Positions 1 through 50,834 of a stretch of DNA of 50,834 nt are shown here, one piece after another. The translations under genes and the position numbers were made by a program. The notes under the pieces were generated by a model, which saw only the letters and a list, made by a program, of their open reading frames with translations, had not been told where the DNA came from and made no database searches. Position 1 is the first letter of the stretch. Each line of letters starts with the position of its first letter. This DNA is from a virus: positions 1-50,834 of IMG/VR virus record IMGVR_UViG_3300024261_000046, one strand, 5' to 3'.

Positions 1-555
1 GTTGCCCCCTGGGCTCATAGCACCCGGCAGGCCGCCAGTCCGTGCCGCGTTGACCTTGGCCGTCCAATCCTGATTGACGCCGCCCCCGACGCCACCGCCG
101 CCGCTCAGCGGGTTGAACGCTCGGTGCCGGGCCTCGGCCGCCTGCTGTCGCCCCGTCCACAGCTGATCAGACGCCTCCTGGGCAGCGCGCGCCTTGACCG
201 ACGGCGCAACGCTAGGCCCGCCCACCATCGTGCCCTTGATGCCGTCGTCTGCCGTGCTGGCTGTGGCCCCACCCGGTAGGAAACGCCCGCGTGCGTCTCG
301 GCCATCTGACCGGCCTGTAGTGCTACCCGTGGCCCCGCCCACGCCTGCGCCTGGGGTTGGCGCTCGCATGCTGCCCGTGCTGCTGGTGCCGCCGCTGCCG
401 GGCACGCTAGACCCACCGCTGCCGCCGCCGACGCCCAGCCCGTCAGCGCGCGCAGCTGCCGCGTTGAGCTTGTCGAGTAGGCGGGCGATCCCCGCCTCCG
501 CGCTGCTCACGTCGGCCTTGACCTCAATACTGGTAGTGTGGCGCTCGTTACTCAC
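1..555 (-). CDS. Tail tape measure protein, N-terminal part (runs off the left edge)
   Basis: This is the first 185 codons of an open frame with no stop before the window edge. I start it at the GTG at 555 (MSNERHTTSIEVKADVSSAE), because GGGAGGA lies upstream and the start overlaps the end of the chaperone extension by 8 nt. The visible part opens with a short charged helix, then a long stretch rich in Gly, Ser, Ala and Thr. Tape measure proteins often begin this way, with a low-complexity segment before the coiled coils. The gene follows sheath, tube and a frameshifting chaperone, where myoviruses encode the protein that sets tail length. The identity rests mainly on gene order; no hydrophobic or peptidoglycan-hydrolase domain can be seen in the part available. 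Confidence 0.7.
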   Translation of the reverse strand, partial: MSNERHTTSIEVKADVSSAEAGIARLLDKLNAAAARADGLGVGGGSGGSSVPGSGGTSSTGSMRAPTPGAGVGGATGSTTGRSDGRDARGRFLPGGATASTADDGIKGTMVGGPSVAPSVKARAAQEASDQLWTGRQQAAEARHRAFNPLSGGGGVGGGVNQDWTAKVNAARTGGLPGAMSPGGN

Positions 556-761
556 TGGCCGCGTCCTCCCATGCCTCGCGCTCCCAGGCGTCCACTACAG
601 GATCGCCTGTGACCAGCCGCCCCTGTGAGTCTCGGCCTACGGGGTTGGCCAGCGCGCGCCACTCCGCGTCTGGTAGCGCCAACAGCACGCGCTCAAGGTC
701 GTGCAAGTCGACGCACAGCGGATCAGGTGTCCGCGAGCGCCACCACCACCCCGGCGACCCC
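548..761 (-). CDS. Tail assembly chaperone, frameshift extension
   Basis: This frame continues the upstream chaperone after a presumed ribosomal frameshift. It encodes a protein-like segment (DPLCVDLHDLERVLLALPD, then WRALANPVGRDSQGRL) and stops at 548, overlapping the tape measure start. No convincing start codon or ribosome binding site lies just upstream, which argues against independent translation. In lambda, P2 and Mu relatives, the longer frameshifted chaperone binds both tube and tape measure proteins and is not part of the finished virion. A start at the internal ATG near 783 is the main alternative. Confidence 0.6.
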
Positions 762-1154
762 CTCGCCGCCCTCACCCGATCCAGCATCGCGGCGAAAGTA
801 GGCGGTAGCGTGGGCCTCCACGGCACCCACGATGCTGAACAAGAGGTTATCGTCCTCCTGCACCGCGTCCTCCATCCACGGGGGCGCGTCCTGTACCGCC
901 ACCGCGAAGGTGGCCATAGCGTGAAAGCGGGCCTGGGCGCGCGCGCTGAAGTGATCCCACGGCCCACCCGCCAACACGGCCGCCATGTGATCGATGTGCG
1001 TTCGTTGCTGGCCCGTGGGGGCCGTCACAACGACCGTCGCCGTGCGCTCGTGATAGGTGACGTGCGCCGGGCGATCACGGGGCACAGGCGCGCTCACAGC
1101 CGCCTTGCTGGGGTCGCTGGCGTCACGCGCCGCGCGAAGGTCAAGGGTGCGCAT
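723..1154 (-). CDS. Tail assembly chaperone, short form
   Basis: This 143-residue protein starts at an ATG that overlaps the tail tube stop (TAATG), so it is probably translationally coupled to it. It sits between tube and tape measure genes, the standard place of tail assembly chaperones. The C-terminus becomes Gly/Val/Ala-rich just where a second, useful frame overlaps it, as in the lambda G/GT and P2 E/E' pairs. I see no catalytic motif. Function is assigned from position, size and the overlapping-frame arrangement rather than from sequence similarity that I recognise. Confidence 0.65.
   Translation of the reverse strand: MRTLDLRAARDASDPSKAAVSAPVPRDRPAHVTYHERTATVVVTAPTGQQRTHIDHMAAVLAGGPWDHFSARAQARFHAMATFAVAVQDAPPWMEDAVQEDDNLLFSIVGAVEAHATAYFRRDAGSGEGGEGVAGVVVALADT
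749..762 (-). promoter_or_regulatory. Candidate slippery sites for programmed frameshifting
   Basis: On the coding strand there is a run of five G at 762-758 (codons GAG GGG GTC) and a run of four G at 752-749 (GCC GGG GTG). Moving from the 723-1154 frame into the 548 frame needs a +1 shift, which equals -2 in frame terms. A Gly tRNA on GGG re-pairs perfectly with GGG after a +1 slip at either run. Frameshifts in tail chaperones are well established (-1 in lambda, -2 in Mu). Which run is used cannot be decided here. Confidence 0.4.
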
Positions 1155-1576
1155 TACGCCTCGTCCTCATCCTTCATGCGAATGCCCTGGAACGAGACAT
1201 TCTCGGACAGGACGCCAGCGCCATCCACCGACCAGCCGCGCTGCTCGATCACGCAGCCCGTGATCGTCTCCATCGCCTCATCGGTGATCGGGTCGAACAA
1301 CACCGCGTCGAGGGGCGGGAAGTTGAGGATCGCGGCCGTGTCCCCGCGCGCCATCAGGCCCAGCGCCTTGGCGCTGCCCCGCTTGATCCGCACGATGGCA
1401 GCGGTGAACTGGACCATGCGCCGCATGGGCACGATCTCTTTGCTGTAGGCGTCCCCCAGCACGTCGATCCGCTGAAGGCTCTGCGTCTCGCTGCCGTTGC
1501 AGTTGGTCGCATAGCCGACCTCAGTGTCCCCGATGTAGAGCTTCGCTCGCGCGCCGCTGATCGTCTGAGTCGCCAT
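1154..1576 (-). CDS. Tail tube protein
   Basis: This 140-residue protein begins MATQTISGARAKLYIGDTEV, a beta-rich opening typical of contractile-tail tube subunits. It lies three bases after the sheath stop and just before the chaperone, matching the sheath-tube-chaperone-tape order of Mu-, P2- and XkdM-type tails. Such proteins polymerise as hexameric rings to form the inner DNA conduit. Residues such as FDPITDEAMETITGCVIEQ near the middle resemble the central beta-hairpin region of tube proteins, although I judge this by eye. The size fits the family. The acidic end (KDEDEA) leads directly into the next gene. Confidence 0.85.
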   Translation of the reverse strand: MATQTISGARAKLYIGDTEVGYATNCNGSETQSLQRIDVLGDAYSKEIVPMRRMVQFTAAIVRIKRGSAKALGLMARGDTAAILNFPPLDAVLFDPITDEAMETITGCVIEQRGWSVDGAGVLSENVSFQGIRMKDEDEA

Positions 1577-1579
1577 CTA

Positions 1580-3541
1580 TCAGGCCCCCGGAATGCGGAC
1601 GACCGAAGCCGCCAGAACAATGAAGTTGATCGGCTCGACGGCCGCCGCCTCGTAGTTGATGCGGAAGGTATCGCCCAGATCGTCAACGCTCATGTTGCGC
1701 CACGCTTTGATCCAGCCCAGCCGGACCTGCTCATCGAGTCGGGAGCTGGCCGCCGCCTTGATGCGGCCCGCCGTGCCTGCGATGGCCGGATTGCCGATGC
1801 GGGTGATCAGCGCGCTGCGCAGGTCGCGGACGCTGGTCTGCACGCTCTCCCAGGCCGACACCTCGGACAAGATGGGGTTGTCGTCGGTGAGGTAGGTCGT
1901 GACGCTGCGCGCCACCTTCCAGCCCAGGTTGTCCTTGCGGAGAATGACCACGCCAGCCGCGATCATTTCCTCCGCGTCGATGTTCGCGCCCCAGGTCTGG
2001 AACACGTCACGCACGCGGGGGCGGTTGTTGGTGAGGGGCCACGCAATCGGGCTGCCAGCCTGTCCCGCGCCCATCATCAGGGCGAGGTAGCTGGGCTCCA
2101 GCGTCGGCGTGGTGCCGTTGGGGTGGTCGACCTCGATCTGGTCGCCCACCAGCGCCACATAGCGCGTGTTGAGCGCCGCCGCCGCCGCCTTCACCTGGGC
2201 CTTGGTCTGGTTGCCGACCGTGCCCACCCAGGCGTTGCGCTCATAGCCCTGGAGCGCACTGTCGGTGCAGTGCTTGCTCATCAGGCCGTGGACAGCTCCG
2301 TCGGTGCTCAGCGGCACCACGATCTGCACGTCCTGATCCTTGATCGTGTCCAGCGCCGCCTGCCAGTCGGTCGTGCCGACGGGGCTGGCCTCGGACCCAC
2401 CCAGCATGTTGCCGCTCTGATCGCTGCTCAGGTCGACGGGCAGCAGGCTGGTGCCCCGCTCGGCCTCCACCAGCTGCGACACAGCCAAGCCGCTGACCAG
2501 CTGCGCCACGTCGGACGTGAGGGTCAGCAACGCCAACGCGCTGACCTCGCCGTTCGTCGCGTCCAGATCGGCCGCGTCGGTGCTGGCCGCCGTCGGGTCC
2601 AGGGTCGCCGTGGCCCAGCCGTTGATCTGCCCGATCTCGGTCAGGACGCCGGACACCTTGCGGCCCGTGTGCGGGATCAGCCGCCCGTTGTCACAGCCCA
2701 CAGTCACGGCAGGCGTGAGCGCGCCACCACTCAGCAAGCTGGCCACGCTGGTGATGCTGCCGAAGCTGGCCACCGTCGGGATGCTCAGCGCGCTCACGTC
2801 GGTGATCTGCACAACCTCGGCCTGCGGCGCACCCGCCAAGTCGGTGCCCGTGATCGTCACGTCCAGCGTCTCACCGGCCGATGCGTTCACGTCGGCGCTG
2901 ACGGTCACCACACCCGCACACGGCGCGTGGTCCCAATCGGTCGCCTCCGCAATGGGGTGCACAGCGCCCAGCAGGCGCGTCCACTCCAGGCGCGTCTGCG
3001 TGTTGTTGATCTGCACCACAGCCAGGGTGAGCACGCCACCCGTGTACTGGATGGTGCCCATCGCCGGGGTGTCGATCTCGATCTCTTCGGTGATGCCGTC
3101 GCGCAAGAAGGTCAGCGTGTGAACGGTGCCGGTCTTGCTCACGTCGTAGTTGAGCCGGTTGCCGGTCAGCCCCCACACGCGGCTCTTGAGCACCATCGCC
3201 TGCCCGCCCAGCGTGTCCAGCAGGTCCGCGAAAGCCTGGGTGCTGGTGGCCGTGCTGACGACCCACAACGACGACGCACCGCCCGGCACCGCGTCGTCGG
3301 CGAACGGGTCAAACGCCAGCTTGCCGATCAGCTTCAGATCGTCGGACGCGGGATCGTAGTCTGCCAGCGCGCGCGCGCTGGTGAACTGCTGCGGGGTGGA
3401 CTGCTGAAAGCCCGGCAGGTCTGCCACAAGGGCCACCGCCCCCACGCTGGTCCCGCGCCCACCCAGGGCGTCCGTGTTGATCTCGGCCTTGACGCCGGGG
3501 CTGTAGATCCGCCGACCGTTCAAGAGAATGCTGCTCGGCAT
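1580..3541 (-). CDS. Tail sheath protein
   Basis: This 653-residue protein is the contractile sheath subunit. The N-terminus (MPSSILLNGRRIYSPGVKAE) has the tail-sheath YSPGV-type entry, followed by a region that positions the subunit on the tube. A middle stretch of roughly residues 200-400 is rich in Val, Thr and Ser and looks like inserted surface domains. The C-terminal third contains the segments ending in GWIKAWRNMSVDDLGDTFRI and the last beta strand (INFIVLAASVVRI), typical of the conserved sheath core. ATG at 3541 has GGAGG seven bases upstream. It is larger than the roughly 400-500 residues of P2 and Mu sheaths because of the middle insertions. It identifies the phage as a myovirus. 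Confidence 0.9.
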   Translation of the reverse strand: MPSSILLNGRRIYSPGVKAEINTDALGGRGTSVGAVALVADLPGFQQSTPQQFTSARALADYDPASDDLKLIGKLAFDPFADDAVPGGASSLWVVSTATSTQAFADLLDTLGGQAMVLKSRVWGLTGNRLNYDVSKTGTVHTLTFLRDGITEEIEIDTPAMGTIQYTGGVLTLAVVQINNTQTRLEWTRLLGAVHPIAEATDWDHAPCAGVVTVSADVNASAGETLDVTITGTDLAGAPQAEVVQITDVSALSIPTVASFGSITSVASLLSGGALTPAVTVGCDNGRLIPHTGRKVSGVLTEIGQINGWATATLDPTAASTDAADLDATNGEVSALALLTLTSDVAQLVSGLAVSQLVEAERGTSLLPVDLSSDQSGNMLGGSEASPVGTTDWQAALDTIKDQDVQIVVPLSTDGAVHGLMSKHCTDSALQGYERNAWVGTVGNQTKAQVKAAAAALNTRYVALVGDQIEVDHPNGTTPTLEPSYLALMMGAGQAGSPIAWPLTNNRPRVRDVFQTWGANIDAEEMIAAGVVILRKDNLGWKVARSVTTYLTDDNPILSEVSAWESVQTSVRDLRSALITRIGNPAIAGTAGRIKAAASSRLDEQVRLGWIKAWRNMSVDDLGDTFRINYEAAAVEPINFIVLAASVVRIPGA

Positions 3542-3562
3542 GTGCGCCTCCGTTTACGTTGC

Positions 3563-3580
3563 GAGGATACCCTAATCCTC
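3563..3580 (-). terminator. Small hairpin at the gene end before the sheath
   Basis: GAGGAT (3563-3568) pairs with ATCCTC (3575-3580) around a six-base loop, overlapping the stop codon of the preceding gene. There is no T-run, so it may only modulate translation or message stability between the tail terminator and sheath genes. Confidence 0.25.
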
Positions 3581-4231
3581 GGTAGGGGTCACGCCGCCAG
3601 GGGTGCCTGCTCCGGTCGCGGGAGGGGTGCCCACGTCCTCGGGCACGTCCCCCAGCTGCACAAACCACTCAGCCGACGCCACAGACCCACCGGGCAGCTG
3701 CTCGGGGACCTCGATCTCAAGTACCGCCGAGTAGGTCAGACGACGGATATAGATCCCCAATTCCTCGGCCACCAGCATTTCATCCATGCCCAGCTCACCA
3801 GCGCCGTCGTACTGCACGCTGATATAGCCAGACTTAATAAAACTGACGGTCGCGCGGATCATAACGGCCTGGATCACTCGGCACAGGCTGCGCGTTACCT
3901 CGTCGCGCTTGGCCATGACCGTGATCTCAGCCGTCTGCCCTACGCCAAAGCCGATATGCCGACGGCCCCCGATGATCCCCTGCGATTTGCCCAGGTAGCG
4001 GTCTGATACCGTCTCGCCCATCAGCTCCACGCTCACCAGGGGAAAAGCCTCAGGCGCGCCTGGGGCGAAGGCTGCGCGGAAGACGGGGGGGTCTGCGACT
4101 AGGGCCGCGTGCCACTCGGCCGCCACCCCCGCGCTCACGCCGGGCAGCAGCTCCGCGAACGCATCAACATCGTCTCGGTAGCCCACCCACCCGTTGTTCA
4201 GCGCGTGGACGATGTGCATATCGAGGAACAT
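3572..4231 (-). CDS. Probable tail terminator / tail completion protein
   Basis: This 219-residue protein starts at ATG 4231 (MFLDMHIVHALNNGWVGYRD), sharing one base with the upstream stop (TGATG). A longer frame exists upstream but would run through the previous gene. It lies immediately before the sheath, where Mu-like and P2-like phages encode the tail terminator that caps the tube and joins it to the head. The sequence is an alpha/beta mix with a hydrophobic core around IRRLTYSAVLEIEVPEQ and a flexible, Pro/Gly/Thr-rich tail. No diagnostic motif is visible, so the call depends on position and size. Confidence 0.45.
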   Translation of the reverse strand: MFLDMHIVHALNNGWVGYRDDVDAFAELLPGVSAGVAAEWHAALVADPPVFRAAFAPGAPEAFPLVSVELMGETVSDRYLGKSQGIIGGRRHIGFGVGQTAEITVMAKRDEVTRSLCRVIQAVMIRATVSFIKSGYISVQYDGAGELGMDEMLVAEELGIYIRRLTYSAVLEIEVPEQLPGGSVASAEWFVQLGDVPEDVGTPPATGAGTPGGVTPTED

Positions 4232-4971
4232 CAGAACACCTCGCGGATCAGGTCGGGCACCTTGGCCTGCACCTTGCGCGCAAGGTGGCGCGCCTTCACG
4301 CCCTTGCTGCGCCATGCGGCCGGGTCGCGGTTGGCCCACGATGCCCGCCGCCAGACCTTGAAGCCGCTTGTTTGCCAGCCGCCCTTGTCGCTGTAGGTGC
4401 TGGCCTCGCGCACCAGACCCTCTAGCGGGTCGCTGACGTGGTGCGCGCGTAGCCGCTGCGCCCAGCCCGCGCCCAGCCTGCCGCCCCTGGACAGCAGTTG
4501 GTTAGTGGCGGGGTCGTTGACCCTGGGGGACAGCTTGCGCGCTGCCAGCAGCGCCCTACGGCCACCCAGGCGCTCGATCTCCAACGGGCCGGGGACCTCG
4601 GAGCTGGCCCCACGGCGCTGAAACGGCACGTTGACGTAGGGGCCGCTCTTGCCCCACTTCAGGTTGCGTGTACCGGCCCGCAACAGGAACTTGCGAACGT
4701 CGTAAGCGCCTTCAGTACCGATGCCGCCCGGCCCCATGCCGAACTCAACGATGCGCGCGAGCTGGGCCGCCTTCTTGCCCGCGTCAGGCCCAGGCAGGCT
4801 CACCACCGCGCGCGTGTCGGTGACCTCTCTCACCCCCACGCTCTTGATGTAGGCGTCTGCCGACCGTCGAAGCGAGCCCCGCGCCTCCGCGACCCACTCA
4901 GCCGCGATCACGTTGGCCAGCGTGCGCAGCTTGCGCTTTGTGTCGCCGCCCATCAGGTCTGCGATGTTCAC
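4231..4971 (-). CDS. Neck / head-tail joining protein, HK97 gp10-like
   Basis: This 246-residue basic protein has an N-terminal helical region (LANVIAAEWVAEARGSLRRSA) followed by a strand set ending in ARIVEFGMGPGG. That pattern, a helix then V-E-F/Y-G, is characteristic of HK97 gp10-like and related tail-completion proteins. The remaining C-terminal 120 residues are rich in Arg, Trp and Gly and are longer than in HK97 gp10. It sits between neck genes and the tail terminator, fitting a part in the joining of heads to tails. It overlaps its upstream neighbour by four bases. Confidence 0.5.
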   Translation of the reverse strand: MNIADLMGGDTKRKLRTLANVIAAEWVAEARGSLRRSADAYIKSVGVREVTDTRAVVSLPGPDAGKKAAQLARIVEFGMGPGGIGTEGAYDVRKFLLRAGTRNLKWGKSGPYVNVPFQRRGASSEVPGPLEIERLGGRRALLAARKLSPRVNDPATNQLLSRGGRLGAGWAQRLRAHHVSDPLEGLVREASTYSDKGGWQTSGFKVWRRASWANRDPAAWRSKGVKARHLARKVQAKVPDLIREVF

Positions 4972-5774
4972 GACGCGGACCCCGTTACCAGATACTCAAG
5001 CGTACACATGGCGTTTAGGGGCAGGCTGGCGAAGCTGGGCGACGGGGCCTTTGTCTGGACGATGGTGTCGCGGTACGGGTGCGGCAGGTCGGTGACCAGA
5101 TATACGGGGTTGCTGTAGTAGCTGATTGACCAGCGCGCGCCCACAACGGGAGGGTTGATCCAGGCCAGCGCGCCCCCCACCACGTTGAAGTCCACGCCCT
5201 CCACCAGATCCCCGCCCAAGGGCGCTGTACCGTCGGCGTCTGCCTGATAGGCGTGCATTACGCCGGTTGTGACGGGGGCCGTCAGGTCCAGCGTGCGCTC
5301 CACGATAGGGTAGCGCGTTGAGCTGGGGTCCTCGCCGCTGTAGGTGTGCGTCTCGCGGTAGAGCTGCACACTGTCGCCCAGGGTCACACGGTCGCCCAGG
5401 TTGAGACGGTGTTCGGGTAGCACGCTCAGACTAACCATACCGCTAGCCATTTCCCCGTATACCTTGAAGCGGTCGGGGTGCGTTGCGGCGCTGGTGATCA
5501 CGCCCCTGATACCCTGCGAGCTGTGGAACAAGTAGCCTTTGCCCTCACAGCTGGGGCAGTCCACGCGGGCCTGCCGGGTGGTCCCCGTGTTGCTCCCCAG
5601 GTCTGCGTCTAGCACCAGCCCAAGGCCCACAGACTGCCGCGAACAGGGGCACTCACTGGACTGCTGCCACGTCAGCTCTAGCCCGTGCGTCCTCACCAGC
5701 TTGCGGAACTCTTCTGGCCGGAAGTCGACCCGAGGTAGCAGCTTGACGGGGAAGCGCGAGGGTAGGATCGGCAT
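4968..5774 (-). CDS. Neck protein with a CPC...CPSC cysteine cluster
   Basis: This 268-residue protein begins MPILPSRFPVKLLPRVDF. Cysteines C42 and C44 (ECPCSRQ) and C73 and C76 (DCPSCEGKG) form a likely zinc or disulfide cluster separated by about 30 residues. The rest is mainly beta-strand, with aromatic and Thr/Val-rich segments, ending in FASLPLNAMCTLEYLVTG. Its place between the adaptor-like protein and the gp10-like protein suggests a head-tail connector or neck structural role. I do not recognise a named family. It starts at ATG 5774 within TGATG, so it is translationally coupled. Confidence 0.45.
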   Translation of the reverse strand: MPILPSRFPVKLLPRVDFRPEEFRKLVRTHGLELTWQQSSECPCSRQSVGLGLVLDADLGSNTGTTRQARVDCPSCEGKGYLFHSSQGIRGVITSAATHPDRFKVYGEMASGMVSLSVLPEHRLNLGDRVTLGDSVQLYRETHTYSGEDPSSTRYPIVERTLDLTAPVTTGVMHAYQADADGTAPLGGDLVEGVDFNVVGGALAWINPPVVGARWSISYYSNPVYLVTDLPHPYRDTIVQTKAPSPSFASLPLNAMCTLEYLVTGSAS

Positions 5775-6751
5775 CAGATGATCGCGATATTCATCATGCG
5801 ATAACGGGCTCGCAGAGCGGGCAACAGCGCGTCAGCCTGCTTTCGCAGCTCCAAAATTCTTGCGCCGAAGCCGGAATTTGTGGCGCTGGCCGTGGTGTTA
5901 ATATTTTGGCTCAAGCCGTCCATGCTGGTGGAAATACTGGCGATTCCGGCCCCTACGATCAGGTCACCAGCCACCGCGAGCGGCATCATGGCCGCGATGA
6001 TCGCGACTACCTGCTTAATGTCGTCGGGGATGCTGTCAGCGGTGAAAGTCACCGTGGCATCGCCGCCCGCTGGTGCCGTTGTGACCTCGACGGTGAAGCC
6101 GCCCAGGGACCGGCTTTTGAGTCGCAGGCCAGCCGCACCGTTGGCTACCGTCAGCGCGAGATCCGTCCGATATCGGTCGGCCATCGGCGCGTCAGTCGGG
6201 AACGTGTAGGTCGCTTCAGTCTGCCCCTCGGGGATCGTCAGCGTGTCCTGATAGCAGGTAAACCCGCACTCGTAGTCGAAGCTGAAGTAGCCGGGGATGT
6301 AGTCAACCGTCTGCATCACGTCGCCCGCGATGAACGGGATACCCGCACGGATGATGTAGCTCCCCAGGCTTTCCTCGGACGGGATGATGTGGAGCTGCCC
6401 ATACATGGGCGCGACCAGCTGCACCCAGGACACGGGAAACTCGACGGCCGGGAATGACCCGTACCGCAGCCGCATGCCGGTCACCTTGCGGACGGGTCGC
6501 TCGTCCAGGCGGAAGGGCCACCATGCTTGGCGGTTGGGTGCGTAAATGTCGTGGCGTTCCTCAATCACGCTGAACTGGTCCAGCACGATCCCCAGCTCAG
6601 ACTGCACGGTCGCAATCGCGTGGTTGATCGCCTGGGTGAACTGCGCGTCGGGGTAGGGGCTCCCGTCGTCCAGGGTCAAGTCCACGCCCAACAGGGTCGT
6701 ATCCTTGAGCCACTGTGGCGTCAGAATCTCGGTGATCCTGCACTCGGGCAC
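5774..6751 (-). CDS. Head-tail adaptor (connector) protein
   Basis: I place the start at GTG 6751 (MPECRITEILTPQWLKD) because GGAGG lies six bases upstream, giving 325 residues; a GTG at 6775 is possible but abuts a hairpin. The N-terminal segment PDAQFTQAINHAIATVQSEL resembles the helical start of phage adaptor proteins that dock under the portal. A middle beta region contains a PEGQTEATYTFPTDAPMADR stretch, and the C-terminus is helical and long (ILELRKQADALLPALRARYR). The position between capsid and tail genes supports a connector. It is larger than gp6-type adaptors, so it probably contains an additional beta domain. Confidence 0.5.
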   Translation of the reverse strand: MPECRITEILTPQWLKDTTLLGVDLTLDDGSPYPDAQFTQAINHAIATVQSELGIVLDQFSVIEERHDIYAPNRQAWWPFRLDERPVRKVTGMRLRYGSFPAVEFPVSWVQLVAPMYGQLHIIPSEESLGSYIIRAGIPFIAGDVMQTVDYIPGYFSFDYECGFTCYQDTLTIPEGQTEATYTFPTDAPMADRYRTDLALTVANGAAGLRLKSRSLGGFTVEVTTAPAGGDATVTFTADSIPDDIKQVVAIIAAMMPLAVAGDLIVGAGIASISTSMDGLSQNINTTASATNSGFGARILELRKQADALLPALRARYRMMNIAII

Positions 6752-6774
6752 GGGAGCCCTCCAGATAGGGGCCA

Positions 6775-6792
6775 CGCGGCCCGCAGGCCGCG
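6775..6792 (-). terminator. GC-rich hairpin before the adaptor gene
   Basis: CGCGGCC (6775-6781) and GGCCGCG (6786-6792) form a perfect seven-pair stem with a CGCA loop. It lies downstream of the 273-residue head protein. There is no T-run, so it is a weak terminator candidate or an RNA-processing or stability element that would set lower expression of neck genes relative to capsid genes. Confidence 0.35.
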
Positions 6793-6805
6793 CGGCTGGG
6801 TGGCG

Positions 6806-7627
6806 TTAGGCGAACGCCAGGATGGTGAGCACGTCGAGCGCCTGGACGTTGGGGGCAGCCCCGCCGCCGAACCCGATCAGAACGTCACCGTCCTGAATGT
6901 AGGCGGTGTCCGTCGCGCCCAGGGTCACACCCGCGCCGCTGGGGTTGGCCGCGAACGCCATGAAGCGGGTCACGGTGAACGGGAACGCGAACCGGCAAGT
7001 CGCCGTGCCTGCGATCATGGCCGCCGTGATCACGCGGGACGCGATGGCCATAGCGGGCGTCTCGTCGGCCACGCCGCCCAGGGTGTTGAGGTTGACGTTG
7101 CCCACGTCCCACACGTCGGCCGCTGCGGTCAGAGCCTCGGCCAGCAGCACGTTGGGGTTGCCCGCCAGGACCGACCCGCCGGGGGCGTCGGCCGCCTTGA
7201 TCCGCAGCGCCGTACCGGCCCCGATGGCATCAGCCACGATCCGCTCGGTGCCGTTGGCCAGCGCGGGCAGGACGCCACCCGCCAGGAAGATGCTGGGGTG
7301 CTCGTTGTCGGTGACGCGCGCGTTGATGGCCAGCACGAGGTTGGCCAAGGTCAACGGCGCGGTGCCCCCGATGGCGACGGCGATGTAGGCGTCGTTCGTC
7401 ACGTCGGCGGCGGGATCGCGGAACTCGTAGGTGTCCGCGCCGATGCTGATCGTGTCCGCGTTGGCGTTGATCGGGTTGGTGGCGAAGTTGAGCACGGCCA
7501 CCGGCACGTTGCCGTGGGCGCGGCTGGCCGCCAAGGTGCGGAACGCCGTGGGCAGCCCCAGCGCCTTCAGGTTGGGGTCGGCCGCCTCGGCTCGCTCGGC
7601 CTTGTAGAGCGCATAGGGCTCACTCAT
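6806..7627 (-). CDS. Head-associated structural protein, possible decoration protein
   Basis: This 273-residue Ala-, Gly-, Val- and Thr-rich protein follows the capsid gene and has its own strong ribosome binding site (GGAGG six bases before ATG 7627). A hairpin lies on each side of it. The N-terminus (MSEPYALYKAERAEAADPNL) is charged; the rest alternates hydrophobic and polar residues in short strands, as in capsid decoration or head-fibre proteins. Composition and expression signals suggest an abundant virion protein. No family motif was recognised, so decoration is an inference from position. Confidence 0.45.
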   Translation of the reverse strand: MSEPYALYKAERAEAADPNLKALGLPTAFRTLAASRAHGNVPVAVLNFATNPINANADTISIGADTYEFRDPAADVTNDAYIAVAIGGTAPLTLANLVLAINARVTDNEHPSIFLAGGVLPALANGTERIVADAIGAGTALRIKAADAPGGSVLAGNPNVLLAEALTAAADVWDVGNVNLNTLGGVADETPAMAIASRVITAAMIAGTATCRFAFPFTVTRFMAFAANPSGAGVTLGATDTAYIQDGDVLIGFGGGAAPNVQALDVLTILAFA

Positions 7628-7639
7628 GGTGATCCTCCA

Positions 7640-7658
7640 GCCCCCCGACTAGGGGGGC
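7640..7658 (-). terminator. Strong GC hairpin downstream of the capsid gene
   Basis: GCCCCCC (7640-7646) pairs perfectly with GGGGGGC (7652-7658) around a GACTA loop. On the coding strand it follows the major capsid stop by about a dozen bases. A partial terminator here would let the capsid message exceed the downstream tail messages. There is no T-tract, so rho-independent termination is unproven. Confidence 0.45.
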
Positions 7659-7669
7659 GCTTGGGTGGC

Positions 7670-9106
7670 CTACAGGCCCGCCGAGTTGACGCCAGCGTTC
7701 TTGAGAACCCAGGTCTTGGTTGGGACCTTGACGATGGGCGCGCCGAACAGCATCAGCATGAACGGCTTGGTGGTTTCCACCTCGGCCAGCGGCCGACGCA
7801 TGTAGTCCAGCAGCTTCACCCACTCGAAGATCTGGGGGTCGTGCTTGATGGCCAGGATCTTGCTGGTGCCCGGCTTGTCGACGTTGTTGTCGACGATGGC
7901 CGTGCCGCCCGCGCCGCCGTAGACCACGGTCTGCATCAGCTCGGCGGTCGCATAGGTGCCGTCCTTGGCGCTGCGGAAGATGCGGTAGTAGGCGGGCAGG
8001 ATCGCGGGAGCGCCCGCGATGGTGAACGTGACCTGATCCCCGGCGACCACGGCCACGCCAGCGGTCGTCAAGAACGCCGACACGCCCTTGGTGCCCACGG
8101 CCTCGATGAAGTAGGTGTAGGTCCCGGCGTCAGCCGCGTTGAACTGGCTCGCGCCAGCCGCACCCGCCGCGATGGCCACGCTCAGGGTCGGGGTCGTCGG
8201 GATGGTGTCGCCCACGCCGAAGTCGCGCGCGGCGGTCTTGGCGAGGTTGGTGGGGACCGGCCACTTGTTGTAGAGGAAGGGCGCGCTGACGATGGGAACC
8301 GGCCCGTAGGGGCTCATCACGCACAGCTCCTTGGCTCCCCAGGTCAGCTTGCTGCCGTCCTGAATGCTCAGCTGGTCGTGTCGCCCGTGGCTGACGGTCT
8401 GCCGGATCAGCTCGCTGTGGATGCGGGGCTCGACGTAGATCGCGTCCACGTCCCCGTAGTTGGGCGCTCCGTACAGCTCGCCCAGCATTTCCTGCAACAG
8501 ATCGACGGTCGGCGCGGAGCCAGCCAAGTCGGTGACGTTGCTCGGCGCGTTGTCCTCGATCTGCTTGAAGATGCCGTCAAACGCGAGCGGGTTCACGTCG
8601 GAGTCGCCGTGGAAGATGGCGCGCTCGGTGCGCTGGAGCAACCGGATGGTGCCGCGCTCCGTCTCTTCGGCCAGCGCGTTGCGGTTGGCCCCGATGAGGC
8701 CCACCATCGTTGCCACGTCGGTGACCTCGCGCCGCTCCGCGAGATACTTGATCCGCACGCTCTTGCGCTCGTACTCGCTGCGGTTGGTGGCCGGGACGCT
8801 GCCCTCGGCGAAGAACGGGTCCAAGTCGGCCCCGTGCTCCTTCACCACGCTGTACTCGTGGAGCGTCTGGGTCACGTCCCGCTTCGGGATCCGCTTCCAC
8901 AGGCTGAGCTGCTTCATGGTGTAGGTGGCGCTCGCGAGCACGCTCTCGATGCTCTGCGGCACCAGCGGGCTGAAGGTGCCCGTGTCGCCGCCGCTGGTGG
9001 TCGCGCCGGTCTGGTAGCCAACGCTGGCCGCCTTTCGCAACGCGGTGTTCAAGGCAACCAGATCCGCCACGGGGACGTTCTGGTTGTTGTTCGGGATGCT
9101 CATCAT
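7670..9106 (-). CDS. Major capsid protein (HK97 fold) with an inserted Ig/FN3-like domain
   Basis: This 478-residue protein is the best candidate for the capsid subunit. It follows scaffold and protease genes and has HK97-type features: an N-arm, an E-loop region near residues 85-130 (VVKEHGADLDPFFAEGS, then RKSVRIKYLAERREV), the spine helix around 140-165 (NALAEETERGTIRLLQRTER), and a C-terminal closing strand (PFMLMLFGAPIVKVPTKTW). Residues about 301-413 form a Thr/Val/Ala-rich beta segment with GTYTYFIEAVG and YYRIFRSA, resembling an Ig or fibronectin III repeat inserted in the A-domain side. Residues 22-52 contain a stretch almost identical to one in the protease, probably a maturation cleavage region. 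Confidence 0.88.
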   Translation of the reverse strand: MMSIPNNNQNVPVADLVALNTALRKAASVGYQTGATTSGGDTGTFSPLVPQSIESVLASATYTMKQLSLWKRIPKRDVTQTLHEYSVVKEHGADLDPFFAEGSVPATNRSEYERKSVRIKYLAERREVTDVATMVGLIGANRNALAEETERGTIRLLQRTERAIFHGDSDVNPLAFDGIFKQIEDNAPSNVTDLAGSAPTVDLLQEMLGELYGAPNYGDVDAIYVEPRIHSELIRQTVSHGRHDQLSIQDGSKLTWGAKELCVMSPYGPVPIVSAPFLYNKWPVPTNLAKTAARDFGVGDTIPTTPTLSVAIAAGAAGASQFNAADAGTYTYFIEAVGTKGVSAFLTTAGVAVVAGDQVTFTIAGAPAILPAYYRIFRSAKDGTYATAELMQTVVYGGAGGTAIVDNNVDKPGTSKILAIKHDPQIFEWVKLLDYMRRPLAEVETTKPFMLMLFGAPIVKVPTKTWVLKNAGVNSAGL

Positions 9107-9168
9107 GATCTTGAATGTTCCTTCAGGGGCCTCCAGGCCCCGTCAACGACGCCGCAGCGCCAAGCTGA

Positions 9169-9780
9169 TCAGGACAGATTGAAGTCGGACGCCACCTGCT
9201 GCGGGTGATGCCCGGCGTTCAGCCGGTTGATCGCGGTGTTGAGCTGACCGCGCCGCTGGCCGGTCGTCTCGTCGTTGGCCAGCTCGACCAGCGCCTTGTT
9301 GATCAGGTCAGGGGTGCCGGTCGGCGCGGGGGCCTCATCGGCGGGCGACGGCACGGGGCGCGCGCCGCTGAGCCCACGGGGGGCCTCGGGCACGTCCAGC
9401 GCCTTCGCGATGGCCTGGGACCCGTCGCCCAGCTCGGCCACGTCGTCCCGCAGCGCGCTCAGGTCGGCGCGATAGGCGCGCACTTCCTCGATCAGCGCAA
9501 CCATGCCCTTCGCCATCGCGTCGTTCTGGGCGCGGAACTCGGCCAGCACGGCGTCAGCCCCCTGGGTGACGGCCTCCACAATGTCGGCCGCCTCATCCAT
9601 GCTCTTGGCCAGATCCTCGTCACGGTCGGCGTGCTCTCGGTCGAACGCCTCCCGCAGATCGCCGAGCGCCTTGTTGAGCTGGTCGCCGCTGTCGGCATCC
9701 AAGTTGGCGAGCGCCTTGTTGATGGTGTCCTCGTCGGCCCCCGCGTCTCGGAGCGCCGCGATCATCGAATCACGGTCCAT
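9169..9780 (-). CDS. Capsid scaffolding protein
   Basis: This acidic, helical protein of 203 residues lies between protease and capsid genes, the canonical scaffold position. I choose ATG 9780 (MDRDSMIAALRDAGADEDTI) because GGAG lies six bases upstream; ATG 9792 would add METP. The body is predicted coiled coil (DEAADIVEAVTQGADAV, VEEVRAYRADLSALRDDV-like heptads), then a Pro/Ala linker (VPSPADEAPAPTGTPD). A short motif recurs: INKALANL, LNKALGDL and INKALVEL. Scaffolds guide shell assembly and are then degraded by the prohead protease, so the repeats could be cleavage sites or capsid-binding sites. Confidence 0.65.
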   Translation of the reverse strand: MDRDSMIAALRDAGADEDTINKALANLDADSGDQLNKALGDLREAFDREHADRDEDLAKSMDEAADIVEAVTQGADAVLAEFRAQNDAMAKGMVALIEEVRAYRADLSALRDDVAELGDGSQAIAKALDVPEAPRGLSGARPVPSPADEAPAPTGTPDLINKALVELANDETTGQRRGQLNTAINRLNAGHHPQQVASDFNLS

Positions 9781-9858
9781 TGGTGTCTCCATCGGGGGTC
9801 GTCCCCGTCGTCATTGTCGGCGCGGTGCGCGCGACGGTCAAGCGTTCCTTGAGGTAGT

Positions 9859-10524
9859 CTACCGCAAGGTGTTGAAAACTCTACGGACGACCGACGCGCA
9901 CTCGTCGTCAGTCAGCCGGGGGAACTGGCGGCGCAGCTCGGCCTCAAAGTCGGCCACAGCCGGGTTGCCGTCCAGGCTTTGCGGCACCAGCGGGCTAAAG
10001 CCCGCGTCCATGCCCGCCGCCGTCTGGTAGCCGACGGACAGCGCCTTACGCAGATCCATGCGGGCCTCGGGGTTGACCGGGTGCTCGCATACGCTGACGT
10101 TCATCACGCGCGCCTTGAGGATGCGCTTTGGGTCGGCCTTGTCCCGCTCCAGCACCTTGCCCTCAACGCTGAACCCGTAAGCGCGCTTTGCGCCACTTTT
10201 GCGCATGGCTTGGGCCGTCTCGTAGATTTCGCGGGCCTTGGGCTGGTGCAGGTACAGCAGGCCCTCCACGAGCGTCTGGTTGCCCTTGCGGATCACGCGC
10301 TCCGGCTCGCCCAGGATCAGCGGGGTGTGGTTGTAGTTGAGCAACCCGTGGTTCTGAAAGTAGCTCCAGTCCACGCCGTCCTGGGCCAGAATCTCCCCCT
10401 GGAAGTCCCGCGCCTCGGTGCTGATCACGCCCCCGATCTTGCCCATGCCGATGTTACCGAATCCCCCGTTGGGGTTGTCGGCCTTGACCAGCATTGGAGC
10501 CCAGGTCCGAAATTCGTCGCTCAC
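9859..10524 (-). CDS. Prohead serine protease
   Basis: This 221-residue protein matches head-maturation proteases. His66 (LLNYNHTPLILGEP) is the likely catalytic histidine and Ser119 (RAYGFSVEGKV) the nucleophile, in the order and spacing of HK97-like U35/S78 proteases. Another acidic or histidine residue (CEHPVNPEAR, residues 146-155) follows as in the family. The C-terminus has an extension (LRKALSVGYQT, FSPLVPQS) nearly copying the capsid N-terminus, followed by a helical tail; it may be an autocleaved assembly domain. GTG 10524 overlaps the upstream stop (GTGA) and has AAGGAGGT upstream. Confidence 0.88.
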   Translation of the reverse strand: MSDEFRTWAPMLVKADNPNGGFGNIGMGKIGGVISTEARDFQGEILAQDGVDWSYFQNHGLLNYNHTPLILGEPERVIRKGNQTLVEGLLYLHQPKAREIYETAQAMRKSGAKRAYGFSVEGKVLERDKADPKRILKARVMNVSVCEHPVNPEARMDLRKALSVGYQTAAGMDAGFSPLVPQSLDGNPAVADFEAELRRQFPRLTDDECASVVRRVFNTLR

Positions 10525-11561
10525 GCCGTACCTCCTTGACGCCTGATCCTACCATCAGCGGACACGCTAAACCCAGGCGGGACCACGCGCGTATCACACC
10601 GGCAGTTAGGGTGAACCGGCCACGCGGTCGGTAACCAGTCGGCCGCCTTGCGCCCCACGTTGGTGCCGTTCACCAGCAGCTCACGCACGCTGAACACGCG
10701 CGGCCCGCCCTCACCGTCACGAAACAGGCGCAGACAATGGGGGCACGCGCCCGACTCAGTGACCCGCATCACGCGGCCCGCCTCGCCGTAGTCGTCAATG
10801 GCCTGCTCGACCATCCCCAGGTTGTGCGCGCCCTGTAGCTCGGTAGCCGCGATGCGCGACCAGTTGTGCGAGTAGTAGCCGGTCGCGTCTGCCAGATCGC
10901 GCGCTAGCTTCTCCTTGTCGCGGTCGGTGAGGATGCTGTGGGCCGTGCGCTCTCGGATGATGGCCTGCATGGTCGCGCGCTGATCCGGCTCAACCTCTTG
11001 CTCAATCCGCTCGCCGTCCCAGACCTCATAGACGGCGCTGCTCGCATCGTCGGCGTAGGTGTTGCCCAGGCCCCGGCAGTACGCGCCAGCCCGGCCGACG
11101 GCGTGCTTGTAGCTGGCCGCCTCGTGCGGCCCCATCCACGCGGGCGCGCCGTCAGGCTCCACCACGGGGGCGGGGGGCTCGGGCAAGCTGGTGCCCACCT
11201 CGATGCGCCCCCCCAGCTCCAGACCCATCTGAACAGGGGCCTCTGCCAGCTCGCGCGCCATGTGAGGGTCCCAATCCCCCAGCGACCACTCGCGCGCGGC
11301 TAGCGCGTCGTCCTCGCCCAGCTTGTCGTATGCGCGACCCAACAGCCGCAAGTAAGCGAAGGGGTCAAGGGTCGCGCCCGCCTCCCCGACGGGGATCTGA
11401 ACGCCACCGATGCGATCCACGTCCAGCGCGCCCGACTCCAGAAGCGCCTGGATGCGGTCAGGCGGCACGGGCGCATGCTCGACGCCGAACAGCTCGATCA
11501 AGAAAGCATCGTGGAAGTCCACGATCAGATCGCGCACCACCTTGGCGAGCACGTCACGCAC
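10521..11561 (-). CDS. MuF-like minor head protein
   Basis: This roughly 346-residue protein carries a C-terminal MuF (phage Mu gpF) domain: helix IAATELQGAHNLGMVEQAI, then CPHCLRLFRD and the closing WPVHPNCRCDTRVV with conserved cysteines and histidine. MuF proteins bind the portal side of the head interior and are sometimes carried with injected effectors. The start is uncertain: GTG 11561 overlaps the upstream stop and has TGAGG ahead of it; ATG 11576 would add five residues. The N-terminal 180 residues (RDLIVDFHDAFLIELFGVEH onward) are unassigned and contain a Pro-rich hinge (PEPPAPVVEPDGAP). Confidence 0.8.
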   Translation of the reverse strand: MRDVLAKVVRDLIVDFHDAFLIELFGVEHAPVPPDRIQALLESGALDVDRIGGVQIPVGEAGATLDPFAYLRLLGRAYDKLGEDDALAAREWSLGDWDPHMARELAEAPVQMGLELGGRIEVGTSLPEPPAPVVEPDGAPAWMGPHEAASYKHAVGRAGAYCRGLGNTYADDASSAVYEVWDGERIEQEVEPDQRATMQAIIRERTAHSILTDRDKEKLARDLADATGYYSHNWSRIAATELQGAHNLGMVEQAIDDYGEAGRVMRVTESGACPHCLRLFRDGEGGPRVFSVRELLVNGTNVGRKAADWLPTAWPVHPNCRCDTRVVPPGFSVSADGRIRRQGGTA

Positions 11562-11880
11562 TACGCACAGCCTCATCCAGCCGCGCCAGCAGCCGCGCCT
11601 GCATCGCGTCGTATGCGCCAGCCACGCGCCCCGCGACGTGCGCCACCGCATCCAGTTCGCCACCACGCGCCGGTAGCGCCTTCGCCAGCTGGGCGCAGCG
11701 GGTCAGCTCGCGCTCTGCGTCCAACAGGGCCGGTAGACGCCCCCGCAGCGCCGCCGCTGCGTCAGCGTGCCCCAGGGCCTCCAGCGCCTTGCACAACCCC
11801 TCCTGGGCGCGCTGGGTGACCTCTGCGGGCGTCAGGTCGGCCAGCTCCCCCGCTCGGCTCTCGGTCAGCTCAAGCCGCAT
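11554..11880 (-). CDS. Small helical protein between MuF and a cargo protein
   Basis: This 108-residue protein is almost entirely Ala/Leu/Glu/Arg helix (LTPAEVTQRAQEGLCKALEA, ELTRCAQLAKALPARGGEL). It starts at ATG 11880 in a TAATG junction with the giant protein upstream and overlaps the MuF gene. No domain was recognised. Co-translation with MuF suggests a head-interior or portal-associated role, or a chaperone for the giant protein; both are guesses. Confidence 0.55.
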   Translation of the reverse strand: MRLELTESRAGELADLTPAEVTQRAQEGLCKALEALGHADAAAALRGRLPALLDAERELTRCAQLAKALPARGGELDAVAHVAGRVAGAYDAMQARLLARLDEAVRSA

Positions 11881-14800
11881 TAGAACAGCCCCCCTTGTGA
11901 CGCCGCCGCGTCAGCCTCTTCGCGCTCGCCAGCCGCCACCGCATCAGCCGCCGCCTTGCTGGCCGCCGCCGCCGCTGCCTTGTCTGCATCGCTGCCGCTC
12001 TCGTGCGCCTTGCGGTGAGCCTTGGCCGCCGCCGTGTGTGCGTCCTGGGCGCGCTCCTTGGTGCTCGTCCACTTGTCGCCCCCCCACCGCTCGGGCAGGC
12101 CCTCGGCCTCGGCCTCGTGCTTGTCAGCCTCGCTGGCGTGGTCGGTGGCGGGGCCTGCCTTCTTGGCCGCCGCTGCCGCCTTGGTGGCCTTAACGTGCTT
12201 CTCCCGATCTGCTGCCGCCTTGGCCTGGGCCGCGTCCTCATCGGCCGCAGACCCGAACGCCTCTTCAAAAATCGTGTCGGCGCGCTTCTTGTCGTAGAAC
12301 GCCAGCGGCTCCGCGCCCGGCTCCTGCTTGTGCGCCTGCTCGGCGTACTTGCGGAACACCTTGGCGAGCTGGACGGGGCCGCCTTGGTGGATCAGCGCGT
12401 TCAGGATCGCAGTCGCGCGCGCGTTCGGCCCCTGGGCAGGGTGCAGCCCCGTGGCCATCTTGCCGTCAACCTCGCGCGCCTTCACGTTGCGCTGCCACGC
12501 CTCCAGGCTGGCCGCGCGCCCCTTCTTGCCCTTGGGCAACCCGTACTTGTCCTGAATCTCGACCACGGCGTCCAGCGCGTGCGCCAAGTCCTCTTTGACG
12601 CCGTAGTCAGCCCCCGCGCCCTCGGCCTGCACCATGTACGGGACCGCGCGCGCCAAGGACTCCATGATGCTCTGCGGGACCTCGCTCAGCAGGTCCGCAT
12701 CAGGCACCATCGACCCCACCAACACGTTCTCTACCAGGGCTACGCCGTTCTGATTCAGCCGCCCATTCTTCATGTATGCGTTTTGATTGGCCGCGCTGAT
12801 CACGCCCGCCCGCTTGAGCTGGTTGACGAATCCCTCCGCGCCCTTGCCGCGCAGGTAGGCCGCCAGCGTCTCGTCAGCGCCCATGCTGGTGCCCAGCTCG
12901 GCCAACACCTTGCTGTCCATGCGCCGCGCCTGGGCCACCGCCATCGTGCGCGGGTCCATAGCCTGCGTCATGCTCTCGTTGAGCTGGCGCACGAGTAGCT
13001 GCTTGTGGGCGTCGTCGCGCGGCTGCACCTTGCGGACCAGAACGGGAGCCTTCATGGCGTCCACGTCGTCAGGCTTGAAACCGAACTGCCGCGCGTTGTC
13101 CTTGAGGTAGCCCTTGAGATCAGCCGCCTTCGCGCCGCCCTGCCGGTAAGCCCGTTTCATGCTCATGCCGCGACTGTTGCCGCCCAGCACCACCCCGTTC
13201 TCATCCACGATTGGCGCGCCGTTGGTGGCGTCTGGGTTGGTGTTGATCACCAGATCGGGGCGCAGGTTCTCAGCGTTGCCGATCACCTTCAGCTGCTCGG
13301 CCTTGTCGCGATGATAGGCCCGTTCGTTGCCGACGTTGTGCCGTGCGTCCTTGCTGAAGGTGGCCGGGTCGTGAGACGTGATCACGTCGTCGGCATCCAT
13401 CAGCACCCACTCAGCGCCCATCGGCTCAGGCTGGCCAAACTCGCCCGCGACGTAGACCGTCGTGTGTGCGCCCTTTTTGGTGGGCTCGGTGCGCGGGGCG
13501 ACGGATTGCAGCCCGCCCAGGAAGACGCGCAGCTGGTTCATGGCCGGGTCGTCCCGCATGCCGGGGTATGCCTGGGCCATCGCCTGCAACTGGCCGATCA
13601 TGTGCGCCGCCCGCACCTTGGCCAGCGCCTCCGCGCTCATCTTGGCATCCATAGCCAACGGCTGCTGCTCAGCGTCGGGGCCTGGGGTCAGGGCCAGCTT
13701 GAGCACTTCACGCAGGTGCGCGATCTCGGACGTGGCTCGGTTGACCACACGCTCCATCGCCGCAACGGACCGGGGCAGGTGGATCGCCGCAGCAACGTGC
13801 TTTGTATCCACCGCCTCCGCGCCGTCAGCCTTGGCCAGATTCTCAGCAGCTCGGGACAGCTTGCGGTAGTTGCGCGCGACCCAGGCCGTCTCACGGTCCA
13901 GCATCGACCCGATCAAGGTCTGCCGCGCGCCGTCCGTCCAACCCTTGCGCTCCAGGGTCCAGCGGATCGCGCGCTTGGCGTCGTCGGCGTTCACGCCAGC
14001 GCGCCCCAGCGCCTTCTCCAGCTTGGCGTGGACCTCGGGCAGCCGCTTGGCCATATCGGCAAAACGCTGGCTGTCGGTGTCGCCTTTCAGCTCGCTCAGC
14101 AGCTCCGCAGGCACATGCTTTAGCACCGCACCCGCGTACTGCCTTGCGCGCTTCTCGGCCCACTCGTAGAAGCGGGACCCGTAGTGCTCGGCGAGCATCT
14201 GCGTCCACTCGTCGTGGCTGACGGTCTTCTTTTTGCCGTCGTCGCCCTCGATGGTCAGGCCCTCGCTGTGGACCTTGTGAACCTTGATCTTCTTGCCGCC
14301 CAGGTTGACCTCTTCGCCCTCCTGGGCGCTGCGCGCGCTGCTGCTCTCCGCGTAGTAGTAGCGCCAGCCGCCGCCCGGCTTGGGCACGCGCCGAACGTAC
14401 TTGTGCGAGCCCGCTTGCTGCCCCTTGATGGCCTTGGCGAGCATGGCGCTGAACGCGCCGTGAGCCTTGCCGAACAAGCCCAGCTGTTGCTGGGGTTCGG
14501 CCTGCTTCTTGCGCTCGCTCTGGCGCTCAAACAGCCCTTGCTGGGCGCTGTCGGCCTTGGGCTTGCGCCGGGCCTTGGCCGTGGCGGGGGCCTCGCCGCG
14601 CCGCCCCACCAGCGTGCGCCCAGCCCCGTCCGCCTGGACGTGGTAGCCCGCCGCCTTGAGCCGCCGCACCACCTTCTCATTGTGGCCGCGCTCAACGGCG
14701 TGCAGCTTGTCCACTTCCTCGGGGCTCAGGTGCGCCTTGGGCTTGCCCGTGTGATCCCGATGGTGCGACTCAATGTGCTTGACCTCTACCAGCGTGGCGC

Positions 14801-15107
14801 TGTGCTGCCGGACGTGGACGCCGCTCGCCCCACCCTTGCTCGGGGTGGCGTGCCTGCCCTCGCTGTGACCGTGCGCCCGTAGGTGGCGCGCCAGCTCCCC
14901 CTGCTCGATGCGCCGCAACGGTGCCTTGCGGTTGCTGCCCTCGTCGGCCGCGCCCAGGATGCTGGTCTGCCGGTGCTCCAGGCCGCTCGCCGCGTGCCAA
15001 GGGATCGTGTGCGCCGCGTCGGCCCACTTGCCGTTTTTGGGGCCAATGAACGGACCTTGCTGGGCCTTGGCGATCACGTCTCGCAGGGTCAGGTCACGCA
15101 CCGACAC
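11880..15107 (-). CDS. Giant polyvalent protein with a DdrB-like ParB domain (1075 aa)
   Basis: This protein looks like an injected polyvalent protein. Residues 1-40 contain GPFIGPKNGKWADAAHTIPW, a module shared with the SNF2 protein. Pentapeptides QQGLF (189-193) and QLGLF (208-212) precede KYVRRVPKPGGGWRYYY (236-252), a module shared with the PAPS-reductase-like protein. A DdrB-type ParB-superfamily core lies near 565-660; NPDATNGAPIVDENGVVLGG followed by NSR is its signature, also found in phage P1 defence protein DdrB. A long helical region follows, then an Ala/Lys/Glu-rich tail ending QGGLF at the very C-terminus. GTG 15107 has AAGGAGGT five bases upstream. A role in protecting incoming DNA is inferred from the DdrB relation. 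Confidence 0.75.
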   Translation of the reverse strand: MSVRDLTLRDVIAKAQQGPFIGPKNGKWADAAHTIPWHAASGLEHRQTSILGAADEGSNRKAPLRRIEQGELARHLRAHGHSEGRHATPSKGGASGVHVRQHSATLVEVKHIESHHRDHTGKPKAHLSPEEVDKLHAVERGHNEKVVRRLKAAGYHVQADGAGRTLVGRRGEAPATAKARRKPKADSAQQGLFERQSERKKQAEPQQQLGLFGKAHGAFSAMLAKAIKGQQAGSHKYVRRVPKPGGGWRYYYAESSSARSAQEGEEVNLGGKKIKVHKVHSEGLTIEGDDGKKKTVSHDEWTQMLAEHYGSRFYEWAEKRARQYAGAVLKHVPAELLSELKGDTDSQRFADMAKRLPEVHAKLEKALGRAGVNADDAKRAIRWTLERKGWTDGARQTLIGSMLDRETAWVARNYRKLSRAAENLAKADGAEAVDTKHVAAAIHLPRSVAAMERVVNRATSEIAHLREVLKLALTPGPDAEQQPLAMDAKMSAEALAKVRAAHMIGQLQAMAQAYPGMRDDPAMNQLRVFLGGLQSVAPRTEPTKKGAHTTVYVAGEFGQPEPMGAEWVLMDADDVITSHDPATFSKDARHNVGNERAYHRDKAEQLKVIGNAENLRPDLVINTNPDATNGAPIVDENGVVLGGNSRGMSMKRAYRQGGAKAADLKGYLKDNARQFGFKPDDVDAMKAPVLVRKVQPRDDAHKQLLVRQLNESMTQAMDPRTMAVAQARRMDSKVLAELGTSMGADETLAAYLRGKGAEGFVNQLKRAGVISAANQNAYMKNGRLNQNGVALVENVLVGSMVPDADLLSEVPQSIMESLARAVPYMVQAEGAGADYGVKEDLAHALDAVVEIQDKYGLPKGKKGRAASLEAWQRNVKAREVDGKMATGLHPAQGPNARATAILNALIHQGGPVQLAKVFRKYAEQAHKQEPGAEPLAFYDKKRADTIFEEAFGSAADEDAAQAKAAADREKHVKATKAAAAAKKAGPATDHASEADKHEAEAEGLPERWGGDKWTSTKERAQDAHTAAAKAHRKAHESGSDADKAAAAAASKAAADAVAAGEREEADAAASQGGLF
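14352..14410 (-). repeat. KYxRRVPKPGGGWRYxY module, copy 1
   Basis: These bases encode the tag in the DdrB-like cargo protein. They are nearly identical to 20990-21047 in the PAPS-reductase-like gene, including most third positions, which suggests recent exchange or duplication. Confidence 0.8.
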
Positions 15108-15278
15108 GGGTCACCTCCTTGCGCAGCCACTCGGGAACACGGCCACCGTCAGCGCGCAGATGATCGTACAGCTCCCGGCACAAGCGCGCACGCGGAACGA
15201 TGCCGGGCTCGGGGCGGATCAGCCCGCCGACGGGGCATAACATCTTGATCAGGTTAGTGGCCTGGGTGGGCGTCATGC

Positions 15279-15282
<4 letters not shown>
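15094..15282 (-). CDS. Small basic protein between two cargo genes
   Basis: This 62-residue protein (MSMTPTQATNLIKMLCPVGG, then a basic region REVTRV-like end) starts at ATG 15282 overlapping the SNF2 stop (ATGA) and overlaps the next gene by 14 nt, a fully coupled arrangement. It contains LCRELYDHLRADGGRVPEWL, a helix-turn region, but no motif that I can name. Coding is supported by frame bias and tight packing. Confidence 0.55.
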
Positions 15283-18871
<3,589 letters not shown>

Positions 18872-18872
<1 letters not shown>

Positions 18873-21226
18873 TACCGCTCCTGTCGGTCGGGGCTCCCGT
18901 GTTCCTCATAGTCGAGGTTGAAAGCCCGCGCCATGATAGCCGATGCCGTGCTGCCTGCGTAGGCGTCAGGATAGGCCAGCGCCCCGCAGTAGTAGCTGTC
19001 TGTATCCGTGTCCAGCTGGATCACAGACCCACTGGGCCGGTAGTCGTATTGTACAGCTGTGACCTTGTGGCCTGCCGCACGCAGCCGCCCCAGGTTGACG
19101 TGTAGCGCCGTGTGGAGTGTGTGTGCGCCCAGGTCCCCGCCGCTGCTCTTAGCGAGCCGCTGGGGTGCTCTGGGCTCGCCGATGGCCACTAGCCCCAGGT
19201 CACCGCGCGCCTTGCTCCTGTGGTCGCGTAGCGCGTCAGCCACAGCGGCGAAACTCTTGGGCTGCCCGGCGAGGCTGGCGTATGCGGGGTGTGCGCCTTC
19301 CTCAGAGCCCTTTGCGTACTTGCCCATCTGATAGGTGAAGCCCGTCCGCTTCTCCAGCTCCACATACTGCTGAAACAGGTCAGGGTTGTGGGTCGCCGCC
19401 GTCAGCAGATCGTGCCCGTCCGCGAAGACGCAGAACACGCAGGACAGCCGCCGCATGCCCAGGTCATAGGCTGCGTGGTGAGGCACGCCGCTGGCCTTGA
19501 TGTTGTCCCAAACCTGTTCTTCGGTCCACCCGCTGATCGGCAGCCAGTCGTCCACCTCTCGCGCGCCGCTGCTGGCGTCTGATCGGTCAAAAACCAGCTT
19601 GTTAGCGCGCTCGGTGCTCTCCTGGGCGCGAAGCCCCATCGCGTTGAGGATGCGCGGCTTATGACCCTTGCCGTTCTTGGCCTTGGCCTGCTTCGCCAGC
19701 GCCGTCATCAGCTTGCGAATGTCGGCGCGCTTGTGCTCGGACGTGCAGAACCGTGACCCGCTGTCAGGCCACGGGTTAGGCGCGCCCCAGCTAAGGGTTT
19801 CGGCGGGGTCTTTGTCTTTGCGCTTTCGTGCTGCGCTCTCCAGCAGGTACGCGGCGCGCTGCTTCCGGCTCACCGTCTCAGCCAAGCTGGGGGATGCGTC
19901 CAGTGACCCCTGCGGTGGGTGCGTGGGCAGGTGCTCGGGCAGCTTGGCAGCCAGCGCCGCCACAGCCGCCCCCATCTCTGCCTTGTAGCGTTTGCTCTCG
20001 GCCGCGCGCTTGTCTGCCTTGGGCGCTGGCAGTAGATCGAACAGGTCGCCCCATGTGCCCAGGCCCGCCACCGTCGTGTCCTCGATGCGCCCCTGGAGCT
20101 GGTAGTAGCGGACCTCAATGTGCTGTAGCAGGTCGTTTTTCTGACGCTGCACAACCTCCATGCGGATCCCGTAGTGGTCGCTCTGCTGCTGGGCTAGCTC
20201 TTTGGTGCCCTCCCACTCAACGCGGCCCAGGTCGGCGTGGACGGCCACGATCTTGCTTCGGTCGATGCCCTGCTGATCGGCCAGCTCCATGACCCGATCC
20301 ATCATCGCCTGCGAGTCCTTGCCGCCCGACGTGTTGATCAAGATGGTGTCGTAGCTGCCCAGGTCCGGCACCCAATCGGGGTGGTCGGTGGGGTGGATGG
20401 CCTTAGCGACTGCCTTCTTGCTCTTGCCCCGGAGCTGGGCCGTGGTGAACAGCGCATCCGAGATCCTGCGGTCGCCCAGCAGATCAGCCAGCGTGTCCCG
20501 CCCAGCCGCCAGCACGTCAGCGTAGGTGTGCAGGCCCGCCGCGCTCAACGTCGGTAGGTCACGCTCCCAGGTGCGGTCTAGCTTGCTGTAGGGCTGCACC
20601 ACGACGGGGCGCGGGCGCGCTGGCAGGTGCTCCAGCCCATCGGGCTTGATCTGGAGTAGGGCGCGAACCTCGGGCGCGTCGAAGTAGTCATATCGCGCCG
20701 CGCGTGCCGCCAGCCGCTCCCGCTGGCGCGCCGTGCCGCTCTTGCCGCCAGCGGTCAGGTCAGCCAGCAGCCGCGCCCGGTGCTGGTCGATGGCCTCCGC
20801 GTGGTAGCCGTGCAACCGTCGCCGCAGCTCATCCCGACTCAGGTGCTCCAGGGCTCCCGTCTCATCGTGGCGCACCAGCACTTTGCCGCCGTGCTCGGCC
20901 ACTACCTCAAGATGCCCGTCTTTGTGGCGGAACTTGGCCCCCTGCACCAGCTCGTCAGCGTGCGCCAGCCCGCGCCCGCCGCCCACCCCGTAGAAGTAGC
21001 GCCAGCCGCCGCCCGGCTTGGGCACGCGCCGCAGGTACTTGTGCGACCGGGCCTTAGCCAACAGCGTCCGAAACGCGGAGCTGGGCAGGTCGGCGCGCTC
21101 ACACTTGGCCAGCCGGTCCATGATGCGCGTGATCTGCGTCTGGTGATGGTCCCCGCGCGGGGTGCCCCTGTGCCAGTCCAGCAGCATGCGCTGGCGATCC
21201 AGCTCGGCCAGGATGCGCGTCAGCAT
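18872..21226 (-). CDS. Cargo protein with PP-loop PAPS-reductase-like domain (784 aa)
   Basis: KYLRRVPKPGGGWRYFY occupies residues 63-79, shared with the DdrB-like protein. Residues about 222-270 look like a helix-hairpin-helix DNA-binding segment (LPTLSAAGLHTYADVLAAGR). The PP-loop INTSGGKDSQAM (S300-S305) starts a PAPS-reductase/ATP-pyrophosphatase fold extending to about residue 620, with FCTSEHKRADIRKL, LRAQESTERANK, and WLPISGWTEEQVWDNI followed by a Cys pair (LSCVFCVF). Related proteins include DndC, which activates sulfur for DNA phosphorothioation, and phage enzymes of unknown substrate. It lies between portal and SNF2 genes. A DNA-modifying role is plausible but unproven. Confidence 0.8.
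20990..21047 (-). repeat. KYxRRVPKPGGGWRYxY module, copy 2
   Basis: Encodes the tag in the PAPS-reductase-like protein. Compared with 14352-14410, only a few bases differ, mostly around the Val/Leu and Tyr/Phe substitutions. Confidence 0.8.
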
Positions 21227-22920
21227 TCGATCACCACAGCTTTCTTGATCGGCTCGTCGTCCTCGTCGTCCTCGTCGTCCTCGTCGTCCTCGTCGTCCTC
21301 GTCGTCCTCGTCGGGCTCGTCGTCGCCGCCTTGCCCCCCGAACAAAGCGTCAAGGTCCACGTCGTCCTCGGGCATATCGAACTGTTCTTCGCCCTCGCCC
21401 TCCTGGGGCTCGCCCTCGCCCTCCTGGGGCTCGCCTTCACCATCCTCGCCGCCCTCGGCCATCTGCTGCTGCTGTAGCAGCTGGGTGGCCGTGTTGAGGT
21501 AGCTGGAGTCCAGAATCAGATCGGCCGTGCCGCCGTCGACCTCTTTGGGGATCGGCTTTAGGTCGTAGCGGGATCGGATCTCGTTGGGCGTCATAAACGC
21601 CTTCAGCTTCTTGAGATCCGACTCAAGCGCAGCCTCTTGCCGGGCGTGATCCAGGCCGACAAAGACCAGCTCATAGTCAGGGTCAATCTGCGATACGACG
21701 CCGCGATTCAGCCACACTTGCAGCGCGCGCAGAAGCGGGCGCAGACCCTTCTCCTTGCTCGCAACGATCCGCCCCTCGGGGCCTTGCTGCGTCAGCGCGC
21801 CGGACTGCCCCTCTGCCCCGTAGATGAAGCCCAGCTCCGCAGGGTCGATCTGGTAGATGGCGCATGCGATCTTCTGTAGGTAGGCCATCCACTCCTTGAA
21901 CTCCATTTCACGGTTGGACTGGCTCAGGTTGACCGCCTGCAATTCCTCCTTGCTGTCGGGGTCGAGCTGGATGATCGGGGTCTTCTTGGCGTTGTAGGCC
22001 CCGCTCATCATGCTGTAGAACTCGCGCCTAAACGCGCGGAACAGCTTGGGATTCATCTTGCTCTTGAGTGCAAGAATCCCGGCCGCATGCATGCCGTGGG
22101 TGAAGTTGTTGGCGTTGTACGTCTCCGCGTGCAGCAGAGACGTGGTGACCCTGATCAGGTCCTCCAGCTCGGGGCAGCCGTAGCCCGCAACGTGGATGTT
22201 GCTCCTGGGCCGCCGCACGCCGAACACGAAATCCCTAGCGGACCACTCGGCCACCACGTCGTCCGCGACGACCTGCACAAAGGCCACCGTCTCGTCCTTG
22301 ACCCGCTGGCCTGCCTTGCGCTCTTTCTCGGTGGGTACGGCGCGCCGGATCGTGGAACTGTCGACCGGGACAAAGCCAGCCAGATCCTTACCGCGCGTCC
22401 GCACCAGCTCAAAGCAACCCTGGTCATAGGTCAGCGAGTCCCGCGTCAGCATGCGCAGGAACCCCTCTAGGTTCAGCTCGTAGCCGATCCGCTCATCGCC
22501 GCAGCTCAGCATCCAATCCGTGATCTCGCGCGCTCGCTTCTGCTGCTTCTTGCTGGCCTTGGCCTCCCGGTCCCGCAGCCGGATCTGAAACCCTAGCTCG
22601 CCGTCCTGCGTGGCTGGCCACGCAAACTCCGCGACCTGATTGATCCGGGTCTGGATGATCGCGCCGATGGTGGGCACGCGCGACATATGCGCCAGCGTGC
22701 TGTAGGTCAGCCCCGCCGTGCCAAGGTGCTGGTGCCCCAGGGTGGCCTCATCCCCTGCTGACGTGAATACGTCGTGGGGGTCAAGGTCGTGCGCAAGGGG
22801 CAGCGGGGCCTTGCCCTTGCTGGGCGTGAGGCTCTGGGCCTTGGCCAGCTCTTGCGCCATCAGGACGGCCTGGGCCTGGGCGGGGTCGTCCAGCCGCAAC
22901 ACTCTGCGCCACCAGCTCAT
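21220..22920 (-). CDS. Portal protein
   Basis: This 566-residue protein has the course of an HK97-type portal: N-terminal segment, then RVPTIGAIIQTRINQVAEF, a stem region, YQIDPAELGFIYGAEGQSG near residue 380-400, and a C-terminal crown region (LRPLLRALQVWLNRGV, MTPNEIRSRYDLKPIP). Portals are dodecamers at the packaging vertex. LAKAQ (25-29) near the N-terminus resembles a motif in other head proteins. The tail is unusual: EGEGEPQEGEGEPQ repeats, then a run of Asp-Glu-Asp triplets encoded by a nine-base tandem repeat, before a short end PIKKAVVIEC. ATG 22920 is in a TGATG junction. Confidence 0.85.
   Translation of the reverse strand: MSWWRRVLRLDDPAQAQAVLMAQELAKAQSLTPSKGKAPLPLAHDLDPHDVFTSAGDEATLGHQHLGTAGLTYSTLAHMSRVPTIGAIIQTRINQVAEFAWPATQDGELGFQIRLRDREAKASKKQQKRAREITDWMLSCGDERIGYELNLEGFLRMLTRDSLTYDQGCFELVRTRGKDLAGFVPVDSSTIRRAVPTEKERKAGQRVKDETVAFVQVVADDVVAEWSARDFVFGVRRPRSNIHVAGYGCPELEDLIRVTTSLLHAETYNANNFTHGMHAAGILALKSKMNPKLFRAFRREFYSMMSGAYNAKKTPIIQLDPDSKEELQAVNLSQSNREMEFKEWMAYLQKIACAIYQIDPAELGFIYGAEGQSGALTQQGPEGRIVASKEKGLRPLLRALQVWLNRGVVSQIDPDYELVFVGLDHARQEAALESDLKKLKAFMTPNEIRSRYDLKPIPKEVDGGTADLILDSSYLNTATQLLQQQQMAEGGEDGEGEPQEGEGEPQEGEGEEQFDMPEDDVDLDALFGGQGGDDEPDEDDEDDEDDEDDEDDEDDEPIKKAVVIEC
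21252..21312. repeat. Nine-base tandem repeat in the portal gene
   Basis: About six copies of GTCGTCCTC encode an alternating acidic run near the portal C-terminus. An 18-base repeat at about 21395-21435 encodes the neighbouring EGEGEPQ units. Confidence 0.85.
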
Positions 22921-25900
22921 CAGCTCTCCAGTCGATCTAGCACCATGCGGCCGAAGATGGAGCCCCGCGCGCTCTTGGTCAAGGCTTCGGCTGCCGCCGT
23001 GATCATAATGGGCCTGACCGCATGCCCTCGACCTAGTTTCTCCATCGACTCCATGTAGGACGCGCGGCGCTTGGCCTCCTTGGGGTGATAACGCCCGCCG
23101 TCAGTGTCGACCCACACCTTGCCCGTGCGCGTGAGCCACAGAGCGCCTTGGGGCGTGTGTACGGTTGACCCGTCGGGCGCGTTTTTCCAATCGCCCCGGG
23201 CTACGGGGCGGGGGGGCGTGGGCGCGTCTGGGGCTGCGGGCTCGGCTGCGGGCTCGGCTGCGGGCTCGGCTTCTGTCGCACCCGTCACGTCCCAGCCAAA
23301 CTGATACTTGAGCGTGTGCCGCGCGTTGTCGTTGCGGAGTCGCTGCCACGCGCTGTTACTGCGCGACCACTTGAAGCCGTTTGCCTTCAGCTTGGCGATC
23401 ATGGCGGGATCGGGCTTGCCGTCGAAGTGCAACCGGATCCGGTTGGCGTTGGCGTCGTCCTCAATCACCAGCCCGTGCTCGGGGAACTCGTGTTGCTCAA
23501 GATCGGGGCGCTCTGCCTCGGCGCTCATCGTCTCCAGCTTGGCGCGGTCGGCCTTGATGCGGGCGAGGCTGTTAGTGGTGCTGAAACCGTTGTAACCACC
23601 GTGCGACCAGCCGAAGTCTCGGCGCATGGCCAGTGATGGATCCAGGCCCAACGCCTCAATTGCCGCGCGCTTGCCTACGTCGTCCAGCTTCTTGCTGCGC
23701 AGGATCTTGTTACCCTGCTTCATCTTCTCGTGGGCTGCCTCCCGCTCGGCCAGCCGCTGGGTCAGTAGCTCGCGAGCGTCCCCCCGGTCGGTGCTGATCA
23801 CCTTGGGGTCGATCTCGTTGAAGATGCGCCGCTGCGCCTTGTTGGCGAAGCCCTCCAGTTCGTCATATCGCTTGTCGGCCGAGTTGCTGCGCTTGCGGTT
23901 GCTCGCCACAGGGAAGCGCGCCGGGCCGGTGACCAGCGGGCTCATAACGCTGGCGCGCGCGCTCAGCCAAGCCGTGAAGCGCCGCCTGTAGCCCGCCCGA
24001 TACTCTGCGAACCACTCAGCCGCCCGCGCCACTTTCTCGGGGGTGTCGGCCGCCCGCGTCAGGCGCTTACCCAGATCGTTCAGGTGGTTGACGTACTCCC
24101 CTTGGACCGTCTCAGCCCGCCGCTCTGGCGTGTGCGACGTGCCCGCAAACGCGCTCACCGCTACCGCGTGCGGGATCTCGTCCGGTACGGGATCGCGGCC
24201 GATGATCGGGTGCTTCGCCTTGCCCGCCTCGCTGCGCTGGCTCAGCTCTGCGGCGCTCAGATCCCGCACCCCAGCCGCCAGCTGTCGGATGGCCTGGGCA
24301 GCTGGGGCAGCGGGGGCAGCGGGGGCAGCAGGGGCAGCGGGGGCAGCGGGGGCAGCGGGCGCGCGCTTCGCCTTCCCCGCCTCGATCAGCTTCAGCGCGC
24401 TGCTAAGCATGGCGCGGCGCGCCGCTTGCCGCTCGCCGTGCGTGCGCTTCTTGCTACCGTCGTGTAGCCACGTCGCGCCCTCTTTCAAGCTGTTGGCCGC
24501 GTCGTTGTCACGGCCGAAGTGCAGCCCCAAACCACCGTCAGGCTCCGGGGTCTGCGCCCAGGTCGCGACCTTGTGTGCGAGCGCCTGGATCTCCTTGTCG
24601 CGCTCGGCCTGTGGCTTGGCCCGTCGCCCCGTTGGGGTCGTGTGGTCGTCTGCCGTGCTGCTGCTGTCCACCAGCCGCTCAAGCTGGCGCGCCCACCCGT
24701 GCAGGTCTGCCCCCGCTGCGTCCTGGGCCAGCCCGGCGTGCGAGTCGATCACGTCCTGGGGCACCGGCTTGCCCTCGCGGATCTTGCGCTCCACCAGCTC
24801 GCGGTGCTTGTCCTTGGGGATGCGCTGCTCCATGCCGTCGACCCAAGGGCGCTGCCAGATTTGGCGACCTGCCTCAGTGCGAATCTGGGCCGCCTGCGCG
24901 CGCAGCTCGGCGCGCTGTGGGTCCAGCGGGGTCCAGTTGGCGCGGGACGTGTCCAGCTGGCCCTGGGCCACAGCTCCCCGACTGCTCAGGTCCGCGATCT
25001 GCCGCAGCTGCTCGCGCGTGGCCTCCGGTCGGGTGGCCGGTCGCTCAGCACCCGCCTTGCCCGCCTCGCTGCGCTGGCGCAGCTCTGCGGCGCTCAGCTG
25101 CCTGGGCTGGGTCGCCAGCGCCTCGCGCCAGTTGCGCAGCTGGCCCTCCATGATCGCCGCGTTGGTGGCGTCTAGGCCAGCCTTCAGACCGGCCGCTGCC
25201 TGATCCACCAGATCGCGGGCTGCTCGCTTCTCCGCTGGGGTCGCGGTGCGCAGCACGGCGCGCAGCTTCTCCAGCTCCCCAGCTAGACCCGTGGCGTGCT
25301 CGGGGCGCGCCGCCTCGCGCTGTCTCCGCTGCTGGTCCCGACGCCGGGCGCGCTCCGTCTTGATCGCGCCCAACAGGGCTTGAGATCGCCGGGCGCGGTA
25401 GTCGCCGGGTGAATGCTCCAGCGCCTTGATGTTGCTCTCGGCATCGCGCGCAAGGTCGCGCAGCTCCCCGGCGCGCATTTCCCCCAGGCGCATGCGCCAT
25501 CGCGCCGCGTGGGCTGCTGCGTCCTCGGTGAGCGGGTCGGTGCCGCGCTCGTGCGCGTCGTTCCACGCCGCCGCTGCTGCCGCCCCTTCGCCCCGCGTGG
25601 TCAGCATGGGCGACGACGGGGGCTTGTCCACCGCCTGCCCCGTCTGCGTGTCGAAGACGTGGTAGTTGCTGCCCGTGCCCTCGCCGGGGCTCTCACGCAC
25701 CTGATACCGGCCGATCTGCTCGGGCTCGGGCTCGGGCTCGGGCTCCGGGACCACGGCCGGGGTGGGCTCAGGCACCACGGCCGGGGTGGGCTCAGGTACC
25801 ACGACCACGGGGGGCTCAACCGCCTGGGCCGCCGCGTGCGCCGCGTGCCGCTGTCGGTGGCCTTGCTCGCGCAGTAGGGCCGTGCGCCGCAGGGCTGACG

Positions 25901-26306
25901 TGCCGCCGTGCGCCAGCTCCGCGCTCAGCTGATCGTTGCCCAGGTCGATAGCTCGGTCGCTCTCGATCTCGTGCGCCTCATGGTGCGCAACACCGTGGCC
26001 GTCCGGCGCGTTGTGGTGGCCGCCTGGGTACCAGTAGTGGCCGTGCCCGTCCGTCCAGCCGCCTTTGCGGCTGCGCTTGGCGGGGTGGTAGCCCGCAGGC
26101 GGCTTGTTGGCCTTGGGCGCGGCTGGCGCGGGCTTGGGCGCGGGCTTGGGCGCGGGCTTGGGCTGGCCGAACAGGTCAAGCTGCCCCCCAATGGGCTTGG
26201 TGGGCACCGTCTTGGTGGCCTGGGCCGTCTTGGCGCGCGCGACCATATCCCCGAACAGGCGCATCTGGCCGTGTTGCTCGGTGCTGTTGCGGTACTTCTT
26301 GCCCAC
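22920..26306 (-). CDS. Giant cargo protein with LPD-like domains (1128 aa)
   Basis: I start at GTG 26306 (MGKKYRNSTEQHGQ) because GGAGAG lies six bases upstream and a start at 26336 would overlap the fibre gene. QMRLF (14-18) and QLDLF (42-46) precede the tag KPPAGYHPAKRSRKGGW..GHGHYWYP (68-94). A His-rich stretch, (VPEPTPA)n linker and long helical regions follow. Near 760-930 is a segment with GPARFPVASNRKRSNSADKR, resembling a large-polyvalent-protein domain in phage and plasmid proteins. Near 947-1000, IRLHFDGKP..LKANGFKWS..AWQR resembles a small domain frequent in mobile-element proteins. No catalytic site was seen. It is translated just before the portal. Confidence 0.7.
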   Translation of the reverse strand: MGKKYRNSTEQHGQMRLFGDMVARAKTAQATKTVPTKPIGGQLDLFGQPKPAPKPAPKPAPAAPKANKPPAGYHPAKRSRKGGWTDGHGHYWYPGGHHNAPDGHGVAHHEAHEIESDRAIDLGNDQLSAELAHGGTSALRRTALLREQGHRQRHAAHAAAQAVEPPVVVVPEPTPAVVPEPTPAVVPEPEPEPEPEQIGRYQVRESPGEGTGSNYHVFDTQTGQAVDKPPSSPMLTTRGEGAAAAAAWNDAHERGTDPLTEDAAAHAARWRMRLGEMRAGELRDLARDAESNIKALEHSPGDYRARRSQALLGAIKTERARRRDQQRRQREAARPEHATGLAGELEKLRAVLRTATPAEKRAARDLVDQAAAGLKAGLDATNAAIMEGQLRNWREALATQPRQLSAAELRQRSEAGKAGAERPATRPEATREQLRQIADLSSRGAVAQGQLDTSRANWTPLDPQRAELRAQAAQIRTEAGRQIWQRPWVDGMEQRIPKDKHRELVERKIREGKPVPQDVIDSHAGLAQDAAGADLHGWARQLERLVDSSSTADDHTTPTGRRAKPQAERDKEIQALAHKVATWAQTPEPDGGLGLHFGRDNDAANSLKEGATWLHDGSKKRTHGERQAARRAMLSSALKLIEAGKAKRAPAAPAAPAAPAAPAAPAAPAAQAIRQLAAGVRDLSAAELSQRSEAGKAKHPIIGRDPVPDEIPHAVAVSAFAGTSHTPERRAETVQGEYVNHLNDLGKRLTRAADTPEKVARAAEWFAEYRAGYRRRFTAWLSARASVMSPLVTGPARFPVASNRKRSNSADKRYDELEGFANKAQRRIFNEIDPKVISTDRGDARELLTQRLAEREAAHEKMKQGNKILRSKKLDDVGKRAAIEALGLDPSLAMRRDFGWSHGGYNGFSTTNSLARIKADRAKLETMSAEAERPDLEQHEFPEHGLVIEDDANANRIRLHFDGKPDPAMIAKLKANGFKWSRSNSAWQRLRNDNARHTLKYQFGWDVTGATEAEPAAEPAAEPAAPDAPTPPRPVARGDWKNAPDGSTVHTPQGALWLTRTGKVWVDTDGGRYHPKEAKRRASYMESMEKLGRGHAVRPIMITAAAEALTKSARGSIFGRMVLDRLES
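24300..24360. repeat. Nine-base tandem repeat encoding Ala-Ala-Pro linker
   Basis: About seven copies of GGGGGCAGC encode (APA)n in the middle of the 1128-residue cargo protein. It is a linker, not a CRISPR array, since there are no spacers. Confidence 0.85.
26029..26107 (-). repeat. KPPxGY..GHGxYWYP module, copy 2
   Basis: Encodes the tag of the 1128-residue protein. It matches 18774-18853 at nearly every base across the KRSRKGGWTDGHG portion. Confidence 0.8.
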
Positions 26307-26319
26307 CAGACTCTCCTGC

Positions 26320-27309
26320 TCAGGTCGCGAAGGCACCCAGGCTCATGTACTTCACTTTGATCCGGTAGGTGGCCGCGTTGGTGAAGTCCTCGTTGTTGAC
26401 CCGCAGGTAGAGCGAGCTTGCGCCGTCCCCGAAGAACGGGATCGCGAACTGGCCCGACGAGATGCCAGCCGCGCGCGGACCCAGCTCCGGCCCCGGGTCG
26501 ATGAAGATCGGGCTGAACGCCTCGCCGAATAGCCCCTGCTGCATATCGGTCAGGATCGCATCCTTGTAGATCACCACCGACGCCTGCTGCCCCGACCCGC
26601 CGACCCGCTCGATGCTCGCCCCGACGATCAGGACGTTTGCCGCCGCCAACGCGATCAAGGTGTCCTCGAAACCGCTCGCCGCAATCGAGGCGGTCGTGAC
26701 CTCGGCTTCAAGGATGCCCGACGCGGGCACGCCGGCCGGGGTGACTACGGTAACGATGGCACCTGTGCGCCCCAGCCCATTCACGAGTGTGTCATCGCCG
26801 GAATCAAGCGCGCGGAGCCGCACGTCCACAGCACCAGCCGTCGCATCCACAAACGCGAACGCTGTGCCGGCCGGGTGAGAGTTGAAACTGAGTGCTGGCG
26901 CGTAGGTCGACCCTACGCTACCGATATACGCCGCGTTGGTCACGTCGTACCACTGCGCATCGATGTAGTCCCCTGCGCCATTCGAGACACCGACTGCGCC
27001 GGCCAGAGACGCCTTGCTCCCCGCAGGGATCGTGAAGACGCCCGCCGCCAAGCCCAGCCCAGCGGCCGGTTCCTCCGTGTCAAACGGGATGGTGTCGCCG
27101 TCCGAGACGTTGGTGTCTGCACCTGCCATCCGAAGGTGGTGAACCGTCACGGCATCGCCGCCGCCCGCCGCCGCCGCCACGTTGACCCAGGCCGACCCGT
27201 TCCACGCCAGAACCTCGTCGTTCGCGGGGGTCGGCGCGGTCACGTCGGTCAGGTCGTCCATGGTGGACGCGCCACCGCCGCCGCTGCCGTCGCCTTCGAG
27301 CGTGGCCAT
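26320..27309 (-). CDS. Head or tail fibre-like structural protein
   Basis: This 329-residue protein opens with a Gly-rich lead and DDLTDVTAPTPANDEVLAWN then GSAWVN, a short repeat seen at the start of many phage fibres and head-surface proteins. The remainder is beta-rich and ends in SSLYLRVNNEDFTNAATY and KVKYMSLGAFAT, similar to C1q/TNF-like jelly-roll trimer heads. It lies beside a 113-residue structural protein, upstream of portal and cargo genes, so it may decorate the capsid rather than the baseplate. ATG 27309 is in a TAATG junction. Confidence 0.55.
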   Translation of the reverse strand: MATLEGDGSGGGGASTMDDLTDVTAPTPANDEVLAWNGSAWVNVAAAAGGGDAVTVHHLRMAGADTNVSDGDTIPFDTEEPAAGLGLAAGVFTIPAGSKASLAGAVGVSNGAGDYIDAQWYDVTNAAYIGSVGSTYAPALSFNSHPAGTAFAFVDATAGAVDVRLRALDSGDDTLVNGLGRTGAIVTVVTPAGVPASGILEAEVTTASIAASGFEDTLIALAAANVLIVGASIERVGGSGQQASVVIYKDAILTDMQQGLFGEAFSPIFIDPGPELGPRAAGISSGQFAIPFFGDGASSLYLRVNNEDFTNAATYRIKVKYMSLGAFAT

Positions 27310-27650
27310 TACACCCGCCCCTGTGCCGTGAGGTAGACCACTGGGGCTGCAGCCACGCCCAGCAGCGCGAAGGTGACACGGAAGGCCTCAACCATGGGGC
27401 CGTCAATCAACACGGTGTCCGTCTCGGTCGCGCCTGTCTGGTGCGGCTTCGGCGTGGTCTGATCGCCGGGCAGGTACAGCTCCACGTCGTAGGTGCCGCT
27501 GTCCAGCCCCGTGACGTGAATCTGATAGTAGGCGTTCATATCGGCCGGGCGGTAGCCCAGGTCAGGCTTACCCATGACCACGGGGTCCGCGTTGGGCGCT
27601 ACCACGTTCACGGCTGCCTTGCTGCGGGTCCTGTAGGGGCTGACGCTCAT
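27309..27650 (-). CDS. Small beta-rich structural protein
   Basis: This 113-residue protein (MSVSPYRTRSKAAVNVVAPN) has strands such as AYYQIHVTGLDSGTYDVELY, an Ig-like pattern. ATG 27650 has AGGAGG eight bases upstream. It is coupled to the fibre-like gene by TAATG, so the two probably work together, perhaps as a fibre and its capsid or virion anchor. Family unknown. Confidence 0.5.
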   Translation of the reverse strand: MSVSPYRTRSKAAVNVVAPNADPVVMGKPDLGYRPADMNAYYQIHVTGLDSGTYDVELYLPGDQTTPKPHQTGATETDTVLIDGPMVEAFRVTFALLGVAAAPVVYLTAQGRV

Positions 27651-28151
27651 CTAAGCACCTCCTTGTGCGCAGGATACCAGATCGGCCGCGCGTGCGTGAA
27701 TGCGCGCGGCCGTGCCGTGGTCGCGCCAGATCAACCAGTAGACGCGCCGCCGCAGGACCCAGGGGTCCGCGTACCGCACCGCTGACCCGAAGGACAGCAG
27801 CACGGCCTCCGCGTGCGCGTAGGCTTCGGCCTCTACGCGCCGCCGAAACCACGGGTCCAGCGCGTAGCGTAGCGGCCACAGGATGCGTGACCCCTCGCCT
27901 TGCAGCACATGCACGGCCTCGTGCACCAGTAGCGCCAGATCGGCCAGCGTGGGCCGGGCCACGTCTGCCGACGGCCGAAGCCAGATTTGCCGCGCTGGGT
28001 GGATCGTGATGCTGCGGCCTTTGCCCAGGATCAGCGGCTCAGTGCGCAGGGCCACGCGCCAGCCGCGCGCGCGCAGCATGCGCAGCACGGCCGACCAGCG
28101 ATCCTGAACGCTGCCGTGCATCCACGGCCCTGGGTCCACCAGCTCGATCAC
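27651..28151 (-). CDS. Putative zinc metallopeptidase (HEAVH)
   Basis: This 166-residue protein has HEAVH at residues 77-81 within LADLALLVHEAVHVLQGEG, a gluzincin HExxH zinc site. A third ligand may be Glu107 or Glu109 (RRVEAEAYAHAEAV), about 25-28 residues downstream. The layout resembles small peptidase-like domains seen in phage and toxin proteins. It lies between a Mom-like cargo gene and structural genes, sharing a GTGA junction with the former. A role in processing cargo or virion proteins, or in attacking a host protein, is conceivable. No signal peptide is seen. Activity is inferred from the motif only. Confidence 0.6.
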   Translation of the reverse strand: MIELVDPGPWMHGSVQDRWSAVLRMLRARGWRVALRTEPLILGKGRSITIHPARQIWLRPSADVARPTLADLALLVHEAVHVLQGEGSRILWPLRYALDPWFRRRVEAEAYAHAEAVLLSFGSAVRYADPWVLRRRVYWLIWRDHGTAARIHARAADLVSCAQGGA

Positions 28152-29623
28152 AGCGTTTCCGCCAGCTGTTGGATCAGGGCTGGGCGCTTGCCCAGGCCCG
28201 GCTGCCCCCGCATGGCCACCAGCTTGCGAAGCGTGGGCGTGTCCAGCCCGCGCGCTGCCGCCCAGCGTGCGATCACGGGTACGGCCTGGGCTGCCTGGGC
28301 CGCGTAGTCGGTCGCGTCCAGCCCAGCGAACAACCGCCCCCGGTCGGTGCGCTCTAGCTCGCCGTGTAGCGTGTGCAGCCTGTCCAGCGTCTTGAGCACC
28401 TTGGGGTCAGCTTCGCTCGCGTCTGGCCCCGCCTCCCACCGGATCTTGAACTCGTCGGATCGGCGCTCTTTGGACTGCTTGCCGCCGCCGCGTGTGACCC
28501 AGCCGACCGGGCGCATGCCCTTGCCCTCCAGGGCTCGGTACGTTGACCCCTTCTCCGTGCTCAAGCTGTAGGTGACCAGCCGCCCGCGCCCCGTCTTCTC
28601 CATCGCCGCTAGGATCTGCCCAGCCAGCGCGGAGCTGGCGAACGGGGTAGTGCCGTCCGACGCGATCCGGGTTAGCTCCAGCTCGTTGGCCTTCTTGGCC
28701 GGGTCCCCGCCGCCGCTGGGCGTGTTGGCCGTAGCCACCGCCACCAGCCGCCCGCCCACCCGGAGCCCCACCGCGAAGACCAGCCCGCGAGGATTGAAGC
28801 CCTCAAACGCGCTGTGGTGCTGGTTGATGAAACGCTCAGCCTCGACCTTGCTCACGTTCACGATCCGCCGCTTCTTGGTGGTCGCGTCCATGCTGTCCTC
28901 AACGATGGCCTCCAACAGCCACCGGGGCGCACCACCCGCCGCGCCCACGCGCTCCGTCGTGTGTCGCACCACCCGCCCCTTGGCGTGCTGCTTGGCCTCG
29001 CGCCCAGGCGCAACCCCACCGTGCCCCTCGCCCAGCACCAGCGCCACAGCCCCGCGCAGGTCACCCACAGGCAACCCTGGGTAGGCGGCAAGGTCAACCA
29101 TGCTTAGGCCGTGGGTCGGGTCGGGCTCGTTGTCCGCGCTCCCGTGCTCGGCGTGCCAGCTGTAGGCCCCCGCCCAATCGGGGTCAGCCACCGCACGCCG
29201 CAGAGCGCCCACAATGCCCTCTGCGGCCTCGCCTTGCTCTGGGCCGGGTGCTGGCCCCCGATAACCCTTCTCGCCCGCCTGGGGGGCACCCTGGGCACCG
29301 TGGCGCGCCCAATACGTCTCCCCGCGCAGCCGCTTGGCTGGGTTGGGTAGCTGGGGCGCAGGCGCAGGCGCGGGCGCGCGATAGCTCAGCAGGTCCAGCT
29401 GGTCACGCGGGCGGGCCGTGTCCACCCCATGTCCATGCCGCGTCTGGTTGCGTCTGGTAGGCTGAGCGGGGGCACCGCCCAGGCTTAGCTGACGCGGGGC
29501 AACCTCGCCCAGCGGCAACGCCCCTTGCCCATAATCGTACTGGTAGTGTCCCGGCGAGCCCGTGCGCTTGCCCTTGCCTTTGTAGGGCGTCCAGCCGCGC
29601 GCCTTGAGGATCTGGCCATACAT
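28148..29623 (-). CDS. Cargo protein with Mom/XF1762-like acyltransferase domain (491 aa)
   Basis: I start at ATG 29623 (MYGQILKARGWTPYKGKG); 29686 would overlap the previous gene. QLSLG (45-49) and QLDLL (75-79) resemble clamp-type pentapeptides. PGHYQYDYG near residue 25-33 is reminiscent of the YWYP tag end. Residues about 255-380 match the Mom/XF1762 GNAT-like fold of phage DNA-modification enzymes: FINQHHSAFEGFNPRGLVFA, LVAVATANTPSGG, ELELTRIASDGTTPFASSAL, RGRLVTYSLSTEKGSTYRAL, KGMRPVGWV. Mom modifies adenine in phage Mu to resist restriction. Here the domain is fused to a cargo-type N-terminus, which suggests either packaged or late-acting DNA modification. Confidence 0.7.
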   Translation of the reverse strand: MYGQILKARGWTPYKGKGKRTGSPGHYQYDYGQGALPLGEVAPRQLSLGGAPAQPTRRNQTRHGHGVDTARPRDQLDLLSYRAPAPAPAPQLPNPAKRLRGETYWARHGAQGAPQAGEKGYRGPAPGPEQGEAAEGIVGALRRAVADPDWAGAYSWHAEHGSADNEPDPTHGLSMVDLAAYPGLPVGDLRGAVALVLGEGHGGVAPGREAKQHAKGRVVRHTTERVGAAGGAPRWLLEAIVEDSMDATTKKRRIVNVSKVEAERFINQHHSAFEGFNPRGLVFAVGLRVGGRLVAVATANTPSGGGDPAKKANELELTRIASDGTTPFASSALAGQILAAMEKTGRGRLVTYSLSTEKGSTYRALEGKGMRPVGWVTRGGGKQSKERRSDEFKIRWEAGPDASEADPKVLKTLDRLHTLHGELERTDRGRLFAGLDATDYAAQAAQAVPVIARWAAARGLDTPTLRKLVAMRGQPGLGKRPALIQQLAETL

Positions 29624-29633
29624 GCCCGCGAGT

Positions 29634-29804
29634 CTACCGCACGCGGGTGTACTTGCGCCCTTTCTTCGACGCGATCCCGCACTCAACCAGCCAGTCGCGC
29701 GCCGCCTGGGCGTGCTCGGCGTGCTCAGGCCGCAACTCCTTGGTGGGGGGCAGCTGGCCGCCCACAGGGGTCACGTCGAGCATCGCCCGCGCCGCGTACC
29801 TCAC
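29634..29804 (-). CDS. Very small basic protein after the wHTH
   Basis: This 56-residue protein starts at GTG 29804, overlapping the previous stop (GTGA), and ends ten bases before the Mom-like gene. It has a helix HAEHAQAARDWLVECGIASK and a basic end GRKYTRVR that resembles the wing of a winged-helix protein. It may be the partner of the preceding wHTH protein. Confidence 0.5.
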   Translation of the reverse strand: MRYAARAMLDVTPVGGQLPPTKELRPEHAEHAQAARDWLVECGIASKKGRKYTRVR

Positions 29805-30022
29805 GACGCCACCCACAACAGGGGCGAGGTCTTGTTGCCGCCCGTGCTCTGGGCCTTGACCGCGCCACGCCGCTCCAGGCCGCGCAGCGCGCTGACAACC
29901 TGGGGGCGCGTCAGGTCCGTCAGCGCCTCCAGATCCAGCCGCCGAACGGGCTTCTTGGAAGCCCGCAGCGCCTCCAGCACAACGATTTGGGTCGGCCCCA
30001 TTCCTCGATTTCTCTTGAGCAT
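29801..30022 (-). CDS. Small winged-helix DNA-binding protein
   Basis: This 73-residue protein fits a MarR-like winged helix: IVVLEALRASKKPVRRLDLE, ALTDLTRPQVVSALRGLERR as helix-turn-helix, and GAVKAQSTGGNKTSPLLWV as wing. It is read directly from TAATG behind the terminase. It might bind DNA ends in packaging (a tiny TerS-like role) or regulate the head operon; neither is shown. Confidence 0.6.
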   Translation of the reverse strand: MLKRNRGMGPTQIVVLEALRASKKPVRRLDLEALTDLTRPQVVSALRGLERRGAVKAQSTGGNKTSPLLWVAS

Positions 30023-31722
30023 TAGTCGTCCTCATCATCCCCAAAGTCCAGGCCGGGGAACATGCCTTGTATACCATCCCACAGCTGCCCCGCCCGCATC
30101 GACTCGGCCTCAACCCGGGGCGTGTCGTAGTGCGCGCCCTCGGAGTCGTGGATCACGAGCCCTGTGGCCACCCGATGCGTGAACGCCTTTCGCAGCACGC
30201 ACTCCGCGATCCATAGGGCCATGACCGTATCGTCGTGGGCCTCGCGCCCCAGGCCCCACAGCTCGTTGACCAGCACGTCCACAGCCGCGCGGTCCTCGGG
30301 TGTGCGGCTGGGTAGCACCACCTTGCCGTTTTCAAACAGCGCGCCCAGGGACGGCACGCCCTCCCAGGGGTCGGCTTTCTTCGCGCCCGTGGTTAGGTGC
30401 GGCTTGATCGGCAGGTCCGTAGTCTGCCGCAGGCCCATGTAATGCAGCTCCCCGAATGCGTTGCGCTCCACCGCCACAGCCGCGACCTTGCCCAACCCCC
30501 CGTATCGCTGAAACTCGGCCATAACCTCGCCGCGAATCCGCGCTGGGGTAACGCCGCGCATGCGCTGGATGCCCAGCAGGTAGCGGTCACCGCTGGCGTC
30601 CCGCGCCCAGGTCACGCCCACCGTATAGTCGCTGTCCTGCTTCGTCGCGCGCGCCGCGTCGGTCACTAGGGCGAAGTCCCAGCCTTGCACGATCTCCAGG
30701 CCGCGCAGCCCGTTGGGCACGCTGCCCAGGCTCAGGTGAGCACCGCGCCGCTTGGCCGCCTCCAACCAATCCATCTTGAACGCTGCCGCGCTATCGTCCT
30801 GTACCGCGTGCATGAACTCGCGCGCGAACAGCAGCGAACCCATGCTGTACCGCTCGCCCAGCAGGTACTCAATGGGCCGTTCCTCTGGCCACAACACCTC
30901 TGCCTCACCGTCTACCTCCACGCGCTCCACCAGCTCGCGCCCCGTCTTGGGGTCAGGCTTGGTCAGGATCCGGTGCCCGTCAGGCCACTTGATGATCGCG
31001 GGGTCCTCGATGGTGCGCCACAGCGGCGACTCTTTTAGATGGTGGTACAGGTCGTCTGCGTGCTTGCGCGTCCCGATCACGGCCAGCAGGCCGCCCCGGC
31101 TCAGCATGGGCAACACGGTGCCACCCCACCACAACCGCGTCTTCTCGCGCTGGCCTGCCGTGTAGGTGGTCCGGTCGTCCTCTAGGTCGTCGCACAGGAT
31201 GAGATCGAAGTGCCCGCCCGTGATGGCCCCGCCGCTGCCCACCGCCTCGATGGTGGGGTCCACGCTGGCCAGCGTGCGCGTGACGTAGATTTGGGTATTC
31301 GTCCACTTCTCGTCGCCGCCAGCCCGGAACGGGCCGCACCCCAGGCCGGGCGCGCTGCACCAGTCCGCGACCACGCGCTCGCTGGTCAGCAGCGCCCGCA
31401 AGCGCCGGACCCGCTTCTCTGCGACCCCAGCCGCTTCGCTGATCCAGAGGATTCGCACGTTGCGATTCAGGCAAACCTGCCGCAGCGCTACCGAGATCCC
31501 CAGCTCCGTCTTGCCGTGGTCGCGGGGGGCCAGCAGTAGCAGCCGCCCCTTGCGCTTGGTGCGCCGCGCGTCGGCTAAAGACCCATCCAGCAGGTCCAGC
31601 CAGCGCCGCCTGTGGGGCGCTTGCCGCATGCCGCAATAATAGGTGTCGAAAAATGCAGGACTGCCCGCGCTCAGGGCGCGTCGGCCGTCTGGGCTCGTTA
31701 GAAGCTGGGCAGCTACGGACAC
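30022..31722 (-). CDS. Terminase large subunit
   Basis: This 566-residue protein is the packaging ATPase-nuclease. Walker A is APRDHGKT (65-72), Walker B LILCDDLED (174-182) with catalytic acid, and the coupling motif region follows near VIGTRKHADDLYHH. The RNase H-like nuclease domain starts at GWDFALVTDAA (Asp349), with AVERNAFGELHYMG and HDDTVMALWIAE carrying later acidic residues. Length suits a phage TerL. The acidic end GDDEDD is followed by TAATG into the wHTH gene; its GAGGA codons may also act as that gene's ribosome binding site. No adjacent classical small terminase was found. Confidence 0.92.
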   Translation of the reverse strand: MSVAAQLLTSPDGRRALSAGSPAFFDTYYCGMRQAPHRRRWLDLLDGSLADARRTKRKGRLLLLAPRDHGKTELGISVALRQVCLNRNVRILWISEAAGVAEKRVRRLRALLTSERVVADWCSAPGLGCGPFRAGGDEKWTNTQIYVTRTLASVDPTIEAVGSGGAITGGHFDLILCDDLEDDRTTYTAGQREKTRLWWGGTVLPMLSRGGLLAVIGTRKHADDLYHHLKESPLWRTIEDPAIIKWPDGHRILTKPDPKTGRELVERVEVDGEAEVLWPEERPIEYLLGERYSMGSLLFAREFMHAVQDDSAAAFKMDWLEAAKRRGAHLSLGSVPNGLRGLEIVQGWDFALVTDAARATKQDSDYTVGVTWARDASGDRYLLGIQRMRGVTPARIRGEVMAEFQRYGGLGKVAAVAVERNAFGELHYMGLRQTTDLPIKPHLTTGAKKADPWEGVPSLGALFENGKVVLPSRTPEDRAAVDVLVNELWGLGREAHDDTVMALWIAECVLRKAFTHRVATGLVIHDSEGAHYDTPRVEAESMRAGQLWDGIQGMFPGLDFGDDEDD

Positions 31723-31745
31723 GGGCCTCCGGTCAACAGCGGTGC

Positions 31746-31806
31746 AGACGCCCCGCGCCCGCTAGCTAGACGGGGCCTGCGCAGGCTTACAGTCAGCGGG
31801 GCGTCT
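31746..31806. other. Nested inverted repeat upstream of the terminase gene
   Basis: AGACGCCCCGC (31746-31756) and GCGGGGCGTCT (31796-31806) are perfect 11-base complements. Between them lie GCTAGC and the 12-base palindrome GCCTGCGCAGGC (31775-31786). The gap 31723-31849 holds no gene. It could be a transcript end for the 1020-residue protein, or a packaging recognition site next to terL. Confidence 0.5.
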
Positions 31807-31849
31807 ACATCGCCGCTTGATCATGCCGGGGCGCGTGGATCTGGTCAAG

Positions 31850-34800
31850 TCAGTGCTTGAACATGATCCGCAGCTTACCGGCGATGTAGCTGTGTTTGTA
31901 GCCGGGCAGCTTCTCGTGGTCCGTCGCCACGTCGATATCAGTGTGGGTCAGCCCCAGCATGCGCGACACCGGGCGCTGCAACACCTCATGGATGCTCAGC
32001 TCCCCCATGCGACTACCCTGATCATGCGCTGCATCGGCCAAGGCGAAGTGCGCCGCGTCCCGCCTGTTGTCCTGGGTCGCAATGCGCCCGTGCTTGGCCA
32101 ATCCCACCCGCTCCAGAGCCTTGTAGCCACGGGTCTTCTGGATCGCCTTGCGGCTGGCCTCTTTCTCTTCGCTCTCCAGCGGGTCATTGCCAAGCGCGTG
32201 CAGATCAGCAGCGGCTTTCATAGCCGCCGGGCTGTGCTTTGCCGCCAGCCACTTGGGCGCAGTGTGCTGAGCGATGCCGGCCGGCGCGGAGTCGAAGAAC
32301 GACTTTAGCGCAGGGCTACGCCCGATGTGCGCCGCCACATGCTCGTGACCAGCCTCCCACTCGTCGGGGCTCTTGTGGTCAAAACTGGTGTCGCCGTGCG
32401 CCACCTTGCTGAAGGCTGTGGTGGACGGGTGCTTCGCCAGCCGCTTCGCCTTCGCAGCTGCTTGCTGCTCATGGTAGCTGGCTCGCTCATCGACTGCCGC
32501 AGTCAGCGCATCGCGCCCGCGCTTGGGCTTGTCGGGCTCGTGACCCTTGGGCTTGTCGGGCTCGGTGCCGTGCGTCTTGTTGTAGTGGGCCTGCCCGCCA
32601 GCCACGCCGCGCTTGTGGCCCTTGCCGGCCCCTGCAGCGCGCTGGCTCTCCTCTGCCGCGTCGTAGCCCTTCAGGCTGGCCTCGCTCATCTCCTCTCGCG
32701 GATACCCCAGGCCGTGCTGCTGCCAGCCGTGCGCGTAGTCGCGCCGGTCGGGGTTGGAGTCGGCCGTCAGCGCGGCTCTGTCGTCGGCCAGATTCTTGGC
32801 CCCCACAGCCATCAGGTCCGCCTGGGCCGGCTCGGCCGGCTGGGCCCGCCGCTGCTGCTCTACCTTGGCCTCCGCTTTCCAAGACGGTTTGCCGTGCATG
32901 GTGCCACGCTCGCCGAAGTCCGCGCCGTGGCGGGCGATGAGCCCCAGCTGGTCGTCCGTCAGGTCGCGGAACATCGCCGACTTGGCCTCGGCGTCCGGCA
33001 TGCCCAGGTTTTTGCGCGAAACCTTCATCTCGCCGCCACTGCTGAGCTTGACCCGCACGCTCAAGCGGCTGGCGCGGGTCACCGTCCCCTCCCCATACAT
33101 GGTGTTGACCTTGGCCCCCACTTTGGCGTCCCGCGCCCCAAACTGCTTGTTGCTGCGGTGGCTGTTCCGCGCCGCTCGCCCTGCGTCGTGGATGGCCTGC
33201 ACCCTGCCTCTGCTCTGGTGCTCTTTCACCACCTTGACGGCATCAGGGTGTAGGTCGGTCTTGCCCTGCTTGTGCGCCTCCAGCGCCGCCTTGTCGTATG
33301 CGTCCCGGGCCGCGCCATGCTTCTCAGACCTGCGGTGCCTGTCGGCGTCGTACTCGCGCAGGGCGCGCTTGCTCATGCGCGACCGCTGCAGGCCGCTGAT
33401 CTCGCCAATGCCCGGCTGGGGTGCGTCCTCATTGGCAAGATGCTCATAGCGCCCCATCTGGTGCGTGGCCACGCTGGCCTGGGCCGCCTCGCGCAGCTTG
33501 CTGGGCGCGGTGTTGCGGGTGGCCTCCGCTGCCGCCGCGTTCGGGTCCTTGGTGCTGGCCGCCTTCAAAGCAGCCTCCACCTGGGGGGCCAGCTCATCGC
33601 GGCTCATATGGACGTTGTGGGTGTCGATGTAGTGCCCCACCATCTGCTTGAAGTAGGTCGGATCGTCGTTGGCCATCTCCAAATGGTCGGCCGCGTATTC
33701 GCTCAGGTCGGCCACAGCGGCCTGAACCACAGCCGCCTTGCGCTGGTCTGTCGGGATCTCGCGCAGCCCCAGGCGCTTGGCCTCCGCTGTATCCAGAGGC
33801 CCGTTGTAGGTGACCGTGCCATGCTTGAAGTCGGGGTGGTCGCCCACCGACGAATAGCCGCTGGGCACCGACGCGAAGCTAACCGGCCGATCATGCGCGC
33901 CATAGACCACGCTCGTGATCGTGTGCGGCTCAGAGTCCCGCGCAGCGTCGGCCGCCTTCACCTTGTCCAGCTTGCTCGCTTCCCCAGCCGCCGCCCGCTT
34001 GCGGTCCCGGTCCACGCGGTCAGCCGTCTCGGTGGCCGCGCTGGCCTTGTCCGACGCCTCTGCGAAGGGCTTGTGTGACCCGATGCCCACGCGCCCACCG
34101 GCACGGTGGAGCTGGGCCGCGTCGTCATGCGCGCCCCGCGCGAGCTGGTGCGCCCGCATGTGGTGCGGGTCCTTCGCCGCCTTGGCCGCCGCCTCGTGCT
34201 TCTCGGCCTGGGCCGCGTGGTAGTCCAGGGCCTTGTGGTGCTCGCTGCGCTCTTGACGGTCGGCGTTCTCGCTCTTGTTGTCGGCTCGACCGCTGACCCC
34301 CCGGCCGTGCTGGATCGTGTCCACGGGGCCGCTGGGGTCCATCGCACCGCCACGATGGAACACGGCCGCCGCCTCGTGATCGTCCCGCGCCATCGCGTGA
34401 AGCTGTCGGACCTCCACGCTCCGGTGCCGGTCGTCGGCCATGCTGGCGTGCTCCCGGCTCGCCTCGTGGTGCCGCTCCGCGTGCTTCATGTGCTCCGCGT
34501 GCAGGCTGTCCTGCTTGTGCGAGCCGCCGTGCTCACCGGCCCGCGCCACACCCTTGCCGGGGTACCAGTACTGACCGTGGCCGTCGGTGAAGCCGCCCTT
34601 TTTGCTGCGGGGCGCGGGGTGGAAGCCTGCGGGCGGCTTGTCGGCCGCCTTGGCCTTGGCCCCGCCCAGGCGCTCCTGGGCCGCCGCCAGCCGCGCTTTG
34701 CTGCTAGCGTGCGCAGCCTGGACGCCAGCGTTTGCCGCCGCCTGCGTGGGCTTGGGCTTGGGGGCAGGCACCGCGCCGGGCGTGCCCTTGGCCGGGCTCA

Positions 34801-34912
34801 GGGGCAGCTCGGGCTGCCCGAACATGCTCATTTGCCCTGCCGCCTCGGCCGCTTTGCGCCGCTGGGTGGCGTTGCCGCGCGCCTTGCGCAAGATCGTGCT
34901 AAACGTGGTCAT
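31850..34912 (-). CDS. Giant His/Ala-rich cargo protein (1020 aa)
   Basis: QMSMF lies at 27-31 and the tag KPPAGFHPAPRSKKGGF..GHGQYWYP at 92-118, so it belongs to the shared-tag set. After the tag is a long, highly charged helical region full of His, Ala, Glu and Lys (HAEHMKHAERHHEASREHAS) up to about residue 330. A small beta segment VGAKVNTMYGEGTVTRASRL resembles a Tudor/SH3-like fold near residue 620. The end (LSIHEVLQRPVSRMLGLTHT) is a folded domain of unknown kind. No catalytic motif was seen. It is the first cargo gene upstream of the terminase. ATG 34912 has GGAG nine bases upstream. Confidence 0.65.
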   Translation of the reverse strand: MTTFSTILRKARGNATQRRKAAEAAGQMSMFGQPELPLSPAKGTPGAVPAPKPKPTQAAANAGVQAAHASSKARLAAAQERLGGAKAKAADKPPAGFHPAPRSKKGGFTDGHGQYWYPGKGVARAGEHGGSHKQDSLHAEHMKHAERHHEASREHASMADDRHRSVEVRQLHAMARDDHEAAAVFHRGGAMDPSGPVDTIQHGRGVSGRADNKSENADRQERSEHHKALDYHAAQAEKHEAAAKAAKDPHHMRAHQLARGAHDDAAQLHRAGGRVGIGSHKPFAEASDKASAATETADRVDRDRKRAAAGEASKLDKVKAADAARDSEPHTITSVVYGAHDRPVSFASVPSGYSSVGDHPDFKHGTVTYNGPLDTAEAKRLGLREIPTDQRKAAVVQAAVADLSEYAADHLEMANDDPTYFKQMVGHYIDTHNVHMSRDELAPQVEAALKAASTKDPNAAAAEATRNTAPSKLREAAQASVATHQMGRYEHLANEDAPQPGIGEISGLQRSRMSKRALREYDADRHRRSEKHGAARDAYDKAALEAHKQGKTDLHPDAVKVVKEHQSRGRVQAIHDAGRAARNSHRSNKQFGARDAKVGAKVNTMYGEGTVTRASRLSVRVKLSSGGEMKVSRKNLGMPDAEAKSAMFRDLTDDQLGLIARHGADFGERGTMHGKPSWKAEAKVEQQRRAQPAEPAQADLMAVGAKNLADDRAALTADSNPDRRDYAHGWQQHGLGYPREEMSEASLKGYDAAEESQRAAGAGKGHKRGVAGGQAHYNKTHGTEPDKPKGHEPDKPKRGRDALTAAVDERASYHEQQAAAKAKRLAKHPSTTAFSKVAHGDTSFDHKSPDEWEAGHEHVAAHIGRSPALKSFFDSAPAGIAQHTAPKWLAAKHSPAAMKAAADLHALGNDPLESEEKEASRKAIQKTRGYKALERVGLAKHGRIATQDNRRDAAHFALADAAHDQGSRMGELSIHEVLQRPVSRMLGLTHTDIDVATDHEKLPGYKHSYIAGKLRIMFKH
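34563..34641 (-). repeat. KPPxGY..GHGxYWYP module, copy 3 (diverged)
   Basis: Encodes the tag of the 1020-residue protein. The protein motif is kept while the bases differ more than between copies 1 and 2, indicating older divergence under selection. Confidence 0.7.
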
Positions 34913-34932
34913 GGTCGCGTGCTCCGGTGTGA

Positions 34933-34952
34933 CACGCGCTCAGGGTACTACC
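34933..34952 (-). repeat. 20-base direct repeat at gene ends, copy 1
   Basis: The coding-strand sequence GGTAGTACCCTGAGCGCGTG occurs here and at 35153-35172, each time across a stop codon. A similar block with two mismatches lies at about 41541-41560 inside the transglycosylase gene. Confidence 0.6.
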
Positions 34953-35127
34953 GCGCCCGCTCTGCCGTCCACAGCTTGAGCACCGCCGCAGCCGCGCCCA
35001 GGGCCGTCAGGTGGGTGCCCACCAGCTCCCCGTTGCGCTCAATGTCTACCCAGGCGTGCCCGCTCTCGTTGTGGGGCACCAGTTGGTAGGGGGCCGCCAG
35101 CCTGTTGATCGCGTCGAACGCCGCCAA
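34948..35127 (-). CDS. Small protein of unknown function
   Basis: The frame reads AAFDAINRLAAPYQLVPHNE, SGHAWVDIERNGELVGTHL and ends in LKLWTAERAR. It has protein-like composition and clear third-position GC, so it is probably expressed. No ATG or GTG is in frame; TTG 35127 is the best start but GGAGG lies only two bases ahead of it, so the true N-terminus is doubtful. Confidence 0.45.
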   Translation of the reverse strand: MAAFDAINRLAAPYQLVPHNESGHAWVDIERNGELVGTHLTALGAAAAVLKLWTAERAR

Positions 35128-35152
35128 TTCCTCCCGCTCACGCTCGGGGGAT

Positions 35153-35172
35153 CACGCGCTCAGGGTACTACC
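35153..35172 (-). repeat. 20-base direct repeat at gene ends, copy 2
   Basis: Second copy of the 34933-34952 element, spanning the stop of the cysteine-rich small protein. Possible recombination junction or regulatory motif. Confidence 0.6.
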
Positions 35173-35372
35173 AGCGCAAGCGCGCCGTCCACCGCAAGCG
35201 CAGCCTCCAGCGTCTCGCCACAGTCCAGGCAATCGCCGCAGCTCCCCGGCTCAATATCTGGCGTCTCGTCGCCGGGGTCGGCCCCGTCCGTCTCGCCGTC
35301 TGGGGCCATATCCACGTCACCCCCGCAGCTGGGGCAGCCGTTGAGCCACCATCGGCCCCACAGGTCAGGCAC
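35160..35372 (-). CDS. Small acidic cysteine-rich protein
   Basis: This 70-residue protein has CPSC (GCPSCGGDVDM) and CGDCLDC separated by an acidic stretch, a zinc-ribbon layout. GTG 35372 overlaps the upstream stop by eight bases. Small zinc ribbons in phages often bind host transcription or repair proteins, but nothing specific is visible. Confidence 0.5.
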   Translation of the reverse strand: MPDLWGRWWLNGCPSCGGDVDMAPDGETDGADPGDETPDIEPGSCGDCLDCGETLEAALAVDGALALVVP

Positions 35373-35580
35373 GGGGCCTGCTCCGCGTGCCCCGGCGCTT
35401 GCTGGGGATGCCGCGCCGCGTGCGCGCCCGCGCCACCGCCTGCAAGCTGCAACCGTACTTGGCCGCCGTCTCCCGGTCGGTCAACGTCAGCAGGTCCTCA
35501 ATCCGATCCTCCCAATGCGTTGCCCAGCGATGCGGGCCAGATCGCCCGTACTGCAACGCGGCCTGTTGCGCCTCAGTCAC
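35365..35580 (-). CDS. Small HTH protein
   Basis: From GTG 35580 (MTEAQQAALQYGRSGPHRW) this 71-residue protein contains RETAAKYGCSLQAVARARTR, a homeodomain-like helix-turn-helix, and an Arg-rich end (RRGTRSRPRA) suited to DNA binding. It is overlapped by genes on both sides. It resembles the HTH parts of resolvases or homing endonucleases, but no nuclease portion is present. Confidence 0.55.
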   Translation of the reverse strand: MTEAQQAALQYGRSGPHRWATHWEDRIEDLLTLTDRETAAKYGCSLQAVARARTRRGIPSKRRGTRSRPRA

Positions 35581-35785
35581 GCAGCACCCCCAACTCACGG
35601 GCGCGCGCCGTGGCGCGGCCTAGCCTGTAGCGGCCCAGCTCCGTTGTTGCGTCGACGGGCAGCAGCAAGGTGCGCGTCAGCGGCGCGGCCCGGTCCCACC
35701 ATTCATGGACGTGTGACAGCCCAGGCGGCTCGCCGCAGGTCCACCCCGCCGCCGTCAGCGCCTCGCGGAGCTGGCCCAGCTTCAC
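35573..35785 (-). CDS. Small protein of unknown function
   Basis: Starting at GTG 35785, which overlaps the membrane peptide stop (GTGA), this is a 70-residue protein: MKLGQLREALTAAGWTCGEP, then LSHVHEWWDRAAPLTRTLLL. It is alpha/beta-like with a conserved-looking HEWWDR motif. Longer frames upstream would overlap the membrane peptide. Confidence 0.5.
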   Translation of the reverse strand: MKLGQLREALTAAGWTCGEPPGLSHVHEWWDRAAPLTRTLLLPVDATTELGRYRLGRATARARELGVLRD

Positions 35786-35904
35786 CGCCACCACTCCCAG
35801 GCACGTCGGGCAGGCTCGCCACAAGCGCGCTCTAGGCCAGCTGCCAGCGCGTCCAGCGCGCCCAGGGTCAGCAATAGGCCCAGCACCACCGCGTTGCCGA
35901 TCAC
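35782..35904 (-). CDS. Single-pass membrane peptide, copy A (40 aa)
   Basis: GTG 35904 gives MIGNAVVLGLLLTLGALDAL then AAGLERACGEPARRAWEWWR. Residues 4-22 form one transmembrane helix, followed by a basic, Trp-rich tail. It is a near copy of 36253-36369 over the first 29 residues; the tails differ. It overlaps the next gene (GTGA) and the preceding one. It might be a holin/antiholin-like or superinfection-exclusion peptide; no family is recognised. Confidence 0.55.
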   Translation of the reverse strand: MIGNAVVLGLLLTLGALDALAAGLERACGEPARRAWEWWR

Positions 35905-35905
35905 G
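35817..35905. repeat. 89-base direct repeat, copy A
   Basis: Matches 36282-36370 at 86 of 89 positions, 465 bases apart. It encodes the transmembrane part and start of two small proteins. Confidence 0.9.
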
Positions 35906-36260
35906 ACGGCACCGGCGCGGCTTCGAGGCCTGCGATCAAGGCGTCTAGCTCGCTCTTGAACTCGCCGCTCGCGGTGCCCCGACTCCAGAACCAGTACCCC
36001 GACAGTGATCGCATCGGAGTGAGCGTCTGATTGGAGAACGCCTCCCGCACCAGCACGAGCACACCGAGCACGGTGAGCGGGTCGGTGAAGTCTGGTTGGT
36101 TCCAGAAACCGCGCTCAACGGCATCGACGCCCCACCACTTGACCTCGCCGTCACGCGCCCACTCGACGCGGCGACCCCGCGTGTCGGCCATCCCCGACAG
36201 TAGCCTCCAACTGGGGCACGCGAGCGCGCGGCGGGCGAGGTCTTGCAGACCGTCAGGCAT
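35901..36260 (-). CDS. Conserved phage protein of unknown function
   Basis: From ATG 36260 this is 119 residues: MPDGLQDLARRALACPSWRL, GMADTRGRRVEWARDGEVKW, then DFTDPLTVLGVLVLVREAF. The pattern CPxWRxLxGM followed by a closing DLTDPATLGxLLxLVREA-type helix is familiar from many hypothetical phage proteins; its role is unknown. It is enclosed by the two copies of the membrane peptide. GTG 36287 is an alternative start. Codon use leans to TCG and CTC, unlike the head genes. Confidence 0.6.
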   Translation of the reverse strand: MPDGLQDLARRALACPSWRLLSGMADTRGRRVEWARDGEVKWWGVDAVERGFWNQPDFTDPLTVLGVLVLVREAFSNQTLTPMRSLSGYWFWSRGTASGEFKSELDALIAGLEAAPVPS

Positions 36261-36369
36261 CGCATCCACCAGAGCGGCACGCGCCACAAGCGCGCTCTAG
36301 GCCAGCTGCCAGCGCGTCCAGCGCGCCTAGGGTCAGCAATAGGCCCAGCACCACCGCGTCACCGATCAC
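36253..36369 (-). CDS. Single-pass membrane peptide, copy B (38 aa)
   Basis: GTG 36369 gives MIGDAVVLGLLLTLGALDAL then AAGLERACGACRSGGCDA. The first 29 residues equal copy A except Asn4 to Asp4. The tail is Cys- and Gly-rich instead of Trp/Arg-rich, so duplication kept the membrane helix while changing the soluble end. It overlaps both neighbours. Confidence 0.55.
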   Translation of the reverse strand: MIGDAVVLGLLLTLGALDALAAGLERACGACRSGGCDA

Positions 36370-36370
36370 G
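36282..36370. repeat. 89-base direct repeat, copy B
   Basis: Second copy of 35817-35905. The low divergence implies a recent duplication or gene conversion. Confidence 0.9.
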
Positions 36371-36689
36371 GCTCCAGCTCCACCACAAGCGCCCGCGCAG
36401 CTAGCCCCGCCGCCGTCAGCACCCCACCCGGTCGCCCAGGCCCCAGCATCACCCGGCGCGCCCAGCGCCGCTTGACCAGCCCCACCAGCGTCGTGCGGTA
36501 CAGGCGCGGCTCCTGCGTCCTCGGGCCGTCGCGCAGCGCCCAAGGCTCAGCACCGCCCCCAGGCCAGTCGCGCAGCGCGTTGGCTGCGCCGTAGGTCATG
36601 CCGTCGGGTAGGTCGGGGCACCGCTCGCAGTAGTCCCGTGCCCCCGTCCCCATCTTCGCTGGCGCTCGGCACAGCTCCCCACAACGCAT
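36366..36689 (-). CDS. Small cysteine-containing protein
   Basis: This 107-residue protein (MRCGELCRAPAKMGTGARDY, then CERCPDLPDGMTYG) has a Cys4 cluster near the N-terminus and a basic end (VKRRWARRVMLGPGRPGG). A strong ribosome binding site (GGAGGTG) precedes ATG 36689. It is the first gene of the small-gene cluster behind the intergenic gap. The C-terminal part resembles short winged-helix proteins (LYRTTLVGLVKRRWARRV). Role unknown. Confidence 0.5.
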   Translation of the reverse strand: MRCGELCRAPAKMGTGARDYCERCPDLPDGMTYGAANALRDWPGGGAEPWALRDGPRTQEPRLYRTTLVGLVKRRWARRVMLGPGRPGGVLTAAGLAARALVVELEP

Positions 36690-36832
36690 AACCCACCTCC
36701 ACGTCCAGCGCCGACCGTGCCGCGCGGGCCACCTGGGGTCAAGCGCGCAGCTGTCCTGTTAGCTGCCCGCTTAGTGTCCGCTTAGCGCGAACCCCGCTAG
36801 GTACGCTGGTTCGCGGCTATCTTCGCCCTTGA
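36690..36832. other. Intergenic gap with hairpins between RNA ligase and small genes
   Basis: GCAGCT (36747-36752) and AGCTGC (36761-36766), and GCGAACC (36787-36793) and GGTTCGC (36808-36814), form two stem-loops. CCGCTTAG is repeated at about 36768 and 36778. The gap is a candidate end of the RNA ligase transcript with a promoter for the small genes, but no clear -35/-10 pair was found. Confidence 0.4.
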
Positions 36833-37819
36833 TCACTTTTCCTGTTGCATAGGGCTCGGGCTGCCGGTGTCGGTGGGGAGCACGAGGCTGGCCTGTTTCA
36901 CGGCGTCTTTCCAGTAGGTCAGGGCGCGTCCGTTGACCCCCTTCACCAGTAGCTTCCAGGTGAGTCCAGACGCCTCGATGTTGTCCGTGCACTCCCGCTC
37001 AACGTCCCCCGCGAACCAGCGGAGGAAGTGGGAGGTGGAGGTCATATCGAGGGGGTAGCCCATCTCCTCGACGTACTCCACCCCCTGGGCCAGCCGGTGG
37101 GGGGTGACCGCGAAGTTGAGGAAGGTCAGGACGTTCTCCAGGACCTCGGGGGTCGAGCGCTCGCCCTTCTCCTTGGGCTTCGTGGCGCGGTGTTTCTCCC
37201 CCTTGCTCTTGAAGTAGAGTTCGGGGGGGTTACCGCCCAGAGGGACCCAGACGACCCCCTCCCCGATGCCCGTGAGGTCCCACTGGGCAGCCCAGGGGCA
37301 CTGGAACTCCACCCTCTCGGTCAGGAGCGTGGCCTCCTCCGCAGCCTTCTTCACGCTGGCGGGGTCCTGGAAGTCGATCTCCAGGTAGCCTGCGGGCTGG
37401 GCGAGGTAGACCGGGGCCGACCACTGGGGGTCTACCCCGCACATCGGGATGTACCCCGCCTCCTCCTTCCATGCCGTGAACACCACGAATTGGCGGGAGG
37501 GGAGCTTGTGGATCGCGCACCCCTTCTGGATACCAGGGCCACACCACTCCCCGAAGTAGGTGATGTCCTGCCCCCGCGCAACGTCCCGGAAGAAGTCCGC
37601 GTTCTTGTCCACGAAGGACGCAAAGCCAAGGTTGTCGTCCCCCACGACGAGGGGGCGGTTCCGGGACTGGGCGGTGACGACCCCCTCGGGGGTGACGTGG
37701 ACTCCTCCGTTGGTCCCGTGGAGCTTCACTGTCCCCCGGAAGGACACCTTCCCGATGCCCCTGGGGGCTGCCCACTTGAACACCTGGGAGAGGCTCCCGA
37801 TGTGCGTGTATTTCTTCAC
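36833..37819 (-). CDS. Rnl2-like RNA ligase (328 aa)
   Basis: This protein carries nucleotidyltransferase ligase motifs in order: motif I KLHGTN (32-37, Lys32 adenylated), motif III region FGEWCGPGIQKG (89-100), motif IV GEGVVWVP (186-193) and motif V FKSKGEKH (203-210). The KxHG variant marks the RNA-editing/Rnl2 family of RNA ligases, which seal nicked or cut RNAs; T4 ligases repair tRNAs cut by host defence nucleases. The C-terminus is helical. GTG 37819 has GGAG eight bases before it. Codon use favours CTC, TCC, GGG and CCC, unlike neighbouring genes, suggesting a different origin. Confidence 0.85.
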   Translation of the reverse strand: MKKYTHIGSLSQVFKWAAPRGIGKVSFRGTVKLHGTNGGVHVTPEGVVTAQSRNRPLVVGDDNLGFASFVDKNADFFRDVARGQDITYFGEWCGPGIQKGCAIHKLPSRQFVVFTAWKEEAGYIPMCGVDPQWSAPVYLAQPAGYLEIDFQDPASVKKAAEEATLLTERVEFQCPWAAQWDLTGIGEGVVWVPLGGNPPELYFKSKGEKHRATKPKEKGERSTPEVLENVLTFLNFAVTPHRLAQGVEYVEEMGYPLDMTSTSHFLRWFAGDVERECTDNIEASGLTWKLLVKGVNGRALTYWKDAVKQASLVLPTDTGSPSPMQQEK

Positions 37820-37907
37820 CCGTATTTCTCCTTCAGTCTCGTCAGTTGCTCCCGCTCAATCCGTTCAGCCGCTCAGCGCCGCCGTCCAGCTAGCCCTCAT
37901 CTAGTCG

Positions 37908-38126
37908 CTAGTCGATTAGGCCCAGCGCCTCGCAGGCCACACCGCCCGCGCCATTCGCCGACCCCACCAGCTTGCGGGTGGCGCGCTCCAGCGACCCCAC
38001 ACACCTCACCAGCTCCGCGTGGTCTTCGACCCGGGCCGCGACCCTCGCGCGCCGCAGAGCGACCCGCACAGCCTGCCACGGCTCGTCCATGCCGCTGGTG
38101 TCCACCACGCCGTCCAGGGTCGTCAC
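37908..38126 (-). CDS. Small helical protein of unknown function
   Basis: GTG 38126 overlaps the upstream stop (GTGA) and gives 72 residues, including MDEPWQAVRVALRRARVAAR and HAELVRCVGSLERATRKLV. It is mainly amphipathic helix. It ends about 90 bases before the RNA ligase start. No homology is recognised. Confidence 0.5.
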   Translation of the reverse strand: MTTLDGVVDTSGMDEPWQAVRVALRRARVAARVEDHAELVRCVGSLERATRKLVGSANGAGGVACEALGLID

Positions 38127-38377
38127 GCCGACCACACCGGGAACGCTGGCCGCACCCCCTCCACCACCGACGGCTGCCCGTCAGCGTCCACCACCACGCA
38201 CACCTGGGGGGCGAAGGTCTGCGACGGCTTGCCCAGGTCCACAGCCCCGCACGCCTTCAGCAGCTCCCACAGGCTATGCGCCGTCCCCGCGTCCGTCGCC
38301 ACCTGTAGCAGCTTGCCGCCTGGGGTCGTCCAGGCTAACCCCGTTGTGAGCGGCTGTAGCTCGATGCCCTCGCTCAT
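38123..38377 (-). CDS. Small protein of unknown function
   Basis: From ATG 38377 this is an 84-residue protein: MSEGIELQPLTTGLAWTTPG, GKLLQVATDAGTAHSLWELL, then a beta-like QTFAPQVCVVVDADGQPSVV. The start overlaps the membrane peptide stop (ATGA). Composition indicates a soluble folded protein; no family is recognised. Confidence 0.5.
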   Translation of the reverse strand: MSEGIELQPLTTGLAWTTPGGKLLQVATDAGTAHSLWELLKACGAVDLGKPSQTFAPQVCVVVDADGQPSVVEGVRPAFPVWSA

Positions 38378-38505
38378 CGCGCCACCATCCACACGGTCAG
38401 CCCGGCGCAGCCCAGGGCCAGCAGGGCCAACACCACGTTCCACGCCAGCTGCGCCAGCGCCAAGCCCAGGGCCAGCACCACCACGCCAGCCGCTTTAATC
38501 CTCAT
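38374..38505 (-). CDS. Two-helix membrane peptide (43 aa)
   Basis: The gene reads MRIKAAGVVVLALGLALAQL then AWNVVLALLALGCAGLTVWM, ending VAR. It has two hydrophobic helices separated by a short turn at AWN. ATG 38505 lies inside the methyltransferase end, with GGAGG just ahead. A similar peptide is on the plus strand at 47653-47781. Small hairpin membrane proteins of this kind can be holins, but size and charge do not prove that. Confidence 0.6.
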   Translation of the reverse strand: MRIKAAGVVVLALGLALAQLAWNVVLALLALGCAGLTVWMVAR

Positions 38506-39967
38506 CGTCAGCCTCCAGCTCCACGTGCTTGATACGCCCTACTGCGATTCTCACACTCTCAGGATCACGCTCAATGCCCATGAAAAACACACCTTCGCGA
38601 ACAGCCGCAACACCCGTTGTCCCGCTGCCTGTGAACGGGTCCAACACCACGCCGCCCCGTGGGGTCACTAACCGCACCAGCCACCGCATCAGGTCAACGG
38701 GTTTGACCGTGGGGTGTGTGTTGGCGCGCTTCTGCCCATCTGGCGCAACCAGCCCCGCCTCGCGTTCGGCGCGGCGCGGCTTCGGGACGTATCTGAACCT
38801 GAAAGACGGAAAGAACCGCGCCGCCGTGCCGGTGTCGCCCAGGCCACCTGTCGCACCTGCCGTCGCAGCCCTTTTACCTCCACCGCTCTGCTCGCCCAGC
38901 GTGCCGACTGCGCAGCCCTCGACACAGCCCGCGCCGTTGTTGTCGCCGTCGCAGCCGGGGGGGTGGGCGAGCAGGACGTTCGGGGGCCAGCGCCCCCGTG
39001 TGAGCTGCCCAGAGCCCGGCGTATTGCAACGCTCCATCTGGGCGGCGTCGTCCCTGGTCGTAGCTACCCTACACCCGTCCACGTTCAGGCCGCCGACCCC
39101 ATGCTCCAGCACGTTCGCAGCGACGGTGCCGCTCAGCGGCTTGCGGCAGAGCAGGATGGGCTCGGCGGCAGGCTTGAGCGCGGTGCCCCAGCCGTCCCAC
39201 TGGCGCGCGGCGTCGGTTGCGGGCGCGGTGATATCGCCGCCGATCGCACCGAGGCGGCTCCCCGCAAAACCGCCCATATCCCTAACGTGCGAGCCGACTT
39301 TGGCGCGGTCGGCCGCCGCAAGGAGTGGTTGCCACGCTTCGGACAGTGCAGGCAACGCGCGAGCCAGTGCTGGCCAGTGCCGGGCCGCCGGGAACTGATG
39401 GTGTTCCCAATTCCAGCACGCGCCAGAGCGCGTACCCACTACCTGCTCGCTCACGTCGGCTCTAGACATTCCAGCCGATGCGCGGGCCGCCGCAAGCTCT
39501 GCGGCGAACCTGTCATGCGCCACGACACCCGGTCGCGCGTCAATCGCCTTCGACACGTCCAGCGACTTCGGGAACCCGGTTCCGTAAAGCCACTGGAGCG
39601 AGTCGCGTACCTCGAAGCCTGCCAGCCGCAGCGCCATGCCCATCAGGTCAACGGTGCGCGACCCGGCGAACGCGAGTAGGTGGCCACCGGGCTTGAGCAC
39701 GCGCAGGCACTCACGCCACACGCGCGGACCCGGCACCCACGAATCCCACGCGCGGCCCATGAATCCACCACCGGCCGCCTCGTGCTCGTCGCCGTCGAGC
39801 CACGCCCGCAGGCACGCCGCGACCTTCGCCGGGCTCGTGTCGCCCAGCCCATACGGCGGGTCGGTGACGATGGCGTCAACGCTCGCGTCGGGCAGCAGTT
39901 GCAGGTAGTCCTTGCAATCAGCATGCACCACAGCCGCCCGGTCCCCGATGGTGATCACTTCACTCAT
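38495..39967 (-). CDS. DNA methyltransferase with an inserted HTH (490 aa)
   Basis: Catalytic motif IV DPPYGLGD (36-43) comes early and the SAM-binding motif DPFTGSGTTGVAA (443-455) comes late, the circular order of beta-class amino methyltransferases, which methylate N6-adenine or N4-cytosine. Residues about 152-208 contain a helix-turn-helix (ASAGMSRADVSEQVVGTRSG), an XRE-like DNA-binding insertion absent from ordinary family members. A Cys-rich, Gly-rich loop (CDGDNNGAGCVEGCAVGTLG) is near 340-360. The end VELEADDED is repeated in the upstream gene. ATG 39967 is preferred for its GGAGG spacing. Confidence 0.85.
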   Translation of the reverse strand: MSEVITIGDRAAVVHADCKDYLQLLPDASVDAIVTDPPYGLGDTSPAKVAACLRAWLDGDEHEAAGGGFMGRAWDSWVPGPRVWRECLRVLKPGGHLLAFAGSRTVDLMGMALRLAGFEVRDSLQWLYGTGFPKSLDVSKAIDARPGVVAHDRFAAELAAARASAGMSRADVSEQVVGTRSGACWNWEHHQFPAARHWPALARALPALSEAWQPLLAAADRAKVGSHVRDMGGFAGSRLGAIGGDITAPATDAARQWDGWGTALKPAAEPILLCRKPLSGTVAANVLEHGVGGLNVDGCRVATTRDDAAQMERCNTPGSGQLTRGRWPPNVLLAHPPGCDGDNNGAGCVEGCAVGTLGEQSGGGKRAATAGATGGLGDTGTAARFFPSFRFRYVPKPRRAEREAGLVAPDGQKRANTHPTVKPVDLMRWLVRLVTPRGGVVLDPFTGSGTTGVAAVREGVFFMGIERDPESVRIAVGRIKHVELEADDED

Positions 39968-40796
39968 CATCAGCCTCCAGCTCCACGCGGGCCTGCACCG
40001 TCAGCGCGCCCGCCAATCCATCGCCCAGCTCCGCGAGCTGGGACACGTCCACGCCGAACTGCTTAGCCGCCAGCGCCACAGGGTCCACCACGGCCACCTG
40101 GGCCACGTTGATCGTGGTCTGCGCCCCAGCCGCCTCGGCCCCCATATCCGCACCGATCAAGGCCGCTTGCCGCTTCTGGGCCTCGATAGCCACCTTGAGC
40201 AACGCCGAAGCGTCCCGCGCCTCATCGACACCCTCAAGCCGCCGCAGCGCCTCCACCTGTACCCGGTGAGCATCCCACCACAGGCGCTCGCGCCGGGTGG
40301 CCACGATGGCAGGCGTCAGCGCGTCGTAACGCCCCCGCGTCTCTTTGTTGAGCGCCTGGGTCGTGTGTAGCGGTAGCCCCGTCGCCTTCGCGATCTCGCC
40401 CAGCGTCAGCCCACGCCCGCGCGCCTCGCTGACCACGCGGCCCCATTCGTGCCAGACCGTGCCAACGCGGGCACCGCGCGCAGGCAGCTCCACAGGCACC
40501 ATGATCCCCGACCACGGCCCCCCCAGCTCCATTTCACGCAGCACAGGCCCCTCCGTAGGAGGGGGGGCACGCTTGCTCTTTTTCTTGAGTGATTGCGGTG
40601 GGTTGTCTGCCGGAAGCTCAGGCAACATAGCAGGTTTGTTGACACGGCACCAGCGCCCCCAGCCGTCCAGGCTCACCCAGCGCCCACCGCTCTGCCCAGG
40701 GCGCACCCACCGCACGCGGCCCGGCTCCACGGCCACCACTACGCGCCCCGGCCCGTCCACGGGCTGCCAGTAGCTCCCGACTGCGGGCTCAGTCAC
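39960..40796 (-). CDS. HTH protein, possible small terminase subunit or regulator
   Basis: GTG 40796 gives 278 residues (MTEPAVGSYWQPVDGPGRVV). After a beta-rich start and basic linker (LKKKSKRAPPPTEG), an HTH lies in GLTLGEIAKATGLPLHTTQA, then a helical stretch VEALRRLEGVDEARDASALL, KVAIEAQKRQAALIGADMGA. This HTH followed by a helix ending in LIGA/LLGL recalls phage small terminases and related HTH adaptors. The gene is nine kb from the large terminase, so the assignment is tentative; a transcription regulator is equally possible. It ends VELEADDE, like the methyltransferase. Confidence 0.5.
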   Translation of the reverse strand: MTEPAVGSYWQPVDGPGRVVVAVEPGRVRWVRPGQSGGRWVSLDGWGRWCRVNKPAMLPELPADNPPQSLKKKSKRAPPPTEGPVLREMELGGPWSGIMVPVELPARGARVGTVWHEWGRVVSEARGRGLTLGEIAKATGLPLHTTQALNKETRGRYDALTPAIVATRRERLWWDAHRVQVEALRRLEGVDEARDASALLKVAIEAQKRQAALIGADMGAEAAGAQTTINVAQVAVVDPVALAAKQFGVDVSQLAELGDGLAGALTVQARVELEADDE

Positions 40797-41388
40797 GGGC
40801 CAACAGCCCCCGCCACACCTTGAGCGTGCCGACCACGCTGTCCACGCCCACCCCGCGCAGCAGCTTAGCGCAGCGGTCCAGCGCCGCCACCAGCGGGTCA
40901 AGCGGACGACCCAGCGCCATCTCCAGCGCCAGCAGGATGGGCTCCACCAAATCCGCCGTGCCGCGCCCCTCCAGCTCGGCCTGCTGCAAGTACATCAGCA
41001 GATCGCCTAGCTCCTGCTCAGCGTCAACCACCGGGTCGCGGCCGTTGTCTGCGCGGAGCTGGGTGCCGTACTTGTCCCGGCCGAAGGCGTCACGCGCCCG
41101 CACCAGCGCAGCGGTGTTGATAGCGCCCCGGTCGTGCAGGTGGCGCAACAGGTGCGGTGTCACCGCCTCCCCCCCGCTCTTGGGGGGGCGCTCAGGCAAG
41201 CTGACCCAGCCCCACAACACGCCGTCAGGCCCGCACACGCTACAAGCGCCCAGGCCATCGCACTCGGGGCACGCCATCGGCGCGGGGCTACGGCCCCGCT
41301 CTCGCAGCTTGTCACGGCAGCCTGGGCACCGGGGGTTACCCCCGTCCGGCGCGCCGCACATACCCCCACCGCTATGCCCTACATCCAC
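40789..41388 (-). CDS. MazG-like nucleotide pyrophosphohydrolase with zinc ribbon
   Basis: The 199-residue protein has an N-terminal Cys cluster (CPGCRDKL, CPECDGLGACSVCG) and a central helical domain. The segment AFGRDKYGTQLRADNGRDP followed by DAEQELGDLLMYLQQAELE contains the ExxD-type metal site of all-alpha NTP pyrophosphohydrolases; phage MazG-like proteins with KYGTxL..NGR and DAxQE have the same layout. Such enzymes adjust nucleotide pools, in some phages to favour unusual bases. A second half (residues 145-199) is an unassigned helical domain. ATG 41388 overlaps the transglycosylase end by ten bases. Confidence 0.6.
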   Translation of the reverse strand: MDVGHSGGGMCGAPDGGNPRCPGCRDKLRERGRSPAPMACPECDGLGACSVCGPDGVLWGWVSLPERPPKSGGEAVTPHLLRHLHDRGAINTAALVRARDAFGRDKYGTQLRADNGRDPVVDAEQELGDLLMYLQQAELEGRGTADLVEPILLALEMALGRPLDPLVAALDRCAKLLRGVGVDSVVGTLKVWRGLLARD

Positions 41389-41783
41389 CCCACGACCCTC
41401 TCAGCATAGGCCCAGGCCAGCGGCCCCGGCCTGTTACCTGCGTTGTACCTCGCGATGCCCTCCAGGGCACCGTAGCGGCCCGTCAGCGCCGCCAGCGCCC
41501 CAACCCCTGCCGCTACCAAGTCACAGCCCTCTAGCACGCGCTCAGGGCACCACCAGCGCGGGATCACCTGCATCGGCCCCACAGCCTGCGCGGAGCTGAC
41601 CGCGCCAGCGTCCAGCCGCGACTCGTGAAAGGCAAGCGAGACGGCCAGCCCAGGGTCAACCCCGTGCGCCACAGCCTGCGCCGTCACGTCCACGCACACC
41701 AGCGCACGCGCAGGCAGGTCGGTGGCGTGCTCGCCCGCCAGCGCCAGCAGCGCGACCACGCACGGCTTGGTCAGCCACCACAT
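41379..41783 (-). CDS. Lytic transglycosylase (SLT-like), membrane-anchored
   Basis: ATG 41783 gives 134 residues, starting with an N-terminal hydrophobic segment (MWWLTKPCVVALLALAGEHA) that serves as signal or anchor. Glu54 in AVSLAFHESRLDAG is the likely catalytic acid, followed by AQAVGPMQVIPRWWCPE and GIARYNAGNRPGPLAWAYAE, the usual goose-lysozyme/SLT order. It would cut peptidoglycan for lysis. It is a compact version. It sits in a coupled group of small proteins (TGATG start). Confidence 0.8.
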   Translation of the reverse strand: MWWLTKPCVVALLALAGEHATDLPARALVCVDVTAQAVAHGVDPGLAVSLAFHESRLDAGAVSSAQAVGPMQVIPRWWCPERVLEGCDLVAAGVGALAALTGRYGALEGIARYNAGNRPGPLAWAYAERVVGWM

Positions 41784-42025
41784 CAGCCGCCCCGCAGCTT
41801 GTCGGCGCGCGTCTTGAGATCCACGCACACGGTATTCGCGCAGTCGACCACCACAGGGTCCACCGTGTCGCCGTACAAGGCCGCTTTCTCCATGCTGCTA
41901 CGCACATCGAACAAGCGCGCCAGCAGTTTGACCGCGTTGTCGCAGCCGTTGCCCAGCAGGTTGTTGGCAGCGTCCACCTCGCGCCGCACCTCGGCCGTGG
42001 CTCGCTGATCGTCCTCAGTGCTCAC
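41783..42025 (-). CDS. Small helical protein of unknown function
   Basis: GTG 42025 (MSTEDDQRATAEVRREVDAA) gives 80 residues overlapping the previous gene (GTGA). It is helical with two Cys (CANTVC) and no signal. As it is coupled to the transglycosylase, a lysis-related role is possible. Confidence 0.5.
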   Translation of the reverse strand: MSTEDDQRATAEVRREVDAANNLLGNGCDNAVKLLARLFDVRSSMEKAALYGDTVDPVVVDCANTVCVDLKTRADKLRGG

Positions 42026-42249
42026 TGGCTCGCCCGCCACGCGCTCAGGTCCTCTTTGCTTACCCAGCCACGCGCCACGTTGCGCCCGTCGTCAGCGAAC
42101 ACCGCGAGCAGCGAGCTGTAGCCTCGCATGGGCACCAGCTCATCGGTGGGCAGCAGCTCATCGGCCGTGTGTCGCAGGTCGGTGATCGTGATGCGCCTGG
42201 GTCGGTCGCTCGGCCCACCCGGCCCGTCGATGAATGCGGTATTGCTCAT
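42022..42249 (-). CDS. Small protein of unknown function
   Basis: This 75-residue protein reads MSNTAFIDGPGGPSDRPRRI, then TITDLRHTADELLPTDELVP and ends KEDLSAWRASQ. It is probably a small alpha/beta domain. The start overlaps the secreted protein stop (ATGA). No family is recognised. Confidence 0.5.
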   Translation of the reverse strand: MSNTAFIDGPGGPSDRPRRITITDLRHTADELLPTDELVPMRGYSSLLAVFADDGRNVARGWVSKEDLSAWRASQ

Positions 42250-42779
42250 CGGGCACGCCAGTAGACGTCAGCGTGATGGTCGCGGCGGGTTCCCGTGCGC
42301 TGATCGCGCCAGTCGTACTCGCCGAGGGTCCCGATTTGGCTCGGCTGCTTGAGCCCGGCCGGGATGGACGAGTCGCCGCTGAATTTGTAGTAGAGCGCGG
42401 TCCCGTTGCCGGGCGTGCCCGAGTAGGGATGGAATTTGACCACGATCTCGTCAGCCGCCTCGACAGTGACGGTCCACGTCCCGCCCGCGCAGGGGAACGA
42501 GCGCGATCCCGGCGTGAACTGGCACTGAAGCACAACACCGTTCACGGTGAGCGCCGCGCCTGCGGGCTCGTTCTGCCAGTAGACGTTCAGCGCGAGGATG
42601 GGCTTGTTGTCGCCGTTGCGGACCACGCCGAACGCGCGGTTGACGTACCACGGTGAGGGGCAGACGCCGCCATCAGCCTGCGCGCACGGCATCGGCACGT
42701 CAGAGTCGGTGTCGCACATCGTCGCGCCGCCGAGCGGCAGGCAGAGCACAAGCAGCACCCCGACCAGAAAGGACCGCAT
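42246..42779 (-). CDS. Secreted protein with signal peptide
   Basis: ATG 42779 has GGGGAG six bases upstream and gives about 177 residues. The N-terminus MRSFLVGVLLVLCLPLGGA is a signal peptide. The mature part has several cysteines (MCDTDS, PCAQADGGVCPSP, CQFTP, FPCAGG) that may form disulfides, and a beta-sandwich-like core (GTWTVTVEAADEIVVKFHPY). It could be a periplasmic protein, perhaps for superinfection exclusion or lysis control. Codon use (TCG, CTC) differs from head genes. Confidence 0.55.
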   Translation of the reverse strand: MRSFLVGVLLVLCLPLGGATMCDTDSDVPMPCAQADGGVCPSPWYVNRAFGVVRNGDNKPILALNVYWQNEPAGAALTVNGVVLQCQFTPGSRSFPCAGGTWTVTVEAADEIVVKFHPYSGTPGNGTALYYKFSGDSSIPAGLKQPSQIGTLGEYDWRDQRTGTRRDHHADVYWRAR

Positions 42780-42810
42780 CATCATCTCCCCAGCGGGTCA
42801 CACCCGCGCA

Positions 42811-43257
42811 TCAATCCAGGCCACCGTAACCCCAGGCGGCTAACTGGTCAAGCGCCGCGCGCCAACCGTGCACGCACGCCCAGCGCCAGCCCCGCGCACG
42901 CAGCTTGTCACCCCAGGCCCGCTGATGCGCGGACAGCTGGCCGCCCCCCACCCGCTTTAGCTCGATAGCCGATCCCCCGCGCTGCACCAAGGCGAGCACA
43001 CGCGCCAGCGCGTCAGGGCTCAGGCTCAGCAGCCGAACCACCATATCGCGCTCCAGCTGCGTCTGTGGGCGAAGCTGGTTAGGCGCATCGAAGATCAGCA
43101 GGTCAGGCACCCCCGGCTCCATACCCTCGCGCTTGAGCGCCGCACCAGCTCGCCGACCCCCTCTCAAGTTAGCCCCATTCGGCACCGCCGCAAAGCAGAT
43201 CCCCGCCCGCCGCAGCCGCCTCACCAGCTCCACCTGCTCACTATGCTCACTTGGCAT
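42811..43257 (-). CDS. VRR-NUC domain nuclease
   Basis: From ATG 43257 (MPSEHSEQVELVRRLRRAGI) the 148-residue protein matches VRR-NUC nucleases: an early SEHxEQ, AAVPNGANLRGGRRAGAALK, GVPDLLIFDAP (catalytic Asp), and IELKRVGGGQLSAHQRAWGD (Glu-x-Lys). These PD-(D/E)XK enzymes cleave branched or flapped DNA and often act as Holliday junction resolvases in phages. It lies beside the putative origin and primase. GTG 43275 would add six residues. Confidence 0.8.
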   Translation of the reverse strand: MPSEHSEQVELVRRLRRAGICFAAVPNGANLRGGRRAGAALKREGMEPGVPDLLIFDAPNQLRPQTQLERDMVVRLLSLSPDALARVLALVQRGGSAIELKRVGGGQLSAHQRAWGDKLRARGWRWACVHGWRAALDQLAAWGYGGLD

Positions 43258-43538
43258 GAAAAAACGACCCGTCACCTAAAAAAACGTAGTAATAACAACT
43301 GTTTGCAGCCGCGATTTGCCCCCTGTGCCGGGACGTGCCGAGTACCCGTCACGCGATAACCCTTACGGCTGCTGGGTTTACAGCAAAGGTGACGGGTGAC
43401 GGGTCAACCCCAGGGACCTAGATGCTGGTGCGCCTGTAGTAGAAGCTGGAGCCCTTGACCCGTCACCCGGCACATACTGGTCTTTCCCCTATCTTAACGC
43501 TGGTTTACACGCGCTGGGCACCCGGCACAACTAGTCAC
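43258..43538. other. Putative replication origin / iteron region
   Basis: No gene is visible. GGTGACGGGTCAA (43395-43407) is repeated in inverted form as TTGACCCGTCACC (43455-43467); GGTGACGG at 43388 overlaps it in tandem, GACCCGTCACC is at 43266-43276, and ACCCGTCAC is at 43344-43352. CACCCGGCACA occurs at 43464-43474 and 43519-43529. Runs of A (around 43261 and 43278) make it AT-richer than the genome. Such iterons next to a primase-helicase gene fit an origin or an operator. Confidence 0.5.
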
Positions 43539-45704
43539 CTAACCGATCAGGTAGAACCACCCAGCGCGCCGTTTTACGCGATTCACGTCCCGCCGGCTGT
43601 TCAGGCGCTCGCCAAAGATGCGATTGCTGAGCTGCTTGTGGCCATTCTGGCGCGCCCAATTCACATATTGCTGGTAGAGCATGGACGCTTGATGGTCCTG
43701 CCCGTTGATGTTCTCAGCCTCACCCAAGAAGCACGCGATCTGGTCAGCGGACGACTGCCAGCGGCGCAGGGCCTCCTGGCAGCTGGGGGGGTCGATGTAG
43801 CCGCCGTCCAGCACCCCGGCCACAGCATCCACCGCCCAGCTCAGGATGAGGCCCCGCTGCGTCTCCACAAGGCGCTTGGTGAGCCCCCGGTCCTGCTCAT
43901 GGACAGCGAAGGTTCGGGTGAAGGGGATGATGCCCCAGCGCCGCCAGAAGCCGTGACTATGGTCCCGCACGCCGGGCAGGCTGTTGGCGGCGAACACATG
44001 GCCCGCCTTGGGCGTGTAGTCGTAGGGCGCGGAGTAGATGGCGCGGCCCTCGGTCACGTCCCCGCTGATGATGCCCTTGACCTTCTCGCTGCTCAGCAGC
44101 TCCACCTCGGGCAGCTCCGACACCAAGTTGATGCGGGAGCTGGACAAGCGCGCGCGCCGGTACTCGTCGCCCCACTCCTGGGGGCTGATGGCCGTGCATG
44201 CCTCGGGGGGGAAGAGGGACCGGATCACGTCCAGCAGCACGCTCTTGCCGTTGGACCCGCTGCCCAGGAGGATGAACGCCTTTTGAATGCTGGTGGCCGC
44301 GCCGCAGGCCATCACGCCGATGATCTGGCGCACCAGCTCGCAGAGCTGGCTAGCGTCGGGCTGGTCGCGCCAGACGCCGCGCAGGAAGGCGATGAACGCC
44401 TTGGGCTCAGCGTTGGGCGTGTAGTCGAAGGGGACGGCCATGCGCGCCCGGTGGTCGGGGCAGTGGGGCACCAGCTCGCCCTTGTGTGGGTCATAGAAGC
44501 CGTTGGCGAAGGCGACCCCCGGGGCCTCGTGGTCGAAATAGCGTTGCATGCGGTAGCGGCGCAGGGCGACCTTGGCCGCGCCCTCGCTGAACTTGGCCGA
44601 CACCTTGAGCGGCCTGAATTGCGGGTTGCCGTCTCGGTCGTTGCCGGCGGCGATGGGCATGCCGTCGAAGCGGTCAGCGCGCCGGGCCAGCTCTGTACCG
44701 TCGTGCGACTCCCAGACGCCCAGCTCCGCGTTGTAGACCCAGAGCATGCCCTGGTCCCCGATGGTGTCAGACGTGAACTCGTCCAGCACGCGCCGGGCTA
44801 CCTCTACCTCGCTGCCCAGGGCGAGCGGCTGACTGTCCTCTACGGCGTCAGCATCCATCTGGTCCAGCTGGCGCGCCAGAGCCGCGCCGGGCTCGTACCG
44901 CTCAGCTGACCGCGCGAGCGCGGCGACCTCACGCATGGGCAGGGGCGGGTTACAGCGCGACTCATTGACGTTGGCCAATTCCTCCAGCAGCGCCGCGCCG
45001 CCCAGGCCAGCCCGCCGCAGGCCGCCAGCTGCGCGCATCAAGAAGCCGTTACGCCCCCCCTCGCCCACGTTGCCCATGTTGCGCCAGCCCAGCTCCGCAG
45101 CGGCTACGCCACCGAAGCGGCTGGGGTCGACGCCGATCAAGCTGGGCAGCGTGTCCACGTCCACCAGCGGCAGCTGGCCCAGGCCGTGGGCAGGTAGGCG
45201 CTGGGGCACGCCATCGCGGTTGACGAAGGGCAGGCGGTAGCAGCGGCCCCACTGGTCCAGGGTGGCGGGGTCAACGCGGACGCCCAGCTCCCCCAGCGCG
45301 AGCGCGGCCCGCTTCTGGATGGTGCAGAAGCCCGCCCGGTCGGTGGGCGTGGCCAAGGCGAACAGGATGCGGCAGCCGCCCCGCGTCCGGTAGTAGGCCC
45401 AGCCCAGCTCACGCGCCGCGCCCTGGGCCAGCTCGTGCCATGCGTCGTCGGGCTTGTGGCCCTCGGGCTCACAGTCGAGCGGGATCAGGCTGAACGCGAT
45501 GGGGTAGTCAGCGGGCGTGTCCTTGAGCAACCGGGGGCAGCGGTCCTCACCCGTCAGGTGGTAGGGCACAAAGTGCGCGTCGGTGGCGTAGGGGCGGCGC
45601 ATGGCCGTGCTGGCGTCGACCACGGGGAACGCGGGGCCGCTGGGGTCGTCCTCACTCCAGCCCAGCACGTTGCGAACGGGCCACACTACGATGGGCACCG
45701 TCAC
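43539..45704 (-). CDS. D5/P4 alpha-like primase-helicase (721 aa)
   Basis: Residues about 60-180 resemble an archaeo-eukaryotic (PrimPol) primase core, with acidic metal site PLDCEPE (D77, E79) and GGCRILFALATP. Residues 390-620 are an SF3-like D5 helicase: Walker A GSGSNGKS (481-488), a downstream ASPQEWG-type segment (AISPQEWGDEYRRARL), RINLVSELPE as Walker B, and GHVFAANSLPGVRDHSHGFW with sensor residues. The final ~80 residues look like a poxvirus-D5-like winged helix end. It primes and unwinds phage DNA. GTG 45704 overlaps the XRE stop (GTGA). Confidence 0.88.
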   Translation of the reverse strand: MTVPIVVWPVRNVLGWSEDDPSGPAFPVVDASTAMRRPYATDAHFVPYHLTGEDRCPRLLKDTPADYPIAFSLIPLDCEPEGHKPDDAWHELAQGAARELGWAYYRTRGGCRILFALATPTDRAGFCTIQKRAALALGELGVRVDPATLDQWGRCYRLPFVNRDGVPQRLPAHGLGQLPLVDVDTLPSLIGVDPSRFGGVAAAELGWRNMGNVGEGGRNGFLMRAAGGLRRAGLGGAALLEELANVNESRCNPPLPMREVAALARSAERYEPGAALARQLDQMDADAVEDSQPLALGSEVEVARRVLDEFTSDTIGDQGMLWVYNAELGVWESHDGTELARRADRFDGMPIAAGNDRDGNPQFRPLKVSAKFSEGAAKVALRRYRMQRYFDHEAPGVAFANGFYDPHKGELVPHCPDHRARMAVPFDYTPNAEPKAFIAFLRGVWRDQPDASQLCELVRQIIGVMACGAATSIQKAFILLGSGSNGKSVLLDVIRSLFPPEACTAISPQEWGDEYRRARLSSSRINLVSELPEVELLSSEKVKGIISGDVTEGRAIYSAPYDYTPKAGHVFAANSLPGVRDHSHGFWRRWGIIPFTRTFAVHEQDRGLTKRLVETQRGLILSWAVDAVAGVLDGGYIDPPSCQEALRRWQSSADQIACFLGEAENINGQDHQASMLYQQYVNWARQNGHKQLSNRIFGERLNSRRDVNRVKRRAGWFYLIG

Positions 45705-45964
45705 AGGCTCACCTCAATGCCCAGGCCCAGGCGGCTGGTCAGGCTGCGCGCCACAGCTTTGCTCACGCCCGCAGGCACGCGCACGCGCGCGGAGTAGACG
45801 CGATCAAACTCGGTGATGCCCAGAGCCTCCAGCGCCTCCCACTTGTCCACCTGCACGTCGCCCCCGTTGCACCAGCTCCACGCGGTTTTGCGCGTCACCC
45901 CCGCCAGCTCCGCAAGCTGCGCCTGGGTGAGCTGGTGGTCCTCCATATAGCCCTTGATCGTCAC
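45701..45964 (-). CDS. XRE-like HTH DNA-binding protein
   Basis: This 87-residue protein has a clear HTH: QLTQAQLAELAGVTRKTAW and SWCNGGDVQVDKW. The C-terminal half (VRVPAGVSKAVARSLTSRLG) is likely dimerising. It is the first gene of the leftward block and has AAGGAGGT ahead of GTG 45964. It sits beside the divergent promoters, like Cro- or CI-type regulators, and may control both blocks. Confidence 0.75.
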   Translation of the reverse strand: MTIKGYMEDHQLTQAQLAELAGVTRKTAWSWCNGGDVQVDKWEALEALGITEFDRVYSARVRVPAGVSKAVARSLTSRLGLGIEVSL

Positions 45965-45988
45965 GGTGTACCTCCTTGGTTGACCCCG

Positions 45989-46017
45989 ACACTATGGCGC
46001 AAACCTACCCAAGTAAA
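45989..46017 (-). promoter_or_regulatory. Predicted leftward promoter
   Basis: On the minus strand TTTACT (46012-46017) and TAGTGT (45989-45994) are separated by 17 bases, a reasonable sigma70-like match ahead of the XRE gene. It is a by-eye prediction. Confidence 0.45.
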
Positions 46018-46057
46018 GCGCGTCGTGACTTTCTTACCTCACACACACGATTTGCTA

Positions 46058-46086
46058 TTGCGTATCTGGTCAAGCTCGCCTAATGT
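46058..46086 (+). promoter_or_regulatory. Predicted rightward promoter
   Basis: TTGCGT (46058-46063) and TAATGT (46081-46086) are 17 bases apart, about 60 bases ahead of the DUF932-like gene. The match is moderate. The surrounding GTGTGTGAG and CGATTTGC could be operator parts. Confidence 0.45.
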
Positions 46087-46146
46087 CCTTCTCACCGGCC
46101 GATGGTGGCCGGGGCCGCCCCGCTAACGGGGCACAAAGGAGCAACG

Positions 46147-46875
46147 ATGATGGTAGCACCCATCATGCAGAGCGCCACCCAAGACGACCGGATGGTGAGC
46201 GTCAACGAATTGGCGATGTATCAGCCCCCCAGACGGACGCGGAGCTACACGCCCGTCTCTCACAGTGAGGTCTGCGAGGTCGTGAGCAGCACGGCCAACC
46301 GGCTGGGTCTGGATCTGCTGGGCGAGGCCCAGGTGATCGTGACCCGCAAGGGTCAGCAAATGTTCGGCGTGATCAATGCGCGCTGGAACGATGAGCGCAA
46401 CCTGACCATCGGGTTCCGCAACAGCTACGACAAGACGACCAGCATGGGGATCGCGACGGGGCAAAGCGTGATGGTCTGCAGCAACATGTGCTTCAGCGGC
46501 CGTGACGCGACCTTCATGCGCAAGCACACGGGGGTCAACCCGCTGCTGGACTTCGCCGGCATGGTGCAGACGGCCATCGGCAAGAGCCGCGAGGAGGCCA
46601 AGATGCTGGACGCGGACTTCACCAAGCTCCACGACAAGCCCTGCGCGCTGGACGACGGCTACGGGGTGCTGGGTCGCATGCTGGGCCATCAGGTGCTCAC
46701 CCCGACGCAGGCCAACGAGGCTGTGCGCCACTGGCGTGAGCCGGTGATCGAGGAGCACGCCACGCGCAACGGCATGGGGCTTTACAACGCCATCACGCAG
46801 GGGCTCAAGCAGGGGGCGATGAGCATGGGCCGCTACGCCCGCGCGCACACGTTCTTGATGGCCCAGGCCGCCTGA
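46147..46875 (+). CDS. DUF932-like protein
   Basis: ATG 46147 has AAAGGAG five bases upstream and gives 242 residues. The core WNDERNLTIGFRNSYDKTTS, MGIATGQSVMVCSNMCFSGR and LDDGYGVLGRMLGHQVLTP resembles DUF932, a phage/plasmid-like family of unknown biochemical function commonly encoded in early gene blocks. Here it is the first gene of the rightward block, presumably expressed early and controlled by the neighbouring XRE protein. Confidence 0.75.
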   Translation: MMVAPIMQSATQDDRMVSVNELAMYQPPRRTRSYTPVSHSEVCEVVSSTANRLGLDLLGEAQVIVTRKGQQMFGVINARWNDERNLTIGFRNSYDKTTSMGIATGQSVMVCSNMCFSGRDATFMRKHTGVNPLLDFAGMVQTAIGKSREEAKMLDADFTKLHDKPCALDDGYGVLGRMLGHQVLTPTQANEAVRHWREPVIEEHATRNGMGLYNAITQGLKQGAMSMGRYARAHTFLMAQAA

Positions 46876-46949
46876 GCGCCCTACTGCCCGCCAGCTCCGC
46901 GTTGGTGTGGCAGTGGGGGACGCAGGAGCCCACAACTAAGGAGCAAGGC

Positions 46950-47381
46950 ATGAACCTGTTGGAAGAGTACGAGCGCATGATCTCGCGCGCCATCAGCACC
47001 GAGACGGGGGGCATCTACCCCCATCAGGCCTTGGGGCTGGATGAGGATGGCGCGCTGACCGTGTGGGCTCTGGATCTGCCCCCTGTGCAGGTGGTCGACA
47101 ACATGCGGAACGCGGCTGCCTCGGGCCGGTTCGTTGAGCTGGTGTGGGGGCTGGACCGCAACACCCGAGACGGGCAGGGCACGACGCTGACCGACGTGCT
47201 GCCCGTGACGCGCTGGACGTCGACCGGGCTCGCCCTCGCCGCCGCCGACGTGCTCGCCGCTGCCGACGACGCCGAGCAGGTCGCGCTCGACGACGCGGCG
47301 AGCGAGTGGGTCGGTATTCGCTCGATGGCGGCGCGGGCGCTGGCGGGCGTCGAGGCGGCGCGCGCGATGGTGTCGAAGTGA
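46950..47381 (+). CDS. Early protein of unknown function
   Basis: ATG 46950 has AAGGAG seven bases upstream and gives 143 residues: MNLLEEYERMISRAISTETG, ALTVWALDLPPVQVVDNMRN, SGRFVELVWGLDRNTRDGQG, then an Ala/Asp-rich helical end. Codon use changes near 47215 from GTG/CTG to GTC/CTC/GCG, which may mark a mosaic joint inside the gene. No family is recognised. Confidence 0.55.
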   Translation: MNLLEEYERMISRAISTETGGIYPHQALGLDEDGALTVWALDLPPVQVVDNMRNAAASGRFVELVWGLDRNTRDGQGTTLTDVLPVTRWTSTGLALAAADVLAAADDAEQVALDDAASEWVGIRSMAARALAGVEAARAMVSK

Positions 47382-47656
47382 TGAGCGCCAGCGGGCTCGG
47401 CGCTTATCTTGCCGTCTCGGAAGTTCTGGCGGGTCGTAATCGTTGCGTGTCGCGCGAGGCCGAGCGCCTCGCGATGTTTATCAGGCTGGATGCCGCGCGA
47501 AAGATTCGCGGCACCTTCGCGTCACTGGAGCGAGGATACGAACGCGGCTGGACGTCAGCGCGTGATGGCGCGGACTTCTCACCGCGAGACGCAGGACCGT
47601 GCGGCTATGAGTCGGATGGGGTCTGGATTCAACTCTTCACAACGGAGGTGTCTTGA
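47381..47656 (+). CDS. Small protein of unknown function
   Basis: ATG 47381 shares one base with the previous stop (TGATG) and gives 91 residues: MSASGLGAYLAVSEVLAGRN, RCVSREAERLAMFIRLDAAR, then KIRGTFASLERGYERGWTSA. It appears mostly helical and soluble. It overlaps the membrane peptide start. Confidence 0.5.
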   Translation: MSASGLGAYLAVSEVLAGRNRCVSREAERLAMFIRLDAARKIRGTFASLERGYERGWTSARDGADFSPRDAGPCGYESDGVWIQLFTTEVS

Positions 47657-47781
47657 CTAGGGCGCTCGGCGTCGTCGCGCTGTCGATGGTGCTGGCGGCG
47701 CTGCGGTTCGCTTGGAACGTCGCGCTCGCCTGCGTGGCTTGCGCCTGCGTGGCGCTAGGCGCGTGGCTCGTCCTGAGATGA
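47653..47781 (+). CDS. Two-helix membrane peptide (42 aa), relative of 38374-38505
   Basis: TTG 47653 follows GGAGGTG and gives MTRALGVVALSMVLAALRFA then WNVALACVACACVALGAWLV, ending LR. Two hydrophobic helices flank AWN, as in the minus-strand peptide, and VV-L...LA....AWNV-LA..A..C..L..W is shared. It may be a membrane-perturbing or exclusion peptide. Confidence 0.6.
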   Translation: MTRALGVVALSMVLAALRFAWNVALACVACACVALGAWLVLR

Positions 47782-47792
47782 CCTACCACGCA

Positions 47793-47821
47793 CGTCGAGG
47801 GCAGAACGCCCGCCCTCGACG
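47793..47821 (+). terminator. Strong hairpin after the membrane peptide
   Basis: CGTCGAGGGC (47793-47802) and GCCCTCGACG (47812-47821) form a perfect ten-pair stem with a nine-base loop. It lacks a T-run. It begins the 417-base stretch to 48198, which holds hairpins and one doubtful small gene. Confidence 0.5.
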
Positions 47822-47879
47822 ATTCTAGGCGTGTTGGCGGGCCTGCTCAGCCGACGGGCATCGCGAACACGAACGGCGC

Positions 47880-48032
47880 TTGGCTGAGTTCCGTCTGCGG
47901 GGTGACGTTCGCGCCCGTGAGTACCGGCTTGAGCCGCTGGAGGTCCTGCCGCTGGCGGACAACGTGTGGTGGCGCGAGGCGGTCAACAACCGCGAGCTGG
48001 TGAAGCGCGGGATGCGCGCCAAGGCCGCCTAA
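47880..48032 (+). CDS. Small doubtful protein-coding frame
   Basis: TTG 47880 gives MAEFRLRGDVRAREYRLEPL then EVLPLADNVWWREAVNNREL and VKRGMRAKAA, which looks like real protein. The open frame continues upstream to a stop at 47826 with CWRACSADGHREHERR, but there is no start codon or ribosome binding site, so it may be a remnant of a longer gene. Confidence 0.35.
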   Translation: MAEFRLRGDVRAREYRLEPLEVLPLADNVWWREAVNNRELVKRGMRAKAA

Positions 48033-48038
48033 CCCACA

Positions 48039-48160
48039 CCAGCCCTTCGGGGCTGGCTGCGGTCCTGTTCGGACCCCCCAAGCCGCGCCTTAGCTCCTTT
48101 CGGAGCGGCGAGGGGGCCCCGGTTCGATGCCGGGGGGGACCACTAAACGCAGCTTAGTGG
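48039..48160 (+). other. Array of four or five hairpins, including a tRNA T-arm-like element
   Basis: In order: CCAGCCC-TTCG-GGGCTGG (48039-48056); GGTCC-TGTTC-GGACC (48061-48075); GCTCC-TTTC-GGAGC with CGCC/GGCG extension (about 48087-48110); CCCGG-TTCGATG-CCGGG (48118-48134), which matches a tRNA T-arm and is followed by GGGGACCA; and CCACTAA-ACGCAGC-TTAGTGG (48140-48160). No full cloverleaf can be built. Structured non-coding RNA, transcript processing or an attachment remnant are options. Confidence 0.5.
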
Positions 48161-48198
48161 CTGCTTGCGCGCCTGGGTGGGCGCATAGGGGTGACGAG

Positions 48199-48900
48199 GT
48201 GGGACGCGAGATCAAGCGAGTGCCGGCCGGCTTCGACTGGCCAATCGACAAGGTGTGGGGCGGCTTCACAAACCCGCACTATGTGCCGTGCCCGGCCGAG
48301 GGCTGCGACCACGGCACCAGCCTGCCGCTGCAGTGGTTGCGCGGGATGGTGGAGATGCTGCTGCTGCCTGCCATGCACAGGCCCAGTCGCGACCAGCGGC
48401 GGCACCCCTACTGGGACAGCGTGCCGGTGCCGCGAGGCGCGCCGCCGGCCAAGCTGCTGGAGCTGGGCGCGGGGCTGGCTGGTCGGGGGGCGGCCATGCC
48501 GGGCATGGGTCACGACGGCAGCGACCGCTGGGCGGCTACGACGCGCGTGCTGGCCGCTGCTGGGCTGCCTGAAGACTGGGCGTGCTGCGAGGTCTGCGAT
48601 GGGCACGGCATCGACCCTGCGCACGTCGAGGCCTATGAGGCCTGGGTGGAGACCCCGATCCCCGAGGGCCCCGCGTACCAGCTCTGGGAGACGGTCAGCG
48701 AGGGCTCGCCGCAGTCCCCCACCTTTGAGACGCCGCGAGAGCTGGCGGACTGGCTGGGAGCCAACTACCGAAGCCGGCTCTACCAGCAGAGCGCGGCGCA
48801 GTGGTTGCGCTTCATCGAGGGCCCAGGCTGGGCACCGAGCGGCATCAGCGGGCCTGACGGCTTCAAGACTGGCGTTGCGTACATGGTGGGGGAAGACTGA
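48199..48900 (+). CDS. Conserved phage protein of unknown function (REIKRVP...YQLWETVSEG family)
   Basis: GTG 48199 (MGREIKRVPAGFDWPIDKVW) gives 233 residues; AGGGG lies seven bases upstream. It has Cys pairs in YVPCPAEGCDHGTS and CCEVCDGHGIDP, suggesting zinc binding, and the strongly conserved-looking YQLWETVSEGSPQSPTF near residue 165-180. Proteins with this REIKRVP start and WETxSEGSPxSP motif are common hypothetical proteins in large phage genomes; none has a function that I know. It is coupled to the next gene. Confidence 0.7.
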   Translation: MGREIKRVPAGFDWPIDKVWGGFTNPHYVPCPAEGCDHGTSLPLQWLRGMVEMLLLPAMHRPSRDQRRHPYWDSVPVPRGAPPAKLLELGAGLAGRGAAMPGMGHDGSDRWAATTRVLAAAGLPEDWACCEVCDGHGIDPAHVEAYEAWVETPIPEGPAYQLWETVSEGSPQSPTFETPRELADWLGANYRSRLYQQSAAQWLRFIEGPGWAPSGISGPDGFKTGVAYMVGED

Positions 48901-49187
48901 TGGGGCGCGAGATCAAGCTGTGGCCGCGCGGCGATATGGCACCTGTCAAGCGGGCATATGTGCCCGGGACCGGCATTAAGCTGAAGTGCGAGTGTGGGGC
49001 CGACATTGAGCAGAACTGGGGCCGCGACTACCCCACGACGTACCCGTCCGGCCCGTTCAAGCTGCACGGCTACTGTCACGAGTGCGATGCCGAGCCGCTG
49101 CTGGGAATGGTGACGCTGCAGGTGGTGGCCGTGTTGGTGCCTGCCGAGGGCTTCACGGTGGTTGAGCAAGATGGGGTGTTGCCGTGA
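48900..49187 (+). CDS. Small zinc-ribbon protein
   Basis: This 95-residue protein starts MGREIKLWPRGDMAPVKRAY, echoing the start of the preceding protein. CECG (KLKCECGADIEQ) and CHEC (GYCHECDAEP) would form a zinc site. Coupling by TGATG and the shared MGREIK suggest that the pair acts together. Function unknown. Confidence 0.6.
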   Translation: MGREIKLWPRGDMAPVKRAYVPGTGIKLKCECGADIEQNWGRDYPTTYPSGPFKLHGYCHECDAEPLLGMVTLQVVAVLVPAEGFTVVEQDGVLP

Positions 49188-49426
49188 GTCTGCAGGCCGA
49201 GGCCACACGCCTTGTGCTGGCTGTGCCGCTCATCCCGAGCTGCACACCGCACAGCTTCGCAACCGCTGCCTACACCTGCTGTGCGGCCCATAGGGCCAAC
49301 CGTGCCCAGCGCGTGAAGGCTCTGCAGGCCTTGCTGGATGCGGGCGCGGCCAACACGTCGCCGCGCGCGGTGGCTGACGCTGGTATGCCGGAGGCGGCTG
49401 ACTACTTGATGAGGGGGTGGTGGTGA
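49184..49426 (+). CDS. Small protein of unknown function
   Basis: GTG 49184 overlaps the previous stop (GTGA) and gives 80 residues: MSLQAEATRLVLAVPLIPSC, TPHSFATAAYTCCAAHRANR, then a helix VKALQALLDAGAANTSPRAV. It has several Cys and His residues. The second half resembles a short ankyrin-like or helix-hairpin segment. No family is assigned. Confidence 0.5.
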   Translation: MSLQAEATRLVLAVPLIPSCTPHSFATAAYTCCAAHRANRAQRVKALQALLDAGAANTSPRAVADAGMPEAADYLMRGWW

Positions 49427-49941
49427 TGAGCCTGCTACTTGGTGAGTTTGACGGGCTGAGCGACTGGCTGCGGACCACGGCGCGCGAGTACGACGCCAAC
49501 GGCCTGCAGGATGCGGCTGGCCAGCTCCTTGAGCTGGGCGACGTGGCCGAGCAGTTGGAGGCCCAGGCCGAGCTGAGCCGCAAGATGGAAAGCGTCTACA
49601 ACGTGGTGCCGGGGCCGACCTGGGAGGCCGACTTGATCGCGGCCGTGTTTGAAGGTGCGGAGCTGGACGCCGAGATCATCGAGGTCTGGCCCAAGGTGGT
49701 TGACCTGCTGGGCGATCCTATGGACGTGCTGGAGACGCTGCGCGGGGTGCTCGCGCACGTTGACGCGCTGGCCGTCATGCTGGATGTGAGCCGGTCGGAT
49801 CTGCCGGTCGACGCTGTGGATCAGGTTGTGCTGGAGCAAAGCAAGGCCGCGACCCTGCTGGGCTGCGCGCCCAACGATCTGGTGGGGCACACGGCGCGGC
49901 TGGTCGATGCGCTGACGGCGCTGGAGGACTTGCTACCGTGA
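49426..49941 (+). CDS. Helical protein of unknown function
   Basis: ATG 49426 (MSLLLGEFDGLSDWLRTTAR) in a TGATG junction gives 171 residues. The sequence is acidic and helical (AAGQLLELGDVAEQLEAQAE, LRGVLAHVDALAVMLDVSRS) and may form a bundle. No catalytic motif is seen. Confidence 0.5.
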   Translation: MSLLLGEFDGLSDWLRTTAREYDANGLQDAAGQLLELGDVAEQLEAQAELSRKMESVYNVVPGPTWEADLIAAVFEGAELDAEIIEVWPKVVDLLGDPMDVLETLRGVLAHVDALAVMLDVSRSDLPVDAVDQVVLEQSKAATLLGCAPNDLVGHTARLVDALTALEDLLP

Positions 49942-50543
49942 TCATTTCAAGCCAACTTGCAGCCATGATCGACGCTGGCGCGGGCGACTATCACGCGCTT
50001 GTCTACAAGCTCCGCGATGAGCGCGACAGGCTGGAAGACGCCCTTACTGCCGTAGTCAACAGGTTGACCGAGCTGGAGGATGTGGGCGTAGACGCATGGG
50101 TCGCAGACGCGGAGTCCCAGGTCCGCGCGAAGATGGCCGACGTGGACGCCATGCGCTTGCTGCGCCGGATGCCCTTGCTCTACAGCGCAGCGCCAGCGCC
50201 AGCGCCAGCGCCAGCGCCAGCGCCTGAACGCGCGCCTGACGGCCTGCTGTCCACCTGGGTTGTTGCCCTACCCAAGAGCCCCAGGCCGGTCACACGCGCG
50301 CGGCTGATCTACATTCAGGACCTAGCCCTTAGCGGCGCGCGGCTGGCTGCGCGTCCGTTCGTCGCTGACCGTGCTTCGGCCAACGTGGTGGATTTGAGTG
50401 CTACCGGCCTCATGGGCTCCGGGGCAGCTAACACCTTGCTCGCAGCTTGCGAGCAGCGCCAGCTGATCGTCAAAGCGGAGCGCGTGCGTGCGCCTGGGTC
50501 CGACCGTCGCCGCGTGAGCACCTACAGGTTGAGCAGCACATGA
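49938..50543 (+). CDS. Coiled-coil protein with an Ala-Pro linker and C-terminal wHTH-like part
   Basis: GTG 49938 overlaps the previous stop (GTGA) and gives 201 residues. Residues 20-75 form a coiled coil (KLRDERDRLEDALTAVVNRL), then an (AP)n linker from a six-base repeat (50191-50222), then a domain with LIYIQDLALSGARLAARPFV and ANTLLAACEQRQLIVKAERV, which reads like a winged-helix unit. It could be a DNA-binding adaptor in the recombination block. Confidence 0.5.
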   Translation: MIISSQLAAMIDAGAGDYHALVYKLRDERDRLEDALTAVVNRLTELEDVGVDAWVADAESQVRAKMADVDAMRLLRRMPLLYSAAPAPAPAPAPAPERAPDGLLSTWVVALPKSPRPVTRARLIYIQDLALSGARLAARPFVADRASANVVDLSATGLMGSGAANTLLAACEQRQLIVKAERVRAPGSDRRRVSTYRLSST

Positions 50544-50749
50544 TGGGCCGCTACACCTTGATCGTCTTGCTTGCGATGGCCGCCGCAGCCTGCGAGTATG
50601 CCGAGGCCAGCGCGACACCTGAGCGCGTGGTGATCTGCAAGACTGGACGCGGGCCTGGGCGGGTGCGCGTACCAATGGGGGTGCCTGTGATCAACGCTGG
50701 AGTTACGCCGGGCGGCACCGTGTTCGCCTGCTGGGAGGGGTGGCGCTAA
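50540..50749 (+). CDS. Small lipoprotein
   Basis: ATG 50540 (ATGA overlap) gives 69 residues. MMGRYTLIVLLAMAAAACEY has a signal peptide with a lipobox-like AAAAC, predicting lipidation of the cysteine. The mature part (VVICKTGRGPGRVRVPMGVP) has a second Cys near the end. Phage lipoproteins often block superinfection; that role here is speculative. Confidence 0.55.
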   Translation: MMGRYTLIVLLAMAAAACEYAEASATPERVVICKTGRGPGRVRVPMGVPVINAGVTPGGTVFACWEGWR

Positions 50750-50834
50750 TGGCCTGGAAGCGAACCAGCCCAAGCCAGATCAAGACGGTGCGCCGCTGCG
50801 CGCGCCGCTGGTGGTGGCAGAAGATCAAGGGCCT
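50749..50834 (+). CDS. Probable PD-(D/E)XK exonuclease, N-terminal fragment
   Basis: Only 28 codons are present (MAWKRTSPSQIKTVRRCARR, then WWWQKIKG). SPSQIKTxRRCxRRWWWQKIxG closely fits the start of RecB/Cas4-like phage exonucleases, in which a Cys and aromatic cluster begins the domain. It starts in a TAATG junction. The catalytic residues lie beyond the window. Confidence 0.55.
   Translation, partial: MAWKRTSPSQIKTVRRCARRWWWQKIKG

Follow-up and report, generated by a model that had tools for sequence, protein, structure and literature searches.

An accessory gene of an uncultured myovirus was probably added to its present position by recombination between copies of an 89-nt sequence that encodes the start of a membrane microprotein. 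The gene now lies between two such copies, each of which opens a small reading frame, TMa or TMb, with the same hydrophobic helix and a different tail. The window, that is, the whole stretch of 50,834 nt analysed here (IMG/VR record IMGVR_UViG_3300024261_000046), is part of the genome of this phage, with tail sheath, major head protein, portal and terminase genes present. A second IMG/VR record, of 77,867 bases, starts at window position 8864 and ends at window position 8990; because this 127-nt terminal overlap closes the record on itself, it is apparently the whole genome, of ~77.7 kb. All genes around the repeat are encoded on the − strand, and the order of transcription is 107-aa gene, TMb (38 aa), 119/128-aa gene, TMa (40 aa) and 70-aa gene. 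The coordinates of all these features are collected in Table 1.

Table 1. Positions in the window of the repeats, microproteins and bracketed genes.
Feature	Position	Strand	Remarks
89-nt repeat, upstream copy (transcribed first)	36282..36370	−	begins at stop codon of 107-aa gene
89-nt repeat, downstream copy	35817..35905	−	begins at stop codon of gene between copies
107-aa gene before TMb	36366..36689	−	
TMb, 38-aa membrane microprotein	36253..36369	−	shared helix and tail ACRSGGCDA
Gene between 89-nt copies	35901..36287	−	no known family; start preferably at ATG 36260 (119 aa), otherwise at GTG 36287 (128 aa)
TMa, 40-aa membrane microprotein	35782..35904	−	shared helix and tail EPARRAWEWWR; GTGA overlap with each neighbour
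70-aa gene after TMa	35573..35785	−	listed as 83 aa from TTG 35824; GTGA overlap with TMa stop
25-nt junction repeat, upstream copy	39963..39987	−	end of 313-aa gene (VELEADDE) and ATG of methyltransferase; 24/25 with 38501-38525
DNA N6/N4 methyltransferase gene, bracketed by 25-nt repeat	38495..39970	−	PF01555, 1e-27
25-nt junction repeat, downstream copy	38501..38525	−	end of methyltransferase (VELEADDED) and ATG of 43-aa membrane peptide
20-nt junction repeat, upstream copy	35153..35172	−	end of 70-aa gene at 35160; 20/20 with 34933-34952, spacing 220
59-aa gene, bracketed by 20-nt repeat	34948..35127	−	
20-nt junction repeat, downstream copy	34933..34952	−	end of 59-aa gene

An 89-nt coding repeat opens at two stop/start overlaps

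The two copies of the repeat are in direct orientation, match at 86 of 89 positions and are spaced 465 nt apart, exactly as the initial annotation of this DNA had described them. Their ends are sharp and both copies open precisely at a GTGA stop/start overlap, each providing the stop codon of the preceding gene and the start codon of the membrane peptide. The sequence is unique on all four sides of the copies, which differ from each other by three single-base changes, two of them silent in the microprotein frame. In the closed 77,867-base record the repeat occurs twice, with no further copies. A scan of the window for exact repeats in direct orientation, at most 1.5 kb apart, picked up this pair as well as repeats at the junctions around two further genes (see below), whereas none of 30 dinucleotide shuffles of the window contained a direct repeat of at least 18 nt within that distance. 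A 16-nt repeat (35744/36405) was discounted, since it was not above the longest chance repeat in the 30 shuffles. With the large genes of the phage as training set, codon scoring indicated that the 89-nt repeat is coding throughout: the microprotein frame scored positive and the remaining five frames were all negative.

Two membrane microproteins share a helix and differ in their tails

The TMa peptide reads MIGNAVVLGLLLTLGALDALAAGLERACG-EPARRAWEWWR and the TMb peptide MIGDAVVLGLLLTLGALDALAAGLERACG-ACRSGGCDA, so that the third base difference between the copies appears as N4D and the entire tail is different. The shared helix is hydrophobic, with a 19-residue hydropathy peak of 2.14, while a value of 1.9 is reached by only 0.24% of the 38-residue windows in the large proteins of the phage. 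The stop codon of TMa lies in a GTGA overlap with the start of the 70-aa gene (GTG 35785). TMb shares a GTGA overlap with the preceding 107-aa gene, and its last 8 nt overlap the following gene, counted from ATG 36260. Two peptides with one transmembrane helix and unrelated C-termini, both overlapping neighbouring genes, had already been reported in the initial annotation, and that description stands. Neighbouring genes of this phage typically overlap by 1, 4 or 8 nt, and therefore both microproteins are placed here as genes are.

We then scored the reading frames by codon usage. For the whole ORF, the probability of a non-coding frame was 0.0007 for TMa and 0.0017 for TMb, and the shared 29 codons scored +0.66 and +0.57 bits per codon in the two copies. 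Both microprotein reading frames thus look coding. The TMb tail scored −9.0 bits over 9 codons, which is non-coding-like, and the TMa tail −2.4 bits over 11 codons, which is also not clearly coding. The TMb tail looks like the leader of the next gene rather than like selected protein sequence, and TMa is likely the original gene. A programmed frameshift into the next gene was considered and rejected, because the two next genes differ in frame relative to the microprotein and no common shift is possible. Neither TMa nor TMb matched known relatives or families, and neither matched a PHROG, holin family included, which is a weak test for such short peptides. When the two microproteins, their intervening gene and the genes on either side were searched against GenBank phages, plasmids and IMG/VR, only the same virus or nothing came back.

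Two more genes of the same stretch are bracketed by junction repeats

The DNA N6/N4 methyltransferase gene and a 59-aa gene are also bracketed by repeats placed at gene junctions, and with them three bracketed genes lie within ~5 kb. In the whole phage, a shared repeat at gene ends (score of at least 20) was found in 3 of 99 neighbouring pairs of genes versus 3 of 1521 more distant pairs, and the three distant pairs all belong to a single repeat-rich stretch that lies outside the window. The automated scan of gene-end junctions that gave these counts missed the 89-nt pair itself. A third near-copy (18/20) of the 20-nt repeat is located inside the transglycosylase gene, at 41535-41554.

Relatives of the phage were found by their terminase, with identities from 75% down to 51%. 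The small genes of the stretch were all absent from these relatives in the sequence compared, which marks the stretch as a variable region. One of them, L011 (75% identical terminase), still has the terminus of the 313-aa gene (ARVVLEADFE vs ARVELEADDE) but a different gene next to it, with no methyltransferase there. This indicates that the upstream 25-nt copy is the old one and that the site is empty in L011. In most of the phage homologues listed, methyltransferase alignments stop at residues 473-488 of 491, a few homologues having other short tails. These alignment ends support, without deciding, the reading of VELEADDED as an addition. Harley gp70, a methyltransferase homologue with an acidic tail, weakens that reading without removing it.

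Other repeats in the relatives were considered as parallels and set aside, being mostly protein-domain repeats that are not comparable. We noted in L013, a relative with a 59% identical terminase, a 121-nt intergenic repeat (274-394, 694-814 and 1097-1217) whose copies separate single small genes, with a fourth, partial copy at 1439. L011 carries a 38-nt inverted repeat (97%) at 3267-3304 and 9117-9154 that forms part of the coding sequence of two unrelated genes, one on each strand.

Non-coding repeats of the phage

The PeSL promoter/stem-loop cassettes of T4-type phages are reportedly repeated intergenic units, thought to aid shuffling. They would be a non-coding analogue of the 89-nt repeat, which is coding and without a stem-loop. 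The likeness extends to the phage itself, which seems to carry stem-loop and promoter-like units outside the window. At L055 8878, 9537 and 11421 (+ strand) there is a repeated promoter-like unit (CTTGATCACTTTTCCTGTTGCATA...TATAGTC), with a stem-loop and SD/ATG before single genes, that is PeSL-like. An exact 26-nt copy of the core of this unit is present at window 36828-36853 (+ strand), where the RNA ligase, read from the opposite strand, has its C-terminal residues MQQEK. In addition, an intergenic 66-nt hairpin repeat (L055 9469-9535, 10513-10578 and 11827-11879; DNA fold z = −5.9) lies where three + strand genes end. Elsewhere in the window, positions 28151-29686, just downstream of the terminase, encode a protein with a Mom-like DNA modification match (phrog_1384, 1.2e-9).

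Alternative explanations for the locus

An identical picture would be obtained if the two microprotein genes were old paralogues whose first 89 nt had been recently homogenised by gene conversion, while the tails, overlapping the start signals of the next gene, stayed different. Both copies are indeed coding-like and properly placed between coupled genes. We nevertheless regard gene conversion as rather unlikely, since it requires that two genes existed beforehand, of which the rest of the genome holds no trace, and that the conversion tract started exactly at the start codon. The non-coding-like tail of TMb also goes against it, and the neighbouring repeat-bracketed genes argue for a single common insertion process. 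As for an assembly artefact, the sequence is of metagenomic origin, but mis-assembly is scarcely credible because two other IMG/VR assemblies contain the locus with both 89-nt copies, so that the same structure appears in three assemblies; the single-base differences between the copies and the unique sequence around them point the same way. It is also very improbable that the repeat acts as DNA or RNA (an attC-like site, a promoter-terminator cassette or a structured RNA) and is open in one frame by chance. Real stem-loop and promoter-like cassettes do exist elsewhere in the same phage, but the 89-nt repeat gives a strong coding signal in just one of its frames and folds no better than shuffled sequences (z = −0.85 as DNA and +0.46 as RNA). 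Reading the repeat revealed none of the attC cores RYYYAAC/GTTRRRY, which together with the lack of a significant fold sets it apart from integron cassettes, and its coding nature and lack of structure set it apart from PeSL-type units with promoter plus stem-loop.

The initial annotation had proposed that the duplication produced an effector/antagonist pair, as in holin/antiholin systems. In such a pair, the identical helices would pair up in the membrane and the tails would make one peptide holin- or toxin-like and the other its inhibitor. TMa and TMb resemble such a pair in being two small membrane peptides with a common helix, and this helix has a small-xxx-small face (G15, A19, G23), the tails are of opposite character and both peptides are probably translated. 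However, they lie outside the lysis region, as the complete record has the endolysin and Rz-like spanin genes, with adjoining small membrane proteins, at a distance of ~26 kb. Neither peptide has a family match, and the tail of TMb is leader-like rather than coding-like. Furthermore, holin/antiholin pairs usually come from dual starts or separate genes. We consequently consider the proposal improbable. For a holin/antiholin-type function acquired later, nothing speaks beyond the appearance of the peptides.

Discussion

Having weighed these alternatives, we favour the addition of the gene between the copies by recombination. This preference is due to the two more genes nearby that are bracketed by junction repeats, to the 89-nt copies being near-identical, abrupt-ended, starting at a stop/start overlap and limited to two in the closed record, and to the non-coding-like tail of TMb. 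Both a recent duplication and an insertion hot spot, as put forward in the initial annotation, fit with this picture: the copies are near-identical even at silent sites and have sharp ends, and the gene between them is accompanied by the two further repeat-bracketed genes.

In the model that we propose, the original order would have been the 107-aa gene, TMa with its tail and the 70-aa gene, coupled through GTGA overlaps. The incoming DNA would have carried the 119/128-aa gene preceded by codons 1-29 of the microprotein. Recombination within the common sequence, either by a single crossover, the donor being a circle or a concatemer, or by exchange with another phage, would have left the new gene flanked by two 89-nt copies. 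TMb would then be a by-product, consisting of the old start and helix running into the leader of the newcomer and stopping at the start of the newcomer, an arrangement that would preserve the coupled translation of the operon. Exonuclease VIII-like proteins are expected in phages that use homology-driven recombination, and the presence of an exonuclease VIII-like gene in this phage is compatible with that process; an annealing protein partner was not identified in the phage. GenBank phages, plasmids and IMG/VR yielded no relative with a single 89-nt copy, or with the microprotein at all, and for this reason we infer, rather than observe, that the gene between the copies was inserted. The direction of the event, a gain and not gene conversion or a pending loss, is part of what we infer, as are the donor and the enzyme.

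Similar arrangements have been described in mycobacteriophages. The last 18 residues (~50 bp) of Island3 gene 68 match gene 67, and gene 68, which is absent in Brujita, has been attributed to recombination between short repeats (PMC3029335). LRRHood genes 43-46 are flanked by 29-bp direct repeats that are single in Cali (PMC3029335). As in Island3, the 89-nt locus contains an extra gene whose junction sequence repeats that of the preceding gene; what is shared in Island3, however, is a C-terminus, with a single-copy relative known, whereas here it is a whole gene start and the searches gave no single-copy relative. As in LRRHood, whose repeats are single in relatives, accessory gene content lies between direct repeats, but there the repeat brackets four genes, measures 29 bp, lies at gene ends and comes with no new peptide noted. 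In the 89-nt locus, direct repeats stand on either side of one gene, at gene junctions. By analogy, the locus would belong with those of Island3 and LRRHood, except that its duplicated junction comprises an entire gene start.

We tentatively suggest, as a possibility that is less than even, that this lineage adds accessory genes singly at coupled stop/start junctions through recombination that duplicates a coding junction. Operon coupling would thereby be kept and hybrid-ended microproteins would arise, in a coding counterpart of the cassettes that shuffle promoters and stem-loops. A further prediction from the paired 89-nt copies is that the phage could lose the 465-bp unit again. A look-alike pair of peptides is not necessarily a functional pair, and such pairs should be read with caution. 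Taken together, the locus may offer readable footprints of a phage accessory operon growing gene by gene, and illustrate how new, very small membrane proteins can arise from such events.
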